A DNA stretch of 62,462 nt from Chloroflexota bacterium (GTDB taxonomy: Bacteria > Chloroflexota > Anaerolineae > Anaerolineales > Villigracilaceae): contig JACRPQ010000008.1 in NCBI GenBank assembly GCA_016223135.1, forward strand, positions 1-62,462. Direction: 5' to 3'. The first letter of the stretch is position 1. Each line of letters opens with the position of its first letter. The translations under genes and the position numbers were made by a program. Positions 1 through 62,462 of the stretch are shown one piece after another. The notes beneath the pieces are model-generated. The model saw only the letters and a program-made list of their open reading frames with translations. It was not told where the DNA came from and made no database searches.

Positions 1-46
1 GGCGCTTGCACTATAATACCCAGCGACCACACAGCTCGTTAGGTTA
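1..46. repeat. Partial integron attC-like site at window edge
   Basis: GTTAGGT at 40-46 fits the integron core consensus GTTRRRY. It lies 82 bp beyond the stop codon of the minus-strand gene at 128, where the attC of that cassette should begin. The rest of the site is outside the window, so this call rests on its agreement with the better attC sites at 3391-3516 and 4154-4280. Confidence 0.4.
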
Positions 47-127
47 TAAAACTCCGGCAGCCTTTGCTGCCCAGTACACTACCCAATTTCAACCTGCTCT
101 GTCTCTCATTCCAGTTGGACACAAAAA

Positions 128-646
128 CTAAAGCAGGTCAGAACCCAATGCTTTTAGCGGGAAATAGATGATAATGCTTTGCAAGCCTACCCCGAAGATG
201 AAAAATACAACCGTTATCAACCATGCAATAAAATTTTTACTTGTATCGCCCATGAAATACGACAATATAATTCTGTGCGCTTGAGGTAATACTATCAAAC
301 TGGAAACAACGGAAGCAACGATTGAGGCAACTGCGGCTTTGTTCAACCAATTTTCCAACTGTAAAACTTCATACGGATTATAAAATTCAGGCAGATTTTC
401 ATCATCCATCAAAAAAACAAAATCAGTTTTGTCTTCATCGTTTTCGCATTCGGTATCTTCATGCTCTAAAATAGGCGCATTTTGTGGAGGAAGTTCGCCA
501 AGTCTTTCTTGTAAAATCTCTTGAATGACACTGAATGCATCTTCTGACCATTTCGTGCGGTCATTCTTTTGCCAGATTTCAACCAGTTCATCAGTTTCTT
601 TCGATTTGAAATTGTTGTAAATTTGCTTGCGAAGGCTGTTACTCAT
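128..646 (-). CDS. Hypothetical membrane protein, cassette gene
   Basis: This 172-residue protein matches no family I recognise. Residues 1-100 are soluble and acidic, with a strongly acidic stretch near 62-83. Two hydrophobic segments follow at about 104-120 and 139-165, so it is probably a small inner-membrane protein with a cytoplasmic N-terminus. Its start overlaps the end of the gene at 639-1010 by 8 bp, which implies translational coupling, and both appear to lie on one integron cassette. The low GC and AT-rich codons contrast with the GC-rich chromosomal genes beyond 5.8 kb and suggest horizontal acquisition. Function is unknown. Confidence 0.7.
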   Translation of the reverse strand: MSNSLRKQIYNNFKSKETDELVEIWQKNDRTKWSEDAFSVIQEILQERLGELPPQNAPILEHEDTECENDEDKTDFVFLMDDENLPEFYNPYEVLQLENWLNKAAVASIVASVVSSLIVLPQAHRIILSYFMGDTSKNFIAWLITVVFFIFGVGLQSIIIYFPLKALGSDLL

Positions 647-1010
647 TGGTCACCCCTTCAAGTTTATCTTTGTAATTCAAGTCAGTTTCCACAATCATAT
701 ACAAACCTAACGAAACACCTTTTAGAACAAGCCAGTAAATAATGCCCCGAATCAAAATACTCGCCAAATCCACAATAAGGCTGAAAGTATAAACAGGGTT
801 TTGGCTTAACATCTCCATAAAATTGGGTTGACCAAAACGCGTTGGCATGGTTTGCGTCATGTACAAACTTTGAAATTGGATAAACCTTGCTCCCACATAC
901 AAAACTTGAGAGACAAGAGCAATCCACGCAAAAATATTTGCTGCTGATGCGATGTTCATTAACCTGCCATGCTTGTTCGTGATAAAGTCTTCTCCAGTGT
1001 TATCGGTCAT
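639..1010 (-). CDS. Hypothetical membrane protein, cassette gene
   Basis: This 123-residue protein has no recognised family. Hydrophobic stretches at about 22-46 and 78-108 suggest two membrane spans. A purine-rich AGGGAG lies just upstream of the ATG on the minus strand and can serve as ribosome-binding site. It overlaps the next gene (128-646) by 8 bp, so the two probably form one unit and perhaps a membrane complex. Upstream lies an attC-like boundary at 1057-1063, making this the promoter-proximal gene of the cassette. The base composition is AT-rich like its partner. Confidence 0.65.
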   Translation of the reverse strand: MTDNTGEDFITNKHGRLMNIASAANIFAWIALVSQVLYVGARFIQFQSLYMTQTMPTRFGQPNFMEMLSQNPVYTFSLIVDLASILIRGIIYWLVLKGVSLGLYMIVETDLNYKDKLEGVTNE

Positions 1011-1056
1011 ACAATCTCCCTGTTTAGATTTTGTTAGAAAGTTGTGCAGGACAAGC

Positions 1057-1107
1057 GCCTAACGAATCTGTCGAAAAAGTCCTTTTTTCAAAACCGCGCT
1101 GTTGGGT
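1057..1107. repeat. Candidate attC site (short form)
   Basis: GCCTAAC (1057-1063) and GTTGGGT (1101-1107) match the RYYYAAC and GTTRRRY integron core sites. They enclose a weak hairpin of GAAAAAG and CTTTTTTC. A longer alternative ends at GTTGGCT (1226-1232) and resembles the ends of the attC at 3391-3516. The site sits about 30 bp after the stop of the gene at 1262-2332, as expected of a cassette. A mutated copy of the 1064-1101 part is present at 2378-2420. Confidence 0.5.
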
Positions 1108-1261
1108 GGAGCGGGAGTATGAAGAAAAATTCCACCAGCGGGAGTTGAACTCCTTGCAGCGCCGCCCACTTGGGGCTGGCGCCGGTTTCTGCGGCGTAGG
1201 CGGGAGGCGTTTCTTGAAACGGTGTGTTGGCTTGTTTTTTGTCATCCAGAACCATGTAGTT

Positions 1262-2332
1262 TTACGACTCGCTTGAATGAGTATGCCGATGATGTAAATC
1301 GGGCATGTGGTGATGGGCGTGAGCTAATTTATTGTGTTTATGAACGTGCGAATGTTTCTTGATACTTATGCCTCCATGATCGTGGTCGTGATGTCCATCA
1401 TCGTGAATGTGCGCATGTTCGTGAATTGTCATTTCATGAACATGGTCATGCTCATGTTCTTCGCTCACTAAAAATAGTGTCCCTGTAACCATGAGCGGAA
1501 GGGCAAGAATAAACACCCAACCTGGAAATTCTCGAAATACAAGAAAAGATAATATCATGCCAGCCAGCGGCGCAGAACTAAACAATGCACTTGTGCGAGC
1601 CGCTCCAATACCACGCATGGCGTGAATAAACAATACAATGCTTGCTCCATAACTTAAACTGCCCAATATCAGTGCGCCTAAAACAACTTCCCAGGCGGGG
1701 AGTTGTTTTCCTAAAACCAATGCCATTCCTAATGAAAAACTTCCCGCTCCCAAGCCTTTGATAGTGACAATTGTTATTGGGTCTTTTGCAGAAATGTTTC
1801 GAGTAAAGTTGTTATCAATTCCCCAAAGGACACAAGCGGCGATAATGCCCAATGCGCCCAAAGACACCCCCCATTCCGCATTTGGATTTACTGAAAGAAA
1901 AATACTCGCAAGAGTGATTAGTGCAATTGCCCACCATGCACGATGACTGATTGATTCCTTGAAAGCGAAAAATGCAATAAGAGTTGTTGCCACGCCTTCA
2001 AAACTTAAGAGCAGGGATGCTGTTGCGGCGGGTGTGTTTTGCAAGCTGAAAAGCAAGGTAATTGGAGCGGCAATGCCGCCAGCAATAATTGCTCCCGCCA
2101 ACCATAAATAATCAGGCTTCTTAATTTGCGCTTCGCTATCCAGCCCCTTCTGATTCATACGTTGAAATAGTTTTACGCCAAATAGACCAATGCCGCTGCC
2201 AAGATACAAAAATGCCGCAAGCGGAATCGGTTCAACTTCACCTAAAAGCAACTTTGCAAGCGGCGCACTTGCGCCAAACAAAAGAGCGGCAATTAAGGCT
2301 TGAATAACTGACGGAATGTGACTTCGATTCAT
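1262..2332 (-). CDS. DMT-superfamily (EamA) transporter with His-rich tail
   Basis: This 356-residue integral membrane protein belongs to the drug/metabolite transporter superfamily. About ten hydrophobic segments form two EamA repeats, starting at IPSVIQALIAALLFG, with conserved features such as the PLAKLLL and LGSLSYGAS regions. The last 65 residues form a hydrophilic tail extremely rich in His, Asp and Glu (EHEHDHVHE, HDDGHHDHDH, HAHHHMPDLHHRH), which is unusual for EamA proteins and suggests binding of Zn, Ni or Co. I chose the ATG at 2332 because AAGGA lies upstream and the residues before it run into the attC-like boundary. An open extension to 2413 exists. The exported substrate cannot be told from sequence. 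It appears to be the only coding gene of its cassette. Confidence 0.85.
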   Translation of the reverse strand: MNRSHIPSVIQALIAALLFGASAPLAKLLLGEVEPIPLAAFLYLGSGIGLFGVKLFQRMNQKGLDSEAQIKKPDYLWLAGAIIAGGIAAPITLLFSLQNTPAATASLLLSFEGVATTLIAFFAFKESISHRAWWAIALITLASIFLSVNPNAEWGVSLGALGIIAACVLWGIDNNFTRNISAKDPITIVTIKGLGAGSFSLGMALVLGKQLPAWEVVLGALILGSLSYGASIVLFIHAMRGIGAARTSALFSSAPLAGMILSFLVFREFPGWVFILALPLMVTGTLFLVSEEHEHDHVHEMTIHEHAHIHDDGHHDHDHGGISIKKHSHVHKHNKLAHAHHHMPDLHHRHTHSSES

Positions 2333-2377
2333 AAAACACTGATTTTCCTTACCGATGTTATGCGAGGGGCAAGTCGA

Positions 2378-2420
2378 CGAATCTGTCAAAAAACTCCCTT
2401 TTTTCAAAGCCACGCCGCCA
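2378..2420. repeat. Degenerate attC-like boundary
   Basis: This stretch is a mutated copy of 1064-1101: the segment CGAATCTGTC, the A-run, the T-run and the following GCC are all recognisable. The recombination core next to it is altered (GTCGA in place of GTTAGGC on the minus strand). It lies about 48 bp before the start of the EamA gene, in the position of a cassette junction. Confidence 0.4.
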
Positions 2421-2482
2421 TGCGGAGCGGTCCTTCTGGCTGTGGTGGGATTATACCCCCGCCATTTTCCCGTTTGGGATGG

Positions 2483-2641
2483 CTAATTCAACCTCCCGAA
2501 GGCATGGATTTTGCCGATATTGTGAACCATTGCGTACAATCTCCACTGCACATCCACCTTGGGCTTGGTGCGGAGCGTAAAGCGGTTCATGCGCTTGTGG
2601 AAACAGATGTTGGCAGAGACCGCTCGACAATTTTCAGCCGC
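2483..2641 (-). pseudogene. Transposase C-terminal remnant (IS1182-like)
   Basis: On the minus strand, a reading frame ending with a stop at 2483-2485 encodes a segment with the pattern NRFTLRTKPKVDVQWRLYA followed by VHNIGKI. This resembles the C-terminal end of IS1182-type DDE transposases. The frame is closed upstream by a stop near 2670 and has no initiation signal, so only a fragment remains. No inverted repeats of a complete element are visible. The rest of 2333-2870 holds no other gene. GTTCGGC at 2764-2770 may be one end of the attC of the following cassette gene, now split by this insertion. Confidence 0.45.
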
Positions 2642-2870
2642 CCGGCGTAGATTTTCCTGCCGGGCGGCGGTCGATCTTTATGATGAGGGCGCTTTCATTC
2701 GACATAGTGCGCCTGATGACTGTCTCAGGGCGCTCGTGGCGACTTGGTTTCTGAGAACGCTTTGTTCGGCGGCTTTATGAACTCAAGACTCTTTGCCTGA
2801 AAAAAGAACACCACAATCAACACGCTAAATTTTTACACACAATTGAATCTTTTGCAATAAATCCATTGCC

Positions 2871-3299
2871 TCATGGTCTTAGTTGAAAATCTTGTGCGTC
2901 CAATACGATTGTTTCACCCCACTTGTCGATCACTTCGAATCTATTTTGGTCAAGCCATTTTATCTCAAGGTCGCAAGCGTCACGAACTCGATAGACTCCT
3001 TCTTTGGTTTCTTGCCCATAAGTAATATCCAAACGAGTTGAGCAATCACAAGTTGCGCCACAACTAGTGCTAACCACATGCACAATAATAGTGCCATCAG
3101 GATTTGACTCTGAATGCAAGACCGTGCCTGCGCTATTTGACATTCCAACACCCAAATAAATACCAAGTGCTATTTGTGCCCCAAAAGATAAACACCACAA
3201 CAAAATCACTACGCCAAAAATTATAGCAATTATGCGAGTAACAAACTTGAATGGAAACTTGTTCTTATTCTGATTTGATTGATTCTGCTCTGAATTCAT
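2871..3299 (-). CDS. Hypothetical single-span membrane protein, cassette gene
   Basis: This 142-residue protein has a short basic N-terminus rich in Asn and Gln, one membrane span at about residues 20-50, and an extracytoplasmic domain. The external part has three Cys in a CGATCDC pattern near residues 79-85 and a fourth near 108, which could form disulfides. I recognise no family. It lies between two attC-like sites and is AT-rich, so it is probably the gene of a single cassette. Its downstream flank contains the transposase remnant at 2483-2641. Confidence 0.6.
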   Translation of the reverse strand: MNSEQNQSNQNKNKFPFKFVTRIIAIIFGVVILLWCLSFGAQIALGIYLGVGMSNSAGTVLHSESNPDGTIIVHVVSTSCGATCDCSTRLDITYGQETKEGVYRVRDACDLEIKWLDQNRFEVIDKWGETIVLDAQDFQLRP

Positions 3300-3390
3300 T
3301 TATTTTCCCTTGTCGATAACCTCGCTACATGAAAAATCAAGCAGGCTGATAACAACATTATTGAAGGAGCACATTCTTTCTTTACCAGCC

Positions 3391-3516
3391 GCCGAACGGT
3401 TGGTTTTAGCGGCAGCGGCGGGACGGGCAAGACTCCTTCGCCTACACTCAACTCCGCTGGCTCGCGGCGCATACCCTCAGCGGCGAAGCCGCTGTCCGCT
3501 GCAAACGGTGTTGGGC
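3391..3516. repeat. Integron attC site
   Basis: A 126-bp imperfect palindrome is bounded by GCCGAAC (3391-3397, one mismatch to RYYYAAC) and GTTGGGC (3510-3516, perfect GTTRRRY). It starts 8 bp beyond the stop of the gene at 3524. It is strongly similar to the site at 4154-4280: both share the central CCCTCAGCGGCG hairpin and the AGCGGCGGG and GGCAAGAC blocks. Such sequence families of attC within one array are typical of chromosomal integrons. Confidence 0.75.
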
Positions 3517-3523
3517 GCATTCT

Positions 3524-4138
3524 TTATGACCAGTCGCTTTGGATTTCTTGAATAATCCTTCTCCACGGCAACATTATTTCCTCGACGGTGTTCATCCACT
3601 CAACATAAGCCTCCACTTCTGGAGATAGATGGAGACGCTTTAGTAAGAATTCTCGCCTTTCAATGGAATTCCGAATCCTTCTGCGCTCATGGCGATACAA
3701 CAAGATTCCGTCAAGCAAATTCATCCACACTTTTTTTGACAGGTAAGGATAAGGTGGTATCTTGCCGCCAATGTGGTTTAACTTCTTCACATTCTTGTAA
3801 ACAGGTTTAGCAAAGTCAATCCTGTGCTTGTAAAAAAATCTTTTTGCTAAATTGTACCCACTTTCATCGAGTGCGATCCAAAAAAGTGTATTTGGAGATG
3901 CTTGTTCTACCTTAAGAAGCGGTAGCTTAATAACAGCATCTAGGTAATCCATGGGAAATAGAAAGTCAAGAATCAAGAAAGGCGCAAGGTTTAATGCTTT
4001 CTCTGCTTCGGCATTTCTGCTGATTAGGTCTAGGCTATTGTAACTATAATGTACAAAAGCACCACAAACATACAATATCTCGTTTGCATCTTCCCTGCCA
4101 CTGACAAGGGTAACCGAAGTGGGATAAGGTCCGCTCAT
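3524..4138 (-). CDS. Hypothetical soluble protein, cassette gene
   Basis: This 204-residue protein has no signal peptide or clear membrane span and no family I recognise. The C-terminal half is rich in Arg and Lys (KRFFYKHRIDF, RHERRRIRNSIERREF) and contains several Trp, which could suit nucleic-acid contact, but that is a guess. A TTG start at 4165 would extend it, but it lies inside the attC-like site, so I prefer the ATG at 4138 next to AGGA. It stands alone between two well-formed attC sites (3391-3516 and 4154-4280), the clearest cassette in this array. Confidence 0.65.
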   Translation of the reverse strand: MSGPYPTSVTLVSGREDANEILYVCGAFVHYSYNSLDLISRNAEAEKALNLAPFLILDFLFPMDYLDAVIKLPLLKVEQASPNTLFWIALDESGYNLAKRFFYKHRIDFAKPVYKNVKKLNHIGGKIPPYPYLSKKVWMNLLDGILLYRHERRRIRNSIERREFLLKRLHLSPEVEAYVEWMNTVEEIMLPWRRIIQEIQSDWS

Positions 4139-4153
4139 TCCTATTAATTCAGC

Positions 4154-4280
<127 letters not shown>

Positions 4281-4308
4281 GCTTCCTGAATGATGGTAGA
4301 GATGGCTG

Positions 4309-5337
4309 CTACCTTGGAATTTCAATTTGCCATATAGCTCCTGCAAATCGTTCTCCAATTTCCGGAAAATAAATGGTCATTGTCCTTGACGTATTGGGAA
4401 GGGGAAGCATGTCACCAACCCCTCCGCATTTATCGTTTTTTAATTTGTAACCCCATTCCCACTTGATGGACTCGCCCGCGTTTAGCGATTGTGATTCTAT
4501 ATAACTATCTCTGTCACACCAACCAATGCTTGTCCAAACATACAAACGCTCGCCCGTATCGAGTGCTACATAAGATTCATCTCCCCCGAACTTTGGAATA
4601 ATTATTCTCTGTCCAGATGTGTTTGTTAGAACGTACTTGATAGTGATTAGTGGGGCATAATCAGGGAAGGTCGGATTACCACAATCAGCTAAACACACAA
4701 CAGAGGCTTTTAGACTTAACCCATTGCCATAGGCAGTATCGCCGTCTGATAGTATTTGTTTCGGGGAAGTCGTAGCTTGAACGATCGTGGGGGATGGAAG
4801 ATTAGACGTTGGGCTCGGATTAACCGGTAATTGTGAAATCGGTGTAGAGAAAGTTCCGCAACCCAAATCTTGACCCGATACTTGTTCTACTGATATTGGG
4901 ACATGAACACGATAGCTTCCCGATTTGTTGTTAGCGATTATGCTCCCCCTCCATGTCTGCTCCGTCCATCTGAGAACAAATTCCATGTTTGTCCCGGGAG
5001 GAGCGCTTAATTTATGGCTTTTGCTTACATTCCTATACTGCCCATATTTTGCAGTCACGCTTCCCTCAATGATTTCATATCCTATTTGCAGCTCGACAGC
5101 TCCTTCAATATTGGTTGAGAACGAACGTTCAGAAACTTGTTCGCTTTCCGATTTACCGCCACAGTTGTTGATGCGAATGGTTTCAGTAAAGCTTACAGTT
5201 TCACTGCTACTTTCAATCACCTGAATACCCTGATCGGGTTGGATTGAAACTGCTTGCGTTGCTGGTGCACTGCAACCACTGAGTAGCACTAGCACAATCG
5301 ATACATCAATTGTCCTGAAAGAGATGTGTTTTTTCAT
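4309..5337 (-). CDS. Hypothetical lipoprotein, cassette gene
   Basis: This 342-residue protein begins with a type II signal peptide whose lipobox reads LLSGC (Cys about residue 22), so it should be a lipid-anchored exported protein. After a Thr/Ser-rich start it has a beta-rich region at about 45-160 containing an NNCGG segment, a Pro/Thr linker near 170-195, and a second beta-rich domain of DUF4352-like appearance at about 197-340 (ends of strands IKYVLTNTSGQ and MTIYFPEIG). I cannot assign a function. It is the rightmost cassette gene. A boundary-like GTTGGGT on the minus strand lies at 5370-5364, just upstream. Confidence 0.7.
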   Translation of the reverse strand: MKKHISFRTIDVSIVLVLLSGCSAPATQAVSIQPDQGIQVIESSSETVSFTETIRINNCGGKSESEQVSERSFSTNIEGAVELQIGYEIIEGSVTAKYGQYRNVSKSHKLSAPPGTNMEFVLRWTEQTWRGSIIANNKSGSYRVHVPISVEQVSGQDLGCGTFSTPISQLPVNPSPTSNLPSPTIVQATTSPKQILSDGDTAYGNGLSLKASVVCLADCGNPTFPDYAPLITIKYVLTNTSGQRIIIPKFGGDESYVALDTGERLYVWTSIGWCDRDSYIESQSLNAGESIKWEWGYKLKNDKCGGVGDMLPLPNTSRTMTIYFPEIGERFAGAIWQIEIPR

Positions 5338-5351
5338 GGCACACCCGTTTT

Positions 5352-5396
5352 GTTAGGCGTAGCACCCAACTATTGCTTATACGGACGTCCGTATAA
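5352..5396. promoter_or_regulatory. Right end of cassette array and perfect 20-bp palindrome
   Basis: The minus-strand core GTTGGGT (5370-5364) and a second GCCTAAC (5358-5352) mark the upstream edge of the last cassette. Next to them is the perfect palindrome TTATACGGACGTCCGTATAA (5377-5396), which looks like the operator of a dimeric repressor of the TetR type. No integrase gene and no recognisable regulator gene lie to the right. The rest of 5397-5612 shows nothing I can name. Confidence 0.45.
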
Positions 5397-5612
5397 TTCC
5401 TTTTAGCTGGAAACTTCCATCTAATCCCCCAAATCGTTTGGGCGCTTAGACAGAATGGGTTAAAACCAGATGAGTAGATTATATGACCCTCTTTCCCAAT
5501 AGGTCAATACCTATAATACACCCAAGTTCTGCAAAGAGGCGGCTTAGCCGTCAACCCCCCTCTGGACACTTGACCACCGCCGCTTACCACTTGCCCACTC
5601 GCTCATCGCCCA

Positions 5613-5671
5613 CTGATAACTGGTCACTGATAACTGGTAACTGATAACTGCTCACTGCTCACTGATCACTG
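5613..5671. repeat. Heptamer tandem array
   Basis: Eight heptamers of the form CTGRTMA run in phase without interruption from 5613 to 5668, followed by CTG. It is one of several 7-bp arrays in the window and lies in the upstream region of rpmF. Confidence 0.85.
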
Positions 5672-5693
5672 AATTACTTCCCCTTCTTCCAAC

Positions 5694-5722
5694 TTGCCAA
5701 CCTGCCAACCTTCAACTATAAT
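5694..5722 (+). promoter_or_regulatory. Sigma70-type promoter for rpmF
   Basis: TTGCCA (5694-5699), a 17-bp spacer and TATAAT (5717-5722) form a near-consensus promoter. The predicted leader to the rpmF start at 5811 is about 80 nt. Confidence 0.6.
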
Positions 5723-5810
5723 CCCCCCGCTCAACTGCCAGAAAAAGCGAGCCCCCTTCGCGCACTGCAGGAAACACAAGATATAAAGAAACAAATAAGG
5801 AGAAAGACCC

Positions 5811-6011
5811 ATGCCCCCACATCCAAAACGCAAACACTCCAAGAGCCGCCGCGACAATCGCCGCGCTCACGACGCACTTCAACCCCGCAACCTCACCCTC
5901 TGCTCCAACTGCGGTTCCATGCGCCTTCCCCACACCGTCTGCCCCAACTGCGGCTACTACGAAGGACGCGAAGTCGTCGAAGTCAAAAAAGAAAAGAAAC
6001 AAAGCGAATAA
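5811..6011 (+). CDS. rpmF: Large ribosomal subunit protein bL32
   Basis: This 66-residue protein has the bL32 pattern: a basic PHPKRKHSKSRRDNRRAHDAL start, then a zinc ribbon with CSNC at about 32-35 and CPNC at about 45-48. It is part of the 50S subunit. The ATG follows AAGGAGAAAGACCC, a good ribosome-binding site. The C-terminal tail is lysine- and glutamate-rich. In many bacteria rpmF follows a DUF177 (YceD) gene; here the DUF177 gene lies 36 kb away at 41850. The four-Cys form (rather than the Cys-free zinc-independent paralogue) implies a zinc-dependent protein. Confidence 0.97.
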   Translation: MPPHPKRKHSKSRRDNRRAHDALQPRNLTLCSNCGSMRLPHTVCPNCGYYEGREVVEVKKEKKQSE

Positions 6012-6081
6012 CCCCCCAGCCGCCGACGGGTCGTGACCAAAACGACCCGTTTGTGTTTAAAATATCCAAAAGGAAATTCTC

Positions 6082-6167
6082 CTGGCGACCTGACAGTTTC
6101 AAATGGAACGCTGAAAAACGCAATCAACGTTCCTCCGCGTCCCAAAACAAAAGAGCCGGGTGGCTGG
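6082..6167. mobile_element. Palindromic non-autonomous element, CTAG-end family, copy 1
   Basis: This 86-bp element runs between CTGG ends and is an inverted copy of those at 21113-21232 and 52799-52901. They share the blocks CCTGACAGTTTCAAATG, AACGCTGAAAAACGC and GTCCCAAAACAAAAG. Both flanks carry the 8-bp direct repeat AAATTCTC (6074-6081 and 6168-6175), a target-site duplication. Confidence 0.75.
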
Positions 6168-6325
6168 AAATTCTCCACCGTACAAATTTTGGACAAAGAT
6201 CGTTCCCAGCGCGGATGTCGCGGATTTTGCGGATGACGCAGATGTTTCCTGAAAAAATCCGCGCAATCTGCCAGCATAATTCGTGTTGAATACGGCTTTC
6301 TCATTATCGCTCGACGGAATCAATT

Positions 6326-6380
6326 TTTGTACACGGATCGCACGGATGATACGGAATTCCCCGTGAAATCCGTGTACAAA
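6326..6380. repeat. Palindromic CACGGAT repeat
   Basis: TTTGTACACGGAT (6326-6338) pairs perfectly with ATCCGTGTACAAA (6368-6380). A related copy lies at about 22594-22680. The stretch 6012-6522 contains this, the element at 6082-6167 and other short repeats such as TTCTCATTATCGCT (also near 44290), but no gene. Confidence 0.6.
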
Positions 6381-6522
6381 GAAGGCTCGCATCCAGACTT
6401 TGAGAAAACCATATCGTGTTGAAGGTTTGACCTTGTACACTGCCAAAAGATCACAAACTTCGTGACCTTTATGTCCTTCGTGGATAAAAAATTTTTTTCA
6501 TCCTGCCTGTCTTGGAGACCCC

Positions 6523-7461
6523 ATGCCCCTCAATCCCCAAACCACAGCCTTCATCTTCCCCGGCCAAGGCTCACAAGCCGTTGGCATGGGCAAAGAACTC
6601 GCCGAAACCTACCCTCTTGCCCGCCAACTCTTCGACCAGGCAGACGCCCTCCTCGGCTTCCCCCTCTCCCAGCTCATGTGGAACGGACCCAAAGAAGAAC
6701 TCGACGACACCCTCCACACCCAACCCGCCCTCTACCTCCACTCCATCGCCGCCTGGACCGTCTTCACGCATCTCTATCCTGACTTCAAACCTGCCGCCCT
6801 CGCCGGTCACTCCCTCGGTGAACTCTCTGCCCTCACCGCCGCCGGCGCCCTTCCCTTCGAAGCCGGGCTCCAACTCGTCCGCACTCGCGGCGAACTCATG
6901 AAACGCGCGGGCAAACAAAACCCCGGCGGCATGGCAGCCATCCTCGGCTTGGACATCCCCACCCTCGACCAAATCTGCGCCCAAGCCAGCGCCGCCGGTG
7001 AAACCGTTCAGGTCGCCAACGACAACTGCCCCGGCCAGGTCGTCATCTCCGGGCACAAACCCGCCCTCGAACGCGCCATCGAACTTGCCAAAACCGCCGG
7101 CGCCAAGCGCGCCCTGCCCCTCGCCGTCAGCATCGCCGCCCATTCCCCCCTCATGGATGCCATCCAGCAGGAATGGAACGCCGCTGTGGATGCCTGCCCC
7201 CTGCGCGACCCCCTCATCCCCATCATCGGCAACGTCCATGCCAGCCTGCTCCGCACCGCCGGCGACCTGCGCGCCGACCTCAAAGCCCAAATGCAATCCC
7301 GCGTCCGCTGGACCGAATCGGTGCAGACCATGCTTGGGATGGGCATCCAGGCTTTCGTCGAGGCAGGAAGCGGCGATGTCCTCCTCGGTCTGATCAAACG
7401 CATCGCCCCCTCCGCCGCTCGCTTTCCCCTCGGCAATCCCAACGACTTCAACCCCCTATAA
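6523..7461 (+). CDS. fabD: Malonyl-CoA:ACP transacylase
   Basis: This enzyme moves malonyl from CoA to acyl carrier protein to feed fatty acid synthesis in the cytoplasm. The 312-residue length is normal for the family. The GQGSQ motif is at 14-18, the catalytic Ser97 in GHSLGE (95-100), conserved Arg in LVRTRGELM near 120-122, and the second catalytic residue His207 in SIAAHSPLM. The ATG has GGAGA at a good distance. It is only 7 bp before the next gene (7469), which has no obvious role in lipid synthesis. No other fab gene is adjacent, so it is isolated from the usual fabHDG cluster. Confidence 0.95.
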   Translation: MPLNPQTTAFIFPGQGSQAVGMGKELAETYPLARQLFDQADALLGFPLSQLMWNGPKEELDDTLHTQPALYLHSIAAWTVFTHLYPDFKPAALAGHSLGELSALTAAGALPFEAGLQLVRTRGELMKRAGKQNPGGMAAILGLDIPTLDQICAQASAAGETVQVANDNCPGQVVISGHKPALERAIELAKTAGAKRALPLAVSIAAHSPLMDAIQQEWNAAVDACPLRDPLIPIIGNVHASLLRTAGDLRADLKAQMQSRVRWTESVQTMLGMGIQAFVEAGSGDVLLGLIKRIAPSAARFPLGNPNDFNPL

Positions 7462-7468
7462 TAATCAC

Positions 7469-8695
7469 ATGTCACAAAAAAAACGTCTAACCAAAACACA
7501 GGGTGGAATCATTGCCCTGCTCTTCACAGTGCTCCTCATGATTTGCGGGGCATTCGCCTCGCTGGCAGGACCCGACGTGGCGGACATACTCGTCACCGAT
7601 ACCCCCACCACCATCCCCACCCTTCCGCCTCTCTTCCCGACCGATACCCCATTTGCCCCCTCCCCAGCCTCTCCCACGCCGACACCCTTCACCGCCGACT
7701 GGTGGCAGGTATACTTCACCGACCCCATCAACCACAATAAACCCAACGTCATCAGCGGCTCAGTGGAAGAAAAACTGATTGCTTACATTGATGCCGCCCA
7801 ATCGAGCATCCACATCGCGTCCTTTGAATTCAACCTCACTGCCGTTGCCCAAGCCCTCATCGCCGCCCACCAGCGCGGCGTGGACGTGCGTTGGGTCACC
7901 GACAGCGAAAACGGACTCGAGGCAGACCGTCAGCCTGGGCGCGGGCAGTTCGCCATGCTCACCGAAGCCGGCATCGAAGTGCGCGACGATTTGGGTCGTT
8001 CGGCTTTCATGCACAACAAATTCTGGATTTTCGACCGCCAAATCGTGTGGACCGGCTCCACCAACGTCACCCGCAACGGAGTCTACGCCCAAAACAACAA
8101 CGTCATCGTCATCCGCTCGCCCGAACTGGCAGAGCTCTACGAAAGCGAATTCGAAGAAATGTGGAACGGTCAGTTTGGCGCAAAATCCCCCTCCCGTCTG
8201 GCGGAACAATCGCTCGTCATCAACGGCACACCCATTCAGGTCATTTTCACATCCGAAGACCAGGCGCTTGAGCCTTTCGTCATCCCTCTCATCCAACAAG
8301 CGCAAAAAAGCGTGTACTTTATGGCATTTAGTTTCACCGACTACCCCCTCGCCGACGCCATGATTCAACGCTACCTGCACGGCGTGGACGTGGCGGGTGT
8401 CTTTGAAACCTTTGGCAGCGAAAACGACGCTTCGGAATTACGCACCCTGTTTTGCGCCGAAGTGCCGGTTCGGCAGGACGGCAACAAAGGCTTCATGCAT
8501 CACAAAGTCATCATCGTGGATGAACGCTATGTCATCACCGGCTCGCTGAATTTTTCCAGCCGCGCCGAAACCGCCAATGACGAAAACGTTATCATCCTCG
8601 ACAACCCCGAAATCGCGCGGCTCTACGTGGAAGAATTTGAGCGCGTCTGGGCGCAAGGCAGCGACGTCACCCCCGCGCAAGTGGCTTGCCCATAA
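7469..8695 (+). CDS. Membrane-anchored phospholipase D-like protein
   Basis: This 408-residue protein has an N-terminal membrane anchor (about 13-33), a Pro/Thr-rich linker (42-75) and two PLD phosphodiesterase repeats. HKD motif 1 uses His182, Lys184 and Asp189 with GSTN after it. HKD motif 2 uses His344, Lys346 and Asp351 followed by GSLN. Both catalytic sets are complete, so it is probably active, cleaving phosphodiester bonds of lipids or nucleic acids outside the membrane. The substrate is unknown. It starts 7 bp after fabD and so is probably cotranscribed. A paralogue with the same architecture lies at 56740-57846. Confidence 0.85.
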   Translation: MSQKKRLTKTQGGIIALLFTVLLMICGAFASLAGPDVADILVTDTPTTIPTLPPLFPTDTPFAPSPASPTPTPFTADWWQVYFTDPINHNKPNVISGSVEEKLIAYIDAAQSSIHIASFEFNLTAVAQALIAAHQRGVDVRWVTDSENGLEADRQPGRGQFAMLTEAGIEVRDDLGRSAFMHNKFWIFDRQIVWTGSTNVTRNGVYAQNNNVIVIRSPELAELYESEFEEMWNGQFGAKSPSRLAEQSLVINGTPIQVIFTSEDQALEPFVIPLIQQAQKSVYFMAFSFTDYPLADAMIQRYLHGVDVAGVFETFGSENDASELRTLFCAEVPVRQDGNKGFMHHKVIIVDERYVITGSLNFSSRAETANDENVIILDNPEIARLYVEEFERVWAQGSDVTPAQVACP

Positions 8696-8699
8696 TGCA

Positions 8700-8732
8700 A
8701 GACTTCCGAAGTCTTTGAGACTTCGGAAGTCT
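8700..8732. terminator. Hairpin after phospholipase D-like gene
   Basis: AGACTTCCGAAGTCT (8700-8714) pairs with its perfect complement at 8718-8732 across a 3-nt loop. No T-tract follows directly, so termination is uncertain. Hairpins built on the same GACTTCCGAAGTC core occur at 15228-15260 and 41821-41839. Confidence 0.55.
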
Positions 8733-8800
8733 GCGAAAAGCCTTGGAAATTTATGTTACGCCGAGGGTGCGTCGCACCTTCGCTGCTAAAGAAACCTGAA

Positions 8801-8887
8801 TTCGGGATAAGACTTTTGAATCGTCCCGAAGGCTTTTGACGCAGCGGGTTCGAGAGCAGAATCAGCCTTCGGGACGCTTATCCCGAA
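8801..8887. repeat. Nested palindrome
   Basis: Two inverted repeats are nested. TTCGGGATAAG (8801-8811) pairs with CTTATCCCGAA (8877-8887), and CGTCCCGAAGGCT (8822-8834) pairs with AGCCTTCGGGACG (8864-8876). The right arms are contiguous while the left arms are separated by 10 bp. It is probably a repeat element. No gene lies in 8696-8974. Confidence 0.65.
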
Positions 8888-8974
8888 CTGACGTTAAAGA
8901 AAGTCCCAAGCGGCGTTTTGACTGTTTTTGCGGGTATATCTGCCCGTATGGTGCGGCGCACTGCGTAAGGTGCG

Positions 8975-9508
8975 TTACGACTTACCATCTTCAGGTGCCG
9001 GCTGATTGGTGGGGATCGCCTCACTATCCAGCACCCGCTGGAAGAACGCTCGTGTCTCCTGCAAAACCAACTCGTTGATAATCTGCAGTTCCCGCCGGTA
9101 ATTGCGTTTTTCGGGCGGAGTTGCCAGGAAGCGGTCGCGCTCCTTTTCAAGGCGTTGGGCGGTGAGCATCATATCGCGCCAGGTGGCGCCCCACTGAAAG
9201 TTTTGCCCCAAGCCGTTGATGATGGTCAGCGCCGCCGCCAGGACAGGCGTGGCAATGCCCAACAGCCAGCCGAGCCCGACACTTTCGACAAACGTGGAAG
9301 ACGTCAGTGAAGCAATCAAAGTCACCAGCGCGCCAAGGATGATGGTGAAAGCACGATAGTTTTTGTAATATCGCTTATTGGCAGCGCCCGTTCGCCGGTA
9401 ATACTCGATCTGGTCTGCGTACATGTCGTAGACATACTTGTCCATATCTTCGATCTTGCCGTCTGCCACATCTGGAACTTCGGTTTCTTTCTTGTCCTTC
9501 TCTGCCAT
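8975..9508 (-). CDS. DUF4231 (SLATT-type) two-span membrane protein
   Basis: This 177-residue protein has an acidic N-terminus, a soluble helix containing YYRRTGAANKRYYKNYRAF (about 36-55), two membrane spans (about 56-75 and 80-98) and a C-terminal helical domain with RDMMLTAQRLEKERDRFL. This is the pattern of DUF4231 proteins, part of the SLATT superfamily, which often act as membrane effectors in bacterial conflict systems. No partner enzyme is next to it here, so that role is only a family-level suggestion. A GAGGTGA ribosome-binding site precedes the ATG. Confidence 0.75.
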   Translation of the reverse strand: MAEKDKKETEVPDVADGKIEDMDKYVYDMYADQIEYYRRTGAANKRYYKNYRAFTIILGALVTLIASLTSSTFVESVGLGWLLGIATPVLAAALTIINGLGQNFQWGATWRDMMLTAQRLEKERDRFLATPPEKRNYRRELQIINELVLQETRAFFQRVLDSEAIPTNQPAPEDGKS

Positions 9509-9762
9509 TTTTCACCTCGCAAAAATAAAGTTGCGCATAGGCGCAAGTCGTCATTTCCTGTGATGCAACCGCTGTTTGCTTCTGCTTATGTACTGGCGGA
9601 CAAACCAGAGTATGTGTCCTATGTCGTGTCGCTGGTTGATGACAAAGAAGCCGTCTTGACCAAAGTGTAACATAAGCGCCTGATATTTGGAGTTTGGCGG
9701 AGGAAGGCGCTGTTCATTCTCATGCCGCGTAGAAGGCGTTCTCCAAGAGACTGTTTCTAACA

Positions 9763-9848
9763 ACTCATCTTACACGGTAGCGCGAGATTTATCTCGCGTT
9801 TTCAACCGACATGAATATCGCGCTACAAAGAAACTGCGTAAGGTGAGT
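9763..9848. mobile_element. Palindromic element, CTCACCTTACGC-end family
   Basis: This 86-bp element has ends ACTCATCTTACAC and GCGTAAGGTGAGT and an internal GCGCGAGATTTATCTCGCG hairpin. Its flanks TAACAA and TAATAA may be a decayed target duplication. Homologues are at 19610-19928, 47402-47461 and (partial) 50663-50722. The surrounding stretch 9509-10077 has no supported gene. A 70-codon minus-strand frame at 9551-9763 could be a truncated gene cut by this element, but I recognise nothing in it. Confidence 0.65.
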
Positions 9849-10077
9849 AATAACGTCGCGCGTCGCAGTTTGCCAGGCGGGGGAGAGGTTGCCCTGCTCA
9901 TCCTGCCAGTAGGGCTGATGGGCGGTTTGCATTTTTGCCTGGCGCGCCTGTTCCTGTTGTTTTTCGGCGGCGGTGCGCCTTTCGCAATTGTACAACAGGA
10001 TGAAACAAATAAGGGATGAGGTTTTTATCCAAGGCTCTCTTAAGTCGGGAACAAGAATAGAGAAAAAGGCCTTCCTG

Positions 10078-10254
10078 AGATATGGTATCGAAAATGGTTT
10101 GCATTCCCGACAGCATGTTGCCTTACGAGAAAAGCGAACTCGCTTGACAAAAAGGAATGTGGGACGTGTCATGGTTTGCCTGAATAACCTGGTAATTGGG
10201 CTCGTATCCACCACGGCAACATTCACTTCTCTCACCTGCCAGACGCTGCTTTGA
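10078..10254 (+). pseudogene. ISAs1-type transposase C-terminal remnant
   Basis: The plus-strand frame ending at 10254 encodes RYGIENGLHSRQHVALRE followed by RLTKRNVGR and LNNLVIGLV. This matches the end of ISAs1-family (H-repeat) transposases, whose C-terminus reads HWGIENxLHWxxDVxxxED with later conserved Asn-Leu. The N-terminal and catalytic parts are missing and no terminal repeats are visible, so only a decayed end is left. Confidence 0.65.
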
Positions 10255-10411
10255 CCCTCATCTCTCGACTTTAAGGAAGTCCTGATGTTACAATCCACGC
10301 GTGCCCACCTCCTTCCTTGCGGCTGTGCGAAACTGCAAGAAGCGCACCACTAGATGAGATCAATCGAACCAGATAGTGTGCGGAGAAATTCCATTGATTA
10401 GGAGGAAATTT

Positions 10412-10867
10412 ATGCGAACACGCGCCGGCATTGTATTGGTCGAAGACAGCAAAGTCGCGTTGATCGAGCGTCATCGCGCAGGGCTGGATTATTTCGTCTT
10501 CCCGGGCGGCGGTGTGGACGAAGGCGAGACGCCCGAACAGGCGGCGGTCCGCGAAGCGAAGGAAGAGTTGGGGTTGGATGTAACGGTGAAGAAAAAGGTG
10601 GCGGAAATTCACTTTGATCTCAGCGTACAAATCTATTTTCTGGTGGAAAAAGTTGGCGGGGAGTTTGGAAGCGGTACCGGCGAGGAATTCACCGATGCCG
10701 ACCCGGATAACCCGGAAGAGGGCATTTATATCCCCATTTGGATGCCGCTGGAGGAACTGCGCCGCCACGACAATGTGTATCCTGCCGGGGTGAAGGAACT
10801 GCTCCTGAAAGCGCAGACAGACGGATGGCCCGAAGAACCGCTTGTTATTGCAGAGGGAAAAGTTTAG
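10412..10867 (+). CDS. Nudix hydrolase
   Basis: This 151-residue protein is a Nudix pyrophosphohydrolase, which cleaves nucleoside diphosphates linked to another moiety. The Nudix box GGGVDEGETPEQ then REAKEELG is complete (about residues 32-55), including the REx2EE glutamates that bind the metal. I take the ATG at 10412 because AGGAGGAA lies 7 nt upstream; an in-frame start at 10376 lacks this. The insert EFTDADPDNPEEG near 93-105 is typical of Nudix proteins of unknown specificity, so the substrate is not assigned. The next gene (10952) may share the transcript. Confidence 0.9.
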   Translation: MRTRAGIVLVEDSKVALIERHRAGLDYFVFPGGGVDEGETPEQAAVREAKEELGLDVTVKKKVAEIHFDLSVQIYFLVEKVGGEFGSGTGEEFTDADPDNPEEGIYIPIWMPLEELRRHDNVYPAGVKELLLKAQTDGWPEEPLVIAEGKV

Positions 10868-10951
10868 GGTTTTGATGTCCTCAAGGGGGAACCTTTCATG
10901 CGTCTCCATCGTCGCCGAATTAACGCCGTTAACCACCCTTCGGAGGAGACT

Positions 10952-11968
10952 ATGAAAACCCACCTTGTTCTGTTCCTTTCTTTGACCGCGCTGGCGGTCA
11001 TCATCCTTACTGCATGTGGAGGCGCTGTCGCTCCCACTGCCCAGCCGCAGACTGAATTTGAGAAGCCTGCCGCATTGCCCGCAACGTTTGCGCCTGCCGA
11101 AGCCTCTGTTCCAGAACCGGCGCAGCCTCAGTCCGATCAGGCAAAAACCATCGAAGGCAGCGCAGGACCCATCTATGAGATTGCGGGCGAAGAGGGGGAG
11201 AACATCCTCGTACAGAATACCACCCGTAAAATTATCAAAAATGCCGATATGCGTTTGCTGGTCAAGGATACGGATACGGCGATTGACCGCACCACGCAAA
11301 TCGTGACCGACCTCGGCGGATATATCGTCAGTTCGCGCACGTGGTATCAGGATTATTACGGCAACAACTTGAAGTATGCCACCATTACCATCGGCGTGCC
11401 GGTGGAGCAGTTTGAACGCGCCCTTCAGCGTTTCCGTGATATTGCCATGCGTGTGCTGGACGAGAATGCCTCGGGCGAAGACGTGACCGACCAGTATGTG
11501 GATTTGCAATCGCAATTGCAAAACCTGGAAGCCACGCGCGCCCGCATTCAAGGCTTTCTCAAGGATGCCAAGACAGTGGATGAGGCGCTGCGCATCAATC
11601 AGCAACTTTCAGAGATCGAAGGCGAGATCGAAAAAATCAAGGGACGCATGAACTACCTTGCCGACCGTTCCGCCTACTCGACGATCACTGTCAACCTCGA
11701 GCCTGATCTGCCGGTTCTGACGCCGACTCCCACCCCGACCATCACCCCCACCTTTACGCCAAGCCCCACCGCCACGCCTCGACCATGGAAGCCCGGCGAG
11801 ACTTATCATAAAGCCCGGAATACGGTCGTCAGCGCTTATCAGGGAATCTTCGACTTTCTGATTTGGCTGGTGGTGGTTATCCTGCCCATCCTCCTGCCGC
11901 CCGCGCTCATTTTGTGGGGGCTGTGGAAGTTGCTCACGCGCAAATCGAGGAAGACGGGCGGCGGTTAA
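10952..11968 (+). CDS. DUF4349 lipoprotein
   Basis: This 338-residue exported protein has a lipobox at ILTACGG (Cys about 21), a Pro/Ala linker, and a DUF4349 domain from about 85 to 255 that contains a long coiled coil (DLQSQLQNLEATRARI to SEIEGEIEKIKGRMN). A Thr/Pro linker (TPTPTITPTFTPSPTATPRP) precedes a C-terminal membrane span at about 300-325 and a basic cytoplasmic end. It is therefore tethered at both ends. The role is unknown; similar proteins are thought to act in the envelope. The ATG at 10952 has CGGAGGAGA upstream, so the longer frame from 10898 is not used. Confidence 0.85.
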   Translation: MKTHLVLFLSLTALAVIILTACGGAVAPTAQPQTEFEKPAALPATFAPAEASVPEPAQPQSDQAKTIEGSAGPIYEIAGEEGENILVQNTTRKIIKNADMRLLVKDTDTAIDRTTQIVTDLGGYIVSSRTWYQDYYGNNLKYATITIGVPVEQFERALQRFRDIAMRVLDENASGEDVTDQYVDLQSQLQNLEATRARIQGFLKDAKTVDEALRINQQLSEIEGEIEKIKGRMNYLADRSAYSTITVNLEPDLPVLTPTPTPTITPTFTPSPTATPRPWKPGETYHKARNTVVSAYQGIFDFLIWLVVVILPILLPPALILWGLWKLLTRKSRKTGGG

Positions 11969-12020
11969 TTTACACGTGGATGGACGTTCTCTCGCGTCCC
12001 TCTACCCTTACTGCAAATAA

Positions 12021-12052
12021 ACAAGGACAGCGCCTCATGGCGCTGTCCTTGT
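12021..12052. terminator. Bidirectional terminator hairpin
   Basis: ACAAGGACAGCGCC (12021-12034) pairs perfectly with 12039-12052 around the loop TCAT. It lies between the convergent genes ending at 11968 and 12147. No long T-tract is present. Confidence 0.6.
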
Positions 12053-12146
12053 GAAGGCGGGCTTTTGCACTCGCTCCAACCCCTCTCCCAGCGGAAGATG
12101 GGAATGAGATGAGGGAGAAAAGCAGCGCAACGTGAGCGCAGGCAAA

Positions 12147-12779
12147 TCACTCTCCAAACTTGCCCACGATACGAATAATGTCGAAACCCTCCGCGAAGGG
12201 ACGTTCTGCCAATGCGCCGTGACGCACCATAATGGAGCGGGTTAGTTCGCTGTTGAAGTAGTAACGGTCGCGGTAGGTTTCGTATTTGGAGAGGGCTTCA
12301 ATCTTCTTGTTCACATTCTCTTCCGTGACCTCCACCAGAAAGTGCGGGAAGAACCCATACGAAGAGCGAACTACGTCGAACCCCAGCACTGTGATGCCGC
12401 GAAAGGCGCGCAGGGCTTCTTCGGTCATGGTGTTGTGATCCTGGTGAACGTCCTGCCGCGAGTGGGTGAAGATCAGGTCGGGCTGAAAGTCTTTGCGGAG
12501 TTGCAGGAAGTATTCCAGAATCTCCTGACGTGAATGCGGGAAGACGCGCGTCGTGAACGGACCCAGAATGATTTTCTCCGGGGGAACGCCCAGCACAGCC
12601 ATGGCTTCATAATGCTCATGCTTGACGTTTTTCAAGTCGGGGTTTTTCTGATTATCCGAAAGAGTGACGCACAGCACTTCCGTCTGGTTGACGATGTGAT
12701 GCAGAAGTGCGCCGCATCCCAGCTCGATGTCGTCGGGGTGCGCGCCGAGGAAAAGGACTCGTTTGCCGAAGAAGTTCAT
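12147..12779 (-). CDS. PIG-L family N-deacetylase
   Basis: This 210-residue protein belongs to the LmbE/PIG-L family of zinc-dependent deacetylases acting on N-acetylated sugars or sugar-like substrates. The metal motif AHPDD is at about 13-17 (LGAHPDDIELGCG), and the second metal ligand lies in DVHQDHN near 108-114. The ATG at 12779 opens MNFFGKRVLFLGAHPDD. Upstream residues to 12833 would be encoded by a repeat and are excluded. No Shine-Dalgarno is visible because the 20 nt before the ATG are repeat sequence. It lies 57 bp after the methyltransferase gene, possibly in the same operon; the substrate is unknown. Confidence 0.85.
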   Translation of the reverse strand: MNFFGKRVLFLGAHPDDIELGCGALLHHIVNQTEVLCVTLSDNQKNPDLKNVKHEHYEAMAVLGVPPEKIILGPFTTRVFPHSRQEILEYFLQLRKDFQPDLIFTHSRQDVHQDHNTMTEEALRAFRGITVLGFDVVRSSYGFFPHFLVEVTEENVNKKIEALSKYETYRDRYYFNSELTRSIMVRHGALAERPFAEGFDIIRIVGKFGE

Positions 12780-12799
12780 GGTGGTAAATGGTGATTGGT

Positions 12800-12831
12800 G
12801 ATTGGTAAATGGTAAGTACCATTTACCAATC
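12800..12831. repeat. Perfect hairpin of heptamer repeats
   Basis: GATTGGTAAATGGTA (12800-12814) is a perfect inverted copy of 12817-12831, with only AG between. The arms consist of the 7-bp ATTGGTR unit found elsewhere. It separates the methyltransferase gene from the PIG-L gene and covers the site where the latter's ribosome-binding site should be. Confidence 0.8.
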
Positions 12832-12836
12832 ACTCA

Positions 12837-13640
12837 TTACTTTGTAGCAAGAATCCCGCCGACGACCTTGGTCATGACCAATTTACCGTCGCGGTTGAAC
12901 CAGCGTGTAGCCACTTCGGTGATTCTGCCGATGAGCGCTTCATACTCCTCTTTGCCATTGAACAAAGATGTCCACAGTTTGCGGTCCTCGCTCAGAGAGG
13001 CGCGGACGTACTCGATGAACGGCTCGACAGAGGGGAAGATGATGGGATTCTCAAAGGTGAGCAGCTCGGTCCTGGCGAAGATGCGTTCGATGGTCTGATA
13101 AATCTCGCCTTTGAAGCGCGAAGAGCCCGGCATGGGCGGGATGGGTTTGCTCGTCGCTTCCTTGATGATGTCGTAGAACATCTGCTTGTTTTCGGGCAGG
13201 GGACCGGTCACGAAAAGGCGTCCGCCGGGTTTGAGGACGCGATGTGCCTCGCCAAACGTAAAGTCCAGGTTGGAGGCGTAGTAGATGGCGAAGGCGCTGG
13301 AGACCAGGTCGAAAGTATTGTCGTCGTAGGGGAAGCGCTGGTTGAAATCCATGAAGGCAAATCGGACGTTGGGGTCGCCGCGCTCGGCGAGTTTTTCCCT
13401 TGCCTTGCCCAGCAGTTCTTCCGAGAAGTCGGTGCCGGTGATGTCTGCCTGGCGGTTGGTGTAGTCACTGTAAAGGAAGCATTGTTTGCCTGCGCCGCAG
13501 CCGACATCCAGTATCTTCATGCCGGCGGTGGGCTGAAGGACTTCGGTATTCCATTGGTCAATGTTGCGCGTGCCGTAGGTTTCGTGGATGCGAATGCGGG
13601 TCAAAAGGTCGTTGCTGGTTTCCTGGTAATTGATCTCCAT
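12837..13640 (-). CDS. Class I SAM-dependent methyltransferase
   Basis: This 267-residue protein has a Rossmann methyltransferase fold: motif I ILDVGCGAGKQC at about 39-50, an acidic residue after GTDFSEE near 66-72, and DLVSSAFAIYYASNL near 108-123. The C-terminal half has the extra helices seen in small-molecule methyltransferases. The target is not evident. AAGGAGAG stands before the ATG. The gene is followed by a hairpin repeat and the PIG-L deacetylase; a joint role in modifying a sugar or glycolipid is possible but unproven. Confidence 0.85.
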   Translation of the reverse strand: MEINYQETSNDLLTRIRIHETYGTRNIDQWNTEVLQPTAGMKILDVGCGAGKQCFLYSDYTNRQADITGTDFSEELLGKAREKLAERGDPNVRFAFMDFNQRFPYDDNTFDLVSSAFAIYYASNLDFTFGEAHRVLKPGGRLFVTGPLPENKQMFYDIIKEATSKPIPPMPGSSRFKGEIYQTIERIFARTELLTFENPIIFPSVEPFIEYVRASLSEDRKLWTSLFNGKEEYEALIGRITEVATRWFNRDGKLVMTKVVGGILATK

Positions 13641-13768
13641 GTGTCTCTCCTTGGTTGAGGTGGCATGATTATAACCAACGCTCTCTCAAAATTCAAGCGT
13701 TGAATTTTGAGCAGTCCGTGAATATGCTAAAATCAACCGCAAATTGAAACCATTGGATTGAGGCTCTC

Positions 13769-15037
13769 ATGAAAAAGATTATTGCGCCGGTCAAAGGCAC
13801 GCGCGAGTTTTACCCCGAGCAAATGGCGCTCCGCAATTTTATCTACGATAAGGTGCGCAGCGCCTCGGAGGCATTTGGCTATCAGGAATGGGACGCTCCC
13901 TTTATCGAATCCATCGAACTGTATGCGGCGAAGTCGGGCGAGGAATTGGTCAAGAAGCAGTCGTTCACCTTTCAAGACCGCAGCGGCGATTTGGTGACGC
14001 TGCGCCCCGAACTGACGCCCAGCCTGGCGCGTATGGTTGCGGCGCGGCAGGGCGAGTTGACCTTCCCGCTGCGCTGGTGGTCGTTCGGTCCATTCTGGCG
14101 GTATGAACAGCCCCAAAAAGGACGCGCGCGTGAATTCTTTCAATGGAATGTGGATATGCTGGGCGTCAATTCGCCGGAGGCAGATGCCGAACTGATTGCC
14201 GTCGGCGCAACCTTTCTGCGTTCGGTCGGGCTCAGCCCCCAGCAGGCGCTGATTTACGTCAACAATCGCCGCCTGATGGACTCCGAATTCGACGCCCTCG
14301 GCATTGCCCCGGAGAAACGCCTCGATGTATCCAACCTGGTGGATCGCCGCACCAAAATGGAACCCGCCAAATGGGATGCCTATGCCCTCGAACTCGGTTT
14401 GACCCCGCCGCAACTGGACGGTTTGAAGGTGCTCCTCTCTAATTTCGACCTGTGGAAAAAGAGCGAGGAACTCGTCCGCTTGTTTGCCGCGCTGGAGGCA
14501 TTGGGCGTGAGGGAGTATGTCAAATTCGACCCGAACATCATGCGCGGACTGCTCTATTACACTGGCACAGTGTTCGAAGCGTTCGAGACGAGCGGCTCCC
14601 TGCGGCGCGCCATCTTTGGCGGCGGGCGCTACGACAACCTGCTCGCCGATGTGGGCGGACAACCGCTTTCCGGCGTGGGCTTTGCGATGGGCGACGTGGT
14701 CATTGGCATCATCTTGCAGGAATTGGGGCTGGCTCCCGCCTTCGAGCCGAGCCCGGCGCAGGTGCTGGTGACAGTGTTCGATGAAAGGCTGTGGCTGGAA
14801 TCCTACAAACTGAGCGCAGAACTGCGAAACGCCGGCTTGAAAGTGATGGTCTTCCCGGAACCGGCGAAACTGCCCAAACAATTCAAGTTTGCCGACAAGA
14901 TGAAGATGAAGGTGGTCGTGACCGTCGGTCCCGACGAAGCGGAAAAGGGACTGGCGGCGGTGAAAAACCTCTCCAGCGGCGAACAAGTCATTGTGCGGCG
15001 CGAGGCTGTGGCAGATGCCATCCGAAATATCTTGTGA
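13769..15037 (+). CDS. hisS: Histidine-tRNA ligase
   Basis: This 422-residue class II aminoacyl-tRNA synthetase charges tRNA-His. Motif 1 lies in YQEWDAPFIESIELY (about 35-50), motif 2 around FGPFWRYEQPQKGRAREFFQ (about 106-125), the histidine-specific region near RGLLYYTGTVFEAF (about 260-273), and motif 3 in GGGRYDNLLADVGG (about 288-302). An anticodon-binding domain follows from about 335 (AQVLVTVFDE). That domain marks it as a true HisRS rather than the HisZ paralogue, which lacks it. GAGG precedes the ATG. Remarkably, the gene for its substrate tRNA-His starts 24 bp after the stop. Confidence 0.93.
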   Translation: MKKIIAPVKGTREFYPEQMALRNFIYDKVRSASEAFGYQEWDAPFIESIELYAAKSGEELVKKQSFTFQDRSGDLVTLRPELTPSLARMVAARQGELTFPLRWWSFGPFWRYEQPQKGRAREFFQWNVDMLGVNSPEADAELIAVGATFLRSVGLSPQQALIYVNNRRLMDSEFDALGIAPEKRLDVSNLVDRRTKMEPAKWDAYALELGLTPPQLDGLKVLLSNFDLWKKSEELVRLFAALEALGVREYVKFDPNIMRGLLYYTGTVFEAFETSGSLRRAIFGGGRYDNLLADVGGQPLSGVGFAMGDVVIGIILQELGLAPAFEPSPAQVLVTVFDERLWLESYKLSAELRNAGLKVMVFPEPAKLPKQFKFADKMKMKVVVTVGPDEAEKGLAAVKNLSSGEQVIVRREAVADAIRNIL

Positions 15038-15043
15038 TATAAT
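15038..15043 (+). promoter_or_regulatory. -10 box of tRNA-His
   Basis: TATAAT at 15038-15043 overlaps the end of the hisS stop region and would start transcription about 10 bp before the tRNA. The -35 region is weak. Confidence 0.45.
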
Positions 15044-15060
15044 CCTGCCCGCTCGATTGT

Positions 15061-15133
15061 GGAGCCTGTAGCTCAACGGCAGAGCGCCACACTGTGGATG
15101 TGGATGTTGTGGGTTCGAAACCCATCAGGCTCC
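15061..15133 (+). tRNA. tRNA-His (GTG)
   Basis: A full cloverleaf is present: acceptor GGAGCCTG pairs over 8 bp with CAGGCTCC, including the extra G-1:C73 pair that is the identity element of tRNA-His. The D-stem GCTC/GAGC, anticodon stem CCACA/TGTGG with loop CTGTGGA (anticodon GTG), and T-arm GTGGG TTCGAAA CCCAT complete it. CCA is not encoded. It lies directly behind hisS. Confidence 0.95.
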
Positions 15134-15137
15134 CTGA

Positions 15138-15164
15138 AAAGCCTCCTTTGCGGAGGCTTTTTTT
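15138..15164 (+). terminator. Rho-independent terminator after tRNA-His
   Basis: AAGCCTCC and GGAGGCTT pair across the loop TTTGC and are followed by a run of seven T (15158-15164). Confidence 0.8.
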
Positions 15165-15196
15165 CTTGTGTCTGATTGTCCCATCGAGGGATGATA

Positions 15197-15221
15197 TGGG
15201 TTCGAAACCCATCAGGCTCCC
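15197..15221 (+). repeat. Duplicate of tRNA-His 3' end (att-like)
   Basis: These 25 bp are identical to 15110-15134, covering the T-arm and acceptor strand of tRNA-His plus one more C. The rest of a tRNA is absent. A repeated tRNA 3' end is the classic scar of tyrosine-recombinase integration; here only about 62 bp lie between the copies. Confidence 0.7.
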
Positions 15222-15227
15222 ACCTTC

Positions 15228-15264
15228 AGACTTCCGAAGTTTTACACACTTCGGAAGTCTTTTT
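15228..15264 (+). terminator. Hairpin with T-tract
   Basis: AGACTTCCGAAGT (15228-15240) pairs perfectly with 15248-15260 and is followed by TTTTT. It shares its core with the hairpins at 8700 and 41821. Confidence 0.6.
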
Positions 15265-15297
15265 GTAAATGACCAACGGGTCTCTTGATTTTCGTTG

Positions 15298-15303
15298 TAA
15301 AAT
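15298..15303 (+). promoter_or_regulatory. -10 box of glgA, leaderless arrangement
   Basis: TAAAAT ends 6 nt before the glgA ATG at 15310, and no Shine-Dalgarno is present, so transcription should begin at or within a base or two of the start codon. Confidence 0.5.
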
Positions 15304-15309
15304 TGCTAC

Positions 15310-16824
15310 ATGCCCCAAACTATCAACGTTCTCTTTCTTGCCGCCGAAGCCGAACCCTTTGTAAAAGTGGGGGGACTGGGCGATGTGGCAGGTACGCTTC
15401 CCCGCGCCTTGCGCGCGCTTTCATCCGATGAGTTGATTGTAGATGTGCGGCTGGTCTTGCCTCTGCACACCGTTGTCAAGCAGGAGGGGCTCAAGCCGCT
15501 GGGCATCTTCTCGATTCCGCGCGGCAGGTCCGAGGTCCAGGCGGAAGCGTTCGAGGGAACGCTGGATGGGATGCCGGTCTATTTCATCAACGGCGATCCA
15601 ATTCGCGCCAGCGGCACGGTCTATTCTTCCAACAATAAAATGGACGCCGAAAAATACGTCTTCTTCTCGCTTGCCGCGCTCGAACTGCCCTCTCTCCTGC
15701 ACTGGACGCCGAACCTCTTCCACGCCAACGACTGGCATACGGCGCTCACCGCGTATGGCAATCTGGTGAGGCGTTGGGAGGATAAAACCAACCGCATTGC
15801 CTCGCTGATTACCATTCACAACCTGCCGTTTTTGGGTCCCGATGTCAAAGAGATTTTGGCAAGTTACGAACTGCCGCTGGCGAATACCGACCTGCCGGAG
15901 TGGGCGCGCGTCCTGCCCATGCCGCTGGGGCTGTGGGCTTCGGATGCGATGGTGGCGGTCTCGCCGACTTATGCCGAAGAAATTTTGCACGAGGAATTTG
16001 GAAGCGGCTTGCATGAGTTCTTCCGCAACCGGACAGATTCGCTCTACGGCATCCTCAACGGATTGGACACCGCTTCTTACGACCCGCAAACGGACCCGTT
16101 CATCCCCAGCCGTTTCCACGCCGACGATTTATCCGCCCGCCAGCCGAACAAAGCCGCCCTGCAGGAGAAACTCGGCTTGCCCGTCCTGGCGGATGTGCCT
16201 CTGCTCGGCATGGTCTCACGCATGGACGAAGCCAAAGGCATTGACATTGCCCTCCAAGGGTTGAGGATGCTCAGCAAACAGAAATGGCAATTGGTCATTC
16301 TCGGCGCTGGCAACCCCAAGTTGGAAGACCAGGCAAAGAAACTGCAGGAAACCCTGCCCGACCGCGTGCGCGTGGAAACCCGCTTCGACGCTAAACTGGC
16401 GCGTCATATCTACGCCGGTTCGGACATCTTCCTTATGCCCTCCCGCTATGAACCATGCGGCATCTCGCAGATGATTGCCATGCGCTACGGCAGCGTTCCG
16501 CTTGTCCGCGCGGTGGGCGGATTGCACGACACCGTCACCGACAGCGAGACGGGGTTTGTTTTTGTAGATAAGAAAATCAAATCGTTCAACGATACGCTCA
16601 AACGCGCCTTGCAGGTATATTCGGACCGCGCGCGCTGGGAGAACATCCAAAAAGCAGGTATGCGGCAGGATTTTTCATGGACACGTTCGGCGCAAAAATA
16701 TCTCGATTTATACAAGCGGCTGATCGAAACGGCAGCCGCCCCGTCCAGTGAAGCGTATGCGAGGCGCACGGAACGTGCCAGCCGCATCCGTGAGGAGAAA
16801 CCAGTCATCGGAGGAGCAAAATGA
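15310..16824 (+). CDS. glgA: Glycogen synthase (ADP-glucose, GT5)
   Basis: This 504-residue GT5 glycosyltransferase extends alpha-1,4-glucan chains from ADP-glucose. The N-terminal [10 protein letters not shown] (about 19-28) binds the nucleotide sugar. The catalytic C-terminal half contains [13 protein letters not shown] (about 298-310) and the [17 protein letters not shown] motif (about 378-394). The length and domain order fit the family. A -10 box 6 nt upstream suggests a leaderless mRNA. Its stop overlaps the ATG of glgC by 4 bp, so glgA, glgC and malQ form one operon for making and trimming glycogen. Confidence 0.95.
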
Positions 16825-18083
16825 AAACGAGAGCCGTCATCCTGGCTGGGGGAGAAGGGGCGCGGCTCAGCGTCCTCACTGCCAAGCGCACCAAACCGGC
16901 AGTCCCCTTTGCCGGTAAATATCGCATCATAGACTTTGCTCTTTCCAACTGCGTCAACTCCGGCATCTTCGATGTGATGATCCTGGCGCAATACCGTCCG
17001 CAGTCCCTCATCGAGCATATCGGCTCCGGCGCTCCCTGGGACCTCAACCGTGACATCACCGGCGGCGTCAAAATTCTCACTCCCTACAAAGCCCGCAACG
17101 ACTCGGACTGGTACGCCGGCACTGCCGACGCCGTCCAGCAAAATTTCACCTTCATCAAACAAGGCTCGCCCGATCTGGTGCTGGTGCTTTCCGGCGACCA
17201 CATCTACACGATGGATTACGAGCCGATGATTACCTTTCACATTGACAACCAGGCGGATTTGACGATGGGGGTCATCAACGTCCCACTTGACGAGGCGTCC
17301 CGCTTCGGCATCCTTTCGATGGACAAGAAAAACCGCGTCACGTCGTTCGTGGAAAAACCTGCCCAGCCTCCTTCCACGCTGGCGAACATGGGCGTGTACC
17401 TCTTCAACCGTGAACTGCTCGACAAAATCCTGTGGGAAGACCACCAAAATGAAAACTCCTCCCACGACTTCGGCAAAGACATCATTCCACGCCTGATACA
17501 ATCCAAAGCGCGGGTCTTTGCTTATCCCTACACCGGCTACTGGATGGACGTGGGAACGGTGCAATCCTACTGGCAGGCGCATCTCGATTTACTGGCGCCT
17601 GCTCCCGCCCTTAAACTCTATGATCGCCGCTGGGTGGTGTACACCCGCACGGAGGAACGTCCGCCCGTACACCTCTCCGGCAAAGCCGATATTTTCGCCA
17701 GCATGATTTGCAACGGCAGCATCATTGAGGCGGGCGCGCATGTGGAAAGCAGCGTCCTTTCGCCGGGCGTCATCGTCAAAGCAGGAGCGGTCGTGCGCGA
17801 ATCCATCATCCTGACCGACAGCGTCATCGAAAGCGGCGCGGTCGTGGAACGCGCCGTCATTGACAAGCGCGTGCGCGTGGAGCAAAACGCCCGCGTTGGC
17901 TGGGGCGTGAGAGAACCCGACATCCGTATTGCAATGGTCGGCAAAAACAGCATCATCCCCGCTGGCTATGTGGTCGAACCCGAGGGAGTGGTCGGAACCG
18001 ACGTCATCGCCTCCGACTATCCCGAGACAATCGTGCGGGCGGGACAATTCATCCAAACACGGAGACAACCCAATGAAATTTGA
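16821..18083 (+). CDS. glgC: Glucose-1-phosphate adenylyltransferase
   Basis: This 420-residue enzyme makes ADP-glucose from ATP and glucose-1-phosphate, the committed step of bacterial glycogen synthesis. The N-terminal nucleotidyltransferase signature [20 protein letters not shown] (about 9-28), the FVEKPAQPP sugar-phosphate region (about 177-185) and a C-terminal left-handed beta-helix of hexapeptide repeats (from about 285, VHLSGKADI onwards) are all present. It starts in a 4-bp overlap with glgA and ends 11 bp inside malQ, so the three genes are translationally coupled. Confidence 0.95.
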
Positions 18084-19569
18084 GCGTTCAGGCGGAATCC
18101 TTCTTCATCCCACCAGTCTGCCGGGTCCCTACGGCATCGGCGACCTCGGTCCTCAGGCGTATCACTTTGTGGACTGGCTCGCCTCCAGCGGCTGTAAACT
18201 TTGGCAGGTGCTTCCTCTTGGTCCCACCGGCTACGGCGACTCGCCCTATCAGTGCTTTTCCGCTTTTGCGGGCAATCCCTATCTCGTCAGTTTCGATGCG
18301 CTCATCGAAGATGGATTGTTGACCAAAGATGACTTTGCGGACATGCCCGCCTTCGACGCCTCACGCGTGGACTTTGGGCTGCTCATCCCATGGAAGCTTT
18401 CTCTTCTGCAAAAGGCTTTTTCCCGCTTCTCCTCCGTGCCCGAAGCCCTGCACGCGGAATACAAAAAGTTCTGCAAACAGAACGCCTCCTGGCTCGACGA
18501 CTACGCCCTATTCATGGCGCTCAAAGAGGCGCATGGCGGCGGCGCCTGGAACGAATGGAGTGAAGACCTTCGCAAACGAAAACCCGCTGCCATGAAAAAG
18601 GCGCGGGCAGAACATGCAGAGAGCATCCAGCGTCATTGCTTTTATCAGTTCCTCTTCTTTCGGCAATGGCATAAATTACGCGATTACGCCAACGCGCGCG
18701 GCATCAAAATCATCGGCGACATCCCCATCTTTGTCGCTTATGACAGCGCCGACGCTTGGGCAAACGCCGAACTCTTCTTCCTCGGCAAAGACAGCCTGCC
18801 CACGGTAGTCGCCGGCGTCCCGCCCGATTACTTCTCCGCCACCGGTCAACTGTGGGGCAACCCGCTTTACCGCTGGAAGGTTCACAAAGAGAGCGGCTAT
18901 GCCTGGTGGCTGGAACGCTTCCGCTCCACGCTCAACCTGGTGGACATCGTCCGCTTGGATCACTTTCGCGGCTTTGCCGGGTATTGGGAAGTAAAGTTCG
19001 GTGCGCCCACCGCCGAGCATGGACGCTGGGTCAAGGGTCCCGGAGCCGATTTCTTCCGCGCGATGAACAAGGGATTGTTGAAAGGCAAGGATGGCAAATT
19101 GCCCATCATTGCCGAAGACCTGGGTCTCATCACGCCCGATGTGGTGAAACTGCGCGACGACTTCGACCTCCCCGGTATGCGCATCCTGCAATTCGGCTTC
19201 GATAGCGCAAAGAATCCCTTCCTGCCTCACAATTACATCCCCAACTGCGTGGCATACACCGGCTCGCACGACAACGACACCGCGCTGGGCTGGTATCGCA
19301 CCGCGCCGGAACACGAAAAAGACTTTGCCCGCCGTTACCTGCGCGTGGACGGAAGCGACTTTGCCTGGGACCTGATCCGCGGCATCTGGTCGTCGGTGGC
19401 GGTCTTTGCCATTACGCCCATGCAGGATGTCTTGAGTCTCGGTTCGGAAGCCCGTATGAACTTTCCCTCCAAACTGGGCGGCAACTGGGAATGGCGCATG
19501 CGCGAATCCGACCTGACCCCGCAACTGGCAGGCAGACTGAGGGAATTGAACGAACTCTATCTGCGGTGA
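18073..19569 (+). CDS. malQ: 4-alpha-glucanotransferase (amylomaltase)
   Basis: This 498-residue GH77 enzyme transfers alpha-1,4-glucan segments between chains. The start RSGGILLHPTSLPGPYGIGDLG, the LPLGPTGYGDSPYQ region (about 45-58), the nucleophile Asp in DIVRLDHFRGFAGYW (about 290-304) and the acid/base Glu in IIAEDLGLIT (about 340-349) are present. The ATG at 18073 lies within the end of glgC and is preceded by GGAGACAAC. As the last gene of the operon it probably recycles maltodextrins into glycogen. A strong terminator follows. Confidence 0.94.
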   Translation: MKFERSGGILLHPTSLPGPYGIGDLGPQAYHFVDWLASSGCKLWQVLPLGPTGYGDSPYQCFSAFAGNPYLVSFDALIEDGLLTKDDFADMPAFDASRVDFGLLIPWKLSLLQKAFSRFSSVPEALHAEYKKFCKQNASWLDDYALFMALKEAHGGGAWNEWSEDLRKRKPAAMKKARAEHAESIQRHCFYQFLFFRQWHKLRDYANARGIKIIGDIPIFVAYDSADAWANAELFFLGKDSLPTVVAGVPPDYFSATGQLWGNPLYRWKVHKESGYAWWLERFRSTLNLVDIVRLDHFRGFAGYWEVKFGAPTAEHGRWVKGPGADFFRAMNKGLLKGKDGKLPIIAEDLGLITPDVVKLRDDFDLPGMRILQFGFDSAKNPFLPHNYIPNCVAYTGSHDNDTALGWYRTAPEHEKDFARRYLRVDGSDFAWDLIRGIWSSVAVFAITPMQDVLSLGSEARMNFPSKLGGNWEWRMRESDLTPQLAGRLRELNELYLR

Positions 19570-19574
19570 AACAA

Positions 19575-19608
19575 AAGGCGGCTGAGCAACCAGCCGCCTT
19601 TTTATTTT
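19575..19608 (+). terminator. Terminator of the glg operon
   Basis: AAGGCGGCTG pairs perfectly with CAGCCGCCTT around AGCAAC and is followed by TTTATTTT. Confidence 0.85.
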
Positions 19609-19609
19609 G

Positions 19610-19928
19610 CTCACCTTACGCAGTTTCTTCGTAGCGCGAGATTTTATATTTTTCCCAATTATTCTGACAAAACCAGTGCGGTATCTACCATGCCCGCACG
19701 GACGTGAACCCTTCGACAGGGCTTCGATAAACTCAGCCCGGCGGCTCAGGGCAGGCGTCCGTGCTATTCGTACAAAGTCCCGCCTTGGCGGGACTAGTCC
19801 GCTTGAGCGGACTTGGCAGGAATAGCACGGGGGTTAATCCCCGTGCGGTGCCAAGAGCAGGGGATTGTTAATCTGCAACATGTCGCCTGAAAACGCGAGA
19901 TGAATCTCGCGCTACCGCGTAACATCAG
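19610..19928. mobile_element. CTCACCTTACGC-end element with internal insertion
   Basis: The left end (CTCACCTTACGCAGTTTC, GTAGCGCGAG) and right end (TGTCGCCTGAAAACGCGAG, GCTACCGCGTAAC) match the two halves of the 9763-9848 element, but about 230 bp of other repeat sequence lie between them, including CGCCTTGGCGGG and TCCGCTTGAGCGGA hairpins. Flanks TTATTTTG and TTATTTTA look like an 8-bp target duplication. The duplication reaches the stop codon of the acyl-CoA dehydrogenase gene. No gene is seen in 19570-19933. Confidence 0.55.
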
Positions 19929-19933
19929 TTATT

Positions 19934-21085
19934 TTATTCTCCCGCCAGCACATGCCGCGCAATGACCAGCCTCTGAATCTCGCTGGTGCCTTCGCCGATG
20001 GTCATTAGCCGCGCATCGCGGTAAATTCGCTCCACCGGGTACTCGCTCGAATAACCGTAGCCGCCGTGAATTTGAATAGCGTTGCGGCAAACGCGTTCCG
20101 CCATTTCGGTGGCGAACATCTTTGCCATGGATGCTTCCTTGTTGTAAGGGCGTCCCTGTTCCTTCAGCCACGCGGCTTTATAGATCATCGTGCGCGCCGC
20201 CTCGATTTCGGTGACGGCGTCCGCCAGCATCCACTGGATGGCTTGCTGTTCGGCGATGGGCTTGCCAAAGGCTTTGCGTTCGCGCGCGTAATTGACCGCG
20301 TATTCGAACGCCGCCTGCGCCAATCCAACCGAGAGCGCGCCGATGCCAATGCGCCCGCCAGCCAACGTCGCCAGTGTTTGCTGCAAACCTTTGCCTTCCT
20401 CGCCGATCAGGTTGCCGAGCGGCACGCGGACGTTGTCATACGTCACGGCGTGGGTGGGAGAGCCGTGCAGCCCCATCTTCTTTTCGGCGGGACCGATGAC
20501 CAGCCCCGGCGTATCCGTTGGGACGAGGATCATGCTCAGGGAACGGGAGCCGCCTCGAGGGTCAGTGCGAACGAGGGTGATGATGTATTCCGCGATGGAG
20601 GCGTTCGTACACCACATCTTTGCGCCGTTGATGACCCATTCATTCCCATCCTTGACCGCTTTGGTGGTGACGCCTCCCTGCAAATCGGAGCCGGCGCCCG
20701 GCTCGGTGAGCGCCAGCGCCGACAACTTATGTTTGCCGCTTGCCACGCGCGGAAGCCAGGTTCGCTTCAGTTCCTCGCTGCCGAAGATGACCAGCGGGCT
20801 GGTGCCAAGCCCGTTGTGCGCGGCAATTGCCAGCGCAGTCGAACCGCAGCCCCAGCCCAGTTCCTCGATGGCAATCGCCGCGCTGATCGCATCCACGCCT
20901 GCCCCCCCGTATTCCTCCGGGATATTCAACCCCAGCAAGCCCAACGGTCCCATTTTGCGAGCCGCCTCCCAGTTGAACTCGCCGGTCACATCCACTTCAT
21001 GCGCCTTCGGCTGTACTTCCTTTGCGACGAAATCATGGACGGTTTTTTGCCAAAGTCTTTGTTCTTCTGTGAGATCGAAGTTCAT
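19934..21085 (-). CDS. Acyl-CoA dehydrogenase
   Basis: This 383-residue flavoenzyme oxidises acyl-CoA to the 2-enoyl-CoA with electron transfer to ETF. The FAD-contact motif ALTEPGAGSDLQGG (about 125-138) and the MWCTNASIAEY region (about 154-164) are typical. The C-terminal signature QIHGGYGYSSEYPVERIYRD (about 341-360) and the following TIGEGTSEIQ (about 364-373) hold the helix that carries the catalytic Glu. Substrate chain length cannot be read from sequence. AAGGA precedes the ATG. It stands alone between repeat-filled spacers, with no beta-oxidation partner adjacent. Confidence 0.92.
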   Translation of the reverse strand: MNFDLTEEQRLWQKTVHDFVAKEVQPKAHEVDVTGEFNWEAARKMGPLGLLGLNIPEEYGGAGVDAISAAIAIEELGWGCGSTALAIAAHNGLGTSPLVIFGSEELKRTWLPRVASGKHKLSALALTEPGAGSDLQGGVTTKAVKDGNEWVINGAKMWCTNASIAEYIITLVRTDPRGGSRSLSMILVPTDTPGLVIGPAEKKMGLHGSPTHAVTYDNVRVPLGNLIGEEGKGLQQTLATLAGGRIGIGALSVGLAQAAFEYAVNYARERKAFGKPIAEQQAIQWMLADAVTEIEAARTMIYKAAWLKEQGRPYNKEASMAKMFATEMAERVCRNAIQIHGGYGYSSEYPVERIYRDARLMTIGEGTSEIQRLVIARHVLAGE

Positions 21086-21112
21086 GGTGTTCCTTTGCTG
21101 TTTATTGGTTTA

Positions 21113-21232
21113 CTAGCCGCCCGACACTTTTGTTTTGGGACGCAGATGAACGCTGATTTCCGCTGATTCAGTTGTTTTTTCTGCGTTTATCTGCGTTTTT
21201 CAGTGTCCCATTTGAAACTGTCAGGTCGCTAG
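21113..21232. mobile_element. Palindromic CTAG-end element, copy 2
   Basis: This 120-bp element starts and ends with CTAG and contains TTTTGGGACGCAGATGAACG and the inverted CTGCGTTTTTCAGTGTCCCA. Flanks TTGGTTTA (21105-21112) and TTGGTCTA (21233-21240) match in 7 of 8 positions, a target duplication. The remainder of 21233-21412 shows no gene. Confidence 0.75.
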
Positions 21233-21412
21233 TTGGTCTATTGACGTTCACAAAGATCAATTCAGTTATGCCGCTCTGATGCAGCGTTTTTTGCGACCGA
21301 AGAGTCTCGCGTTTGAGCGTAGAGACCCTTCATTCCTCCTTCACTGCGCTCAGGACTGCGGCTCAGGGTGACATTCACTGACATCCATTCGCCCCTCCCC
21401 AATGCGTTTGAT

Positions 21413-21661
21413 TTACGCTTCTCCTGCCGGGAAATTGTTATATTCTTCCAGCAATTGGCGCGCCTCCGCCGCTTGTTCTTTGGGGACAAAGATTTGCACG
21501 TTGCCGAAAATGTCCAATGTGGTGGGGTAGATGTGCTGTCCCACCGACTCTTGAAAGAGTTCCACGTCTTCGATGCCGTTGCCGAGCAGGTAAGCTTTGA
21601 TGACCTCCGCCTCTGCGCGCCCCTGCACTTCGGTTAGTCGTTCCCATTTCAATTCGTCCAT
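21413..21661 (-). CDS. DUF2007 domain protein
   Basis: This 82-residue soluble protein has the DUF2007 pattern: an alpha/beta ferredoxin-like fold with WERLTEVQGRAEAEVIKAYLLGNGIEDV at about 6-33 and VQIFVPKEQAAEARQLLEEY at about 55-74. The family resembles PII/GlnB-like small signalling proteins, but no molecular function is established. It begins 2 bp after the stop of the YwiC-like gene, so it is probably cotranscribed with it. Confidence 0.8.
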   Translation of the reverse strand: MDELKWERLTEVQGRAEAEVIKAYLLGNGIEDVELFQESVGQHIYPTTLDIFGNVQIFVPKEQAAEARQLLEEYNNFPAGEA

Positions 21662-21662
21662 C

Positions 21663-22484
21663 TCACCTCCAAGTCAAAATGAATAGCACAGTCCAGAGCG
21701 TGCTGACAATCAACTGACGGATGCCGATGCGCGTCGGTTTCCAGCCGGCGGCGGGGTGGGTGATGCCCCACATCGTTTCGCCCCATTGAAGCAGGTAAGG
21801 GAGGAAGAGAAGGCTGGGGAGTACATGGATCAAGCCCAGGATTAAGACCGAAGCGAGATTAAACGACGTGTACAACGCGGCACGCCAGCCGCGCTTCCAC
21901 ATTTCGCGTCTTTCCTGACCTCCAGCCTGTTCCCGCTGCTCGAGCCTGAGATATGCGTAAACGATGCTCGCGGCGCTTTGCAGCCAGACCAGTCCCCACA
22001 GCCACCAGCCCGCCGGGTCGTAGTGACCGATGCCCACCCAATACGCCGCAGGCGCCGCCAGCGATAGGACACCTGTGGCGATGATCTCCACCCCGACCTG
22101 ACGGCGCTCCTCGCGTTTGCTAACCAGCCACAGATGCCACGCGAAGATGGCGATGCCCGGCACCGCAAGGTAGAGTAGATCGCCAAAGCCGTTCAGGATG
22201 AGACCCATCAGGGCGGTCAGCGCAACGGCGGCGTAGATAAGGAACCAAAACCGAGCCGGCAGTAATTCGTTCCTTGAGCGGCGCCCGGAATAGATTTTGA
22301 TGAGCGTGGCAGCGGGCTGGCGGAGCATGAACGCCGCCATGGCGGCGATGACCAGGCTGAGTGAGGCGGGCGTGAACGTTCCTCCTGCAAAGATACCGAT
22401 GAGCAGAGGGCTGAGGATAAAGACCCATGAGCCATGATCCTGCGGGATGGCAATATGTTTGCGAAAGAGAGTGTTGTTTGCCAT
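21663..22484 (-). CDS. YwiC-like membrane protein
   Basis: This 273-residue polytopic membrane protein has the PQDHGSW motif (about 14-20) near its N-terminus and about eight hydrophobic segments, as in the YwiC-like family (PF14256). The YSGRRSRNELLPARFWF loop near 65-81 is basic. YwiC-like genes often lie near anaerobic respiration genes in other bacteria, but here its partner is a DUF2007 gene and the function is unknown. A TATAAT box sits 6 nt before the ATG and there is no Shine-Dalgarno, so the mRNA is probably leaderless. Confidence 0.8.
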   Translation of the reverse strand: MANNTLFRKHIAIPQDHGSWVFILSPLLIGIFAGGTFTPASLSLVIAAMAAFMLRQPAATLIKIYSGRRSRNELLPARFWFLIYAAVALTALMGLILNGFGDLLYLAVPGIAIFAWHLWLVSKREERRQVGVEIIATGVLSLAAPAAYWVGIGHYDPAGWWLWGLVWLQSAASIVYAYLRLEQREQAGGQERREMWKRGWRAALYTSFNLASVLILGLIHVLPSLLFLPYLLQWGETMWGITHPAAGWKPTRIGIRQLIVSTLWTVLFILTWR

Positions 22485-22490
22485 GGCTGT

Positions 22491-22496
22491 ATTATA
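22491..22496 (-). promoter_or_regulatory. -10 box of the YwiC-like gene, overlapping an element junction
   Basis: TATAAT on the minus strand ends 6 nt before the ATG at 22484. It overlaps the left target duplication TTATATC (22492-22498) of the element at 22499-22721, so the -35 region must come from the inserted element. Confidence 0.55.
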
Positions 22497-22498
22497 TC

Positions 22499-22721
22499 CT
22501 TACCTTACGCAGAACGTCCCGAAGGCTACTTGAGTTTGGTCTTGATTTTGACCAAAACCTTCAGGCTCATTGGAAATCGCCGTGGTTAAAAACCTTTTGT
22601 ACACGGATTACACGGATTTTTTTAGCTTTTTTTCCGTGCGAATCCATGAAATCTGTGTCACCCGTGTACAGAATCACGGCAACTCCCAGAGAACCAACCT
22701 TCAAACGGTGCGTAAGGTGAG
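22499..22721. mobile_element. CTCACCTTACGC-end element beside the YwiC-like gene
   Basis: The ends CTTACCTTACGCA and TGCGTAAGGTGAG are inverted repeats, and the flanks carry the perfect 7-bp direct repeat TTATATC (22492-22498 and 22722-22728). Inside lies a CACGGAT-type palindrome (about 22594-22680) and a CCCGAAGG segment. No coding frame is credible. Confidence 0.65.
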
Positions 22722-22730
22722 TTATATCGT

Positions 22731-22851
22731 CTTGACTTACGCAAAACCTGAATTCAATCCACCAAGCTTGACTGGATTGCGCCAATTCGTTCAAAATTCG
22801 CGAAGATTGGCGTAGATTAGCGGACAAGAAAGCCATTTTGCGTAAGTCCAG
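22731..22851. mobile_element. Palindromic element with GACTTACGCAAAA ends
   Basis: GACTTACGCAAAA (22734-22746) and its exact complement (22836-22848) bound a 121-bp unit. Flanks ATCGT on both sides may be a 5-bp target duplication. The end sequence is related to, but distinct from, the CTCACCTTACGC family. Confidence 0.6.
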
Positions 22852-22919
22852 ATCGTTATCGCTGCCCAGGAGGGGCTGTGCTACAATGCGGAAAATTATC
22901 CCTGCATGGAGTGACTGAT

Positions 22920-23582
22920 ATGGCGAACAAGAAGAAAATCGAAACGCGGCTGGAGGCGGAACACAAGGCTCGGCAGAGGAGGTATATCCAAATTGGCGGG
23001 GCGGGAATTGTCCTGCTTGTCATTGTGCTGGGGATTTGGTTCTCGGCGCGGCAGGGAGATGCCCGTCCCAAGCAATACACCGCCTATCCGCCGATGGTCA
23101 TTGACACGACGAAAAAATACTTTGCCCGCTTTGTGATGGCAAAGGGCGGCGAATTTACGGCGGAACTTTACGCCGATAAAGCGCCCAAGACGGTCAACAA
23201 CTTTGTTTTCCTTGCGCGCGACGGATTTTACGACGGCACAACCTTCCACCGCGTGCTGGAGGGGTTCATGGCGCAGGGCGGCGACCCCACCGGAACCGGC
23301 GCAGGCGGGCCGGGGTATCAGTTCGAGTATGAGCCGAACGATTTGAAGTTCGATAAAGCAGGCGTGCTGGCAATGGCAAACCGCGGCGCAGCGACGCCCA
23401 CCAACGGAAGTCAGTTCTTCATCACCTTTGGTCCTGCCCCGCAGTTGGACGGGGGGTACACCATCTTTGGTCAGGTCATCGAGGGGATGGATGTAGTCAA
23501 CGGCATTACCCGCCGCGACCCGCAACAGTTCCCGGAGTATCAAGGGGATGTGATTGAGACGATTGTGATTACCGAGGAATAG
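22920..23582 (+). CDS. Membrane-anchored peptidyl-prolyl isomerase (cyclophilin)
   Basis: This 220-residue protein has a basic coiled N-terminus (KKKIETRLEAEHKARQRR), one membrane span at about 23-41, and a cyclophilin domain from about 55. Key motifs are APKTVNNFVFLA (about 86-97), FHRVLEGFMAQGGDPTGTG (about 109-127) with the catalytic Arg of FHRV, and NGSQFFIT (about 162-169). It should speed proline isomerisation in proteins outside the membrane. I chose the ATG at 22920 because GGAG lies just upstream and the residues before it look non-coding. Confidence 0.9.
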   Translation: MANKKKIETRLEAEHKARQRRYIQIGGAGIVLLVIVLGIWFSARQGDARPKQYTAYPPMVIDTTKKYFARFVMAKGGEFTAELYADKAPKTVNNFVFLARDGFYDGTTFHRVLEGFMAQGGDPTGTGAGGPGYQFEYEPNDLKFDKAGVLAMANRGAATPTNGSQFFITFGPAPQLDGGYTIFGQVIEGMDVVNGITRRDPQQFPEYQGDVIETIVITEE

Positions 23583-23610
23583 AGACAAGGATAAAGGATG
23601 AAGGAGGAAA

Positions 23611-23652
23611 GAAGTCCTCACGAATGAATTTTCGTGAGGACTTCTTTTTTTT
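23611..23652 (+). terminator. Terminator after cyclophilin gene
   Basis: GAAGTCCTCACGAA (23611-23624) pairs perfectly with 23631-23644 and is followed by eight T. Confidence 0.88.
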
Positions 23653-23679
23653 GTACCCCCGCCTCCGACTACTTTTTTT

Positions 23680-23723
23680 ACCTGTATACCTGTATACCTG
23701 TGTACCTGTTTTACCTGTGTACG
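23680..23723. repeat. Octamer tandem array ACCTGTRT
   Basis: Five units of ACCTGTAT/ACCTGTGT follow each other in 8-bp phase (one unit is 9 bp). The same unit recurs at 41335-41464. Confidence 0.8.
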
Positions 23724-23730
23724 CTTCCTC

Positions 23731-25047
23731 CTACCCGCAGCCTCCGCCGCTTTTGTCGCGTTTGAGCTGCAGTTGAATCTTGGCTTCGAATTCCAGTTCT
23801 TCGTACTTGATGGGGCTTGGATCGCAGGATTCATAACGACTGCCCAAAGCCGCAGGGAAGAGATATGCCAGTTGATCGGGGGCAGGGTGCGGGGCGGGAC
23901 GAACGTCTTTCAACGTTTCGTCCTCCGCGCCGAAGAAGGCAATCCAGTTGTTGACGCCGCCTTCGAGGATGTACACGTTCGGCACGCTGGATGCGACGAG
24001 AATCTTCCACGCTTGCACAGCGGCAGTCTCATCGTTGCTCATCAGGATGAAAACCGTGTTGGCGGGCGGTTCGGTCAGCAAAACAGGGATGACCTCCTCG
24101 ATGCGTTCCAGCGGCACGTTGACCGCGCCGGCAATGTGATAGATGTTGTAGTCTGCTTCGGAGCGCACGTCGAGATAGACGGGATTCATCGCCTGGTTAT
24201 ATTTCGCCTTGAATGCCTCAGCCGGCGAGACAAATACAAGACGGTTGGCAAGCATTTCGTCGGCGGTATAGGTGACGGTGTTGACGATGGGCGGCTGCCC
24301 TTCCAACTGGGGAATGGTCTCGGTGCGGGTGAAGGTGAGTTTCTGATAGCGTTCCTCGAGCGAGGGCGAACCGATGAAGACAACCGCCAGCGCCAGCGCG
24401 AACAGCGCGCCCGCGCCAATGATGCGAAGTTTGGGTTCGCGGCTCATGTCCTTTTTGCCGATGATGCGTTCCAACTGCTCCGCGCCCCAGAACATAAAGA
24501 GCGCCATCAGGACGATAATCAACACCACAACGCCGACCGGCAGGTTGAAAACCTGGTCTAGGGTCAGGCGCCCGTAGTAGCCGGCGTTGTTGTACCAATG
24601 GGTGAAGAGCGGTTCGGTCTCGGCGAAGAGCGCCGCGCCGAAGAAGCCGCCGAGCATGAAGAACATACCGTCAATCTTGCCGGTGGAGGCGGAAGCCAGC
24701 GAGGTGGTGGGGCAGAAGCCGCCGATGATGAAGCCGACTCCCATAATCAGCCCGCCGACGATGCCAGACCACAAATAGGTGGGGTTGACCCACACCTGAT
24801 TGAAGTTGAGGATGCCCAATCCCACTGCGCCGAAGAGCAGCACCATGGCGGTGACGATGGCGGTGAACATGACCTTGAGTACGGTCAGTTCGGTGAAGTA
24901 AAACTGGGCGGCGAGTTTGCGCGAATCGCCGAAGCCGGACATTTCGAGTGTGAAGCCGAAGGCAAAGCCAATCAGCGCGAAGACTGCGTAGAAGTACCAC
25001 GGGTGAGGCGTGGCGGCAGTGTTGAAGATTTGGAGTGGGAAGTTCAT
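23731..25047 (-). CDS. YeeE/YedE sulfur transporter fused to a rhodanese-like domain
   Basis: This 438-residue protein has an N-terminal YeeE/YedE membrane domain (about 15-200, conserved GFTLEMSGFGDSRKLAAQFYF and GGFCPTTSLASASTGKIDG), related to TsuA-type thiosulfate uptake proteins. A further span lies at about 208-226. A rhodanese-like domain follows at about 275-385 (YLDVRSEADYNIYHIAGAVNVP). The loop that normally carries the catalytic Cys reads ILMSNDETAA, with no Cys, so sulfurtransferase activity is unlikely. The extreme C-terminus ends SGGGCG, which could be a sulfur acceptor. It closes the OTR cluster and probably handles the sulfur compound used there. Confidence 0.85.
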   Translation of the reverse strand: MNFPLQIFNTAATPHPWYFYAVFALIGFAFGFTLEMSGFGDSRKLAAQFYFTELTVLKVMFTAIVTAMVLLFGAVGLGILNFNQVWVNPTYLWSGIVGGLIMGVGFIIGGFCPTTSLASASTGKIDGMFFMLGGFFGAALFAETEPLFTHWYNNAGYYGRLTLDQVFNLPVGVVVLIIVLMALFMFWGAEQLERIIGKKDMSREPKLRIIGAGALFALALAVVFIGSPSLEERYQKLTFTRTETIPQLEGQPPIVNTVTYTADEMLANRLVFVSPAEAFKAKYNQAMNPVYLDVRSEADYNIYHIAGAVNVPLERIEEVIPVLLTEPPANTVFILMSNDETAAVQAWKILVASSVPNVYILEGGVNNWIAFFGAEDETLKDVRPAPHPAPDQLAYLFPAALGSRYESCDPSPIKYEELEFEAKIQLQLKRDKSGGGCG

Positions 25048-25060
25048 AATTATTCTCCAG

Positions 25061-25115
25061 AATTACCATTTACCATTTACTTTACCCGGTGATTGGTAAG
25101 TAGTAAGTGGTAATT
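25061..25115. repeat. Heptamer repeat hairpin between YeeE genes
   Basis: AATTACCATTTACCATTTAC is followed, after a short loop, by its approximate complement GTAAGTAGTAAGTGGTAATT. The 7-bp unit is ATTTACC. It separates two cotranscribed genes. Confidence 0.7.
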
Positions 25116-25117
25116 GT

Positions 25118-25663
25118 TTAGTTCCATAACTTTCTTACAAAATACGCCATCCCATACGCGCCGCCAAAAATGGCAAACATGACTGCCCACGAGCCGGCGG
25201 AAAGCGTCGCCCCGCCGGAGAGCGCCTGCCCGGAGGTGCAGCCGCGCGCCATGCGTGCGCCGTAGAGGAATATCACTCCGCCGAGGAATGCCATCAGCCA
25301 GCGGGTGCGGTCAGAGATGTGCGGACCTTTGGTGGTCATGAACTTGAGCCGCCCGTTGAGCCAGCCGGAGGCGAAGCCGCCAAGCAGGGCGCCAAAGAAG
25401 ACCGGCACGATCCAGTCATCGAGCGGGTTTTTATCCCCACCCGCCATTTTCAGTAAGTACGGGTTGTTGTCCACATGGGAGGGAGAGATGGCGTCCACGA
25501 TGAGGGCGTCAATGCGGCTGGTGGCGCCGGAGGAGCCAAGTCCGTTGCCGGTCAGAAAGAACGCCAGGAACAGTACGATGCCCAAAATCACACCGCCCAG
25601 GTAAGGGTGAATATACGGCTTTTCGGGGCGTTTGAAAATTGACTTTCTGGTTTGTATGGTCAT
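25118..25663 (-). CDS. YeeE/YedE family membrane protein
   Basis: This 181-residue protein has four hydrophobic segments and the family signature ARGCTSGQALSGGATL (about 137-152), whose Cys is the conserved residue in YeeE/YedE channels. Its length equals half of a full-size YeeE, so it probably pairs with the membrane domain encoded at 23731-25047, as in two-gene PmpA/PmpB systems. The upstream basic stretch TRKSIFKRPEKPYIHPYLGG is cytoplasmic. The likely role is import of thiosulfate or a related sulfur species; direction and substrate are inferred from family only. Confidence 0.85.
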   Translation of the reverse strand: MTIQTRKSIFKRPEKPYIHPYLGGVILGIVLFLAFFLTGNGLGSSGATSRIDALIVDAISPSHVDNNPYLLKMAGGDKNPLDDWIVPVFFGALLGGFASGWLNGRLKFMTTKGPHISDRTRWLMAFLGGVIFLYGARMARGCTSGQALSGGATLSAGSWAVMFAIFGGAYGMAYFVRKLWN

Positions 25664-25749
25664 GGTTTTTCCTTTTTTCTAAACACAAAGAGCACAAAGG
25701 TAAGGCGTTTGACTTTTAACTTGTGACCTTGATTTTCATCCTTTGCAAT

Positions 25750-28458
25750 TCATCCTTCATCCTTTTCTTCATGCACTTCCACCTCTTCCCAGCCGGTGAC
25801 CATGGCGCGCATGGCTTCGAGCGGGGTGACGCCGGTGGTGGTCATGTACACATGCACAAGGATGAACGTTCCAAACATCCAAGCCACCAGCGAGTGGAAC
25901 GGCGCCAGCACGGGCAGTCCGCCTAGTGCATTGGCAAACGCCGGAACCTTCTGTACCCCCCACATCAACGCGCCGGTGATGATTTGCAGCGGCAGGAGCA
26001 CGTTCAGAATAATAAAGTAGGTCGCTTTTTGGATGGGATTCATGCGGCTCTCGGGGCGCTTCTCGAACGGATGCAGCTCGCCCTTGAAGATGCCGTTGAT
26101 GTAGTACTTCGCCTGCAAAATGGCGTCGTCGAAGAAACCGTAGGGGTGCGGGATGAATTCGCGGATGCGTTCGGTGGCGAGATGGTAGAACAGCGACAAC
26201 GCAGCATTGACCACCAGGATGACCGCCAGGATGTTATGCACCGTCACCACGCCGCGGAACGAGAACACGCCGAAGATGTCGGGACGGTGGATGATGAGAC
26301 CGGTGAACAGCAGGAGGAGGATGGATGTGGTTTGGAGCCAGTGCCAGAAGCGGCGATACGGCTCATACATGTAAATCCGCTCGGTTCGCTTCGGACCTTG
26401 AGCCTGTTTCCGCGCCGAGAGGTATCTCATCGTCCCGTGACCGAGTACGCCCAGGAGCGAGCCGGCGAACATCAGCGCGCCGAGCCAGTCCACCCAACTT
26501 ACGCGGCTGGAGCCGAAGACGTACATGCCATCGTTGGCAGGGACGGGGTTGTAGTACACGGCGCCATCTGCGCCGGTGACAATCTCGCCGCTGGCATTGA
26601 CGTTGTTGTTCGCGTCGAAGACCGGCGTTACGCCGTTGGGGGCATAATCCGCGAGTTTGATGGGTTGGGAGATGCGCGAGCCTTCGCTGTGACAGGCTTT
26701 GCAGTCATTGACGGCATTCGCGCCGCGCGTCACGTTGTGGTTGATGCTGTACGGCTGGACAAGTCCCTCGATGCGCGGGTTGTTCAATCCCAACGAGGCG
26801 AGTTTGCTTTTGATGAGTTCTTCCTTTGCGGAATTGTTGATGACCAGTTCGTCGTTGGTGAGGACGCCGTCGCTGTTTGCGTCGAAGGCGGCAACGATGT
26901 CGGCGGCGTAGGAGCCGTTTTGGAAGAAGACCGTTTCCAGGTCCAGCAGGCGAACCGGGCGTTGATTGCCGTTGGCGTCGTCATAAACCCAGTAGTAGGT
27001 CGTGATGAGGTTATAAGGGGCGAGCAGCAAATTCCCGTCAATGTTTCTGCGGTTGAGCAGAACAGGCTGGTAGCCGGTGACGAGGGATGTCACTTGATTG
27101 GGTTCGCCTTCCACGCCGCGGCAGGTTTTGATGGGTTCGCGCTCGCTTGTGAGGACGGTCCAGTCATAGGATTGGATGGCGGGGGCGTACATCTGCGGGA
27201 TGTGGCAGGTTTCGCAGGCGACTGCCGCCATGTGCGTGTCAATAGAGGGGAGCCAGTCGGCGTGACCTTTGTCGGGATCGTGGCAGGAATCGCAGCGGCG
27301 CATGGTGCCTTTGAGTTCAGGCGCGGCGTTGAATTGGGCGCTCTGCCCGCGGGCAAAGTTATGGTCGGGGCGCTGGAGGTATTCGCCGATTTCAAGGGTG
27401 CGCGGGTCGTATTTGAGGTGCTCAGGGTTGTCCCCTTGCGCTTCAGTAGCATGGACAGGATTGTTGAGCGCGTAATGACAGTCAGTGCATTGGAGTTGAC
27501 GTTCGGCGTGAATATCCCAGGAGCGGTTGAGATCGTTTTTGCCGCTCAGGTTGACGCCGGAGGCGGAGATTTTTTGAGCAGAAATTACTTGCCCGGTGGT
27601 GGCGGTCTGTGGGTAGTTGAGGTCGCAAGCGGTGTAGGTGAGGGGTTCGGTGCCTGCGTGGACTTCGCCGTGACATGCCGCGCAGTTGGCGTTGGTTGGA
27701 TCCTGGATTTTCAGGATTTCGGATTTGACTTCGCCGGTTTCGTTGAAGGCTTCGGGATTCCAAGTCCATGCGCCGCTGGAGCCATCGTAGTCAACGATAC
27801 CAAGACCGAGCAGGGTGCCGGTGTTGGCGCTGCCGAATGAACCGCTGCGGATGAAGGCGGTGCGGGCGGCATTGTTGGGCGTTTCGATGTGACAGAGGAA
27901 GCAGTTCATCTCCATCGTGCCGGAGGCTTTCCAATCCCACGCTTCGGTTTTGCCGTTTTTGGCGAGGATGGCGGTCTCGTAGTTTTTGGCGCTGAGGGGC
28001 AGGGCTTGGAGCGGCTGTCCGCTGCGGGAGATTTCCGCGGGTCCGCCGCCGACGACGCGCGCGCCGTTGAGCATGAGCCATTCGGCGGTGGAGAGGTCGA
28101 GGCGCTCATCGCCGGGCTGGGAGAGGTAGCGGTAGGTGAGCGAGTCCCATTTGCCGAAGGTCCCTGTGCTGGCGTTGAAGCCGGTGGTGGTTTGGTAGCC
28201 GCTCAGTCCGAGGTCGGAGTGGAAGGCGTGCGATTGGATGAATTGGGTATCGTGGCACTGTCCGCAGGTTTGCATGGTGGAGACTGCGCCCCCGGAGGTC
28301 AGCACGTTTTCGCCGTTCTGGTCGAGCAGGGCAAAGTTTGGGTGCAGGGGCGAGGCTTGTTGAGCAGGAGCAGGTTGGGGCGAGGCGAGAGCCGTCCCAA
28401 TTCCGACGGCGAGGGCGAGGATGAGGAGTCCAGCAATGATGAGGGGGTATCGTTTCAT
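25750..28458 (-). CDS. Heptahaem cytochrome c fused to a b-type cytochrome membrane domain
   Basis: This 902-residue protein starts with a signal peptide (MKRYPLIIAGLLILALAVG). Seven CXXCH haem sites follow, at about 65-69, 186-190, 259-263, 324-328, 389-393, 415-419 and 586-590. A canonical EF-hand loop DANSDGVLTNDE lies at about 526-537. After a membrane span (about 656-677) comes a cytochrome b561/thiosulfate-reductase-b-like domain (about 695-890) with several His in hydrophobic helices (FWHWLQ, HNILAVI, FYHLATE, HSLVAW, FILVHVY). This fusion would link the quinone pool to periplasmic haems and probably feeds the OTR-type cytochrome encoded directly upstream. The order of domains and the EF-hand are unusual. 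Confidence 0.85.
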   Translation of the reverse strand: MKRYPLIIAGLLILALAVGIGTALASPQPAPAQQASPLHPNFALLDQNGENVLTSGGAVSTMQTCGQCHDTQFIQSHAFHSDLGLSGYQTTTGFNASTGTFGKWDSLTYRYLSQPGDERLDLSTAEWLMLNGARVVGGGPAEISRSGQPLQALPLSAKNYETAILAKNGKTEAWDWKASGTMEMNCFLCHIETPNNAARTAFIRSGSFGSANTGTLLGLGIVDYDGSSGAWTWNPEAFNETGEVKSEILKIQDPTNANCAACHGEVHAGTEPLTYTACDLNYPQTATTGQVISAQKISASGVNLSGKNDLNRSWDIHAERQLQCTDCHYALNNPVHATEAQGDNPEHLKYDPRTLEIGEYLQRPDHNFARGQSAQFNAAPELKGTMRRCDSCHDPDKGHADWLPSIDTHMAAVACETCHIPQMYAPAIQSYDWTVLTSEREPIKTCRGVEGEPNQVTSLVTGYQPVLLNRRNIDGNLLLAPYNLITTYYWVYDDANGNQRPVRLLDLETVFFQNGSYAADIVAAFDANSDGVLTNDELVINNSAKEELIKSKLASLGLNNPRIEGLVQPYSINHNVTRGANAVNDCKACHSEGSRISQPIKLADYAPNGVTPVFDANNNVNASGEIVTGADGAVYYNPVPANDGMYVFGSSRVSWVDWLGALMFAGSLLGVLGHGTMRYLSARKQAQGPKRTERIYMYEPYRRFWHWLQTTSILLLLFTGLIIHRPDIFGVFSFRGVVTVHNILAVILVVNAALSLFYHLATERIREFIPHPYGFFDDAILQAKYYINGIFKGELHPFEKRPESRMNPIQKATYFIILNVLLPLQIITGALMWGVQKVPAFANALGGLPVLAPFHSLVAWMFGTFILVHVYMTTTGVTPLEAMRAMVTGWEEVEVHEEKDEG

Positions 28459-28471
28459 GGTTATGTCCGTG

Positions 28472-28519
28472 TGATTGGTAATTGGTAAATGGTAATTACT
28501 AATTACTGCTTACCAATTA
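28472..28519. repeat. Heptamer repeat hairpin inside the cytochrome operon
   Basis: Units of ATTGGTAA and ATGGTAATT are followed by ATTACTGCTTACCAATT, giving an inverted arrangement in the 58-bp gap between two cytochrome genes. Confidence 0.65.
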
Positions 28520-29953
28520 TTTCCTTCCGCCCCATTCGATGGGGTCGCCGGGGTAGCCAAGCGCTTGCCAGTCGAGGCGTCCGTTCTCGCCGTGGCAGGA
28601 GTCGCATTGCAGGGCGTTTTCGGCGGGCTGCACCATGTGGGTGGTGGGCCAGTACATGTAGGTGGTGGCGAAGCCGTATTGTCCGCTGTATTTCAGCCCG
28701 GTGATGGGTTCGGCGAGTCGGAAGGCTTGGTCCCAGTTGAAGTTGGTCCAGAAGCCGTCTTTGCCCGAAGTGATGGGCTGAAGCAGGTAGTTATAGACGG
28801 CGTCGTAAGGCTGCTTGGCGATGTGGATTTTGAAGGGGAAGATTTTGGCGGCGGGGTCGTTGATGCTGCCGGCAGGTTTGTTGATGTAGGTGATGCCGTT
28901 CGGGTCAATCTTATCGCCAAGGATATAGCGATATTCGTTGCTGCCGTTGAACCAGAGATAGGTGGGGGCGAAGTTTTTGTCGTAGACAAATTCGCCTTTG
29001 ATTTTGAGGTAAGTGAAGTGGTCATCTTCGCGTCCCTCCTGACCTGCCTGCGACCAGTCCCAATAGACTTTTGTGGGGTCTTCAAGTGCAATCGCAGGGA
29101 TGTGGCAGGTTTGGCAGGCGACGGCGGAGAGGTGGGTGTTGATGCGCTCGTCGGCGTGCTTTTGGTTCACGTGACATTGTTCGCAGGAGACCTGTTCCTT
29201 CGGGTCAATGGTGTAGTTGTCTGCCAGCATGCGCCCGAGGATTTGATGGTCTTTCGTCCAGTGGCAGTCGGTGCATTGCATGTTCAGTTCGCCGCCCATG
29301 TGAACGTCGTTGTTTTCGGAGGGGAAGTAGAGGCTTTCGTCGAGGTCACCATGTTTGACGCCGTTGCCGCCGCCGCCGTCGAAGTGGCATTTGCCGCAGT
29401 TTTCGCGCGTGGGCGCACGGACGCTCTTCGCCGCGGCGAGCAGATCAACGCCTTCGGCGGGGTTGCCGTAAGTGCCTTTGCCGTAGAGAGCGGTGTCGGC
29501 ATGGCAGGCGAGGCAGTCCACGTTTTCGGGGTTGGCTTGCTGGGCTTCACGCCCCTGTTCCCAGCCGTAGCCGGCGTGGCAGGACATGCACTTGTTTTCA
29601 TTGCCTTGTGTGCCGATGCAGAAGTTGTTGATTTGGTTGATTTTGCCGATGGTCACCGGCTCATTGCGCCAGGGGACATCGAACGCCTTTGATTCCCATT
29701 TCCAATGGGTAGTTCCCATGACCTGTGTGGCGGCGTCTTCATGGCATTCGAGGCAAGCGCGGGTCACGTCCTGTCCGGTCTTGAAGTCGCCTTTGACGAT
29801 GTCCGAGTGGTCCACGTGGACGGGTTTTTCGGGGATGTAGTCGGCGGGGTTGGTGGGAGGGTCGCCCGCGCCGAGGAAGTAGAGGATGGGGACGAGGATG
29901 ATCAAAAGGATGCCGATCAATCCCAAAGTCCAGGTGGGGAAGCGCTTCTTCAT
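28517..29953 (-). CDS. Octahaem cytochrome c, OTR (tetrathionate reductase) family
   Basis: This 478-residue protein has an N-terminal signal anchor (about 9-29) and eight CXXCH sites, beginning at Cys67, Cys122, Cys147, Cys186, Cys227, Cys257, Cys280 and one near the C-terminus (LQCDSCHGE). The segment NNFCIGTQGNENKCMSCHAG is the hallmark of the OTR family. In Shewanella the OTR protein reduces tetrathionate and, in vitro, nitrite and hydroxylamine. The physiological substrate here is unknown, but neighbouring YeeE genes favour a sulfur compound. Its ATG overlaps the stop of the ArsR gene (ATGA), and the gene downstream encodes the likely membrane electron donor. Confidence 0.9.
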   Translation of the reverse strand: MKKRFPTWTLGLIGILLIILVPILYFLGAGDPPTNPADYIPEKPVHVDHSDIVKGDFKTGQDVTRACLECHEDAATQVMGTTHWKWESKAFDVPWRNEPVTIGKINQINNFCIGTQGNENKCMSCHAGYGWEQGREAQQANPENVDCLACHADTALYGKGTYGNPAEGVDLLAAAKSVRAPTRENCGKCHFDGGGGNGVKHGDLDESLYFPSENNDVHMGGELNMQCTDCHWTKDHQILGRMLADNYTIDPKEQVSCEQCHVNQKHADERINTHLSAVACQTCHIPAIALEDPTKVYWDWSQAGQEGREDDHFTYLKIKGEFVYDKNFAPTYLWFNGSNEYRYILGDKIDPNGITYINKPAGSINDPAAKIFPFKIHIAKQPYDAVYNYLLQPITSGKDGFWTNFNWDQAFRLAEPITGLKYSGQYGFATTYMYWPTTHMVQPAENALQCDSCHGENGRLDWQALGYPGDPIEWGGRK

Positions 29954-30297
29954 ACATTCTCCTGTGAAAGTTTGTTGATAAGGTCTGCCTGTTGGGTAAG
30001 ACGGGCGCGCATGGCGGCGCGGAGCAAGTCCATTGCCTGAATAATGCGGTTGTCTGCCAGGTGGTAGGTGATGACCGTGCCCTGACGTTCCGCGTACACG
30101 AGCCCGCGCTCACGCAGTACCTTGAGGTGCCGGGATGTAGTGGGTTGGGGAATGCCCAGTTCGTTGGTCAGCTCGGTCACGTTCATGGGCTGTTCGCTCA
30201 ACGCATACAGGATGAGTATCCGCGTTGGGTCGGAGAGCGCGAAGCAGAAGTCTGCTTCGATTTGGGTGATTTCCTGTGTGAGGGTTTGGCTGACCAT
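29950..30297 (-). CDS. ArsR-family transcriptional regulator
   Basis: This 115-residue winged-helix protein has the ArsR/SmtB pattern: ALSDPTRILILYALSE (about 20-35), recognition helix region ELGIPQPTTSRHLKVLRERGLV (about 45-66), and wing AERQGTVITYHLAD (about 68-81). Its only Cys lies near residue 18 (DFCFALSD), so the two-Cys persulfide sensing of BigR/SqrR is not evident; the ligand is unknown. As first gene of the operon, overlapping the octahaem cytochrome gene by 4 bp, it most likely autoregulates the whole sulfur/redox cluster. AAGG precedes the ATG. Confidence 0.88.
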   Translation of the reverse strand: MVSQTLTQEITQIEADFCFALSDPTRILILYALSEQPMNVTELTNELGIPQPTTSRHLKVLRERGLVYAERQGTVITYHLADNRIIQAMDLLRAAMRARLTQQADLINKLSQENV

Positions 30298-30349
30298 GAT
30301 TGCCTTCTTGTATGCGGATAAACGAATATAAGCATAGACATCATAGTCC

Positions 30350-30365
30350 TGTGAATGTTTTCACA
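30350..30365. promoter_or_regulatory. CRP/FNR-type binding site upstream of the OTR operon
   Basis: TGTGA-ATGTTT-TCACA (30350-30365) matches the CRP consensus TGTGA-N6-TCACA exactly. It is centred about 60 bp upstream of the ArsR start, a position suited to activation of the operon. No CRP/FNR gene is in the window. Confidence 0.55.
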
Positions 30366-30511
30366 ATAGTGGATAGTGTCACATGAGAAACTGATTAATG
30401 TCACGAGGTTAATATGGGGAATTCTGCGTCAAATTTGATTATCCAACAGGGGATACTCAGCAGCGGGGCGCTTGAGCCGCGCTTGCCCGCCTTTCTTCGC
30501 GCGACTTAAGC

Positions 30512-30556
30512 CCCTTCCCCCAAACACAGGCGGTTTCAGTCCGTATTTGGGGGAAG
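30512..30556. repeat. Hairpin repeat in the spacer before the ABC exporter genes
   Basis: CCTTCCCCCAAA (30512-30523) pairs perfectly with 30545-30556 across a 21-nt loop. It may act as a weak terminator. Nothing else is recognisable in 30366-30626. Confidence 0.5.
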
Positions 30557-30626
30557 GTGGGGATGGGAGTGAATGTCAGAGCAACGATTTACGCGCGGTT
30601 ACGGTATTGCGCCGCTGTGCAAGCGT

Positions 30627-31808
30627 TCATCTGGAGATGATTCGTTCGCTCTCGTAAAATTTAACGGCGATGAAGGTGATGCCAATGGACACGAGGCTTG
30701 TCCCCAGTGAGGCGACAAGAACATTGATTGCCGAGATGGGCTCTGAGTGAAGGATTTGGTTTATAAGAACTTGTTGACCCAGAATAGGCGTCAACATCAT
30801 CCATAGGGCTGGCTTGATGGGCAGGAGAGGAATCAGAGCGCCGGGCAGGGCGGCGATGAGCGCAATGTACGGCAGGTGCGTATTGGCTTCTTTGACGGTC
30901 TTGGTAAAAGAGGCGACGAGGGTCTGGAGGGCGGCTGCAAGAAAGATAACCGGCAGGCAGAGCAGTAAGATTGTCGCCAACGTGCCCGCGTCGAAACCAG
31001 GCCGAATGCCAATTATTTCCCCCAGCGGCAAGGTGCGAAGCAAGATGGCAAAAGCGGCGAGCGTGATTATCAGAGTTAACATTGTGAACGGTATGGCGGC
31101 GAGCATCTTGCCGATGGCAAACCAGCCGCGCGGCAGCGGGTTAATCAGCAGAGGCTCCAGCGATTCGCGCTCCCGTTCGCCGGCAGTTGCGTCTGTAATA
31201 ATGGATGCCGCGCCGGTGAAAATAACAGAAATGATTATATATGGCAGCATCGAAAAGAAAAGTAGAGCCTTGCTTTGTGGCGTGGCTGTGTCAACACCCT
31301 CGATTTGTACAACGTCAATCACCCGGGGGTTGATGCCTCGTACGCTCAGCCGCAATAATCCGATATAGCGGTTATAAGCCTTGAGCAGTTCCTCCACCTG
31401 TATCTTGTCCAGTACGACAGAGGTGCGAGAGCTGTCATAGACGAGTTGTATGGTGGCGGTCTTTCCACTGGAGAAATTTTCGCTGTATTCCGGCGGAATA
31501 ATCAGGGCAACGCTGATGTCACCTGCGATGACGGCAGCTTTCGGGTCGGCTGGGGCGGGTTCGATGATAACGTTTTGCTGTGCCATGAAGGCGAGCAGGT
31601 TGGGGGCGTTTTCCATTCCCGCGACGGACAGCCTGAAGGGCTTCTCAAGTTTTTCGCGTAGATTGGCACCGAGCAGCATGGTCATTCCGCCCATAAGGAA
31701 TATCACGAAGAGTCCCCAAAGCAGTGTAGTCAGCCCAGTGCGATAATCGCGCAGGTGGTCGAGTATTTCCTTTTGCGTAACGACAAGGATTTTTCTTATC
31801 ATCCCCAC
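30627..31808 (-). CDS. ABC transporter permease, NatB-like
   Basis: This 393-residue ABC-2 permease has one N-terminal span (about 22-47), a large extracytoplasmic domain (about 50-175) and five or more C-terminal spans from about 190. The TAGERERESLEPLLINPLPR motif (about 209-228) in the coupling region is typical of NatB/YhaP-type exporters. It overlaps the ATPase gene upstream by 10 bp. Known NatAB exports Na+, but similar permeases export other substrates, so specificity is open. Confidence 0.88.
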   Translation of the reverse strand: MGMIRKILVVTQKEILDHLRDYRTGLTTLLWGLFVIFLMGGMTMLLGANLREKLEKPFRLSVAGMENAPNLLAFMAQQNVIIEPAPADPKAAVIAGDISVALIIPPEYSENFSSGKTATIQLVYDSSRTSVVLDKIQVEELLKAYNRYIGLLRLSVRGINPRVIDVVQIEGVDTATPQSKALLFFSMLPYIIISVIFTGAASIITDATAGERERESLEPLLINPLPRGWFAIGKMLAAIPFTMLTLIITLAAFAILLRTLPLGEIIGIRPGFDAGTLATILLLCLPVIFLAAALQTLVASFTKTVKEANTHLPYIALIAALPGALIPLLPIKPALWMMLTPILGQQVLINQILHSEPISAINVLVASLGTSLVSIGITFIAVKFYESERIISR

Positions 31809-32530
31809 TCCTCCTTTACGCCAAGCGCCGCAACGAAAGCGTCTTCCAAGTCACTTTGCCCGGTCAATTGTTTCAGTTCGTCGGCTGTGCCGCTGGCGGT
31901 TATGCTGCCCTGGGAGATAATTATGATGTGATCGCAGAGCGCTGCCACCTCCTGCATGATGTGACTGGTAAGTAGTATGCACTTGCCTTCTTCTTTCAAG
32001 CGCAGGATCAATCGCCGCATGGCGCGGGTGCTGATCACATCCAGCCCGTTGGTCGGTTCATCCAGGAGGATATTTTGGGGATTATGCACCAGCGCGCGCG
32101 CAATGGCGACCTTGAGTTTTTCGCCGGTTGAAAACCCTTTGGCTTTGCGGTCGGCAATGGCTTGCATATCGAGCAGGCGAATCAGTATGTTAATGTGCTT
32201 TTCGAGTACGCTTTTCTCGACACCGTGCAGGTATCCGTAGTATCGGATGTTTTCCCGGGCAGTTAGGCGCGGATAAATACCGCGCGCATCTGCCAGCACT
32301 CCAATGCGCTTCTTTACTTCCAAGGGAAAGCGGTTCACATCATACCCGTCCACTTGCGCTGTTCCCTCATCGGGCTTGAAGAGGGTGTAAAGCATGCGCA
32401 GAATGGTGCTTTTTCCTGCTCCATTTGGACCCAGCAAGCCGGTGATTTGCCCGTCGGGTGCGACAAAAGACACCTGATTAACGGCTTTGATTTTGCCAAA
32501 AGATTTTGATAGACCCTGTACTTGAATCAT
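31799..32530 (-). CDS. ABC transporter ATP-binding protein, NatA-like
   Basis: This 243-residue ATPase has Walker A GPNGAGKST (about 34-42), the signature motif FSTGEKLK (about 133-140; Thr replaces the usual second Gly), Walker B NILLDEP (about 153-159) and the H-loop LLTSHIM (about 186-192). It powers the permease encoded at 30627-31808. AAGGA precedes its ATG, and it starts 16 bp after the alpha/beta-hydrolase gene, so the three genes probably form an operon. Confidence 0.92.
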   Translation of the reverse strand: MIQVQGLSKSFGKIKAVNQVSFVAPDGQITGLLGPNGAGKSTILRMLYTLFKPDEGTAQVDGYDVNRFPLEVKKRIGVLADARGIYPRLTARENIRYYGYLHGVEKSVLEKHINILIRLLDMQAIADRKAKGFSTGEKLKVAIARALVHNPQNILLDEPTNGLDVISTRAMRRLILRLKEEGKCILLTSHIMQEVAALCDHIIIISQGSITASGTADELKQLTGQSDLEDAFVAALGVKEEWG

Positions 32531-32546
32531 GGATGTTCCTTTTTGG

Positions 32547-34010
32547 TTATGGACGGGGTCCGCTGAAGTTTACAAAGAATGGCGGCGGTTGAATTTTTTC
32601 GACACAGGAGGTGTCAAGTCCTTGGACAGAGGCGGTTTGAATGAAGTCTTTGAATAGTTGTATGCCGCAGTGGTTGAAAAGATTGCCGTGCCCCATGCCG
32701 GGAAAGACCAAATGAATGCTGTTGGTCAGGTGTTTGGCAACTTCTTCTGCGTGATGAGGCGGCGTGATGGGGTCTGCTGCGCCGGAAAGGAGCAGGGCTG
32801 GTACATCCGATGTCACCGGCTTGTGAAATTCCGGCGAGAGTTCGCCTTTTTGCCATGTATCACAAATTGCCATAAAGTTCGCAGCGTGATTGCCAAGGAT
32901 GCTTTTATTACTGTGGTATTCGATTTTCTCTGCAGAAAGGAAAGGCGCGTCTTCGGTGCAAGTGACAGCATAGTACATGCCGTCATATACATCTAAATTC
33001 ATCAGGAGAGTCTGTGATATGAGCGGAGTGTAATTTTCTTCTGTATATGCGGTGTGTATGGACAAGGGCAGTGTGGCAACGAGGTCTGGTGTATACAGCG
33101 TTTGGAATATCAAGGTGATGAGGAGGTCATGGGTTACAGTAAGTTGAAGAGGGTTGTTGGTCAACGGATGACGGATGTTGACCTCTGCCGGTTTTTTCTC
33201 TACGCGGGCAAGTAATTCGTCGAACTCATTTCTCAAATTTGGGAAACTCGTTTTACAGGCATCGTCCATTTCACAGCGGGTGAAGAACATTTCCAAAGCC
33301 GACTGACCATCTGCCGCCGTATCCTGGTACATCACAAAGCCGGGGTCCAACACTGCGTCGAGAGTGATGGTACGCACATGTTCCGGGAACATGCGCAGAT
33401 ACGTCAGGGCGGCGCGGGTTCCATAGGATATGCCGTAAAGATTGATCTTTTCATAACCCAACGCAGCCCGAATCTCATCCAGATCTTTCATGGCGATTTC
33501 TGTATGGTAGAAGCGCAAATCGGCGTTCAATTCTTTTGGACAAGCCTGGAGACTTTCAATCGTTTCCTCATCATTCGCCAATTGATTTTCTGGATCAAGG
33601 CATCGCAGGGGATTTGATTTTCCCGTTCCCCGCTGGTCAACCAGAACGATGTCGCGCTTTTGATGGATGTTGAACAGAAATGGCAGCGTGGCGGAAAATA
33701 CTTCTATGGCTGACTGACCGGGACCGCCAGCCAGCAGGAAGAGCGGGTCGGGTTCAGGATTGTATGTAACGGCGGGGATAACCGCTATAGCGAGTTCGAT
33801 TTGACGTTTGTCAGGGTTGGAGCGATCTTCGGGAACCCTCCATGTGCCGCAGCGCGCATCGAATTGTATGCTGGATTGCGTGCTGAAGGGATTTGTCAGA
33901 ACACAATCAGCCAGGTTGGGCGGGGTGGGGGAGAGCGTAATTGAATTGGAGGGAGAACAGGACGCCAAAAAGGCGAAAACAAACAAGATGGTGGCAATGA
34001 TGCGTTTCAT
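32547..34010 (-). CDS. Lipoprotein alpha/beta hydrolase (tripeptidyl aminopeptidase-like)
   Basis: This 487-residue protein has a lipobox FLASCSP (Cys about 18) and an alpha/beta-hydrolase fold of the Streptomyces tripeptidyl-aminopeptidase/SlpD type. The oxyanion region LLAGGPGQS (about 84-92), RGTGKS (about 119-124), nucleophile elbow GISYGT (about 184-189), Asp in SGAADPITPP (about 413-422) and His in PGMGHGN (about 439-445) give a complete catalytic triad. The C-terminal TAP-like domain is present. I start at the ATG 34010, which opens the signal peptide. It is the first gene of the exporter operon and may release peptides from substrates outside the cell. Confidence 0.87.
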   Translation of the reverse strand: MKRIIATILFVFAFLASCSPSNSITLSPTPPNLADCVLTNPFSTQSSIQFDARCGTWRVPEDRSNPDKRQIELAIAVIPAVTYNPEPDPLFLLAGGPGQSAIEVFSATLPFLFNIHQKRDIVLVDQRGTGKSNPLRCLDPENQLANDEETIESLQACPKELNADLRFYHTEIAMKDLDEIRAALGYEKINLYGISYGTRAALTYLRMFPEHVRTITLDAVLDPGFVMYQDTAADGQSALEMFFTRCEMDDACKTSFPNLRNEFDELLARVEKKPAEVNIRHPLTNNPLQLTVTHDLLITLIFQTLYTPDLVATLPLSIHTAYTEENYTPLISQTLLMNLDVYDGMYYAVTCTEDAPFLSAEKIEYHSNKSILGNHAANFMAICDTWQKGELSPEFHKPVTSDVPALLLSGAADPITPPHHAEEVAKHLTNSIHLVFPGMGHGNLFNHCGIQLFKDFIQTASVQGLDTSCVEKIQPPPFFVNFSGPRP

Positions 34011-34064
34011 AATGTTGAGGCTTCTGCTTTTTGGCTTCAATTGTAATAGAATGTCCAAAGTTGA

Positions 34065-34189
34065 TTGCCTTACACTTTGATTAGGGATGCCGAAAAACGC
34101 AGACGAGCGCAGATTTTTAAGCGGGAACGCCAAGAAAATCAAGAAGAATCAGCGTTCATCTGTGTCCAAATTTTAGAAGTGTAAGGCAA
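34065..34189. mobile_element. Palindromic element with TTGCCTTACACTT ends
   Basis: TTGCCTTACACTT (34065-34077) and its exact complement (34177-34189) bound a 125-bp unit whose interior has AACGCAGACGAGCGCAG and CAGCGTTCATCTGTGTCC, related to the core of the CTAG-end family. Confidence 0.55.
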
Positions 34190-34199
34190 CCACAACGAT

Positions 34200-34233
34200 A
34201 AAAAAAAGACCGCCGGCGAGGGCGGTCTTTTTT
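34200..34233. terminator. Terminator of the sufR-sufT operon
   Basis: AGACCGCC and GGCGGTCT pair across CGGCGAG-type loop sequence and are flanked by A- and T-runs on both sides, so it can terminate transcripts from either direction. It lies just after the minus-strand gene ending at 34250. Confidence 0.8.
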
Positions 34234-34249
34234 GGTCCAGAGAGTATCG

Positions 34250-34597
34250 TTATGCGTACAATCCCCAATCCAGCGCGGACGGGTCTTCCATCATCGAGAA
34301 ATCCCAAACATCCATGCCCATTTCGATGGTGACGGGCATGTTTAAACCCTCCTGCGCTTTGGCTTTGGTCATCTCAATCATGGCGGGACCGTAGGGGCAG
34401 AAAGGTGTGGTGAGAATCATCTTGAGATGCGCCACGCCGTTTTCGATGGAAATGTCGCGCACCAACCCCAGTTGAATGATGTGCATCCCGATTTCGGGAT
34501 CAACCACTTCGGAAAGTTTTTCGCGCGCAGGCTTAACCAATTCGGGGTGTGTTTGATGGATGCTCCATTGAATTTCTTTGACGGTTTGTTCGGTCAT
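34250..34597 (-). CDS. SufT-like iron-sulfur assembly protein (MIP18/DUF59)
   Basis: This 115-residue protein has the MIP18/PaaD/SufT fold signature: VVDPEIGMHIIQLGLVRDISIENG (about 31-54), LTTPFCPYGPAM (about 62-73) with the conserved Cys67, and a helical end. SufT-type proteins help mature Fe-S proteins, often under high iron-sulfur demand. It lies 15 bp after sufR on the same strand and next to the suf operon, which supports this role. The acidic C-terminal tail (EDPSALDWGLYA) is longer than in short DUF59 proteins. Confidence 0.85.
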   Translation of the reverse strand: MTEQTVKEIQWSIHQTHPELVKPAREKLSEVVDPEIGMHIIQLGLVRDISIENGVAHLKMILTTPFCPYGPAMIEMTKAKAQEGLNMPVTIEMGMDVWDFSMMEDPSALDWGLYA

Positions 34598-34612
34598 GGA
34601 TGTCCTCTTGGA

Positions 34613-35236
34613 TTAATTCTTTGCCGCTACCGGCTGTACAACATACGTGCAATGTGAGCCTCCGCTCAGAATGCACTGTACTTTGCTGGCTGGCACTGCC
34701 AGCATTTTGGAGATCAGGGTCTGATCCATGGTGCAGACTTCGGGATGCGATATGCCGATTTGATAATAAGGGCAGGAGATTTCGTGGATTTGATATTGCC
34801 CGTCCTTCAGTTCCCATTCGACGGTAAAACCTTCCTGCGCCAGCAGTTCCTTGACGAAATCCAGCCGTTCTTCCATGCTGAGTCCCCTGATGTCGGCAGC
34901 GTACTGGTTGGCGAGATCTTCAGCGACCTGGTTGAAAAGCTGTGTCACTATAGGACCCGGCATGGTCTCTTTCAACTGTGCTAACAGACGTGTGGTCAGG
35001 CGCAGATATTTCGTGGGAAAGCGCTCCATGCCTTCTTCGGTCAGCGAATAGACCAGCCGCGGGCGCCCCACGCCGTGACGTTCCTCCTCCGCCGCGATGA
35101 GACCTTCCTTTTCGAGGTTCGACAGGTGATGCCGAACCGAAATGGCGTTAATGCCCACCGCCTCTGCAATCTCGTTGATGGTAATGCGGGGTTTGCGGAG
35201 CAGGGTCTGAAGAATGCGGTCTTTCGTGCTTTTCAT
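34613..35236 (-). CDS. sufR: SufR-type Fe-S cluster-binding repressor
   Basis: This 207-residue regulator has an N-terminal winged helix (ITINEIAEAVGINAISVRHHLSNLEKEGLI, about 18-47) and a wing HGVGRPRLVYSL (about 54-65). Four C-terminal Cys (155, 168, 188, 196) in ISCPYYQIG, PEVCTM, VQCIL and SHCTY resemble the Fe-S ligands of SufR. SufR senses cluster status and represses suf genes; here it is divergent from sufC and the shared spacer holds an inverted repeat covering both -35 boxes. Its own promoter places the ATG about 8 nt after the -10 box, so the mRNA should be leaderless. Confidence 0.9.
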   Translation of the reverse strand: MKSTKDRILQTLLRKPRITINEIAEAVGINAISVRHHLSNLEKEGLIAAEEERHGVGRPRLVYSLTEEGMERFPTKYLRLTTRLLAQLKETMPGPIVTQLFNQVAEDLANQYAADIRGLSMEERLDFVKELLAQEGFTVEWELKDGQYQIHEISCPYYQIGISHPEVCTMDQTLISKMLAVPASKVQCILSGGSHCTYVVQPVAAKN

Positions 35237-35244
35237 TGGCTGGG

Positions 35245-35326
35245 AGTATACCCGTCCTTGTTTGTATTGTCAATATACTAGAAAAATATCATAAATATTG
35301 ACTTTTCCATCTGTCCCTGCTATAAT
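35245..35326. promoter_or_regulatory. Divergent sufR/suf promoters with shared inverted repeat
   Basis: Minus strand: TTGACA (35273-35268), 17-bp spacer, TATACT (35250-35245) for sufR. Plus strand: TTGACT (35298-35303), 17-bp spacer, TATAAT (35321-35326) for sufC. The arms GTCAATAT (35269-35276) and ATATTGAC (35295-35302) form an inverted repeat, each arm covering one -35 box. This is the probable operator of the SufR protein, allowing one bound dimer or tetramer to shut both promoters. Confidence 0.8.
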
Positions 35327-35332
35327 CCCGCC

Positions 35333-35436
35333 GCAATCATAAAAACGCCAGAAATGGCATAATTTTTGAGCGTAACAGGCGTTTCTAGCGCCCCGTGCAC
35401 CCGAGAATGCACGTTACGCCCTTAGGAGCATGAGGA
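35333..35436 (+). promoter_or_regulatory. Structured 5' leader of the suf operon
   Basis: The predicted 100-nt leader holds interleaved complementary segments: AAACGCC (35343-35349) with GGCGTTT (35378-35384), and GCGTAAC (35370-35376) with GTTACGC (35413-35419), plus the hairpin CGTGCA/TGCACG (35394-35413). The first two pairings cross, as in a pseudoknot, and the third competes with the second. TTAGGAGCATGAGG then leads to the sufC ATG. It does not match a riboswitch class that I know. Confidence 0.45.
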
Positions 35437-36216
35437 ATGTCGCAACTCGAAATCAAGAATTTGCACGTCAGCATTGAAGGGAAGGAGATACTCAAAGGTC
35501 TCGACCTGACCGTGGAACAGGGCAAAGTCCACGCCATTATGGGACCGAACGGTACCGGAAAATCCACGCTTGCCTACACCCTGATGGGGCATCCAGCCTA
35601 CACCGTGACGGAAGGGGAGGTCATTTTCAAGGGGCAAAACATTCTCGAACTGGAGCCTGACGAGCGCTCCCGCTTGGGAATCTTTTTAGCGTTTCAATAT
35701 CCCGTTGCCATCCCCGGCGTGACGGTGGCAAACTTCCTGCGTACTGCCATCAATGCCCGCCGCCGCGCTGAAAACCCTGAAGACAAGGGCATTCCCATTC
35801 CTGAGTTTCGCAAACTGCTCAAGGAAAAGATGGCAATGCTCAAAATGGATCCAAACTTCGCCGGGCGCTATCTCAACGACGGCTTTTCCGGCGGCGAGAA
35901 GAAACGCGCCGAGATTTTGCAGATGGCAACCCTCCAGCCGGAAATCGCCATTTTGGACGAGACCGATTCAGGTCTGGACATTGACGCGCTGCGCATCGTG
36001 GCGGAGGGCGTCAACGCCTTGATGGGCAAAGACTTGGGCGTGCTGGTCATCACGCACTATCAGCGTCTGTTGAACTACATCAAGCCCGATTACGTCCACG
36101 TGATGATGGGCGGGCGGATCGTCGAATCGGGTGGCGCGGACCTTGCCCTGCACCTCGAAGAGAAGGGCTACGAGTGGATCCGCGAAAAGTATGTGGAAGA
36201 AGAAGCCGCAGCGTAG
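35437..36216 (+). CDS. sufC: Fe-S assembly ATPase SufC
   Basis: This 259-residue ABC-type ATPase drives the SufBCD scaffold. Walker [10 protein letters not shown] (about 34-42), SufC-specific [15 protein letters not shown] (about 82-96), signature [10 protein letters not shown] (about 150-159), Walker [11 protein letters not shown] (about 174-183) and the His switch ITHYQRLL (about 206-213) are intact. It is the first gene of the suf operon behind a consensus promoter, with AGGAG and GAGGA upstream of the ATG. Confidence 0.96.
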
Positions 36217-36288
36217 AAACGGTTCGTTGAACAGAGACAGACGGCGGCTGGAAAAGAAGCGGCTTGTCGTCTGTGAAAGGTGAATCCT

Positions 36289-37698
36289 ATGAGCGAAGAT
36301 GCAAAGATTTTAGAAGACATTGGCGAGTACAAGTACGGTTTCCATGACCGTGACGATTACTATGCGTTCAAATCCCGCAAGGGACTCGACCGCGAAGTGG
36401 TAGAGCAGATCTCCTACCTAAAGGGCGAGCCGAAATGGATGCTTGAGTTTCGCCTCAAAGCGCTCGACCATTTCCTCAAGCGCCCCATGCCGAATTGGGG
36501 ACCTTCTCTGAAAGAATTGAATCTTGACGACATTTACTACTACGTCAAGCCGACCGAGAAGCAGGAAAAATCGTGGGACGATGTTCCCGATGACATCAAG
36601 CGCACGTTCGACCGTCTGGGCGTGCCAGAGGCAGAGCGCAAGTTCCTGGCGGGCTTGGGCGCGCAGTATGAATCGGAGATGGTTTATCACTCCATTCAAA
36701 AGCATCTTGAAGAACAGGGCGTGATTTTCCTCTCGATTGAAGACGGCTTGAAACAGCACCCCGACCTGTTCCGCGAGTATTTTGGCACGGTCATTCCAAT
36801 TGAAGATAACAAGTTCGCCGCGTTGAACAGCGCCGTGTGGTCGGGCGGTTCGTTCGTGTACGTACCGAAAGGCGTCAAAGTGGATTTGCCGCTGCAGGCA
36901 TACTTCCGCTTGAATACCGCCAACGTCGGTCAGTTCGAGCGCACGCTGATTATCGTGGATGAAGGCGCAAGCGTCCACTACGTGGAGGGCTGCACCGCGC
37001 CCCAATACACCACCGATTCCTTCCACAGCGGCGTCATCGAAATCATCGTCAAGAAGGGCGCGCGCTCGCGCTACTCCACCATCCAAAACTGGTCCACCAA
37101 CGTCTATAACCTCGTCACCCAGCGCGCCAAGGTCTTCGCCGACGCTACCCACGAATGGGTGGACGCCAACATCGGAAGCAAAGTCACCATGAAATACCCC
37201 TCCTGCTACCTCATGGAGCCCGGCGCACACGGTGAAATGCTCTCCATGGCGTTTGCAGGACCCGGTCAAATTCAGGACGCAGGCTCCAAGATGGTTCACT
37301 TTGCGCCGAATACTTCCAGCAAAATCACGTCCAAGTCCATCAGCAAAGCGGGCGGACGCGCCTCCTATCGCGGCTTGCTCAAGGTCTATAAGGGCGCGAA
37401 GGGCGTCAAGTCCAACGTCGTGTGCGACGCGCTGCTGCTCGACCCGCAATCCCGCTCCGACACCTACCCCTACATCGAAATTGACGAAGACGACGTTACC
37501 ATCGGTCACGAAGCGTCAGTCAGTAAAGTGGGTGAGGAACAGCTCTTCTACCTCATGAGCCGCGGTCTCAGCGAAGAGGAAGCCACCACCATGGTCGTCT
37601 CTGGCTTCATCGAACCGCTCGTCAAAGAACTCCCGATGGAATACGCCGTCGAAATGAACCGCCTCATCGCCCTTCAAATGGAAGGCTCCATCGGCTAA
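36289..37698 (+). CDS. sufB: Fe-S assembly scaffold SufB
   Basis: This 469-residue scaffold protein builds Fe-S clusters with SufC and SufD. The right-handed beta-helix core is recognisable by [22 protein letters not shown] (about 187-208), [17 protein letters not shown] (about 224-240), and the C-terminal [22 protein letters not shown] (about 411-432), with conserved Cys in EGCTAP and [17 protein letters not shown] is placed before the ATG at 36289. It lies 72 bp after sufC and is followed by a heptamer-repeat spacer before sufD. Confidence 0.96.
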
Positions 37699-37699
37699 A

Positions 37700-37742
37700 A
37701 ATTACCAATTACCAATTACCAATAGTTTGAAGTAATTGGTAA
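37700..37742. repeat. Heptamer repeat hairpin between sufB and sufD
   Basis: Three AATTACC units are followed by AATAGTTTGAAGTAATTGGT, which pairs back on them. This is one of the repeats placed between cotranscribed genes. Confidence 0.75.
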
Positions 37743-37759
37743 CTGCCAAGGAAACGCAC

Positions 37760-39100
37760 ATGCAGGAAAAACCCAAAGTAGTTGTTTCAAGGACGCGGCG
37801 TCCCGAAACCGCCGTAAAGGACTTCAACTTCACCGAAGCCGACATCCGCCCGGGGAGCGGTTTCGTCGCTTCTTACCGCGCCTCAGCCTGGTCCGCTTTC
37901 AAGAGGCTTCCCCTCCCCGACACCACCCTCGAGGCTTGGCGGCGCACCGACATCCACGCTCTGCCCGTGGACAAATTCAAATTTGCACCCGAAGGCGCTC
38001 ACAAAGACCTGCCTCCCGTGCGCGAAGACCTGCTTCGCCCCCTTGTGGCAGACCAGCACGGCGGGCAGATCGTCCTCGTCCCTGGCGGAGCGAAAATCGA
38101 ACTCGACGAAAAACTGGCTGCCAAAGGCATCATCTTCACCGACCTGCGCACCGCCGAAGAAAAATACCCCGACCTGCTCGCCAAAATGATGGGCAAAACC
38201 GTCAACGTGGAGGAGGGGAAATTTTCTGCGCTGGCGGGCGCGTTTGCCCAGAACGGCATCGTGTTGTACGTGCCGAAAGGCGTGACTGTGGAAGAGCCGC
38301 TGCACTCCGTCCTCTGGGGTCCCGGTCCCGATTTCGCCCACGTCTCGCACATCCTCGTCCTCGTGGACGAGGGCGCTTCGGTGACGTATGTTCACGAGGC
38401 GGCGTCGCCTGACCTCAAGGGCGCCAACTCCATGCACGCGGGCATCGTCGAGATTCAAGTCATGCAGGATGCCTCCCTGCGCTTCGTTGAGCTGCAATCT
38501 TGGGGACGCCACGTCTGGAACTTCAGCCACGAGCGTGTCCGCGTTGAACGCGGCGGCAGCCTCGATTGGATCTTCGGCGCCATCGGCTCGCGCCTCACCA
38601 AGAACTTCTCCGAACTCGACCTCGCTGGCGAAGGCGCGACTGGACGCATGTCTGGCTTCTACTTCACCGACGGCGACCAGCACCTCGACCACGACACCCA
38701 GCAAAATCACCTCGCCCCGCACACCACCAGCGACCTGCTCTTCAAGGGCGCGCTCAAGGGCAGGAGCCGTTCCGTCTGGCAGGGCATGATTTACGTTGCG
38801 CCCGGCGCACAAAAAACCGACGGCTACCAGGCAAACCGCAACCTTGTCCTCAGCGACCAGGCGCGCGCCGATTCCATTCCCGGCTTGGAAATCCTGGCAG
38901 ATGATGTGCGCTGTACACACGGCGCAACCGTTGGTAAACTGGAACAGGAACCGCTCTTCTATTTGAAATCGCGCGGCATTCCTCAGGCAGAAGCGGAAAA
39001 ACTTGTAGTGGAAGGTTTCTTCGACCCGATCTTCCAGCGTATCCCCTTTGAAGGCGTGCGCGAACGCTTCCAGCAGTACATTGCTGATAAAATGTCATAA
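37760..39100 (+). CDS. sufD: Fe-S assembly protein SufD
   Basis: This 446-residue partner of SufB has the family beta-helix and C-terminal helices: LPLPDTTLEAWRRTDI near 42-57, ILVLVDEGASVTYVHEAASPD (about 197-217), IGSRLTKNFSELDLAGEGA (about 274-292), and KLEQEPLFYLKSRGIPQAEAEKLVVEGFFDPIFQRIP (about 392-428), with the conserved His of DDVRCTHGATVG. I chose the ATG at 37760, with AAGGAAA upstream. It follows sufB in the order typical of Gram-positive-like suf operons. Confidence 0.94.
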   Translation: MQEKPKVVVSRTRRPETAVKDFNFTEADIRPGSGFVASYRASAWSAFKRLPLPDTTLEAWRRTDIHALPVDKFKFAPEGAHKDLPPVREDLLRPLVADQHGGQIVLVPGGAKIELDEKLAAKGIIFTDLRTAEEKYPDLLAKMMGKTVNVEEGKFSALAGAFAQNGIVLYVPKGVTVEEPLHSVLWGPGPDFAHVSHILVLVDEGASVTYVHEAASPDLKGANSMHAGIVEIQVMQDASLRFVELQSWGRHVWNFSHERVRVERGGSLDWIFGAIGSRLTKNFSELDLAGEGATGRMSGFYFTDGDQHLDHDTQQNHLAPHTTSDLLFKGALKGRSRSVWQGMIYVAPGAQKTDGYQANRNLVLSDQARADSIPGLEILADDVRCTHGATVGKLEQEPLFYLKSRGIPQAEAEKLVVEGFFDPIFQRIPFEGVRERFQQYIADKMS

Positions 39101-39119
39101 ATCGGAAGTTGAGAAACCT

Positions 39120-39653
39120 ATGGTAGAAAAAAAGAAGACTGCTTCCAAACACACGGCAACAAAGTCTAAAACATCGAACCGTGGAAAGGTAAAACCAATG
39201 GAAAAAGACAGTGGGAAGAAAAAAGTTGCCTCGAAGGCGGCAGCCCGTCCCAAGGTCCAGAACGAAGCGGTGCGCGTCGTGAATAAAATTGCTCCTCCCC
39301 GCCTCCATAACGGCGAGGAACGTAAATCAGTTCGAAGCGGGCGGGCGTCGAATCAATTTGCCTACATGAAAGCCCCCGGCGTCATGTATGATTTTCAAGT
39401 GGGCGACAAGGTCGAAGTCTTCTGCGACCATGAAAAAGGACGCGAGCGCATCCGCGGCTGGATTGCGGGCATCGTCGTCCAAGTAGACAATAAAATGGTT
39501 GCCGTCCAGTTCCGTTCCAACGTCTATCTTACCGACGGTTGGATGGTGCCAGACCGCATTCTGTGGTATCCGCTCAACTCCGAGCATATCCGCCCATTGC
39601 AGGGCAAAAAAAATTCCGCCAGGGAAAAGACCAAGGTTATCCCTGAGTATTAG
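39120..39653 (+). CDS. Uncharacterised basic protein in the suf operon
   Basis: This 177-residue protein lies between sufD (20 bp upstream) and sufS (52 bp downstream) in the same direction. Residues 1-55 are a disordered Lys/Ser/Thr/Ala-rich tail (VEKKKTASKHTATKSKTS). The folded part, about 88-155, reads FQVGDKVEVFCDHEKGRERIRGWIAGIVVQVDNKMVAVQFRS as short pieces, a pattern of a small beta-barrel (KOW, Tudor or SH3-like) with a conserved-looking Cys. The final third has DGWMVPDRILWYPL. I know no family for it. Its place suggests a role in Fe-S assembly or its coupling to translation or nucleic acid, but nothing in the residues proves it. Confidence 0.75.
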   Translation: MVEKKKTASKHTATKSKTSNRGKVKPMEKDSGKKKVASKAAARPKVQNEAVRVVNKIAPPRLHNGEERKSVRSGRASNQFAYMKAPGVMYDFQVGDKVEVFCDHEKGRERIRGWIAGIVVQVDNKMVAVQFRSNVYLTDGWMVPDRILWYPLNSEHIRPLQGKKNSAREKTKVIPEY

Positions 39654-39704
39654 CGAACGCTCGCGGCATCCGCAAGAATTGCTGCAAGCCTCCCCTTTTC
39701 TTTC

Positions 39705-40931
39705 ATGACCCTCAACGTTCAACAAATCCGCAGCGACTTTCCCATCCTCCAGCGCGAAACCTCAAAGGGCATTCGGCTGGTGTATCTGGATTCCACCGCC
39801 ACCTCGCAGAAGCCTCTGCCGGTAATCGAGGCAATGAACGCCTACTACCGCCGTTCGAATGCCAACATTCACCGCGGCGTGCATACTCTTGCCGAAGAAG
39901 CCACTGCCTTGTATGAAGAGGCGCGCGAGAAAATCGCCCGATTCATCAACGCACCCTCCGCGCGGCAGGTCATCTACACGCGCAACACCACCGAGTCTAT
40001 CAACCTGGTTGCTTATGCCTGGGCGCGCGCGAACCTCAAAGCGGGCGATCTCGTCGTCCTGACTGAGATGGAGCATCACTCCAACCTCGTTCCCTGGCAG
40101 ATGCTTCAGGCGGAACGCGGCATCGAACTGGACTTCATTCCGGTGACCGAAGCCGGCTTGCTCGATTTGGATGCCTACCAAGCGCTTCTCGCCCGGACCC
40201 CGAAACTGGTCGCCTTTACGCACATGTCCAACGTCCTCGGCACGATCAACCCCGCCGCCGAAATCATTCGCCTCGCGCACGAAGCCGGCGCGGTGACGTT
40301 GGTGGACGCGGCGCAGTCCGTCCCGCACCTCAAAGTGGACGTGCAAGCCCTCGACGCCGACTTCCTCGCCTTTTCCGCGCACAAGATGTGTGGACCCACC
40401 GGCATCGGCGCGCTCTACGGCAAAGCAGATTTGCTTGAAGCCATGCCTCCCTTCCTCGGCGGCGGCGACATGATCAAGGAAGTGAAACTCCGCTCCTTCC
40501 GCCCGAACTCGCTTCCGCACAAGTTCGAAGCGGGAACCCCCGCCATTGCGGAAGCGGTCGGTTTTGGGGCGGCAGTGGATTACCTCTCTTCTGTGGGCAT
40601 GGACGCCATCGCCTCACATGAACATGAAATCACCGCCTATGCCCTCGAACGGCTGGAAGAAATCCCCGGCGTGAAAGTGTTCGGTCCCGAAGCCCAGTAT
40701 AAAGGCGGCGTGGCGGCGTTTACGCTCGATGGCATCCACCCGCACGATGTGGCGCAAATCCTCGACAAGGACGGAATCGCCGTCCGCGCCGGTCATCACT
40801 GCGCCCAGCCGTTACACGAGAAATTCGGCATTCCAGCCACCAGCCGCGCCTCCTTCTATCTCTACAACACAAAGGACGAAGTGGATCTGCTGGTGGACGG
40901 GATTTATAAGGTCAAAAAGATGTTTGGGTGA
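39705..40931 (+). CDS. sufS: Cysteine desulfurase SufS
   Basis: This 408-residue PLP enzyme takes sulfur from cysteine for cluster assembly. The substrate and PLP regions include TEMEHHSNLVPWQ (about 121-133), VDAAQSVPHLKVD (about 200-212), the PLP lysine in FSAHKMCGPTGIGALYG (about 222-238), and the active-site Cys366 in RAGHHCAQPL of the type II (SufS) class. It directly precedes sufU, its usual sulfur acceptor; the two reading frames meet at a GTGA overlap. Confidence 0.96.
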   Translation: MTLNVQQIRSDFPILQRETSKGIRLVYLDSTATSQKPLPVIEAMNAYYRRSNANIHRGVHTLAEEATALYEEAREKIARFINAPSARQVIYTRNTTESINLVAYAWARANLKAGDLVVLTEMEHHSNLVPWQMLQAERGIELDFIPVTEAGLLDLDAYQALLARTPKLVAFTHMSNVLGTINPAAEIIRLAHEAGAVTLVDAAQSVPHLKVDVQALDADFLAFSAHKMCGPTGIGALYGKADLLEAMPPFLGGGDMIKEVKLRSFRPNSLPHKFEAGTPAIAEAVGFGAAVDYLSSVGMDAIASHEHEITAYALERLEEIPGVKVFGPEAQYKGGVAAFTLDGIHPHDVAQILDKDGIAVRAGHHCAQPLHEKFGIPATSRASFYLYNTKDEVDLLVDGIYKVKKMFG

Positions 40932-40936
40932 GTTAC

Positions 40937-41332
40937 ATGGACGATCTCTACCGCGAAGTCATCATCGAACACTACAAGCACCCCGGTTACCGCGGGCATC
41001 TCGAACCGCACGACATTCAATTTGCAGACAATAACCCCCTGTGCGGCGACCACATCGAAATCACCATGCAAGTCGGCGCAGATGGGACAGTCAAAGACGC
41101 CCGCTTCGACGGTCACGGTTGCGCCATCTCGCAGGCTTCGGCAGACCTGCTCATTGAGTCCATCATCGGCAAGCCGCTCGAAGAAGTCAAACAACTCAAC
41201 AAACAGCACATCCTCGATCTGCTCGGCATTGACCTGGGACCCGTCCGCCTGAAGTGCGCTTTGCTTTCGCTCAAAGTGCTGAAGGCGGGCGTATATGGTC
41301 TTGGCGAAGCCAGCGATGAACTTGTTGAGTAA
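40937..41332 (+). CDS. sufU: Sulfur-relay/scaffold protein SufU
   Basis: This 131-residue SufU/IscU-fold protein accepts persulfide sulfur from SufS. The three conserved Cys are present: Cys36 in LCGDH, Cys62 in GHGCAIS and Cys107 in RLKCALL. Zn ligand Asp38 is also present. The insert between the second and third Cys identifies it as SufU rather than IscU. MDDLYREVIIEHYKHP is the usual family start. A GTG at 40928 overlapping the sufS stop is an alternative. The final part of the suf operon continues with the Rieske gene. Confidence 0.94.
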   Translation: MDDLYREVIIEHYKHPGYRGHLEPHDIQFADNNPLCGDHIEITMQVGADGTVKDARFDGHGCAISQASADLLIESIIGKPLEEVKQLNKQHILDLLGIDLGPVRLKCALLSLKVLKAGVYGLGEASDELVE

Positions 41333-41334
41333 AA

Positions 41335-41464
41335 GCGTACACACATAAACAGGTATACACGTACACATGTAAACAGGTACACACCTGAATTCAACTTGTC
41401 TACCTGTATACCTGTCTACCTGTCTACTTGTCTACCTGTATACCTGTATACCTATCTACCTTCC
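41335..41464. repeat. Octamer tandem arrays, both orientations
   Basis: The left part (41339-41390) consists of AACAGGTA-type units. The right part (41398-41464) consists of eight units CTACCTGT/ATACCTGT, the reverse complement of the left. The two halves can fold into a long imperfect hairpin. The array fills the spacer between sufU and the Rieske gene. Confidence 0.82.
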
Positions 41465-41466
41465 CC

Positions 41467-41814
41467 ATGTACAACTACACCACCCTCCCAATCGAAAACT
41501 TGGAATACATCGAAATTGCCCCCGCTTCCGAACTCCCCAACGGAGAACGCCTCTTCGTGGAAATCGCGGGCAAATCCATTGTCATCTTCAACATTGCCGG
41601 ACAATTTTTTGCCATTGGCGATGTCTGCAGCCATGACGATGGACCTTTGGGCGATGGCGACCTGGAGGGATACAACATCGTCTGCCCGCGTCACGGCGCA
41701 GAGTTCGACGTGCGCAGCGGCAAAGTGATGCAAATGCCCGCTGTGGCGGACATCCCTGCTTACCCGGTTCGAGTGGTGGATGGGATGATTCAGGTGGGAA
41801 TGCCGAAAGAATAG
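41467..41814 (+). CDS. Rieske [2Fe-2S] ferredoxin-like protein
   Basis: This 115-residue protein is a small Rieske protein. The cluster ligands are in DVCSHDDGPLGDG (about 56-68) and IVCPRHGAEFD (about 76-86), giving CxH and CxxH with a normal spacing. Such proteins are often the last gene of suf operons in Actinobacteria, Chloroflexota and relatives, where they may donate electrons to cluster assembly. The ATG at 41467 directly follows the octamer array and has no Shine-Dalgarno. In-frame upstream residues would be repeat-encoded. Confidence 0.9.
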   Translation: MYNYTTLPIENLEYIEIAPASELPNGERLFVEIAGKSIVIFNIAGQFFAIGDVCSHDDGPLGDGDLEGYNIVCPRHGAEFDVRSGKVMQMPAVADIPAYPVRVVDGMIQVGMPKE

Positions 41815-41820
41815 CGATGA

Positions 41821-41839
41821 AACGACTTCCGAAGTCGTT
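41821..41839. terminator. Short palindrome between convergent genes
   Basis: AACGACTTCCGAAGTCGTT is a 19-nt odd palindrome followed by TTACG. It has the same core as hairpins at 8700 and 15228 and lies between the stops at 41814 and 41850. Confidence 0.5.
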
Positions 41840-41849
41840 TTACGAGCGC

Positions 41850-42356
41850 CTATAACAACTTTTTCAACACCGAAAACGGCGAGTCGTCCGCCTGCTGGTT
41901 GTGCCCGCAATCCCTCACGTTCAAATCCTGCCCGCACTCGATGCACAGTCCCTTGCAATCGGGTTTGCACAGCGCCTTGATGGGGACTTCGAGCAGGGCA
42001 TATTCACGCAGGACGGGTGCGAAATCAATGTGACCGTCCTCCGGCATGAGCAGCCCTAACTCGCTGACCGACTTTTGGGTAAAGGCATACAGTTCTGTCC
42101 ACTCGCCGTGCAAGGTCTGACGGAACTCCTTCAAACAGCGCACACATTCCAGTGTCGTCTCGCCGGAAAACTCACCCTGGACGAGCAATCCCTGCTGGGT
42201 GCGGTCAATCACAATCAGACAGGTAAACTCATCCAGCGTGAGGTCATCTCCCAACACGGCGTGGGGATATTCCAGCGGAAACCTGTGGCTGTACCCCACT
42301 TCTTCATGCACGATAAAGCCGACGTTGAGTCGAAACGGTTTACGGGGATTGGTCAT
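41850..42356 (-). CDS. DUF177 (YceD) protein
   Basis: This 168-residue protein belongs to DUF177, a family linked to 23S rRNA accumulation and usually encoded just before rpmF. The family core LECVRCLKEFRQTL (about 89-102) and the zinc-like tail CKPDCKGLCIECGQDLNVRDCG (read in two parts, about 133-155) are present. Here the gene is separated from rpmF by 36 kb and is 26 bp after the polyprenyl synthase gene. The shift breaks a widely kept gene pair. Confidence 0.88.
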   Translation of the reverse strand: MTNPRKPFRLNVGFIVHEEVGYSHRFPLEYPHAVLGDDLTLDEFTCLIVIDRTQQGLLVQGEFSGETTLECVRCLKEFRQTLHGEWTELYAFTQKSVSELGLLMPEDGHIDFAPVLREYALLEVPIKALCKPDCKGLCIECGQDLNVRDCGHNQQADDSPFSVLKKLL

Positions 42357-42382
42357 GGGAATCTCCAGACAAGCGCGTCTGG

Positions 42383-43351
42383 CTAGATTTTTCTGTCCAC
42401 AATAAACTTTGCCAGATCTGCCAGCGCTTCACGCTCAGGGACGGCTGGTGCCTCTTCCAATGCGCCGAGCGCCCGTCGGACGGCTTGACGCGCCTCGTCC
42501 ATTGCCTTCTCAATGGCGGCATTCCGCCGGATGTTATCCACAATCCGTTGGACGCGGTCGGTGTCCTTCCAGCCGCCATCGGGGAGGGAGCGGATGTCCT
42601 CATCCTCCGGGTGTTCTTCGGCGTAATAGATGGCTGGCAGGGTGACCAAGCCGTTCAGCAGGTCGGAGCCGATGGGTTTGCCAACCGTGCTTTGACTGCC
42701 GGTGAAATCCAAAATATCGTCCACAATTTGGAACGCCATTCCCACTTCGTAGCCGAAGGTTTTCATCGCGGCGCGGATGGATTCGTTCTCGGTGGCGACC
42801 ATTGCCGCCGCCAGCGCCGACATCTCAAACAGGGAGGCGGTCTTGGCGTAGATGCGGTCATAGTAGTTGGCGCGGTCAATCACGCCGCGCGCCGAGAACA
42901 TCTGCGTCAGTTCGCCGTTGACAATGATTGCCAGCGTGTCGGCGAAGAGTTTCATCAGGGGCAGGTAATCGGTCTCGGCGGCGAGTTTGGCGGCGCGCGC
43001 AAAGAGGAAGTCGCCGGTCAGGACGGTGGCGGCGGGCGACCAGCGGGCGTTCAGCGTGGGCATGCCGCGCCGCAGGAGCGCGCCGTCAATCAGGTCATCG
43101 TGGACCAGCGTGGCGGTATGGAGCAGTTCCACCGAGGCGCCGAGGGTGATGATCTTTTCTTCGGGGGCGCCCAGCATATTTCCGACGAGCAGGCTCAGGG
43201 TCGGACGGATGCGTTTTCCTCCTGCAGAAAGAAGATGTTCCAGCGCAGAATGAAGGTCAGGATGGTGTTCCTCTCCCGCTTGTTCTCGAATCCGTTGTTC
43301 GACAAATTTCAATTGGTCTTGAACGGAAGAAAAAAAAGTAACTGTGTTCAA
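42383..43351 (-). CDS. Polyprenyl diphosphate synthase
   Basis: This 322-residue all-helical prenyltransferase makes long-chain isoprenoid diphosphates, for quinone side chains or similar. The first Asp-rich motif is LVHDDLIDGALLRRG (about 82-96), the second is FQIVDDILDFTG (about 202-213), and GGKRIRP (about 49-55) binds the diphosphate. Chain length cannot be assigned. A residue near position 90 before the first motif decides product length and is Val-His here. It sits 3 bp from the TatD gene, with which it may be cotranscribed. Confidence 0.9.
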   Translation of the reverse strand: MNTVTFFSSVQDQLKFVEQRIREQAGEEHHPDLHSALEHLLSAGGKRIRPTLSLLVGNMLGAPEEKIITLGASVELLHTATLVHDDLIDGALLRRGMPTLNARWSPAATVLTGDFLFARAAKLAAETDYLPLMKLFADTLAIIVNGELTQMFSARGVIDRANYYDRIYAKTASLFEMSALAAAMVATENESIRAAMKTFGYEVGMAFQIVDDILDFTGSQSTVGKPIGSDLLNGLVTLPAIYYAEEHPEDEDIRSLPDGGWKDTDRVQRIVDNIRRNAAIEKAMDEARQAVRRALGALEEAPAVPEREALADLAKFIVDRKI

Positions 43352-43354
43352 ACG

Positions 43355-44212
43355 TCAGCCTCCCCAACCGAACAGGCGGTTTGCGTTGGCAGTCGTGATG
43401 TCTGCCGTCTGTTCGCGGGTTGTTTTGTGAATTTCTGCAATTTTATCAGCAATGTGCGCCACAAATGCGGGTTCGTTACGCTTGCCCCGATGCGGGACGG
43501 GGGTAAGAAACGGCGCATCGGTTTCGATGAGCAGCCGCTCGAGGGGCAGTTGGCGGATGATTTGACGTTTCTCCTCCGCATTTTTGTACGTGACGGGACC
43601 CGTGACGCCGATGTAGAAATTATGCGCGATTGCCTTTTGGGCGGTCTCGAGGTTGCCGTTGAACGAGTGCAGCACGCCGGGGCGTTCTGCCAGGGGATGT
43701 CCTTCCGCCGCCAGCCCGCTTTGCCACTCGGTCAGGATGTCGAGCAGGTCAACGGATGCCTGCCCGAACCAGACATCGCCCGCTTCGCGCATGTGGATGA
43801 TGACCGGCAGCCCCGCTTCGCGCGCAAACTGGAGCTGCTCCTTCAAAACCTGCCTTTGCCTCGCCTGTTTTTCGGGCTCTTTGACCCAGTAGTAATCGAG
43901 ACCAATCTCGCCGATGGCGATAATCTTGTTCCCTCTCCCGCTGGGAGAGGGCGGAGGGTGAGGGAAAATCATCTCTCGCAAATTTTCGATGGATTTGTCG
44001 TCCCACTTGTCCAATTCGGTGGGGTGAAAACCGACCGCCGCAAACAGGTTCGGGTGTGAAGCCGCCAGCCGTATGACGGCTTTGCTCGACTCAAGGTCCA
44101 GCGCAGGGATGAGAATCCGCTCCACGCCCGCATCAAGGGCGCGCTGGATCACGGCGCCGCGGTCGTCGTCGAATTTGTTGAAGTCGAGGTGGCAGTGGGT
44201 GTCGGTTAACAT
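43355..44212 (-). CDS. TatD-family metal-dependent hydrolase
   Basis: This 285-residue TIM-barrel enzyme belongs to the TatD deoxyribonuclease family. Metal ligands are seen in DTHCHLD (about 4-10), IGEIGLDYY (about 100-108), IIHMREAG (about 140-147), LHSFNGN near 185 and IETDAPFLTP (about 222-231). Residues 82-95 (FPHPPPSPSGRGNK region) are an insertion encoded by a palindromic repeat (43931-43951 and flanking bases), absent from normal TatD sequences at this place, between the helix LREM and the strand IIAIGEIG. The frame is kept, so the protein may still fold. Confidence 0.88.
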   Translation of the reverse strand: MLTDTHCHLDFNKFDDDRGAVIQRALDAGVERILIPALDLESSKAVIRLAASHPNLFAAVGFHPTELDKWDDKSIENLREMIFPHPPPSPSGRGNKIIAIGEIGLDYYWVKEPEKQARQRQVLKEQLQFAREAGLPVIIHMREAGDVWFGQASVDLLDILTEWQSGLAAEGHPLAERPGVLHSFNGNLETAQKAIAHNFYIGVTGPVTYKNAEEKRQIIRQLPLERLLIETDAPFLTPVPHRGKRNEPAFVAHIADKIAEIHKTTREQTADITTANANRLFGWGG

Positions 44213-44371
44213 TTTGGATAAAGATTGTGAAAATTATAACGCAATATGACTGTCACGTCATAGCCCAAGCACGGGCAGAATATGGTTTTCTCATTATCGC
44301 TTGACAGTTTGAGAGGATTCGGTAATTTAGCGTGCCTCACACTATGTCTCCGCACGCCGGGCACTTGACAC

Positions 44372-44640
44372 ATGGCTCCCAAAGGGTGGCTTGATGCCTG
44401 CGCAGGAGCAGCCAAGCTGTTCCTGGCTGAGCGTGGCAACATGTCCACCGGCCGGTTTTTTGGCTTCAAACTTCATCTGATTTTCAATGACCGTGGCGAA
44501 TTACTCAATCTGGCGCTCACGCCCGGCAACGTTGATGAGCGGGAGACCCTTCGCGTTCGCTCCAACATGAAGAACACACTCATGCCATTGATAGACCAAA
44601 TCCTGCTTCGCAAACGGGCGATCGTGTTTGGGCACTCTGC
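44372..44640 (+). pseudogene. IS982-type transposase remnant
   Basis: The plus-strand frame contains [20 protein letters not shown] and [10 protein letters not shown], then jumps to [21 protein letters not shown]. These are two conserved parts of IS982-family transposases, with the stretch normally between them deleted. Neither ends of the gene nor terminal repeats remain. The flanks 44213-44371 hold only short repeats, including TTCTCATTATCGCT shared with 6298-6312. Confidence 0.75.
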
Positions 44641-44690
44641 CGGCTTTGGTCGCCTAGCCCGAACACTTACGTGTATACCACCGTCAAAAA

Positions 44691-47282
44691 TTATTCTTCC
44701 GCAAAACGGAGGATTTGTTCCAGCGTCATGTTCGCGCCTTTGCGTTGGAACGATTCGAGGTCTTCCTTCTTCAATACGGCTGATCTCACGCGCATCAGGG
44801 CGCGCATATCAGGTTCTTGAAAGGGAATCGGATCGGCCGCGTGGCGGGCAGCGACGAAACCGAACAGGCGTGCCGCCCGTTCCGTCCTGCCCTCCGCCAG
44901 TTCAATTTCAGCGCACAGAAGCAGTCCGCCGTATACACCAACTTGGTGGCCTTCCCCGAGGGCAAGATTGCGTTTAATACTATCGAGACATAGCTCGCGG
45001 GCGCGGGCGGCATCTCCGCGGTGAAGCGCGGCATAGCCCATCAACCGTTCGGGGTAGGGCTGCTGGAATTCGCTGCCGATGGATTGAAACACATGGTAGG
45101 ATTCACGCGCGAACCAGCCCATCGTCTCGAAATCATCCAGCGCGCCGGCAAGAGTGGCTATGCTCACCAACACCTGCCCGAGGTTGATGCGGTTGCCGCT
45201 GGCGCGGATTGGATTCAGCGCGTGCTGGGCGCATTGGATCGCCTCGGCATATTTCCCCTCCCTGCGCAGGATATAGGCAATTTGGTACAGGACATGTCCC
45301 TCGCAATGGGCATTCTTTTCGCGCATGGCGATCTCCATAGCCTCGTCCAATGCGGCGCGGGCCTGGCTTTTTTTATTCAACCCATGCAGGGCGATGCCCA
45401 AATAGGCAAGGGCAAGACAGAGAAGCAACGGCCGGTCAATGGCGCGGCAAAGCGCGACGGATTCTTCTCCGGCGCGGGCGGCTTTTTCCCACTCCTTGTT
45501 ATCCAGGTTCACTTCCATGTCAAAATAGAGCGCATGGGCTAGCGCGGCCTTGTCATCCAGTTCGCGCGCCAGCGATTCGGCTTCAGCGAGGTAGTTTCTG
45601 ACCCTGTTCTGTTTCTCGCGCCAGTAAGCGGATTGCAGCAGCGCGGCGGCGCGATACAACAAGCGGACCCGAAGGGGCTGAAACCTCTTGTCGGTGGAAA
45701 GCGGCAGGAAGCGCTCCGCCCATTCCGCACCTTCGGTGAAATGACTGTGACGGAACCAGATCCACGCGGCGGCGGTAACAAGATGCAGCCCATCGGCGAG
45801 CGCCGATTTGTTTTCAAGCGCCCAACCCAACGCGGCATGCAGGTTATTGCGTTCCGCGTCAACAAAACGCTGCGTGTCGGATAACGACAGCGTGTCCAGT
45901 TTCGTTTCCAGTTCTTCAGCCCAATCGGCGAAATAGGCTAGGTGGCGTTCACGCAGAGATACCATTTCCTTGCTTGAATTCAATTTTTCGAGCGCAAATT
46001 CGCGTATGGTCTCGAGCAAGCGATACCGCCCGTTTTCAGGCTCGGCTACCACAAGAGATTTGTTTGTCAATTGCATCAGCAAAGGCAGGGCATTGGGGCT
46101 GCAAACCGCCTCGGCAGCCCGCAGCGTCCATCCGCCCAAAAAAACGGAGAGGCGGCGAAAGAAGGCGCGTTCCTCTTTGTTCAAAAGGTGATAGCTCCAA
46201 TCCAGCGCGCTGCGCAGAGTTTGCATCCAAGCGCGACTGTCGCGCGCTCCGTTCGTCAGCCATTGGAAGCGGCGGTCAAATTGTTCAAGCATGTCGCGCG
46301 GGCTCAGCACATTGACGCGCGCCGCGGCCAGTTCGATGGCGAGAGGCAGGCCGTCGAGACGAGCGCAGAGCTCAGCCACGTACGCGGCGTTTTCCTCTGT
46401 GAGAACAAAGCCGGGACAGATGGCGCAGGCGCGCTCCACAAAAAGACGGATGACGGGAGCGTCGAGCAGGGCTTTCAAGTCCGCAGTTTCAGGGAGGGAT
46501 AGGGGGGTAAGTGGAAAAACATATTCCCCGGAAAGGCGCAGGGCTTCGCGGCTGGTGACGAGGATTTTCAATTCGGGAGAGGCAGCAAGCAGTCTCGCGA
46601 TTTGCGGCGCGGCGGGCATCACCTGCTCGAAATTATCCAGCAAGAGCAGCGTGTGTTGGCCGCGCAAACGGCTTTGCAGGCTGGCGAGCGAGGCGCCTCG
46701 GATTTCGGGAATGCCAAGCGCGGCGGCGATGGCAGGGATGACCTGCGCCGAGTCGGTGACGGGGGTGAGATCTACAAAGACAATTCCATCTGGAAACCAC
46801 GATGCGGCATGTTCCGCGGCGTAGATGGCGAGCCGTGTCTTTCCAACGCCGGGCGGGCCAATTAGGGTGATGAGTCTCACGTCAGCGCGGCGGAGCATTT
46901 CCCACAAAGTGTCGACTTCGCGTTCGCGGCCCAGCAGGGGTGTGAATGGGACAGGCAGCGGTACAAGCGCAGAGTCTCCCAAATCGGGGGCGGCCGCTGA
47001 AGGTTCAGGGACGAGGCGGGGTCCAGTGGAGGCAAGTTCGCGCAAGCGGGCAATCCACTCGGGTTTGTCCTCCAAATCCAGCGCGGGAACAAAACGTCCC
47101 AACAGAGTGGAAACATCGGGAATGTAGTTATTTTTTTCGATGCGGCTGAGGGTGCTGTAATGAAAGTTAACCTGCGCGGCCAGCTGGCGCTGGGAAAGAT
47201 GAACGCGTTCACGCAGGTAGCGCAGTAGTTCGCCGAGCGTCTGGAATGATTCGGGAGTGATGACGGAAGATTTGCCTGTCAT
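44691..47282 (-). CDS. XRE-type regulator with NB-ARC-like ATPase and TPR domains
   Basis: This 863-residue protein starts with an XRE helix-turn-helix (about 16-62, [23 protein letters not shown]), then a nucleotide-binding STAND/NB-ARC-like module with Walker [10 protein letters not shown] (about 141-149), Walker B LLLLDNF (about 212-218) and the [10 protein letters not shown] sensor (about 234-243). A winged region and a TPR array fill the C-terminal half (from about 500). Proteins of this build sense a ligand through the TPR and switch transcription by ATP-driven assembly. No target operon is evident. Its promoter overlaps a perfect inverted repeat, consistent with autoregulation, and the mRNA appears leaderless. 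Confidence 0.87.
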
Positions 47283-47288
47283 AGTCCG

Positions 47289-47317
47289 ATTTTACAGCAG
47301 GATGCCGCACGCGGCAT
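47289..47317 (-). promoter_or_regulatory. Promoter and palindromic operator of the XRE-ATPase gene
   Basis: On the minus strand the -10 box TAAAAT (47294-47289) ends 6 nt before the ATG at 47282. The inverted repeat ATGCCG-CACG-CGGCAT (47302-47317) covers the -35 position. It is a plausible binding site for the XRE domain of the gene it precedes. Confidence 0.55.
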
Positions 47318-47401
47318 GACCTTTGTACCAGCAGGGAGGGGGAAAGTCTGCAACAAAAGTCAACGAATTCAACATCTAAGCGGCTATTATATGAATAGTA
47401 A

Positions 47402-47461
47402 CTCACCTTACGCGGTAGCGCGAGATTTATCTCGTCCTACGAAGGAACTGCGTAAGGTGAG
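47402..47461. mobile_element. Compact CTCACCTTACGC-end element
   Basis: CTCACCTTACGC (47402-47413) and its exact complement GCGTAAGGTGAG (47450-47461) enclose a 60-bp palindromic unit with GGTAGCGCGAGATTTATCTCG inside in split form. The 6-bp sequence TAGTAA stands on both sides as a target duplication. It is the cleanest copy of this family. Nothing else is seen in 47283-47640. Confidence 0.75.
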
Positions 47462-47640
47462 TAGTAAAAGGAAAAATAATGTGCGACAAAACAAACGCGT
47501 TCCGCAGGCAAAAAGATGGGCCCGGGAAGCACGTTAATTCCCGAAAGAAAGCTCCGCTTGTTGTCCAAATTCCTGTTCCGCAAATGGATGACAACTTTTT
47601 TGTTTCCGCGGGACTAAAATTCAAAAACCGGAAGTAAAAC

Positions 47641-49836
47641 ATGATCCCACACCAGAACCATACAGTATTGAGGCTTTGTTTATTGGTATTATTGATTTTG
47701 AGCTGCAATCTGCCGGTTGCGGCTCCCCGCGCATCCACTCCTGAACCGAATTCAACATCTGAGGCATCCACGCCGGCTCCGAATGAAGTCATCATCCCTT
47801 CGACCACAAAGGTAATCGATTCCGCATCCCTGTCCACGCTTGAGCGCGTGGATGAGAAGGGAACGCTTTATTTTAGTCAGGCCACGCCCGCGGTTGAAGC
47901 GCTCAAAGCGGGAGACGTGCTAGTTTCCGAGGCAAGCAGCGCCGCGCCCTTTGGGTTGTTGAAAAAAGTCATCGCGGTTCGCGCAGAAGGCGAACGCATT
48001 ATCGTTGAAACAACGGATGCATTGATTACCGAGGCTGTGCATCAAGGTTCGGGAAGCGTTTCGAGGGAATTGAAACCGGAGGACATCCGGTCAACGCAAA
48101 TCTTTCAGGAGGGAGTGACCTTCGAAGGCTTCGACGCCTCAAGCCAAATCTCGGCGCGTTCGCACGGCTTGATGAGCATGGCTCCAAGCGCCCTGCTTCG
48201 CCCAGCCGGGCTTACTTACAGGTTTAATACCGATCTTGGCACCGGCGGACAGGTACAGGTGACCGGAACAGCAACCATCAACCCGATCATGGATTTTGGG
48301 TTGAATATTTCCTGCGATGAGGTCGTCAACACTTTTTTGGGTCGGGTGTGCAAAGAAATTCCCGATCTGAACGTGTTAGCCAAAGTAGGCGTCCAGGAAA
48401 ACGCCAATCTGGTCGTCAAAGGCGCGTCTTCGTACACGTTCAAGGAAGATTATCAAATTGCCCGGCATGAGTTTTCACCGATTACGTTTTTCCTGGGACC
48501 TGTTCCCGTTGTCTTGGTGCCGGTGTTGAAGATTTACCTGAAGGGCGACGGATCTCTCACAGCGAAATTCGATTACGTTGTTGATCAGAACCTCACACTT
48601 GCCGCCGGATTCAAATACAACTCGGACAAGGGTTTTGAGGATTTGAGCGAATATAAGTCGGGCTTCAAACAAACCGGTCCCACGTTCAGCGGCGCGCTGG
48701 ACGTGCGTGCCATGATGGGTGTGCAATTCGAGATCATGCTTTATGGGGCGATTGGTCCCTACGGAAATCTGGAAGGCGGCGCGCACTTACAGGCAAACCT
48801 GGATGGATTGCCATCTGCGAAAAACCTGCTCTGGAACGCAGATGGCTGTCTCTGGCTCAATGTTGGGATCGATTCGGTCAAGGCGATTGATCTCCATTAC
48901 AATAAGGAACTGTGGAGCGCCTGCGTTTCATTTGGCAATGGAGAAAACCATCCGCCATCGGTCAGCATCATCAGTCCGACTGATGGCAGCGCGCTCGCCG
49001 CGGATGCGAACGTAACTTTGCTTGGCTCTGCCAGCGACGTTGACAATCAGCCCCTCACTTGTGTTTGGACAAGCAGCAACTCATATGACACCATTACCGA
49101 CGCCAACTGCACTCAGGCAACGATCAAATTCGCAGCCTTCGAGTCAGGCTCGCCTTCACGTGCGTTGACTCTGACCGCCACCGATTCGTCCGGGGCAAGC
49201 GCGAGCGCAACGGTGAACGTTTCGATCAATCATAGTCCCCAGGTGAAGATCTCTAATCCAGCAGAGGGAAGCGTTTTCAAGGAAGGCGAATCCATCTTTC
49301 TGGCTGCTAATGTTTTGGACTTCGATGGCGGCGCTCTAACGTGCATCTGGACAAGCAGCGCCGCCGGCGATGTTATCAAGAATCCATCGAATTGCGCTGA
49401 GACGAAGATCAAGTGGATTGGTGCAGGAAGCCGCACAATCACCCTGACGGCAACAGATGCGTCCGGGCTCAGTGGAAAGGCGTCTGTGACAGTGAATGTG
49501 GTGGCTGCGCCACCGGCGGCGATTAACGTGGAGATCTTGTCTCCTATTTCTGGCTCAGTGTTCAACCCGTCCAACCCTATAACACTGAGCGGTTCCGCCA
49601 GCGGCGGAAGAGAACCCTATACCTTCAAGTGGAGCGTGCGTTACCCAACCGACTCAGGTGGAAATGGAGGGGAGTCGTATATTATCGGCAATGGCGACAA
49701 TTTCACGTGGACGCCAAGCGATACCCTGCCATTTAGTTGTGGGGAGAAGTCGGCAGCTGTGATTCTCACAGTCCGAGACCAGGATGGCAAGACCGGTTCC
49801 ACCTTCGTTGTGATACGCCTCGTCAGGATCTGCTGA
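47641..49836 (+). CDS. Large lipoprotein with Ig/PKD-like repeats
   Basis: This 731-residue protein has a lipobox LILSCNL (Cys about 22) and a Thr/Ser/Pro linker. A beta-rich region of unknown type spans about 55-440 (with internal segments YRFNTDLGTGGQVQVTGTA and YVVDQNLTLAAGFKYNS). Two related Ig-like modules follow at about 443-530 and 533-625, both with CIWTSS or CVWTSS and TLTATD. A third, more distant one lies at 627-731 and ends in IRLVRIC. Such repeats usually carry surface adhesion or substrate-binding functions. No enzymatic motif is visible. A small gene of unknown function follows 127 bp later. Confidence 0.75.
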   Translation: MIPHQNHTVLRLCLLVLLILSCNLPVAAPRASTPEPNSTSEASTPAPNEVIIPSTTKVIDSASLSTLERVDEKGTLYFSQATPAVEALKAGDVLVSEASSAAPFGLLKKVIAVRAEGERIIVETTDALITEAVHQGSGSVSRELKPEDIRSTQIFQEGVTFEGFDASSQISARSHGLMSMAPSALLRPAGLTYRFNTDLGTGGQVQVTGTATINPIMDFGLNISCDEVVNTFLGRVCKEIPDLNVLAKVGVQENANLVVKGASSYTFKEDYQIARHEFSPITFFLGPVPVVLVPVLKIYLKGDGSLTAKFDYVVDQNLTLAAGFKYNSDKGFEDLSEYKSGFKQTGPTFSGALDVRAMMGVQFEIMLYGAIGPYGNLEGGAHLQANLDGLPSAKNLLWNADGCLWLNVGIDSVKAIDLHYNKELWSACVSFGNGENHPPSVSIISPTDGSALAADANVTLLGSASDVDNQPLTCVWTSSNSYDTITDANCTQATIKFAAFESGSPSRALTLTATDSSGASASATVNVSINHSPQVKISNPAEGSVFKEGESIFLAANVLDFDGGALTCIWTSSAAGDVIKNPSNCAETKIKWIGAGSRTITLTATDASGLSGKASVTVNVVAAPPAAINVEILSPISGSVFNPSNPITLSGSASGGREPYTFKWSVRYPTDSGGNGGESYIIGNGDNFTWTPSDTLPFSCGEKSAAVILTVRDQDGKTGSTFVVIRLVRIC

Positions 49837-49963
49837 TGAAACCTGGATCATTCCGCGCGGATGGCTGCGGCGGGCAGCCGCATGCCCCGCATGAGAGCGC
49901 CCTAACGCAGCCATCCGCAAGAAATCAAACAACGATTGCCATTACAAAATTTGGAGACATGTG

Positions 49964-50662
49964 ATGAATCAATCTTTAGGCTTGGTTATCTTCGCGCTGA
50001 TCGTCGCCGTTGTGATCGTTGTGTTAGCCGTCGTCAATTACCGCAGGGAACAAACGATGAAACGACTGGCGGAAATATCCCTGCAAAAGGGATGGCAATT
50101 TGTGAAAAGCCCTTCCGCGTATGTTGATTGCATTCTTCGGGGACAAGATGCCGATGTCCGCTGGGAACTTAGGTATACCAACAGGGAGAAGACCTTTAAC
50201 ACCTTTAACAGGGAGAATGTTGAAAGCATTGTTTGGTTTAGCTCCGCGGCTGGAAGCAGGAACGGAACCATCTTTGTTTCGCCAAAAATGGTAGAAGTTC
50301 CCAATTTGGGCGGTTTTGATGGCGTCAACACCATGGCGGCAACATTTCTCAACAAGATGTTGCGCGCTCTTGGAATAGACATATCAGGTTCTTCGCCTCA
50401 AGCGGTGGGCTCGGAAGCCTTCCAAAGTAAGTATTTGACGCTGGCGCCTGACGACTCAACTGCCCGGCAATTGATTGCGGACATTGAAGCCCAACTGCTC
50501 AGATGGTCTGAAACGAACAGATTGAATATGCCTTCTATAGTCATTGACGCCACAGGCGTCACACTTCGGGTTGTACGCAATAACCTGTCTGTCCAATCCC
50601 AATGCCAGATGGCTGAACAGATGACCTCGCTTGGCATGACAGTCGTCAATGCCATGAGATAG
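49964..50662 (+). CDS. Hypothetical protein with N-terminal membrane anchor
   Basis: This 232-residue protein has one N-terminal span (about 5-25) with the rest cytoplasmic or external, containing an amphipathic region RREQTMKRLAEISLQKGWQF near 28-47 and a long C-terminal helix-rich part. I recognise no domain. GGAG lies 7 nt before the ATG at 49964; a GTG three bases earlier is possible. The remaining Cys are near 51 and 221. It may be cotranscribed with the lipoprotein gene before it. Confidence 0.6.
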   Translation: MNQSLGLVIFALIVAVVIVVLAVVNYRREQTMKRLAEISLQKGWQFVKSPSAYVDCILRGQDADVRWELRYTNREKTFNTFNRENVESIVWFSSAAGSRNGTIFVSPKMVEVPNLGGFDGVNTMAATFLNKMLRALGIDISGSSPQAVGSEAFQSKYLTLAPDDSTARQLIADIEAQLLRWSETNRLNMPSIVIDATGVTLRVVRNNLSVQSQCQMAEQMTSLGMTVVNAMR

Positions 50663-50722
50663 TTGCGCGACATTCATGTCGCCTGAAAACGCGAGATAAA
50701 TCTCGCGCCACCGCGTAAGTTG
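50663..50722. mobile_element. Partial CTCACCTTACGC-family element
   Basis: The sequence GCGCGACATTCATGTCGCC followed by AAAACGCGAGATAAATCTCGC and CACCGCGTAAG matches the right half of the 9763-9848 element in reverse orientation. It fills the 66-bp gap between convergent genes and may serve as terminator through its hairpin. Confidence 0.6.
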
Positions 50723-50728
50723 AATTCT

Positions 50729-52267
50729 TTATTTTGCGCCCGGCGGCTGGCTGAAACGCAAGTACCATTCGCCGGGTTTCTTTTCCATGACCGTCGTCTG
50801 CGGCGTGACCACTGTTACCCATGTCCGCCCGGGTTTGAGCGGGAAAGGGAGATTATCTTCATATTGAAATTTGATGGGACCGGCGTCCTCGGTGTTCCAC
50901 TCGATAGTGTACACCTGCCCGTCGCGGAAGAGCAGGGCTTTGCCGGAAAGTCCGTGTTCGAGGTGGATGTCGAGGTTGGTCGGCGAGATGACGTCGTGTT
51001 CGGTAAACAGGATGATGACGTTCTCGGATTGCAATTGCCGCCCGGTCAGCCGCTCGACCTCCGGGTGCAGCATGCCCGCTGTTGCCTCGTCGCCGTTGTC
51101 CACGTAGCGCCAGTAGGACTGCGAGAGCGGGTCATAGACCCAGCCGCTTTGGTTGAGCCAGGCGATGAACACGTTCAGCCGTGAGGCGGGGGCGCCTCCT
51201 TCGGGCGGCTCAGCAGAAAAGACGTTGTTCGTGTACTTTGCCGCCGTCTGCGGGTCGCGGCGCTGCTCGGCGAGTTCGCGCATTCTCGAAATGTCGAGCA
51301 TGTAGCCGCCGCCCTGAATGTTGTGATCCACGAAGGAGCATTTCGGCAGTTCCACCAGCACCTCGGCGGAGGCGTAGGCATAGATGAGGCACGACCCTTC
51401 GAAAAATTCCGCAATGTCGGCATAGACCAACCGCCCGGAACGAACGGGTCCCACACGGGCGGGGGGAAGGTCGGAGGGGGGAGCAGGCTCCTCGAGGCGA
51501 ATCAGACCGAGGTCCAGATCGAGAAGCGAGGCGAAGACATCCAGCGCATCGCTCCACCCGGAGGCGGGATCGGCGTCACTGTCCTTTGACTCGTCCCCGG
51601 CATCCTTCTGCACAAATTCCATCCCCGCAGGCTTTTCAAAGGCGACGTAATATCTGCCTGCCTCAACGTTGAATCCATACCAGCCGTTGCTGTCTGTTGA
51701 TGTTTGCTGGAGGAAGTTGCGTTCGGCATCGTAGAGATTGACGCACACGCCGCCGACGCCGCGCTCCCAGTCATCCTGGAGGTTGTTGCGGTTGGTATCC
51801 AGCCAGACGCGGCTGCCGAGGACGAGGCTGGTTTGGGTGAATGGCTCGCGCCGCACCGCACAAGAGCCGCTGGGGGGAATTTCGGGAGCGGGAAATTCGC
51901 CGTAGAAGGCGGCGAGGTAACGGGTGGTTCCTTCGGTGATGTAGATTTCGAAGACGAAAGGGGCAAAAGAGAGACCCGCTTGCGGGCGGGCAGTGACGGG
52001 AAAGGTGGAGATGGAGACCAGCACGGCGGGCAGTTCGAGCAGTGACGGGTCGGCAGCGCTCAGCCCGGTAAGAGGGTTGATGGTGGCAATGGGAACGGTG
52101 GGCGTGACTGGCGGGAGGGTCGGTTGGACGGCAAGAGCGGGAGGCGTTTCGTTATCGTTTGCAGAAGAGGGTGTTGTGGCTGCCTGATGGGTTTGCCCGC
52201 AGCTTGTGATCAAAGTCCATGCCAGAAAGAGCCAGAGCAGGCGCTTACTTGATTTTTTGAAATTCAT
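50729..52267 (-). CDS. DUF3048 lipoprotein with inserted SdrD-B-like domain
   Basis: This 512-residue protein has a lipobox LITSCGQ (Cys about 23) and a DUF3048 N-terminal part at about 62-130 (INPLTGLSAADPSLLE, RPQAGLSFAPFVFEIYI, TRYLAAFYGEFP). This is broken by an SdrD-B/Cna-B-like module at about 150-240 (GSRVWLDTNRNNLQDDWERG, VCVNLYDAERNFL, NGWYGFNVEAGRYYVAF), typical of surface proteins. The DUF3048 C-terminal half follows from about 262 (RSGRLVYADIAEFFEG to YWRYVDNGDEATAG). The fusion order, one family split by another, is unusual. The gene overlaps the HIT gene by 23 bp; the ATG at 52267 opens the signal peptide. Function is unknown. Confidence 0.8.
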   Translation of the reverse strand: MNFKKSSKRLLWLFLAWTLITSCGQTHQAATTPSSANDNETPPALAVQPTLPPVTPTVPIATINPLTGLSAADPSLLELPAVLVSISTFPVTARPQAGLSFAPFVFEIYITEGTTRYLAAFYGEFPAPEIPPSGSCAVRREPFTQTSLVLGSRVWLDTNRNNLQDDWERGVGGVCVNLYDAERNFLQQTSTDSNGWYGFNVEAGRYYVAFEKPAGMEFVQKDAGDESKDSDADPASGWSDALDVFASLLDLDLGLIRLEEPAPPSDLPPARVGPVRSGRLVYADIAEFFEGSCLIYAYASAEVLVELPKCSFVDHNIQGGGYMLDISRMRELAEQRRDPQTAAKYTNNVFSAEPPEGGAPASRLNVFIAWLNQSGWVYDPLSQSYWRYVDNGDEATAGMLHPEVERLTGRQLQSENVIILFTEHDVISPTNLDIHLEHGLSGKALLFRDGQVYTIEWNTEDAGPIKFQYEDNLPFPLKPGRTWVTVVTPQTTVMEKKPGEWYLRFSQPPGAK

Positions 52268-52733
52268 TCCTGACACGTTCGAAGGTGACTTCCAACGCTT
52301 CGGGCAGCACGCGCGTGCCGCCGACGGTGGACATGAAATTGGTGTCGCCTTTCCAGCGCGGGACGATGTGAATGTGGACATGCCCAAGCACGCCGGCGCC
52401 CGCCACTTCGCCCATGTTGACGCCCACGTTGAAGCCCTGCGGTTTGTAGATGTTCTTCAGCACGATTGTGCATTGGGAGGTGAGTTCCATCATCTCGGCG
52501 CGGGTCTGGGCGTCGAGTTCTGCCAGGGTGGCGACGTGCGCGAAAGGGTTGACCATCAGGTGTCCGCTGGTGTAGGGGTAGCGATTGAGGATGACGTAGG
52601 CGCGCTCGCCGCGGTAGGCGATGAGGTTTTCCGCGCCGTCGGGCATGGCTTGCGCTTTGCAAAACACGCAGCCGGCTTCTTTGTCGTTGTTTTCGATATA
52701 TTCCATACGCCAAGGTGACCAGAGGTGATTCAT
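52245..52733 (-). CDS. HIT-family hydrolase
   Basis: This 162-residue protein has the histidine triad GHVHIHIVPRW (about 117-127, HxHxH) that holds the catalytic His of nucleotide hydrolases and transferases acting on AP4A or similar. A CVFCKA near 22-27 fits the zinc-binding type of the FHIT/AP4A-phosphorylase-like branch, and NRYPYTSGHLMVNP (about 50-63) is the usual substrate-side segment. The ATG at 52733 opens MNHLWSPWRMEYI, a common start for the family. A TAAAAT box ends 10 nt upstream, so the leader is very short. It overlaps the DUF3048 gene. Confidence 0.9.
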   Translation of the reverse strand: MNHLWSPWRMEYIENNDKEAGCVFCKAQAMPDGAENLIAYRGERAYVILNRYPYTSGHLMVNPFAHVATLAELDAQTRAEMMELTSQCTIVLKNIYKPQGFNVGVNMGEVAGAGVLGHVHIHIVPRWKGDTNFMSTVGGTRVLPEALEVTFERVRNEFQKIK

Positions 52734-52798
52734 AGATGAGTGAATTTTAGCAGAGAAACTCGTGCGCTTCATCGGCAATTTCTCCGCCATACAAAATT

Positions 52799-52901
52799 CT
52801 AGCCACCCAACACTTTTGTTTTGGGACGCAGATGAACGCTGATTTTTTTCTGCGTTTATCTGCGTTTTTCAGCGTCCCATTTGAAACTGTCAGGTCACTA
52901 G
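52799..52901. mobile_element. Palindromic CTAG-end element, copy 3
   Basis: This 103-bp element has CTAG at both ends and a perfect 8-bp flanking duplication ACAAAATT (52791-52798 and 52902-52909). It has no coding frame. The bases 52910-52986 show a short GCGGATTTTGCGGA repeat and nothing more. Confidence 0.8.
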
Positions 52902-52986
52902 ACAAAATTTAGGCAAAAATTGTTTCCAACGCGGACGCCGCGGATTTTGCGGATTACTTGGAATGGCTGTGTTGTTGGTGTTTATG

Positions 52987-53015
52987 TTGACATTCTCTTG
53001 TAAGACGGTTATCCT
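52987..53015 (+). promoter_or_regulatory. Promoter of xseA, leaderless arrangement
   Basis: TTGACA (52987-52992), a 17-bp spacer and TATCCT (53010-53015) end 7 nt before the ATG at 53023, with no Shine-Dalgarno present. Confidence 0.6.
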
Positions 53016-53022
53016 CCCACTG

Positions 53023-54246
53023 ATGCAGCCATCCCTTTTTCCACCGCCAACTCCGCAAACCTTCACCGTCTCCAAATTGACGTTTCACATTCGCAAATTG
53101 CTGGAAGAGAACGAAACGCTTCAGGACGTGTGGGTGCAGGGCGAAATATCGAATCTTTCGCGTCCCGCTTCGGGGCATGTATATTTCACACTCAAGGATA
53201 CAAACGCTTCGCTGCGCTGTGTGATGTGGAAAACGAGCGCGGCGCGCTTGACTCTCTCCCTGCGCGACGGTATGGAAGTGGAAGTGCATGGTCGCATCGG
53301 TGTGTATGAGCCGCAAGGGCAGTATCAACTTTATGCCGACCAAATCCGCCCGGTGGGGGAGGGCGCGCTCTTTCAGGAATTTCTGCGGCTCAAGGCGGCG
53401 CTCGAGGCGGAGGGGTTGTTCGCTCCCGAACGCAAGCGTCCCATCCCCGAACTGCCGAAGCGCATCGGCATTGTCACCTCGGCAACAGGCGCTGCGCTGC
53501 GCGACATGCTCAACACCCTGCGCCGCCGCCTGCCGCTGGTGGAAGTGCTTCTCGCTCCCTCGTCCGTGCAGGGAACAGAAGCGCCGCCGGCGCTGGTGAG
53601 AGCCATCCAACTTCTCAATTCCCAATCGCCGGATGTCATCCTTATTGCGCGCGGCGGCGGTTCCATCGAAGACCTGTGGGCGTTCAACGATGAACGCGTG
53701 GTGCGCGCGGTTGCCGCCTCGCGTGCGCCGGTCATTTCGGGAGTCGGACACGAGACCGATTTCACCCTGTGCGATTTCGCCGCCGATTTGCGCGCCCCCA
53801 CTCCCACCGCCGCGGCGGAACTGGCGACCCCGACCACGCTCGATGATTTGTACTTTCAGCTTTCCGCGCTCCGCTCCCGCCTCCTTTCTTCGACCTTGAA
53901 CCTGATCGCGGAACGAAGGGCGGCTCTTTCCTCCCTCGCCGCTCAACTTCGTTATTTTTCGCCGGAGCGCCGCGTTCTCTCCGAAACCCAGCGCGTGGAC
54001 GAACTCTCCCGCCGCATGGTTTCATCTCTGATTCACCGAATCGAATTACAATCTTTGCATATCAAAGGCTTGACGCGGCGGCTCGAAGCGTTGAGTCCGC
54101 TGGCAGTGCTGGCGCGCGGATATGCCGTTGTGACGCGCAAAGAGGATGGCAAGGTTGTATCGCACGTCCGGCAGGTGAAAGCCGGTACGTCCCTTCAAGT
54201 GCAGGTTGCTGATGGCGCCTTCGATGCGGAAGTGACAAGCGAATAA
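53023..54246 (+). CDS. xseA: Exodeoxyribonuclease VII large subunit
   Basis: This 407-residue protein is the catalytic subunit of exonuclease VII, which degrades single-stranded DNA. An OB-fold lies at the N-terminus (TVSKLTFHIRKLLEENETLQDVWVQGEISN as two segments, about 13-42), then the catalytic domain with RIGIVTSATGAALRDM (about 146-161), LIARGGGSIEDLWAFN (about 207-222) and GVGHETDFTLCDFAADLRAPTP (about 240-261). A coiled coil follows. The ATG at 53023 is preceded by a promoter 7 nt away. xseB follows 81 bp downstream, so the two subunits are made from one transcript. Confidence 0.94.
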   Translation: MQPSLFPPPTPQTFTVSKLTFHIRKLLEENETLQDVWVQGEISNLSRPASGHVYFTLKDTNASLRCVMWKTSAARLTLSLRDGMEVEVHGRIGVYEPQGQYQLYADQIRPVGEGALFQEFLRLKAALEAEGLFAPERKRPIPELPKRIGIVTSATGAALRDMLNTLRRRLPLVEVLLAPSSVQGTEAPPALVRAIQLLNSQSPDVILIARGGGSIEDLWAFNDERVVRAVAASRAPVISGVGHETDFTLCDFAADLRAPTPTAAAELATPTTLDDLYFQLSALRSRLLSSTLNLIAERRAALSSLAAQLRYFSPERRVLSETQRVDELSRRMVSSLIHRIELQSLHIKGLTRRLEALSPLAVLARGYAVVTRKEDGKVVSHVRQVKAGTSLQVQVADGAFDAEVTSE

Positions 54247-54327
54247 ATTGCCTGCGGTCTCAAGTGCGTCAGTCCATGCAATCGTAAAGCGCAAATCGCA
54301 AATCGAAAATCGAAAATTGGAGCGTTC

Positions 54328-54576
54328 ATGCCAAAGTCATCGTCTAAAAAAGAGAGACCCGTGGAAGAATTGAATTACGAGGAGGCGCTTGCCGAACTGG
54401 AGGAAATCGTTGCCAGCCTGGAGGAGGGGCAGGGTCAACTGGAGGATGCGATTCGGCTGTTCGAGCGGGGGCAGGCATTGGCGGCGCGCTGCGGCGCACT
54501 GCTCGAGGCGGCAGAACTCAAAGTGAAGCAGATTGGCGGTGAAGAGGTCGCCGATTTTGAGGAAGAGTCCGAATGA
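54328..54576 (+). CDS. xseB: Exodeoxyribonuclease VII small subunit
   Basis: This 82-residue protein has the family core LNYEEALAELEEIVASLEEG (about 15-34) followed by LEDAIRLFERGQALAARC (about 39-56), a helical hairpin that binds XseA. It is the regulatory subunit of exonuclease VII. It overlaps the following PAP2-related gene by 4 bp (ATGA), indicating coupling, and it follows xseA in the same direction. Confidence 0.93.
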   Translation: MPKSSSKKERPVEELNYEEALAELEEIVASLEEGQGQLEDAIRLFERGQALAARCGALLEAAELKVKQIGGEEVADFEEESE

Positions 54577-55025
54577 ATCTGTCGGCGTTATTCGAAAACC
54601 GGGCGCTGATTGCCGGCTTGATTGCCTGGCTGTTGGCGCAAGTTATCAAAATCCCGTTGGATTACTTCCACACGCGCCGCTGGAATTGGGCGCTGCTCCT
54701 AACCTCGGGCGGCATGCCCAGCTCGCATTCGGCGCTGATGACCGGTACCGTCTTTGCCATCGGCTTGTATTACGGTTTCGATAATCCGCTCTTTGCGTTG
54801 GGCGTTGCCGTTACCATGATTGTCACCTACGATGCCGCCGGCGTGCGCAGGCAGGCGGGCATTCACGCCCAGCGCATCAACGTATTGTTCGACGAACTCC
54901 TGCGCGGACATATCTTCAGCGAAAAGGATTTGCGCGAAGTGCTGGGGCATACGCCGCTGGAAGTGACGGGGGGCATTCTGCTTGGGTTAATCGTCGCCAC
55001 TGCACAGTGGCTGGCGTGGAAATAA
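54573..55025 (+). CDS. Divergent PAP2-family membrane protein
   Basis: This 150-residue protein has the DUF212/divergent PAP2 pattern: GGMPSSHSALMTGTVFAIGLYYG (about 46-68) with the phosphatase-like SSH motif, TYDAAGVRRQAGIHAQRIN (about 86-104), and GHTPLEVTGGILLGLIVA (about 125-142). There are four hydrophobic segments. The related acid phosphatases act on lipid phosphates; here the substrate is unknown. It overlaps xseB by 4 bp, an odd functional mix but a clear operon arrangement. Confidence 0.88.
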   Translation: MNLSALFENRALIAGLIAWLLAQVIKIPLDYFHTRRWNWALLLTSGGMPSSHSALMTGTVFAIGLYYGFDNPLFALGVAVTMIVTYDAAGVRRQAGIHAQRINVLFDELLRGHIFSEKDLREVLGHTPLEVTGGILLGLIVATAQWLAWK

Positions 55026-55083
55026 AATTTTGTAAGAACCATGGGGGCATGTTGGCAGGCGCGCAAAAGAAATAGCAGCGTTG

Positions 55084-56694
55084 TTACGAGGGGGATGCCC
55101 GGCGAGGCAGTCTCCTCGTAATGGCGTGAATGACCGTTTTTACTTCGGGGACTTGAAGTACCACAACTCCCGCGCCGTAGATGACCGCCCCCAGCGCAAC
55201 GCCTCCCCCCGCAGCCAGCCAGCGGTTCAGACTCCCTGCCACCTGAATCCACATTCCCAAACCGATCGCCATCCCCAGCGTGGACAGCCCTGCGCGCCAC
55301 GCGCCGTCTGCCAGCGCCTTGCCCTCGATGCCGCCCAACCGCCGGCGCATGAAGACAAAGAGCGCCGCCGCTTCGAGCGCGGTGGCAAGCGAATTTGCCA
55401 GCGCCAGCCCGCCGAGCGGATACCAGCCGATTTGAGCAAACCACCGCGAGAACCCAATGCTGAACGCGACGTTCAACCCCATTGCAATCGTGCCGATGAC
55501 GACGGGGGTCTTGGTATCCTGTTGGGCGTAGAAGGCGCGGGTCAATACCTCCATGATGGAGTGACCGACGAGTCCCGCCGCATACCAAAGCAGCGCCCAA
55601 GCCACCATTTCGACCGCCCGCTGGTCGAACTCGCCGCGCTGGTAAAGGAGCGAAATCAACGGTTGGCGCAGAATCATCAAGCCGACGCTGGCAGGCAGCG
55701 CCAGGAGCAAAATTCCCCGCAGCGAAGCCGCCACCGAGGAGCGCATTTCGTCTCTCTTGCCGAGGGCATGCTGGGCGGAAAAGGTGGGCATGGCGGCAAT
55801 CGCCACAGATTGCGCGATGGCGGCTTGCGCCATGAGCATAAGCGAGAATCCATAGGTGAGGCTGGCAACGCTGCCTGCCTCCATGCGGGAGGCGAGGTTG
55901 GTGTTAACCCAGAAATTCAGCTGCACCACCGCCACACCCAGCAGACGGGGAAGCATGAGCGTAAGCACCTGACGGACGTGGGGGTCTTTCAGATCCAGCG
56001 ACCAAAAGTTGTGGATGGGCAATTGGTGATTGGTAATTAGGTGGGTCAGGGATGGAAGTTGAATGAGCAGGTAGAGGATTGCGCCGATGATCACGCCCCA
56101 AGCCAGCCCATAAATCCCCATGAAGGGCGCGAGGAGGAGAGCGCCAATGATGATACCCAACTGATACATGGCGGGCGTCAGCGCGGGGATGAGGAAGACC
56201 TGATGCGCGTTGAGGACGCCGACAATCAACCCGCCGAGACCAAACAGCACCGCCGAGATGAGTTGAATGCGGAGCAGAGAAACCGTGAGGGCGAAAATTT
56301 GCGGGTCGGCGGAAAAGCCGGGGGCGAGCGCGTGGCGGACCACTTGCGGGGCGAATAAGGCAACGAGCGCGGCGAGCAGGCTAAGGGTCAGTGTGACCGC
56401 ATGAGCGAGGGAGAAGGCAAGTCTCCAGGCGGAGTCTTTATCGTCTTTGGCAAGCAATCCCGTAAAGGTGGGGATGAAGGCGGAGCCAAGCGCGCCGCCT
56501 GCCACCAGCAGGAAAAGCGTCTCACTGACGCGGTTGGCGGCGTAGAAGGCATCCAGCGTAATGGATGCGCCAAACGCATTGGCAACGATGATGCCGCGCG
56601 CCAATCCTGCCAGTTGACCGAAGACGATGGCAAGCATCACCGTCCCTGCGGCGCGGGCAATTTGGCGGTTGGCTGTGGCAGGGGGGTGGGTCAT
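55084..56694 (-). CDS. murJ: Lipid II flippase MurJ
   Basis: This 536-residue polytopic protein has 14 hydrophobic segments and the MurJ/MviN signatures: RGIIVANAFGASITLDAFYAANR (about 28-50), ALGSAFIPTFTGLL (about 61-74), and RAFYAQQDTKTPVVIG (about 388-403). It flips the peptidoglycan precursor lipid II across the membrane. Residues 219-225 (LITNHQL) are encoded by a stretch (56020-56040) of the heptamer repeat that is otherwise intergenic, lying in a loop. The -10 TATAAT ends 8 nt before the ATG, so the mRNA is probably leaderless. Transcription diverges from the PLD-like gene at 56740. Confidence 0.92.
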   Translation of the reverse strand: MTHPPATANRQIARAAGTVMLAIVFGQLAGLARGIIVANAFGASITLDAFYAANRVSETLFLLVAGGALGSAFIPTFTGLLAKDDKDSAWRLAFSLAHAVTLTLSLLAALVALFAPQVVRHALAPGFSADPQIFALTVSLLRIQLISAVLFGLGGLIVGVLNAHQVFLIPALTPAMYQLGIIIGALLLAPFMGIYGLAWGVIIGAILYLLIQLPSLTHLITNHQLPIHNFWSLDLKDPHVRQVLTLMLPRLLGVAVVQLNFWVNTNLASRMEAGSVASLTYGFSLMLMAQAAIAQSVAIAAMPTFSAQHALGKRDEMRSSVAASLRGILLLALPASVGLMILRQPLISLLYQRGEFDQRAVEMVAWALLWYAAGLVGHSIMEVLTRAFYAQQDTKTPVVIGTIAMGLNVAFSIGFSRWFAQIGWYPLGGLALANSLATALEAAALFVFMRRRLGGIEGKALADGAWRAGLSTLGMAIGLGMWIQVAGSLNRWLAAGGGVALGAVIYGAGVVVLQVPEVKTVIHAITRRLPRRASPS

Positions 56695-56702
56695 GGGGGA
56701 GG

Positions 56703-56710
56703 ATTATAAT
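56703..56710. promoter_or_regulatory. Shared palindromic -10 region of murJ and a PLD-like gene
   Basis: ATTATAAT (56703-56710) reads TATAAT on both strands. On the minus strand it is 8 nt before the murJ ATG; on the plus strand it is 29 nt before the ATG at 56740, which has TGGAG as ribosome-binding site. The two promoters must compete for one site. Confidence 0.5.
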
Positions 56711-56739
56711 CCGTGAAATCTCTTTTTTGAGTGGAGCCT

Positions 56740-57846
56740 ATGAACTGGAAACGATTTGGAACTGCGTTGATGCTTGGGCTGTTATTGCTCACTGCCTGCG
56801 GGGAATCCGCGCCAACGGTGACGCCGGGCGGCGATGCGCCTCCGCCGACAGATGAACTCACGCCAATTGATTTACAGGCGGGCTATGGGGCGCGCGGCGC
56901 ATGGTTTGAACTGTATGTGACCAACCCCAATAGTCCGCTTTCTCCCCAAGGGACAGGCGGCGTTGACGGTCCGCTGGTGGAAGCCATCAATGCGGCGCGC
57001 TTGAGCGTGGATGTGGCGGCGTACAGCATCACGTTGAACAGTGTACGTAATGCTTTGCTCAATGCCCACCGCCGCGGAGTGAACGTCCGCATTGTGATGG
57101 AGTCGGACAACATGGACACGTCGGACGTTCAGAAACTGCTGGAAGCGGGCATTCCCATTGTCGGCGACAACCAGGAAGGGTTGATGCACGACAAGTTCAT
57201 GGTCATTGACCGTTCGGAGGTCTGGCTTGGTTCGATGAATTTCACCGATTCAGGCGCGTATGACGATAACAACAATTTGATTCGCATCCGCTCGACCAAA
57301 ATTGCCGAAAACTATTCCACCGAGTTCAAGGAGATGTTCGAGAGCGGCAGTTTCGGACCCAACGTCATTGCCCAAACCCCCAACCCGACCATCACACTCG
57401 ACGGCACGCGCGTGGATACCTACTTCTCGCCGGATGACGGCGTGCTGAACGCCATTTATCCTCTGCTGGAGAACGCCCAGGAGAGCATCTATTTCCTCGC
57501 CTTTTCGTTTACGTCCAATGAACTGGGGGCGGTCGTGCGTCAAAAAGCAAAGGATGGGTTAACGGTTCGAGGGGTGATGGAGGCGGAGCAGGTCAGGTCG
57601 AACACGGGAACCGAATTCGATCCGTTCCGTCAGGCAGGGGTGGATGTTCGCCTTGATGGGAACGAGGGGCAGATGCACCATAAAATTTTCATCATTGACG
57701 GCAGTATTGTCATTTTGGGGTCTTATAACTTCTCGCGTTCGGCGGAGGAAAGAAACGATGAAAACATCGTCATCCTGTATGACCGCCGCATTGCGGAGTT
57801 TTTCATGCAGGAGTTTCAGCGTATCTATGCGGAGGGGCGGAAATAA
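56740..57846 (+). CDS. Phospholipase D-like lipoprotein
   Basis: This 368-residue lipoprotein (lipobox LLTACGE, Cys20) carries two PLD domains. HKD motif 1 is His150, Lys152, Asp157 with GSMN (about 164-167). HKD motif 2 is His313, Lys315, Asp320 with GSYN shortly after. Both are complete, so it should be an active extracellular phosphodiesterase. It is a paralogue of the gene at 7469-8695, sharing order and motif spacing but using a lipid anchor instead of a membrane helix. The ATG at 56740 has TGGAG upstream. A perfect palindrome terminates it. Confidence 0.87.
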   Translation: MNWKRFGTALMLGLLLLTACGESAPTVTPGGDAPPPTDELTPIDLQAGYGARGAWFELYVTNPNSPLSPQGTGGVDGPLVEAINAARLSVDVAAYSITLNSVRNALLNAHRRGVNVRIVMESDNMDTSDVQKLLEAGIPIVGDNQEGLMHDKFMVIDRSEVWLGSMNFTDSGAYDDNNNLIRIRSTKIAENYSTEFKEMFESGSFGPNVIAQTPNPTITLDGTRVDTYFSPDDGVLNAIYPLLENAQESIYFLAFSFTSNELGAVVRQKAKDGLTVRGVMEAEQVRSNTGTEFDPFRQAGVDVRLDGNEGQMHHKIFIIDGSIVILGSYNFSRSAEERNDENIVILYDRRIAEFFMQEFQRIYAEGRK

Positions 57847-57847
57847 A

Positions 57848-57869
57848 AGACCCCGGCGCGCCGGGGTCT
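57848..57869. terminator. Perfect palindrome between convergent genes
   Basis: A 22-bp GC-rich perfect palindrome (arms AGACCCCGGCG) lies 1 bp after the PLD-like gene and 10 bp before the stop of the CpXC gene, and can terminate both. Confidence 0.7.
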
Positions 57870-57879
57870 GTGGTTTGGG

Positions 57880-59238
57880 TTACGCCAGATTCTTCCTCAT
57901 CGAAAACTTCATGGCTGCTCTATAGACTTTGCTGAGTTTTTCGCTCAGCGCCTTGGCTTCGGGGTTGCCCTGTTCCGCCGCCTGATCCACCTGGGCGACC
58001 AAGCCAATCAGCGTTTCCATGAGTTGATCGCTGACCAGGTCTTTGTTGGCGTCGAGTATCTTTTCCAGGGCGGCGTCATCGGGAGCGTCCAGCAGGTGTT
58101 CGATGAATTCCACTTCCGGCGGCGTGGATGCCTGCCGCAGGGTTTCAATCATCTTTTGCAGTTTGCCCATGCGCGCGTAATCGTTCCGTTCCGAAGCCTG
58201 CCTGAGCATTTGCGTAGCGATGTCCACCACATCCTGTGTGATGTTGGGCAAATTATCCTGCACCGCTTTGACTACATCGTCCTGCGAAAGGATTTTTTCG
58301 ACCAGTTCCTGCGCCTGTTTGAAGCGCGCCTCCAACTGCTTGTCCACTTCGTTGACCAGTTCCAGCAGTTTTTCGCGCAAGGTTTCCAGTTTCTGCTTTT
58401 CTTCACCGGCAGCCTTGTCTATCCGTTCGGTGAGCATTTGGAAGAATTGATAATCCATGCCGCCGCGAATCAGGCTGACGTATGCCCGTAACCGCGCATC
58501 ATTGGGGGAGGCGATGACCAGCTCCAGCAGTTTTTCACGCGTGAGGCTCTTTCCCGCCTCCTGCAACGCCTTGCTTGCCGCCTCCAGCTCCCCAACCGAC
58601 TCCTTCAATTCACGCCCAAATTCGGTCTCTTCGAGAAGTTGTTCCTGCACCTCGAGCAGGGTCTGGGCAATTTGATTTTGTCCGCTGCCAGCCGCGCTCT
58701 GCGCCAGGCGGCTGAACAGGGCGAAGAACTGTTCATCGAACAAGTTTGCGTTCTGCTTGATGATCTCGCTGCGCACGTCTTTGGAACTTGCCTGAAGCAG
58801 CCGTTCCACCAACTGCACGCGGTCCTGCTGCTCTTTGAGCATTTCTGGCGTGATTCCGTCTTTCTCTAAAATCAGTTTGACCATCGAGTCATAGGAAAAG
58901 TTGGCAATCGGTTTGAGCAGATAAGCCTTGCGTTTTTCGGGCGGCAGGCTGTCGGTCACTTTTTTGATGAGCGGACCGAAAGTCTTTTCCTGCTCGTTCA
59001 GCGGCACGTTCAATTCGGGCGGGAAGAACGTCAGCAGCAATTCCTTTTCGTTGTCGTGATACACGATGGGGGTGGCAATGCGCCCCTGAAAGCCGCAGTG
59101 CGGGCAGCGCGCCATGTTCGAGACGCCGCCGAGTAGTCTCTGTTTGGCTTGCGGGTCCTGCGTGACATCGAAAAGCTGCTCGATATTCGCCGTAATCATG
59201 CGGCGGCAGTTGGGACATGCAATTTGAGTCTGAGCCAT
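57880..59238 (-). CDS. CpXC-domain protein
   Basis: This 452-residue soluble protein begins with a CpXC zinc-binding domain (about 1-110): CPNCRR (about 8-13) and CPHCGF (about 45-50) supply two pairs of Cys, then helix-rich sequence dominated by Glu, Lys and Leu from about 120 onward, likely coiled coils (EETEFGRELKESVGELEAAS, EEKQKLETLREKLLELV). CpXC proteins are poorly known. The long helical part suggests a scaffold. It lies 116 bp after a histidine kinase gene on the same strand, so a link in regulation is possible. Confidence 0.85.
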   Translation of the reverse strand: MAQTQIACPNCRRMITANIEQLFDVTQDPQAKQRLLGGVSNMARCPHCGFQGRIATPIVYHDNEKELLLTFFPPELNVPLNEQEKTFGPLIKKVTDSLPPEKRKAYLLKPIANFSYDSMVKLILEKDGITPEMLKEQQDRVQLVERLLQASSKDVRSEIIKQNANLFDEQFFALFSRLAQSAAGSGQNQIAQTLLEVQEQLLEETEFGRELKESVGELEAASKALQEAGKSLTREKLLELVIASPNDARLRAYVSLIRGGMDYQFFQMLTERIDKAAGEEKQKLETLREKLLELVNEVDKQLEARFKQAQELVEKILSQDDVVKAVQDNLPNITQDVVDIATQMLRQASERNDYARMGKLQKMIETLRQASTPPEVEFIEHLLDAPDDAALEKILDANKDLVSDQLMETLIGLVAQVDQAAEQGNPEAKALSEKLSKVYRAAMKFSMRKNLA

Positions 59239-59354
59239 GTGTTATTTCCAATTCGAAGATTTTGATGAATTTCCGCTTCCTTACTTAACGGAGGTTTGAT
59301 TCTGTTTCGATGAATTTTACCATCCCGATACCGCTTCCCCTGGCGGGCGGCAGG

Positions 59355-60887
59355 TCAACGCGGCAGGGAGAAACAAATCCGGGCGCCGGAATCCGGTTTC
59401 GGGTCCGCCCAGATGCGTCCGCCGTGCGCTTCGACGATGGCGCGCGCCAGATACAATCCCAGCCCCGCGCCTTTGGTATTCTTGACGGCTTTGGTTGAGC
59501 GGTAGAAACGGTCGAAGATGTGCGGCAGGTCCTTGGCTTCGATGCCGGGACCTTGATCCGAAACGCACACGATGACCTGCTCCGGGCGCGCCTGTCCGCT
59601 GATGCGAATTTCGCCGGAGGGCGCATACTTGAGCGCGTTGGAAACCAGATTGGAGATGACCTGTTCGATGCGGGTTTCATCGGCGAGGATGACGGGAAAG
59701 TTCGCTGGAAAATCGGTGACGATGGTATGCCGGCTGGATTGGGTGGAGAATTTTTGCGCCACACGGCTGGCAAGCGCGGCAAGGGAAACATCCGCGCGGT
59801 TGAGGCTCAAGCCGCCTGCCTGCAAACGCGAGGCGTCGAGCAGGTCGTCAATCATTTTGCTGAGGCGGTCTGCCTCCTCTTCGATGACTGCCAGCGATTC
59901 GTTGATGGTGGCTTTGTCCCATTTGGCGTCGTCGCGGCGCAGCGTGGATGCGTAACCTTTGATGAGCGCCACAGGAGTGCGCAGTTCGTGGCTGACGATG
60001 GAAATGAAAGTGGATTTGATTTCGTCCGCGGTGCGAAAGTGGGTAATGTCGCGCACGCTGACGATGATGTTGCGCAATTTGCCATCCGCGGACATGAGCG
60101 GGGCGTAGGTGATGCCGACGGGCAAGGGGGATGGAAACTCACGGGCAAGGTCGCCTTCCACATAGAGGGTGGCGTTGGGGGTGAGGGGCCAGCCGTTGGC
60201 AATGGCTTCCTTTAGTGTGGAGCCTTGGGGTTCATTTGCCCATTTGATGACTTCATCATGAGGGAGCCCGGCGAGTTCATCGTGGGTTTTTCCATACATC
60301 CGCTCGAAGGCATCATTGACGCGTTCGATGGTCAGGTTGGCGTGGAGGATGAGGATACCGTCGGCGGCGGAGTCGAGCAGCGCATCCAGTCTCTGTTTTT
60401 CGAAAGAGACCTGCCCGTAGAGGCGGGCATTGAAGACGGCAATTGCCGCCTGGTCGGCGAAGGATTGCAGCAGGATGCGGTCGTTTTGGGTGAAGAGATC
60501 GGGGTAATTGCGGAAGATGAAGATGACGCCGATGACCTGTCCGTGGGCGGCGAGGGGCAGCGCGGTGCCGTTGAGCAGTCCCATGCTGGCGGTGTAGGTC
60601 AGTTCCTTGAGCATGCGGTTGAGTTCACGCACGTCCAGTTCGCGGACGTTTTCTTCCGCCAGCAGAGGGGATAAATAACTGAGAAAAGCGGGGGCAATTC
60701 CCTGCGCGGCAGCTACCCTCCAGCCGTCCTGATCTTTGAGGGCAATGAGTCCCGCTTGCCCTGCCAGCATTTCAATGGAAATTTTCAAGATGCGTGCCAA
60801 GAGTTTTTCCAGGTCGAGTTCCTGGGTGAGCGCGCGGGAAATTTCGAGCAGGTAATCACGTTGACGGACGCGGAAATCGGGAAGCAT
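59355..60887 (-). CDS. Soluble GAF-PAS sensor histidine kinase
   Basis: This 510-residue kinase has no membrane span. A GAF domain covers about 25-165, a PAS domain about 167-290, then HisKA with the phospho-acceptor His301 in SIVSHELRTPVALIKG, and HATPase_c with N-box IEQVISNLVSNALKYAP (about 412-428), G1 DQGPGIEAKDLPHIFDRF (about 447-464) and G2 GAGLGLYLARAIVEAHGG (about 472-489). It should sense a cytosolic signal and phosphorylate a response regulator, none of which is adjacent. The -10 TACAAT ends 6 nt before the ATG, so the mRNA is predicted leaderless. Confidence 0.93.
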   Translation of the reverse strand: MLPDFRVRQRDYLLEISRALTQELDLEKLLARILKISIEMLAGQAGLIALKDQDGWRVAAAQGIAPAFLSYLSPLLAEENVRELDVRELNRMLKELTYTASMGLLNGTALPLAAHGQVIGVIFIFRNYPDLFTQNDRILLQSFADQAAIAVFNARLYGQVSFEKQRLDALLDSAADGILILHANLTIERVNDAFERMYGKTHDELAGLPHDEVIKWANEPQGSTLKEAIANGWPLTPNATLYVEGDLAREFPSPLPVGITYAPLMSADGKLRNIIVSVRDITHFRTADEIKSTFISIVSHELRTPVALIKGYASTLRRDDAKWDKATINESLAVIEEEADRLSKMIDDLLDASRLQAGGLSLNRADVSLAALASRVAQKFSTQSSRHTIVTDFPANFPVILADETRIEQVISNLVSNALKYAPSGEIRISGQARPEQVIVCVSDQGPGIEAKDLPHIFDRFYRSTKAVKNTKGAGLGLYLARAIVEAHGGRIWADPKPDSGARICFSLPR

Positions 60888-60893
60888 GGCGCG

Positions 60894-60923
60894 ATTGTAT
60901 CACTGGGATGTATGCAATGCATA
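60894..60923 (-). promoter_or_regulatory. Promoter region and palindrome of the histidine kinase gene
   Basis: TACAAT (minus strand, 60899-60894) ends 6 nt before the ATG. The palindrome TATGCA-A-TGCATA (60911-60923) covers the -35 position. The remaining stretch to 61238 shows no gene or repeat that I can name. Confidence 0.5.
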
Positions 60924-61238
60924 AGAGACCTCAATTCGGAATAAACACTCGAGTCCGAAAATTTACTGCTGCGTGAGACGCTAAGGTCACAGAGATTTTA
61001 TAACTATGTGCCTTGTCACTGCGGGCGCTTCGACAGTCTCAACGTAAATTCTGCGAAGCAGTCTCCTAATTGCAGCAGGCAATTGCCTGAGGGAATAAAG
61101 CCTGTTGATACCGAAATATGTATAGACTTATTGTGTAACTTTTATTGTTCGATGTTGTCTTGTAATAGCCTTACAATTATGAAAGGATTTACAAGTTTGA
61201 AAGGCTTAGTCAGAATGTCTTACTCGGAGAGGTGTAGC

Positions 61239-62462
61239 GTGAAAAAAGTTATTTCCCTATTGTTTTCTTTTACTTTATTCGTGTCTCTTTTGCTGCCTGT
61301 TTATGTGGCGGCGGCTCAAGCGGAAACTTCATTCGCTTCGAGCACGACAGCAATGGTACGGTATAGCGACTGGTTGACCGGTACTCACAGTTCACTGGAC
61401 ATTTTTATTAGCGATGTTGCAGATGATGCATTTCTTCCGAACGGCGTGTATTCCGGTTGGTGTATTCAACCGCGCATCACCGGTTTGTTGCACGGCGAAG
61501 CGGCGAGCATCTATTCGAGCTTCAATCCTGCCAGCCTACCCGCCGACTTGGCTGGGCTGCCTTGGGGCAAAATCAATTATCTGTTGAACCACAAAATCCG
61601 GGGTGCAGATAAAACCGACCTCGAATTTTTCAAAGACGTTCAGACCGCCATTTGGATTCTGATGGGGGATACAAATCCTGAGTTCGGTGTCAGTGCAGAA
61701 GCGCAGCAAATGGTGGATGAAGCCAATGCCAATGCTGGTTTTGTGCCGGCGAACGGCGATACTGTCGCTTTTATTGTGTATTCAGATGGAATGCTGCAAG
61801 ATGAGAGGAGCGTTCAGGAAGTCATCATTGAAGTAGTCCTGTACCTGCCTCCAACGGAGACACCCACGCCTACTGCGACAGAAAGCCCCACGCCTACTGT
61901 AACAGAAAGCCCAACGCCTACTGCGCCCACGCTGACTGAAACGGTTACTTCCACGCCTACGCCAACTGAAACGTTGACTTTTACCCCGCCTCCCCCCGAC
62001 ACCGTGACTGTCACGCCGCCAACTGAAACCGCCACCTCCACCTCCACTCCTACGCAAACTGCGACAACGACGCCCCCCGTCACATCTACATTTACCCCAA
62101 CCCCAACAGTTACCTCAACCCCCGCATGTGTGCCTCAGACAATAACTGTTGATTTTTCCGGGATAGCGCCGGGCGAGTCGGTGGAGGGGATGGGGAAGGT
62201 GGCGACGGGGTTGAACATTGACGCAAAAGGTACGGCGGTGAAGATTCAGGAAGGGGTGCTGCCGGCGGTATATGGTGCAGGGGTGGGGAATACGGTGTGG
62301 AATGGAGCAATCGGGGCGGGCGGCTTCAGCGACCGTGTGACACAGCAGGCGGTACAGCCGCATCTATACACATTCACGTTCGAGCCGGGGACCTCGGTGA
62401 GCAGTTTCTCGCTGCGGATGTTGGACTTTGGAGATTTGAACCCGACTTCGGCGACTTCGGCA
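61239..62462 (+). CDS. Thioester-domain-like surface protein (partial, 3' end outside window)
   Basis: An open frame of 408 codons runs from a GTG at 61239 (GGAGAGG upstream) to the window end. It opens with a signal peptide (VKKVISLLFSFTLFVSLLLP). The domain at about 38-185 has the pattern of bacterial thioester domains: SGWCIQP with Cys75, SSFNPASLP and KINYLLNHK, and DVQTAIWILMG with Gln135, the residue pair that forms an internal Cys-Gln thioester for covalent adhesion. A Thr/Pro repeat stalk (about 205-290, TETPTPTATESPTPT units) leads to a second beta-rich domain with VDFSGIAPGESVEGMGKVA. It resembles a host- or surface-binding adhesin, unusual in Chloroflexota. The C-terminal anchor is not in view. 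Confidence 0.7.
   Translation, partial: MKKVISLLFSFTLFVSLLLPVYVAAAQAETSFASSTTAMVRYSDWLTGTHSSLDIFISDVADDAFLPNGVYSGWCIQPRITGLLHGEAASIYSSFNPASLPADLAGLPWGKINYLLNHKIRGADKTDLEFFKDVQTAIWILMGDTNPEFGVSAEAQQMVDEANANAGFVPANGDTVAFIVYSDGMLQDERSVQEVIIEVVLYLPPTETPTPTATESPTPTVTESPTPTAPTLTETVTSTPTPTETLTFTPPPPDTVTVTPPTETATSTSTPTQTATTTPPVTSTFTPTPTVTSTPACVPQTITVDFSGIAPGESVEGMGKVATGLNIDAKGTAVKIQEGVLPAVYGAGVGNTVWNGAIGAGGFSDRVTQQAVQPHLYTFTFEPGTSVSSFSLRMLDFGDLNPTSATSA

Follow-up and report, generated by a model that had tools for sequence, protein, structure and literature searches.

A conserved Anaerolineales operon joining an octahaem cytochrome to a split YeeE transporter with its own cysteine arm, probably for thiosulfate-type sulfur

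An operon of five genes, encoding an ArsR-type regulator, the octahaem cytochrome OTR, a heptahaem cytochrome fused to cytochrome b561 (HCB) and the two halves of a YeeE-type transporter (YeeE1 and YeeE2R), lies on the minus strand of the window, that is, the whole stretch of 62,462 nucleotides that was analysed (Table 1). The operon is common to many uncultured Anaerolineales and is present in a few unrelated bacteria, and probably represents an unrecognised route for both handling and taking up thiosulfate-type sulfur. In particular, there is about an even chance that it encodes a quinone-linked membrane device for handling thiosulfate-level sulfur on the outside of the cell membrane and for importing this sulfur afterwards. 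A search of the available literature turned up no characterised system with the same set of parts, in agreement with the preliminary description of this DNA. Profile matches also bear out the composition and order given there, namely ArsR, octahaem OTR, a heptahaem-c/b fusion and two YeeE parts, one with a modified rhodanese, and every named part was found where that description places it.

Composition and spread of the operon

Table 1. Features of the operon and their positions in the window
Feature	Position	Strand	Description
arsR	29950..30297	-	ArsR/SmtB-type repressor; HTH_5 PF01022 70.1 bits; NF033788 86 bits (cut-off 55)
otr	28517..29953	-	Membrane-anchored octahaem cytochrome c; TIGR04315 558.5 bits (cut-off 375); eight CXXCH motifs
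hcb	25750..28458	-	Seven CXXCH (c-haem) motifs fused to C-terminal cytochrome b561; PF01292 77.6 bits
yeeE1	25118..25663	-	PmpA-like half transporter; PF04143 C-terminal half, 72.5 bits, profile positions 166-309 of 310
yeeE2R	23731..25047	-	PmpB-like half transporter (PF04143 N-terminal half, 52.9 bits), rhodanese-like domain (PF00581, 48.1 bits) and arm
GGCG end of YeeE2R	23734..23745	-	Last four codons before stop; proposed sulfur-carrying arm
CRP-type palindrome TGTGA-N6-TCACA	30350..30365	-	Upstream of arsR; perfect palindrome

A crystal structure of OTR has been available since 2004, while its function is still unsettled and its role is called cryptic. The OTR of the operon is a full member of the family by both sequence and fold. 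Indeed, it matches PDB 1sp3 (SO4144) with an E value of 6.7e-131, and its predicted model, whose mean pLDDT is only 68, aligns with 1sp3 at a TMt of 0.81. Two conserved residues adjoin haem-binding motifs 2 and 3. One of them, K159, is kept in 62 of 63 rows (L089 has Arg) and aligns with the lysine region of 1sp3, lysine being the ligand of the catalytic haem 2 of OTR (PMC11024163, section 11). The other, C112, is also present in 62 of 63 rows, with a gap in one truncated row. HCB is presumed to be the quinone link of the operon, and its residues 245-436 match OTR residues 172-303 in a profile comparison (probability 97.8). With its seven haems and this resemblance to OTR, HCB recalls MmcA, the heptahaem cytochrome of Methanosarcina (PMC11024163, section 11), but it is far under the cut-off of the MmcA model TIGR04314 (46.2 vs 250 bits), has a b561 anchor and shows no Rnf context. 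The link to a cytochrome b is shared with other OTR loci; however, each of the 30 loci L121-L150 pairs OTR only with a small cytochrome b, whereas the operon has the heptahaem-b561 fusion and a split YeeE with a carrier arm.

The preliminary description had staked its reading on conserved gene neighbours, and these are clearly conserved: the full gene set is kept in 57 of the 58 loci having enough flank, and YeeE2R is present in 84 of the 86 family genomes carrying this OTR. Such conservation is far beyond chance, in counts that ignore the kinship of the genomes. Synteny is broken only in L066, where an intact otr has no hcb adjoining, and the same genome has hcb-yeeE1-yeeE2R elsewhere (L151) together with a weak OTR match. 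Adjacency of OTR and YeeE2R extends across Chloroflexota, Proteobacteria and, probably, Planctomycetota. No viral contigs carrying the operon were found, and a plasmid search gave only partial matches with less than 60% identity, in 3 records. Clustering of the flanking ORFs returned mostly wrong-frame ORFs of the operon and was informative only for one ABC transporter gene and for Suf genes, with SufT/SufR close to arsR in many loci from Anaerolineales. In the flanks that were listed, nitrogen genes were not conspicuous.

The transporter pair and its proposed carrier arm

YeeE1 and YeeE2R match complementary halves of PF04143, assigned according to PMC11582611 (section 6), and each half has a conserved cysteine (C142 of YeeE1 in 58 of 59 rows, C112 of YeeE2R in 57 of 57). 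These features are shared with PmpAB and YeeE (TsuA), which transport thiosulfate or zero-valent sulfur. The operon differs from them in that YeeE2R has an extracytoplasmic rhodanese-like domain and an arm, and in having no gene for a TusA-type YeeD.

The rhodanese fold of YeeE2R is supported by PF00581, Foldseek and VIA, and its catalytic cysteine is missing, the position being Ser (51) or Gly (6) in all 57 rows. The arm cysteine C437 is invariant (57/57), and GGCG is the C-terminus of each of the 57 complete orthologues, the arm of the window protein reading GGGCG. These rows leave out ORFs cut by contig ends or scoring below 320 bits (L039, L042, L053 and others); L116, L117, L152, L163 and L173, counted apart, also have the GGCG end. 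This invariant end, absent from the preliminary description, is the key feature here. Among 3,992 ORFs of the fetched loci, some of them in wrong frames and some from a few loci of the same genome that were counted twice, only YeeE2R and SoxY (four ORFs, corresponding to three distinct genes) end in GGCG or GGCGG. The likeness to SoxY consists of the four residues GGCG, the final Gly of GGCGG being missing, and profile searches with the SoxY domain models PF13501 and TIGR04488 gave no match in YeeE2R. C408 was rejected as a second obligatory cysteine, being present in 41 of 57 rows and replaced by Ala or Ser in 16.

Residues 433-438 of the predicted model have pLDDT values below 50, and the arm is described as flexible. 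The rhodanese-arm part and its GGCG end are predicted to be extracytoplasmic, on the outer side, by the positive-inside count (1 vs 7). In two gammaproteobacterial genomes (L163, L173) the rhodanese-arm forms a protein of its own, which has a hydrophobic stretch at the N-terminus and adjoins YeeE1, YeeE2 and a 15-haem OTR-type fusion.

Sulfur gene contexts and regulation

The sulfur side of the sulfur/redox system that had been proposed for this operon is supported by gene contexts. In L162, L171 and L172, OTR-b561 is followed by soxY, with soxZ also present in L171, in line with the SoxY-S3/otr/soxZ islands described for lucinid symbionts in PMC11237559. In these islands OTR also stands beside a GGCG-type carrier, but SoxY is separate, and the YeeE pair and the heptahaem part of HCB are lacking. 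In two MAGs (L060, L062), otr is closely preceded on its own strand by sox genes and by one gene each of the YeeE and FadL types; genes for SQR, DUF1641 and DsrE2 adjoin the operon in L117. OTR does not generally pair with a GGCG carrier, since most OTR loci in the order that was searched have none, and no GGCG ORF or YeeE lies within 1.5 kb in any of the 30 loci L121-L150. SoxY was not found in the window's genome by a search in which 14 control genomes were also silent; the same model matched 136 of 147 genomes in another search.

On another contig, the window's genome has its own cluster of sulfur genes, comprising TusA, a DsrE2-like protein (score 209.3, cut-off 210), DsrE, two lipoyl proteins and, in order, HdrC-, HdrB-, HdrA-like, fused HdrCB-like and EtfBA genes. 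In gene content the cluster resembles that of type II sHdr-LbpA sulfur oxidation, whose genes shdrC1B1AHB3 and etfAB stand in one cluster. The labels sHdr and LbpA rest on gene order, and the place of sHdrH is taken by a protein without matches. It differs from such a partner of the operon in lying on a separate contig and in being absent from most operon carriers. Indeed, the sHdr marker is found in 25 of 86 OTR genomes, leaving 61 without it, and in only one of the 21 genomes that were examined from outside the family; therefore, sHdr cannot be the general sulfur sink. OTR is present in 25 of 33 marker-positive and 61 of 117 marker-negative genomes (p 0.017, kinship ignored).

As for regulation, a sequence filter left 23 regions upstream of arsR. 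A CRP-type site with at most one mismatch is present in 13 of them (0.1 expected from shuffles), and with at most two mismatches in all 23 (1.7 expected). The FNR-type site TTGAT-N4-ATCAA is not enriched in these regions. Thus, the CRP/FNR site noted earlier upstream of arsR holds as a CRP-type site, and FNR in particular gained no support. The only cysteine of ArsR, C18, is invariant across 57 rows. In SoxR-type sulfur sensors a sulfur bridge joins two conserved cysteines, and the window's ArsR departs from this two-cysteine pattern of SoxR, sHdrR and BigR (BigR model 48.5 bits vs 155). For TsoR, an NCBIfam ArsR model matched below its cut-off, no paper was found in a literature search. The seven proteobacterial loci with the full operon have no arsR upstream on the same strand.

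Proposed mechanism, alternatives and meaning

In the mechanism that we propose, YeeE1 and YeeE2 would together make up a split pore of the YeeE/PmpAB type, each half contributing one relay cysteine, and YeeE2R would bear its own outer carrier, a rhodanese-like platform lacking the catalytic cysteine, with a flexible arm that has a terminal cysteine like the arm of SoxY. At this cysteine, OTR would form or cleave a bond to sulfur, for example arm-S- + thiosulfate -> arm-S-S-SO3- + two electrons, the chemistry of thiosulfate/tetrathionate interconversion, and HCB would pass electrons to or from quinone. The loaded arm would then offer sulfur to its own pore, from which, in the window's genome, it may reach TusA, DsrE and the sHdr-like cluster. 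Expression would be controlled by ArsR and a CRP-family protein. With regard to direction, we lean slightly towards oxidation. The Sox set (SoxYZ, SoxAX, SoxT1A) of sulfur oxidisers is alike in outline to this proposed device, with an outer GGCG(G) carrier cysteine, a haem enzyme acting on the carrier, YeeE-type import and an ArsR-type regulator. However, the operon has no SoxY, SoxZ or SoxA domains, OTR and HCB stand in the place of SoxAX, the carrier is fused to the transporter and the transporter is split in two. A more specific possibility, put forward tentatively, is that OTR is a SoxAX-like enzyme loading sulfur covalently on the importer's own arm, with capture, redox and translocation in one complex, which would represent a fourth thiosulfate route.

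The same parts could serve tetrathionate (polythionate) respiration with salvage, which we consider rather unlikely: electrons would pass from quinol through HCB to OTR, which would reduce tetrathionate to thiosulfate, the YeeE pair would import the latter as a sulfur source and the arm would merely hand it to the pore. Tetrathionate is indeed reduced in vitro by the OTR of Shewanella (cited in section 11 of PMC11024163) and, together with nitrite, by a Beggiatoaceae OTR-type enzyme (PMC6449678), and YeeE takes up thiosulfate according to PMC11073785. The genomes without the sHdr marker and the Suf genes near arsR also fit this reading, which nevertheless leaves unexplained the loss of the rhodanese cysteine alongside an invariant arm, as well as the sox, SQR and DsrE2 contexts.

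A role in sulfur sensing or detoxification appears improbable. Here, the operon would take no part in energy metabolism and would instead maintain sulfane-sulfur homeostasis, YeeE signalling to ArsR and OTR removing reactive sulfur. SoxT1B, a YeeE relative, does pass a signal to the ArsR-type SoxR (PMC11582611, sections 6 and 11), and the first gene of the operon encodes an ArsR whose cysteine is invariant. Against this, 15 c-type haems and a b561 would be costly for a sensor, the seven proteobacterial loci have no arsR upstream on that strand, and the single cysteine contrasts with the two of SoxR-type sensors. Even less probable is that OTR reduces nitrite or hydroxylamine, with the YeeE genes co-regulated for a separate purpose. 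Both activities are on record in vitro in PMC11024163 (section 11) and PMC6449678, but the co-occurrence of OTR with YeeE2R, their adjacency across phyla and the lack of conspicuous nitrogen genes in the listed flanks argue against it.

If true, the reading of OTR as a SoxAX-like enzyme would mean that OTR has a physiological partner. It would also provide an importer where one is missing, namely in at least some of the type II sHdr organisms, which to our knowledge have no SoxT. How carriers in the periplasm pass sulfur on to the cytoplasm is a stated open question (PMC11582611, section 11). With the OTR of this operon almost always coupled to a transporter that has its own carrier cysteine, the questions of OTR function and of sulfur import become directly testable. 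Anaerolineales are common in sludge, sediments and groundwater, and the operon suggests an overlooked sulfur activity in these bacteria.

Gene order, spread and regulation of the operon

All the parts that the preliminary description had placed in one operon, namely an ArsR regulator, an octahaem tetrathionate reductase-family (OTR) cytochrome, a heptahaem-c/b fusion (HCB) and two YeeE parts, are present on the minus strand, and the literature searched contains no description of the five-gene set, nor of any YeeE-rhodanese fusion ending in GGCG. The cytochrome is a true OTR family member by its TIGR04315 score and its match to the crystal structure 1sp3. Since its residues 172-303 are matched by HCB residues 245-436 (profile comparison, 97.8%), HCB looks, at the sequence level, like an OTR/MmcA-type chain minus one haem. 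YeeE1 and YeeE2R correspond to opposite halves of PF04143, as do PmpA and PmpB (PMC11582611).

Coordinates of the operon genes and of the sulfur-gene run in the same genome
Feature	Location	Strand	Description
arsR	30297-29950	minus	first gene in transcription order
otr	29953-28517	minus	second gene; TIGR04315 558.5 bits; 1sp3 match
hcb	28458-25750	minus	third gene; seven c-haem motifs and b561 end
yeeE1	25663-25118	minus	fourth gene; PF04143 half
yeeE2R	25047-23731	minus	fifth gene; PF04143 half opposite to that of YeeE1
TusA-Hdr-like run (own genome, contig C3)	L181:1217-8976 and L182:498-12505		one run including TusA, DsrE2-like, DsrE, HdrCBA-like, fused HdrCB-like, EtfBA, membrane FeS, two lipoyl proteins, lipoate ligase, TtrB/PhsA-like molybdoenzyme genes

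The search for this gene order in other genomes, suggested earlier, found the neighbours conserved. Among 74 sampled loci (L032-L103, L116, L117), 69 carried an operon OTR (at least 450 bits), 58 of them with at least 4.7 kb of downstream flank, and hcb, yeeE1 and yeeE2R followed on the same strand as otr in 57 of these 58, L066 being the sole exception. Upstream arsR was found in 48 of the 57 full loci; that part was cut off in one, and the eight loci without it are L117, which has arsR on the opposite side, and seven from Proteobacteria. Operon OTR occurred in 86 of 150 Villigracilaceae genomes drawn, 84 of them with YeeE2R, while four genomes had YeeE2R without OTR and 60 had neither. Outside the family the operon is rare (16/400 genomes of the phylum, only two of these from other families; 3/300 in the order of genome G532, including G532 itself and one fragment). 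In a planctomycete, hcb-yeeE1-yeeE2R (L152) and otr plus the beginning of hcb (L072) lie on separate contigs. In the OTR tree, ten proteobacterial sequences form a single clade (support 1.0) nested in those of Chloroflexota (0.96 at the 45-leaf node, lower at inner nodes), which suggests that the operon was transferred once.

At the CRP/FNR site described upstream of the operon lies a CRP-type palindrome that is conserved among orthologous loci. The operon ArsR has one invariant cysteine, whereas SoxR/sHdrR have two (PMC11582611), so that its chemistry, if it senses sulfur at all, is likely different. Genes for SufT, SufR-like, SufC, SufB and SufD-like proteins lie upstream of the operon (34250-39100), and flank-gene clustering placed SufT and SufR-like genes near arsR in 29 loci.

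The YeeE2R arm and its modified rhodanese

YeeE2R ends in GGCG in 57/57 complete orthologues and, counted apart from these, in L116, L117, L152, L163 and L173. Of the 3,992 ORFs (100 aa or longer) in the loci retrieved, only 64 YeeE2R and four others, all SoxY, terminate in GGCG or GGCGG. All 57 rows keep C112 and C437, and 41 keep C408. The rhodanese was correctly described as modified, its catalytic cysteine position being Ser or Gly in 57/57; as the adjacent N338 and E340 are invariant, the pocket appears to be retained but re-tasked. The N-terminus and rhodanese-arm are predicted outside from positive loop residues (1 vs 7), and L163 and L173 encode the rhodanese-arm as a stand-alone protein with an N-terminal hydrophobic stretch. 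The predicted model has a mean pLDDT of 78.5, with about 90 for the rhodanese part and lower values for the membrane part; the last six residues fall below 50, as expected for a flexible arm.

A stand-alone YeeE half transporter (L104:1900-2440, G004:C59) contains an in-frame TGA exactly at the position of C112 of YeeE2R; this TGA probably encodes selenocysteine. Several other stand-alone half matches also have one TGA, and PMC13188914 lists a selenoprotein of the YeeE family.

Sulfur genes around OTR

Sulfur-oxidation genes adjoin OTR at several loci. In L060, confirmed soxY, soxZ and soxB are followed by a YeeE half and otr-hcb-yeeE1-yeeE2R; in L062, confirmed soxY, soxA, soxX and soxB are followed by FadL, otr and the start of hcb at the contig end. 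L117 (11673-15504, G314) has, beside the operon, a PocR-type sensor, a type III sulfide:quinone reductase (SQR; NF049943, 658 bits), DUF1641 and DsrE2. In L162, L171 and L172, OTR-b561 is followed by SoxY (Pfam-confirmed in L162, by sequence likeness in the others), with soxZ confirmed in L171; L162 and L172 also have a three-domain rhodanese upstream. For related symbionts, PMC11237559 reports SoxY-S3 flanked by otr and soxZ. By contrast, in the order of G535, where OTR exceeded the cut-off in 109/147 genomes, none of the 30 loci L121-L150 had a GGCG ORF or YeeE within 1.5 kb, both being absent as well from most of the wider loci L154-L169 and L174-L178. Thus, only some OTR branches, not the family as a whole, show the carrier link.

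A second OTR type occurs in Anaerolineales (L105:4792-9614, L106:5425-10400, L114). In the first two loci its protein has 15 CXXCH motifs, and genes for a Tat-type FeS protein, an NrfD-like protein and a small ArsR come next; in L114 OTR and ArsR were the genes checked. In L177 and L178, judged by eye, OTR and cytochrome b adjoin molybdoenzyme-like and FeS-subunit-like genes.

The window's own genome has one TusA. Its gene stands together with DsrE2-like, DsrE, Hdr-like, Etf and lipoyl genes in a single run similar to type II sHdr, the Hdr-like sulfur oxidation system, as defined in PMC11582611; according to that paper, type II genomes lack SoxT importers. The HdrB marker of sHdr, however, occurs in 33 of the 150 family genomes; OTR is present in 25 of these 33, and the marker is missing from 61 of the 86 OTR genomes, a weak association (p 0.017, kinship of genomes ignored). 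Outside the family the marker occurs in 1 of 21 genomes, 16 of the 21 having the operon in full or in part.

Proposed mechanism and direction

Parts, order, conservation, arm, predicted sides and the upstream CRP-type site are the observed steps of the mechanism. The YeeE half pair would import, the YeeE2R arm would carry sulfur, OTR may act on the arm-bound sulfur and HCB would pass electrons to or from quinone. Loading of the arm would require the same disulfide-type two-electron step as the thiosulfate/tetrathionate chemistry of OTR. As the OTR activity on record in vitro is reductive, a module running reductively stays a close rival; the gene contexts, however, are those of sulfur oxidisers, and for this reason oxidation is slightly favoured as the direction of the module.
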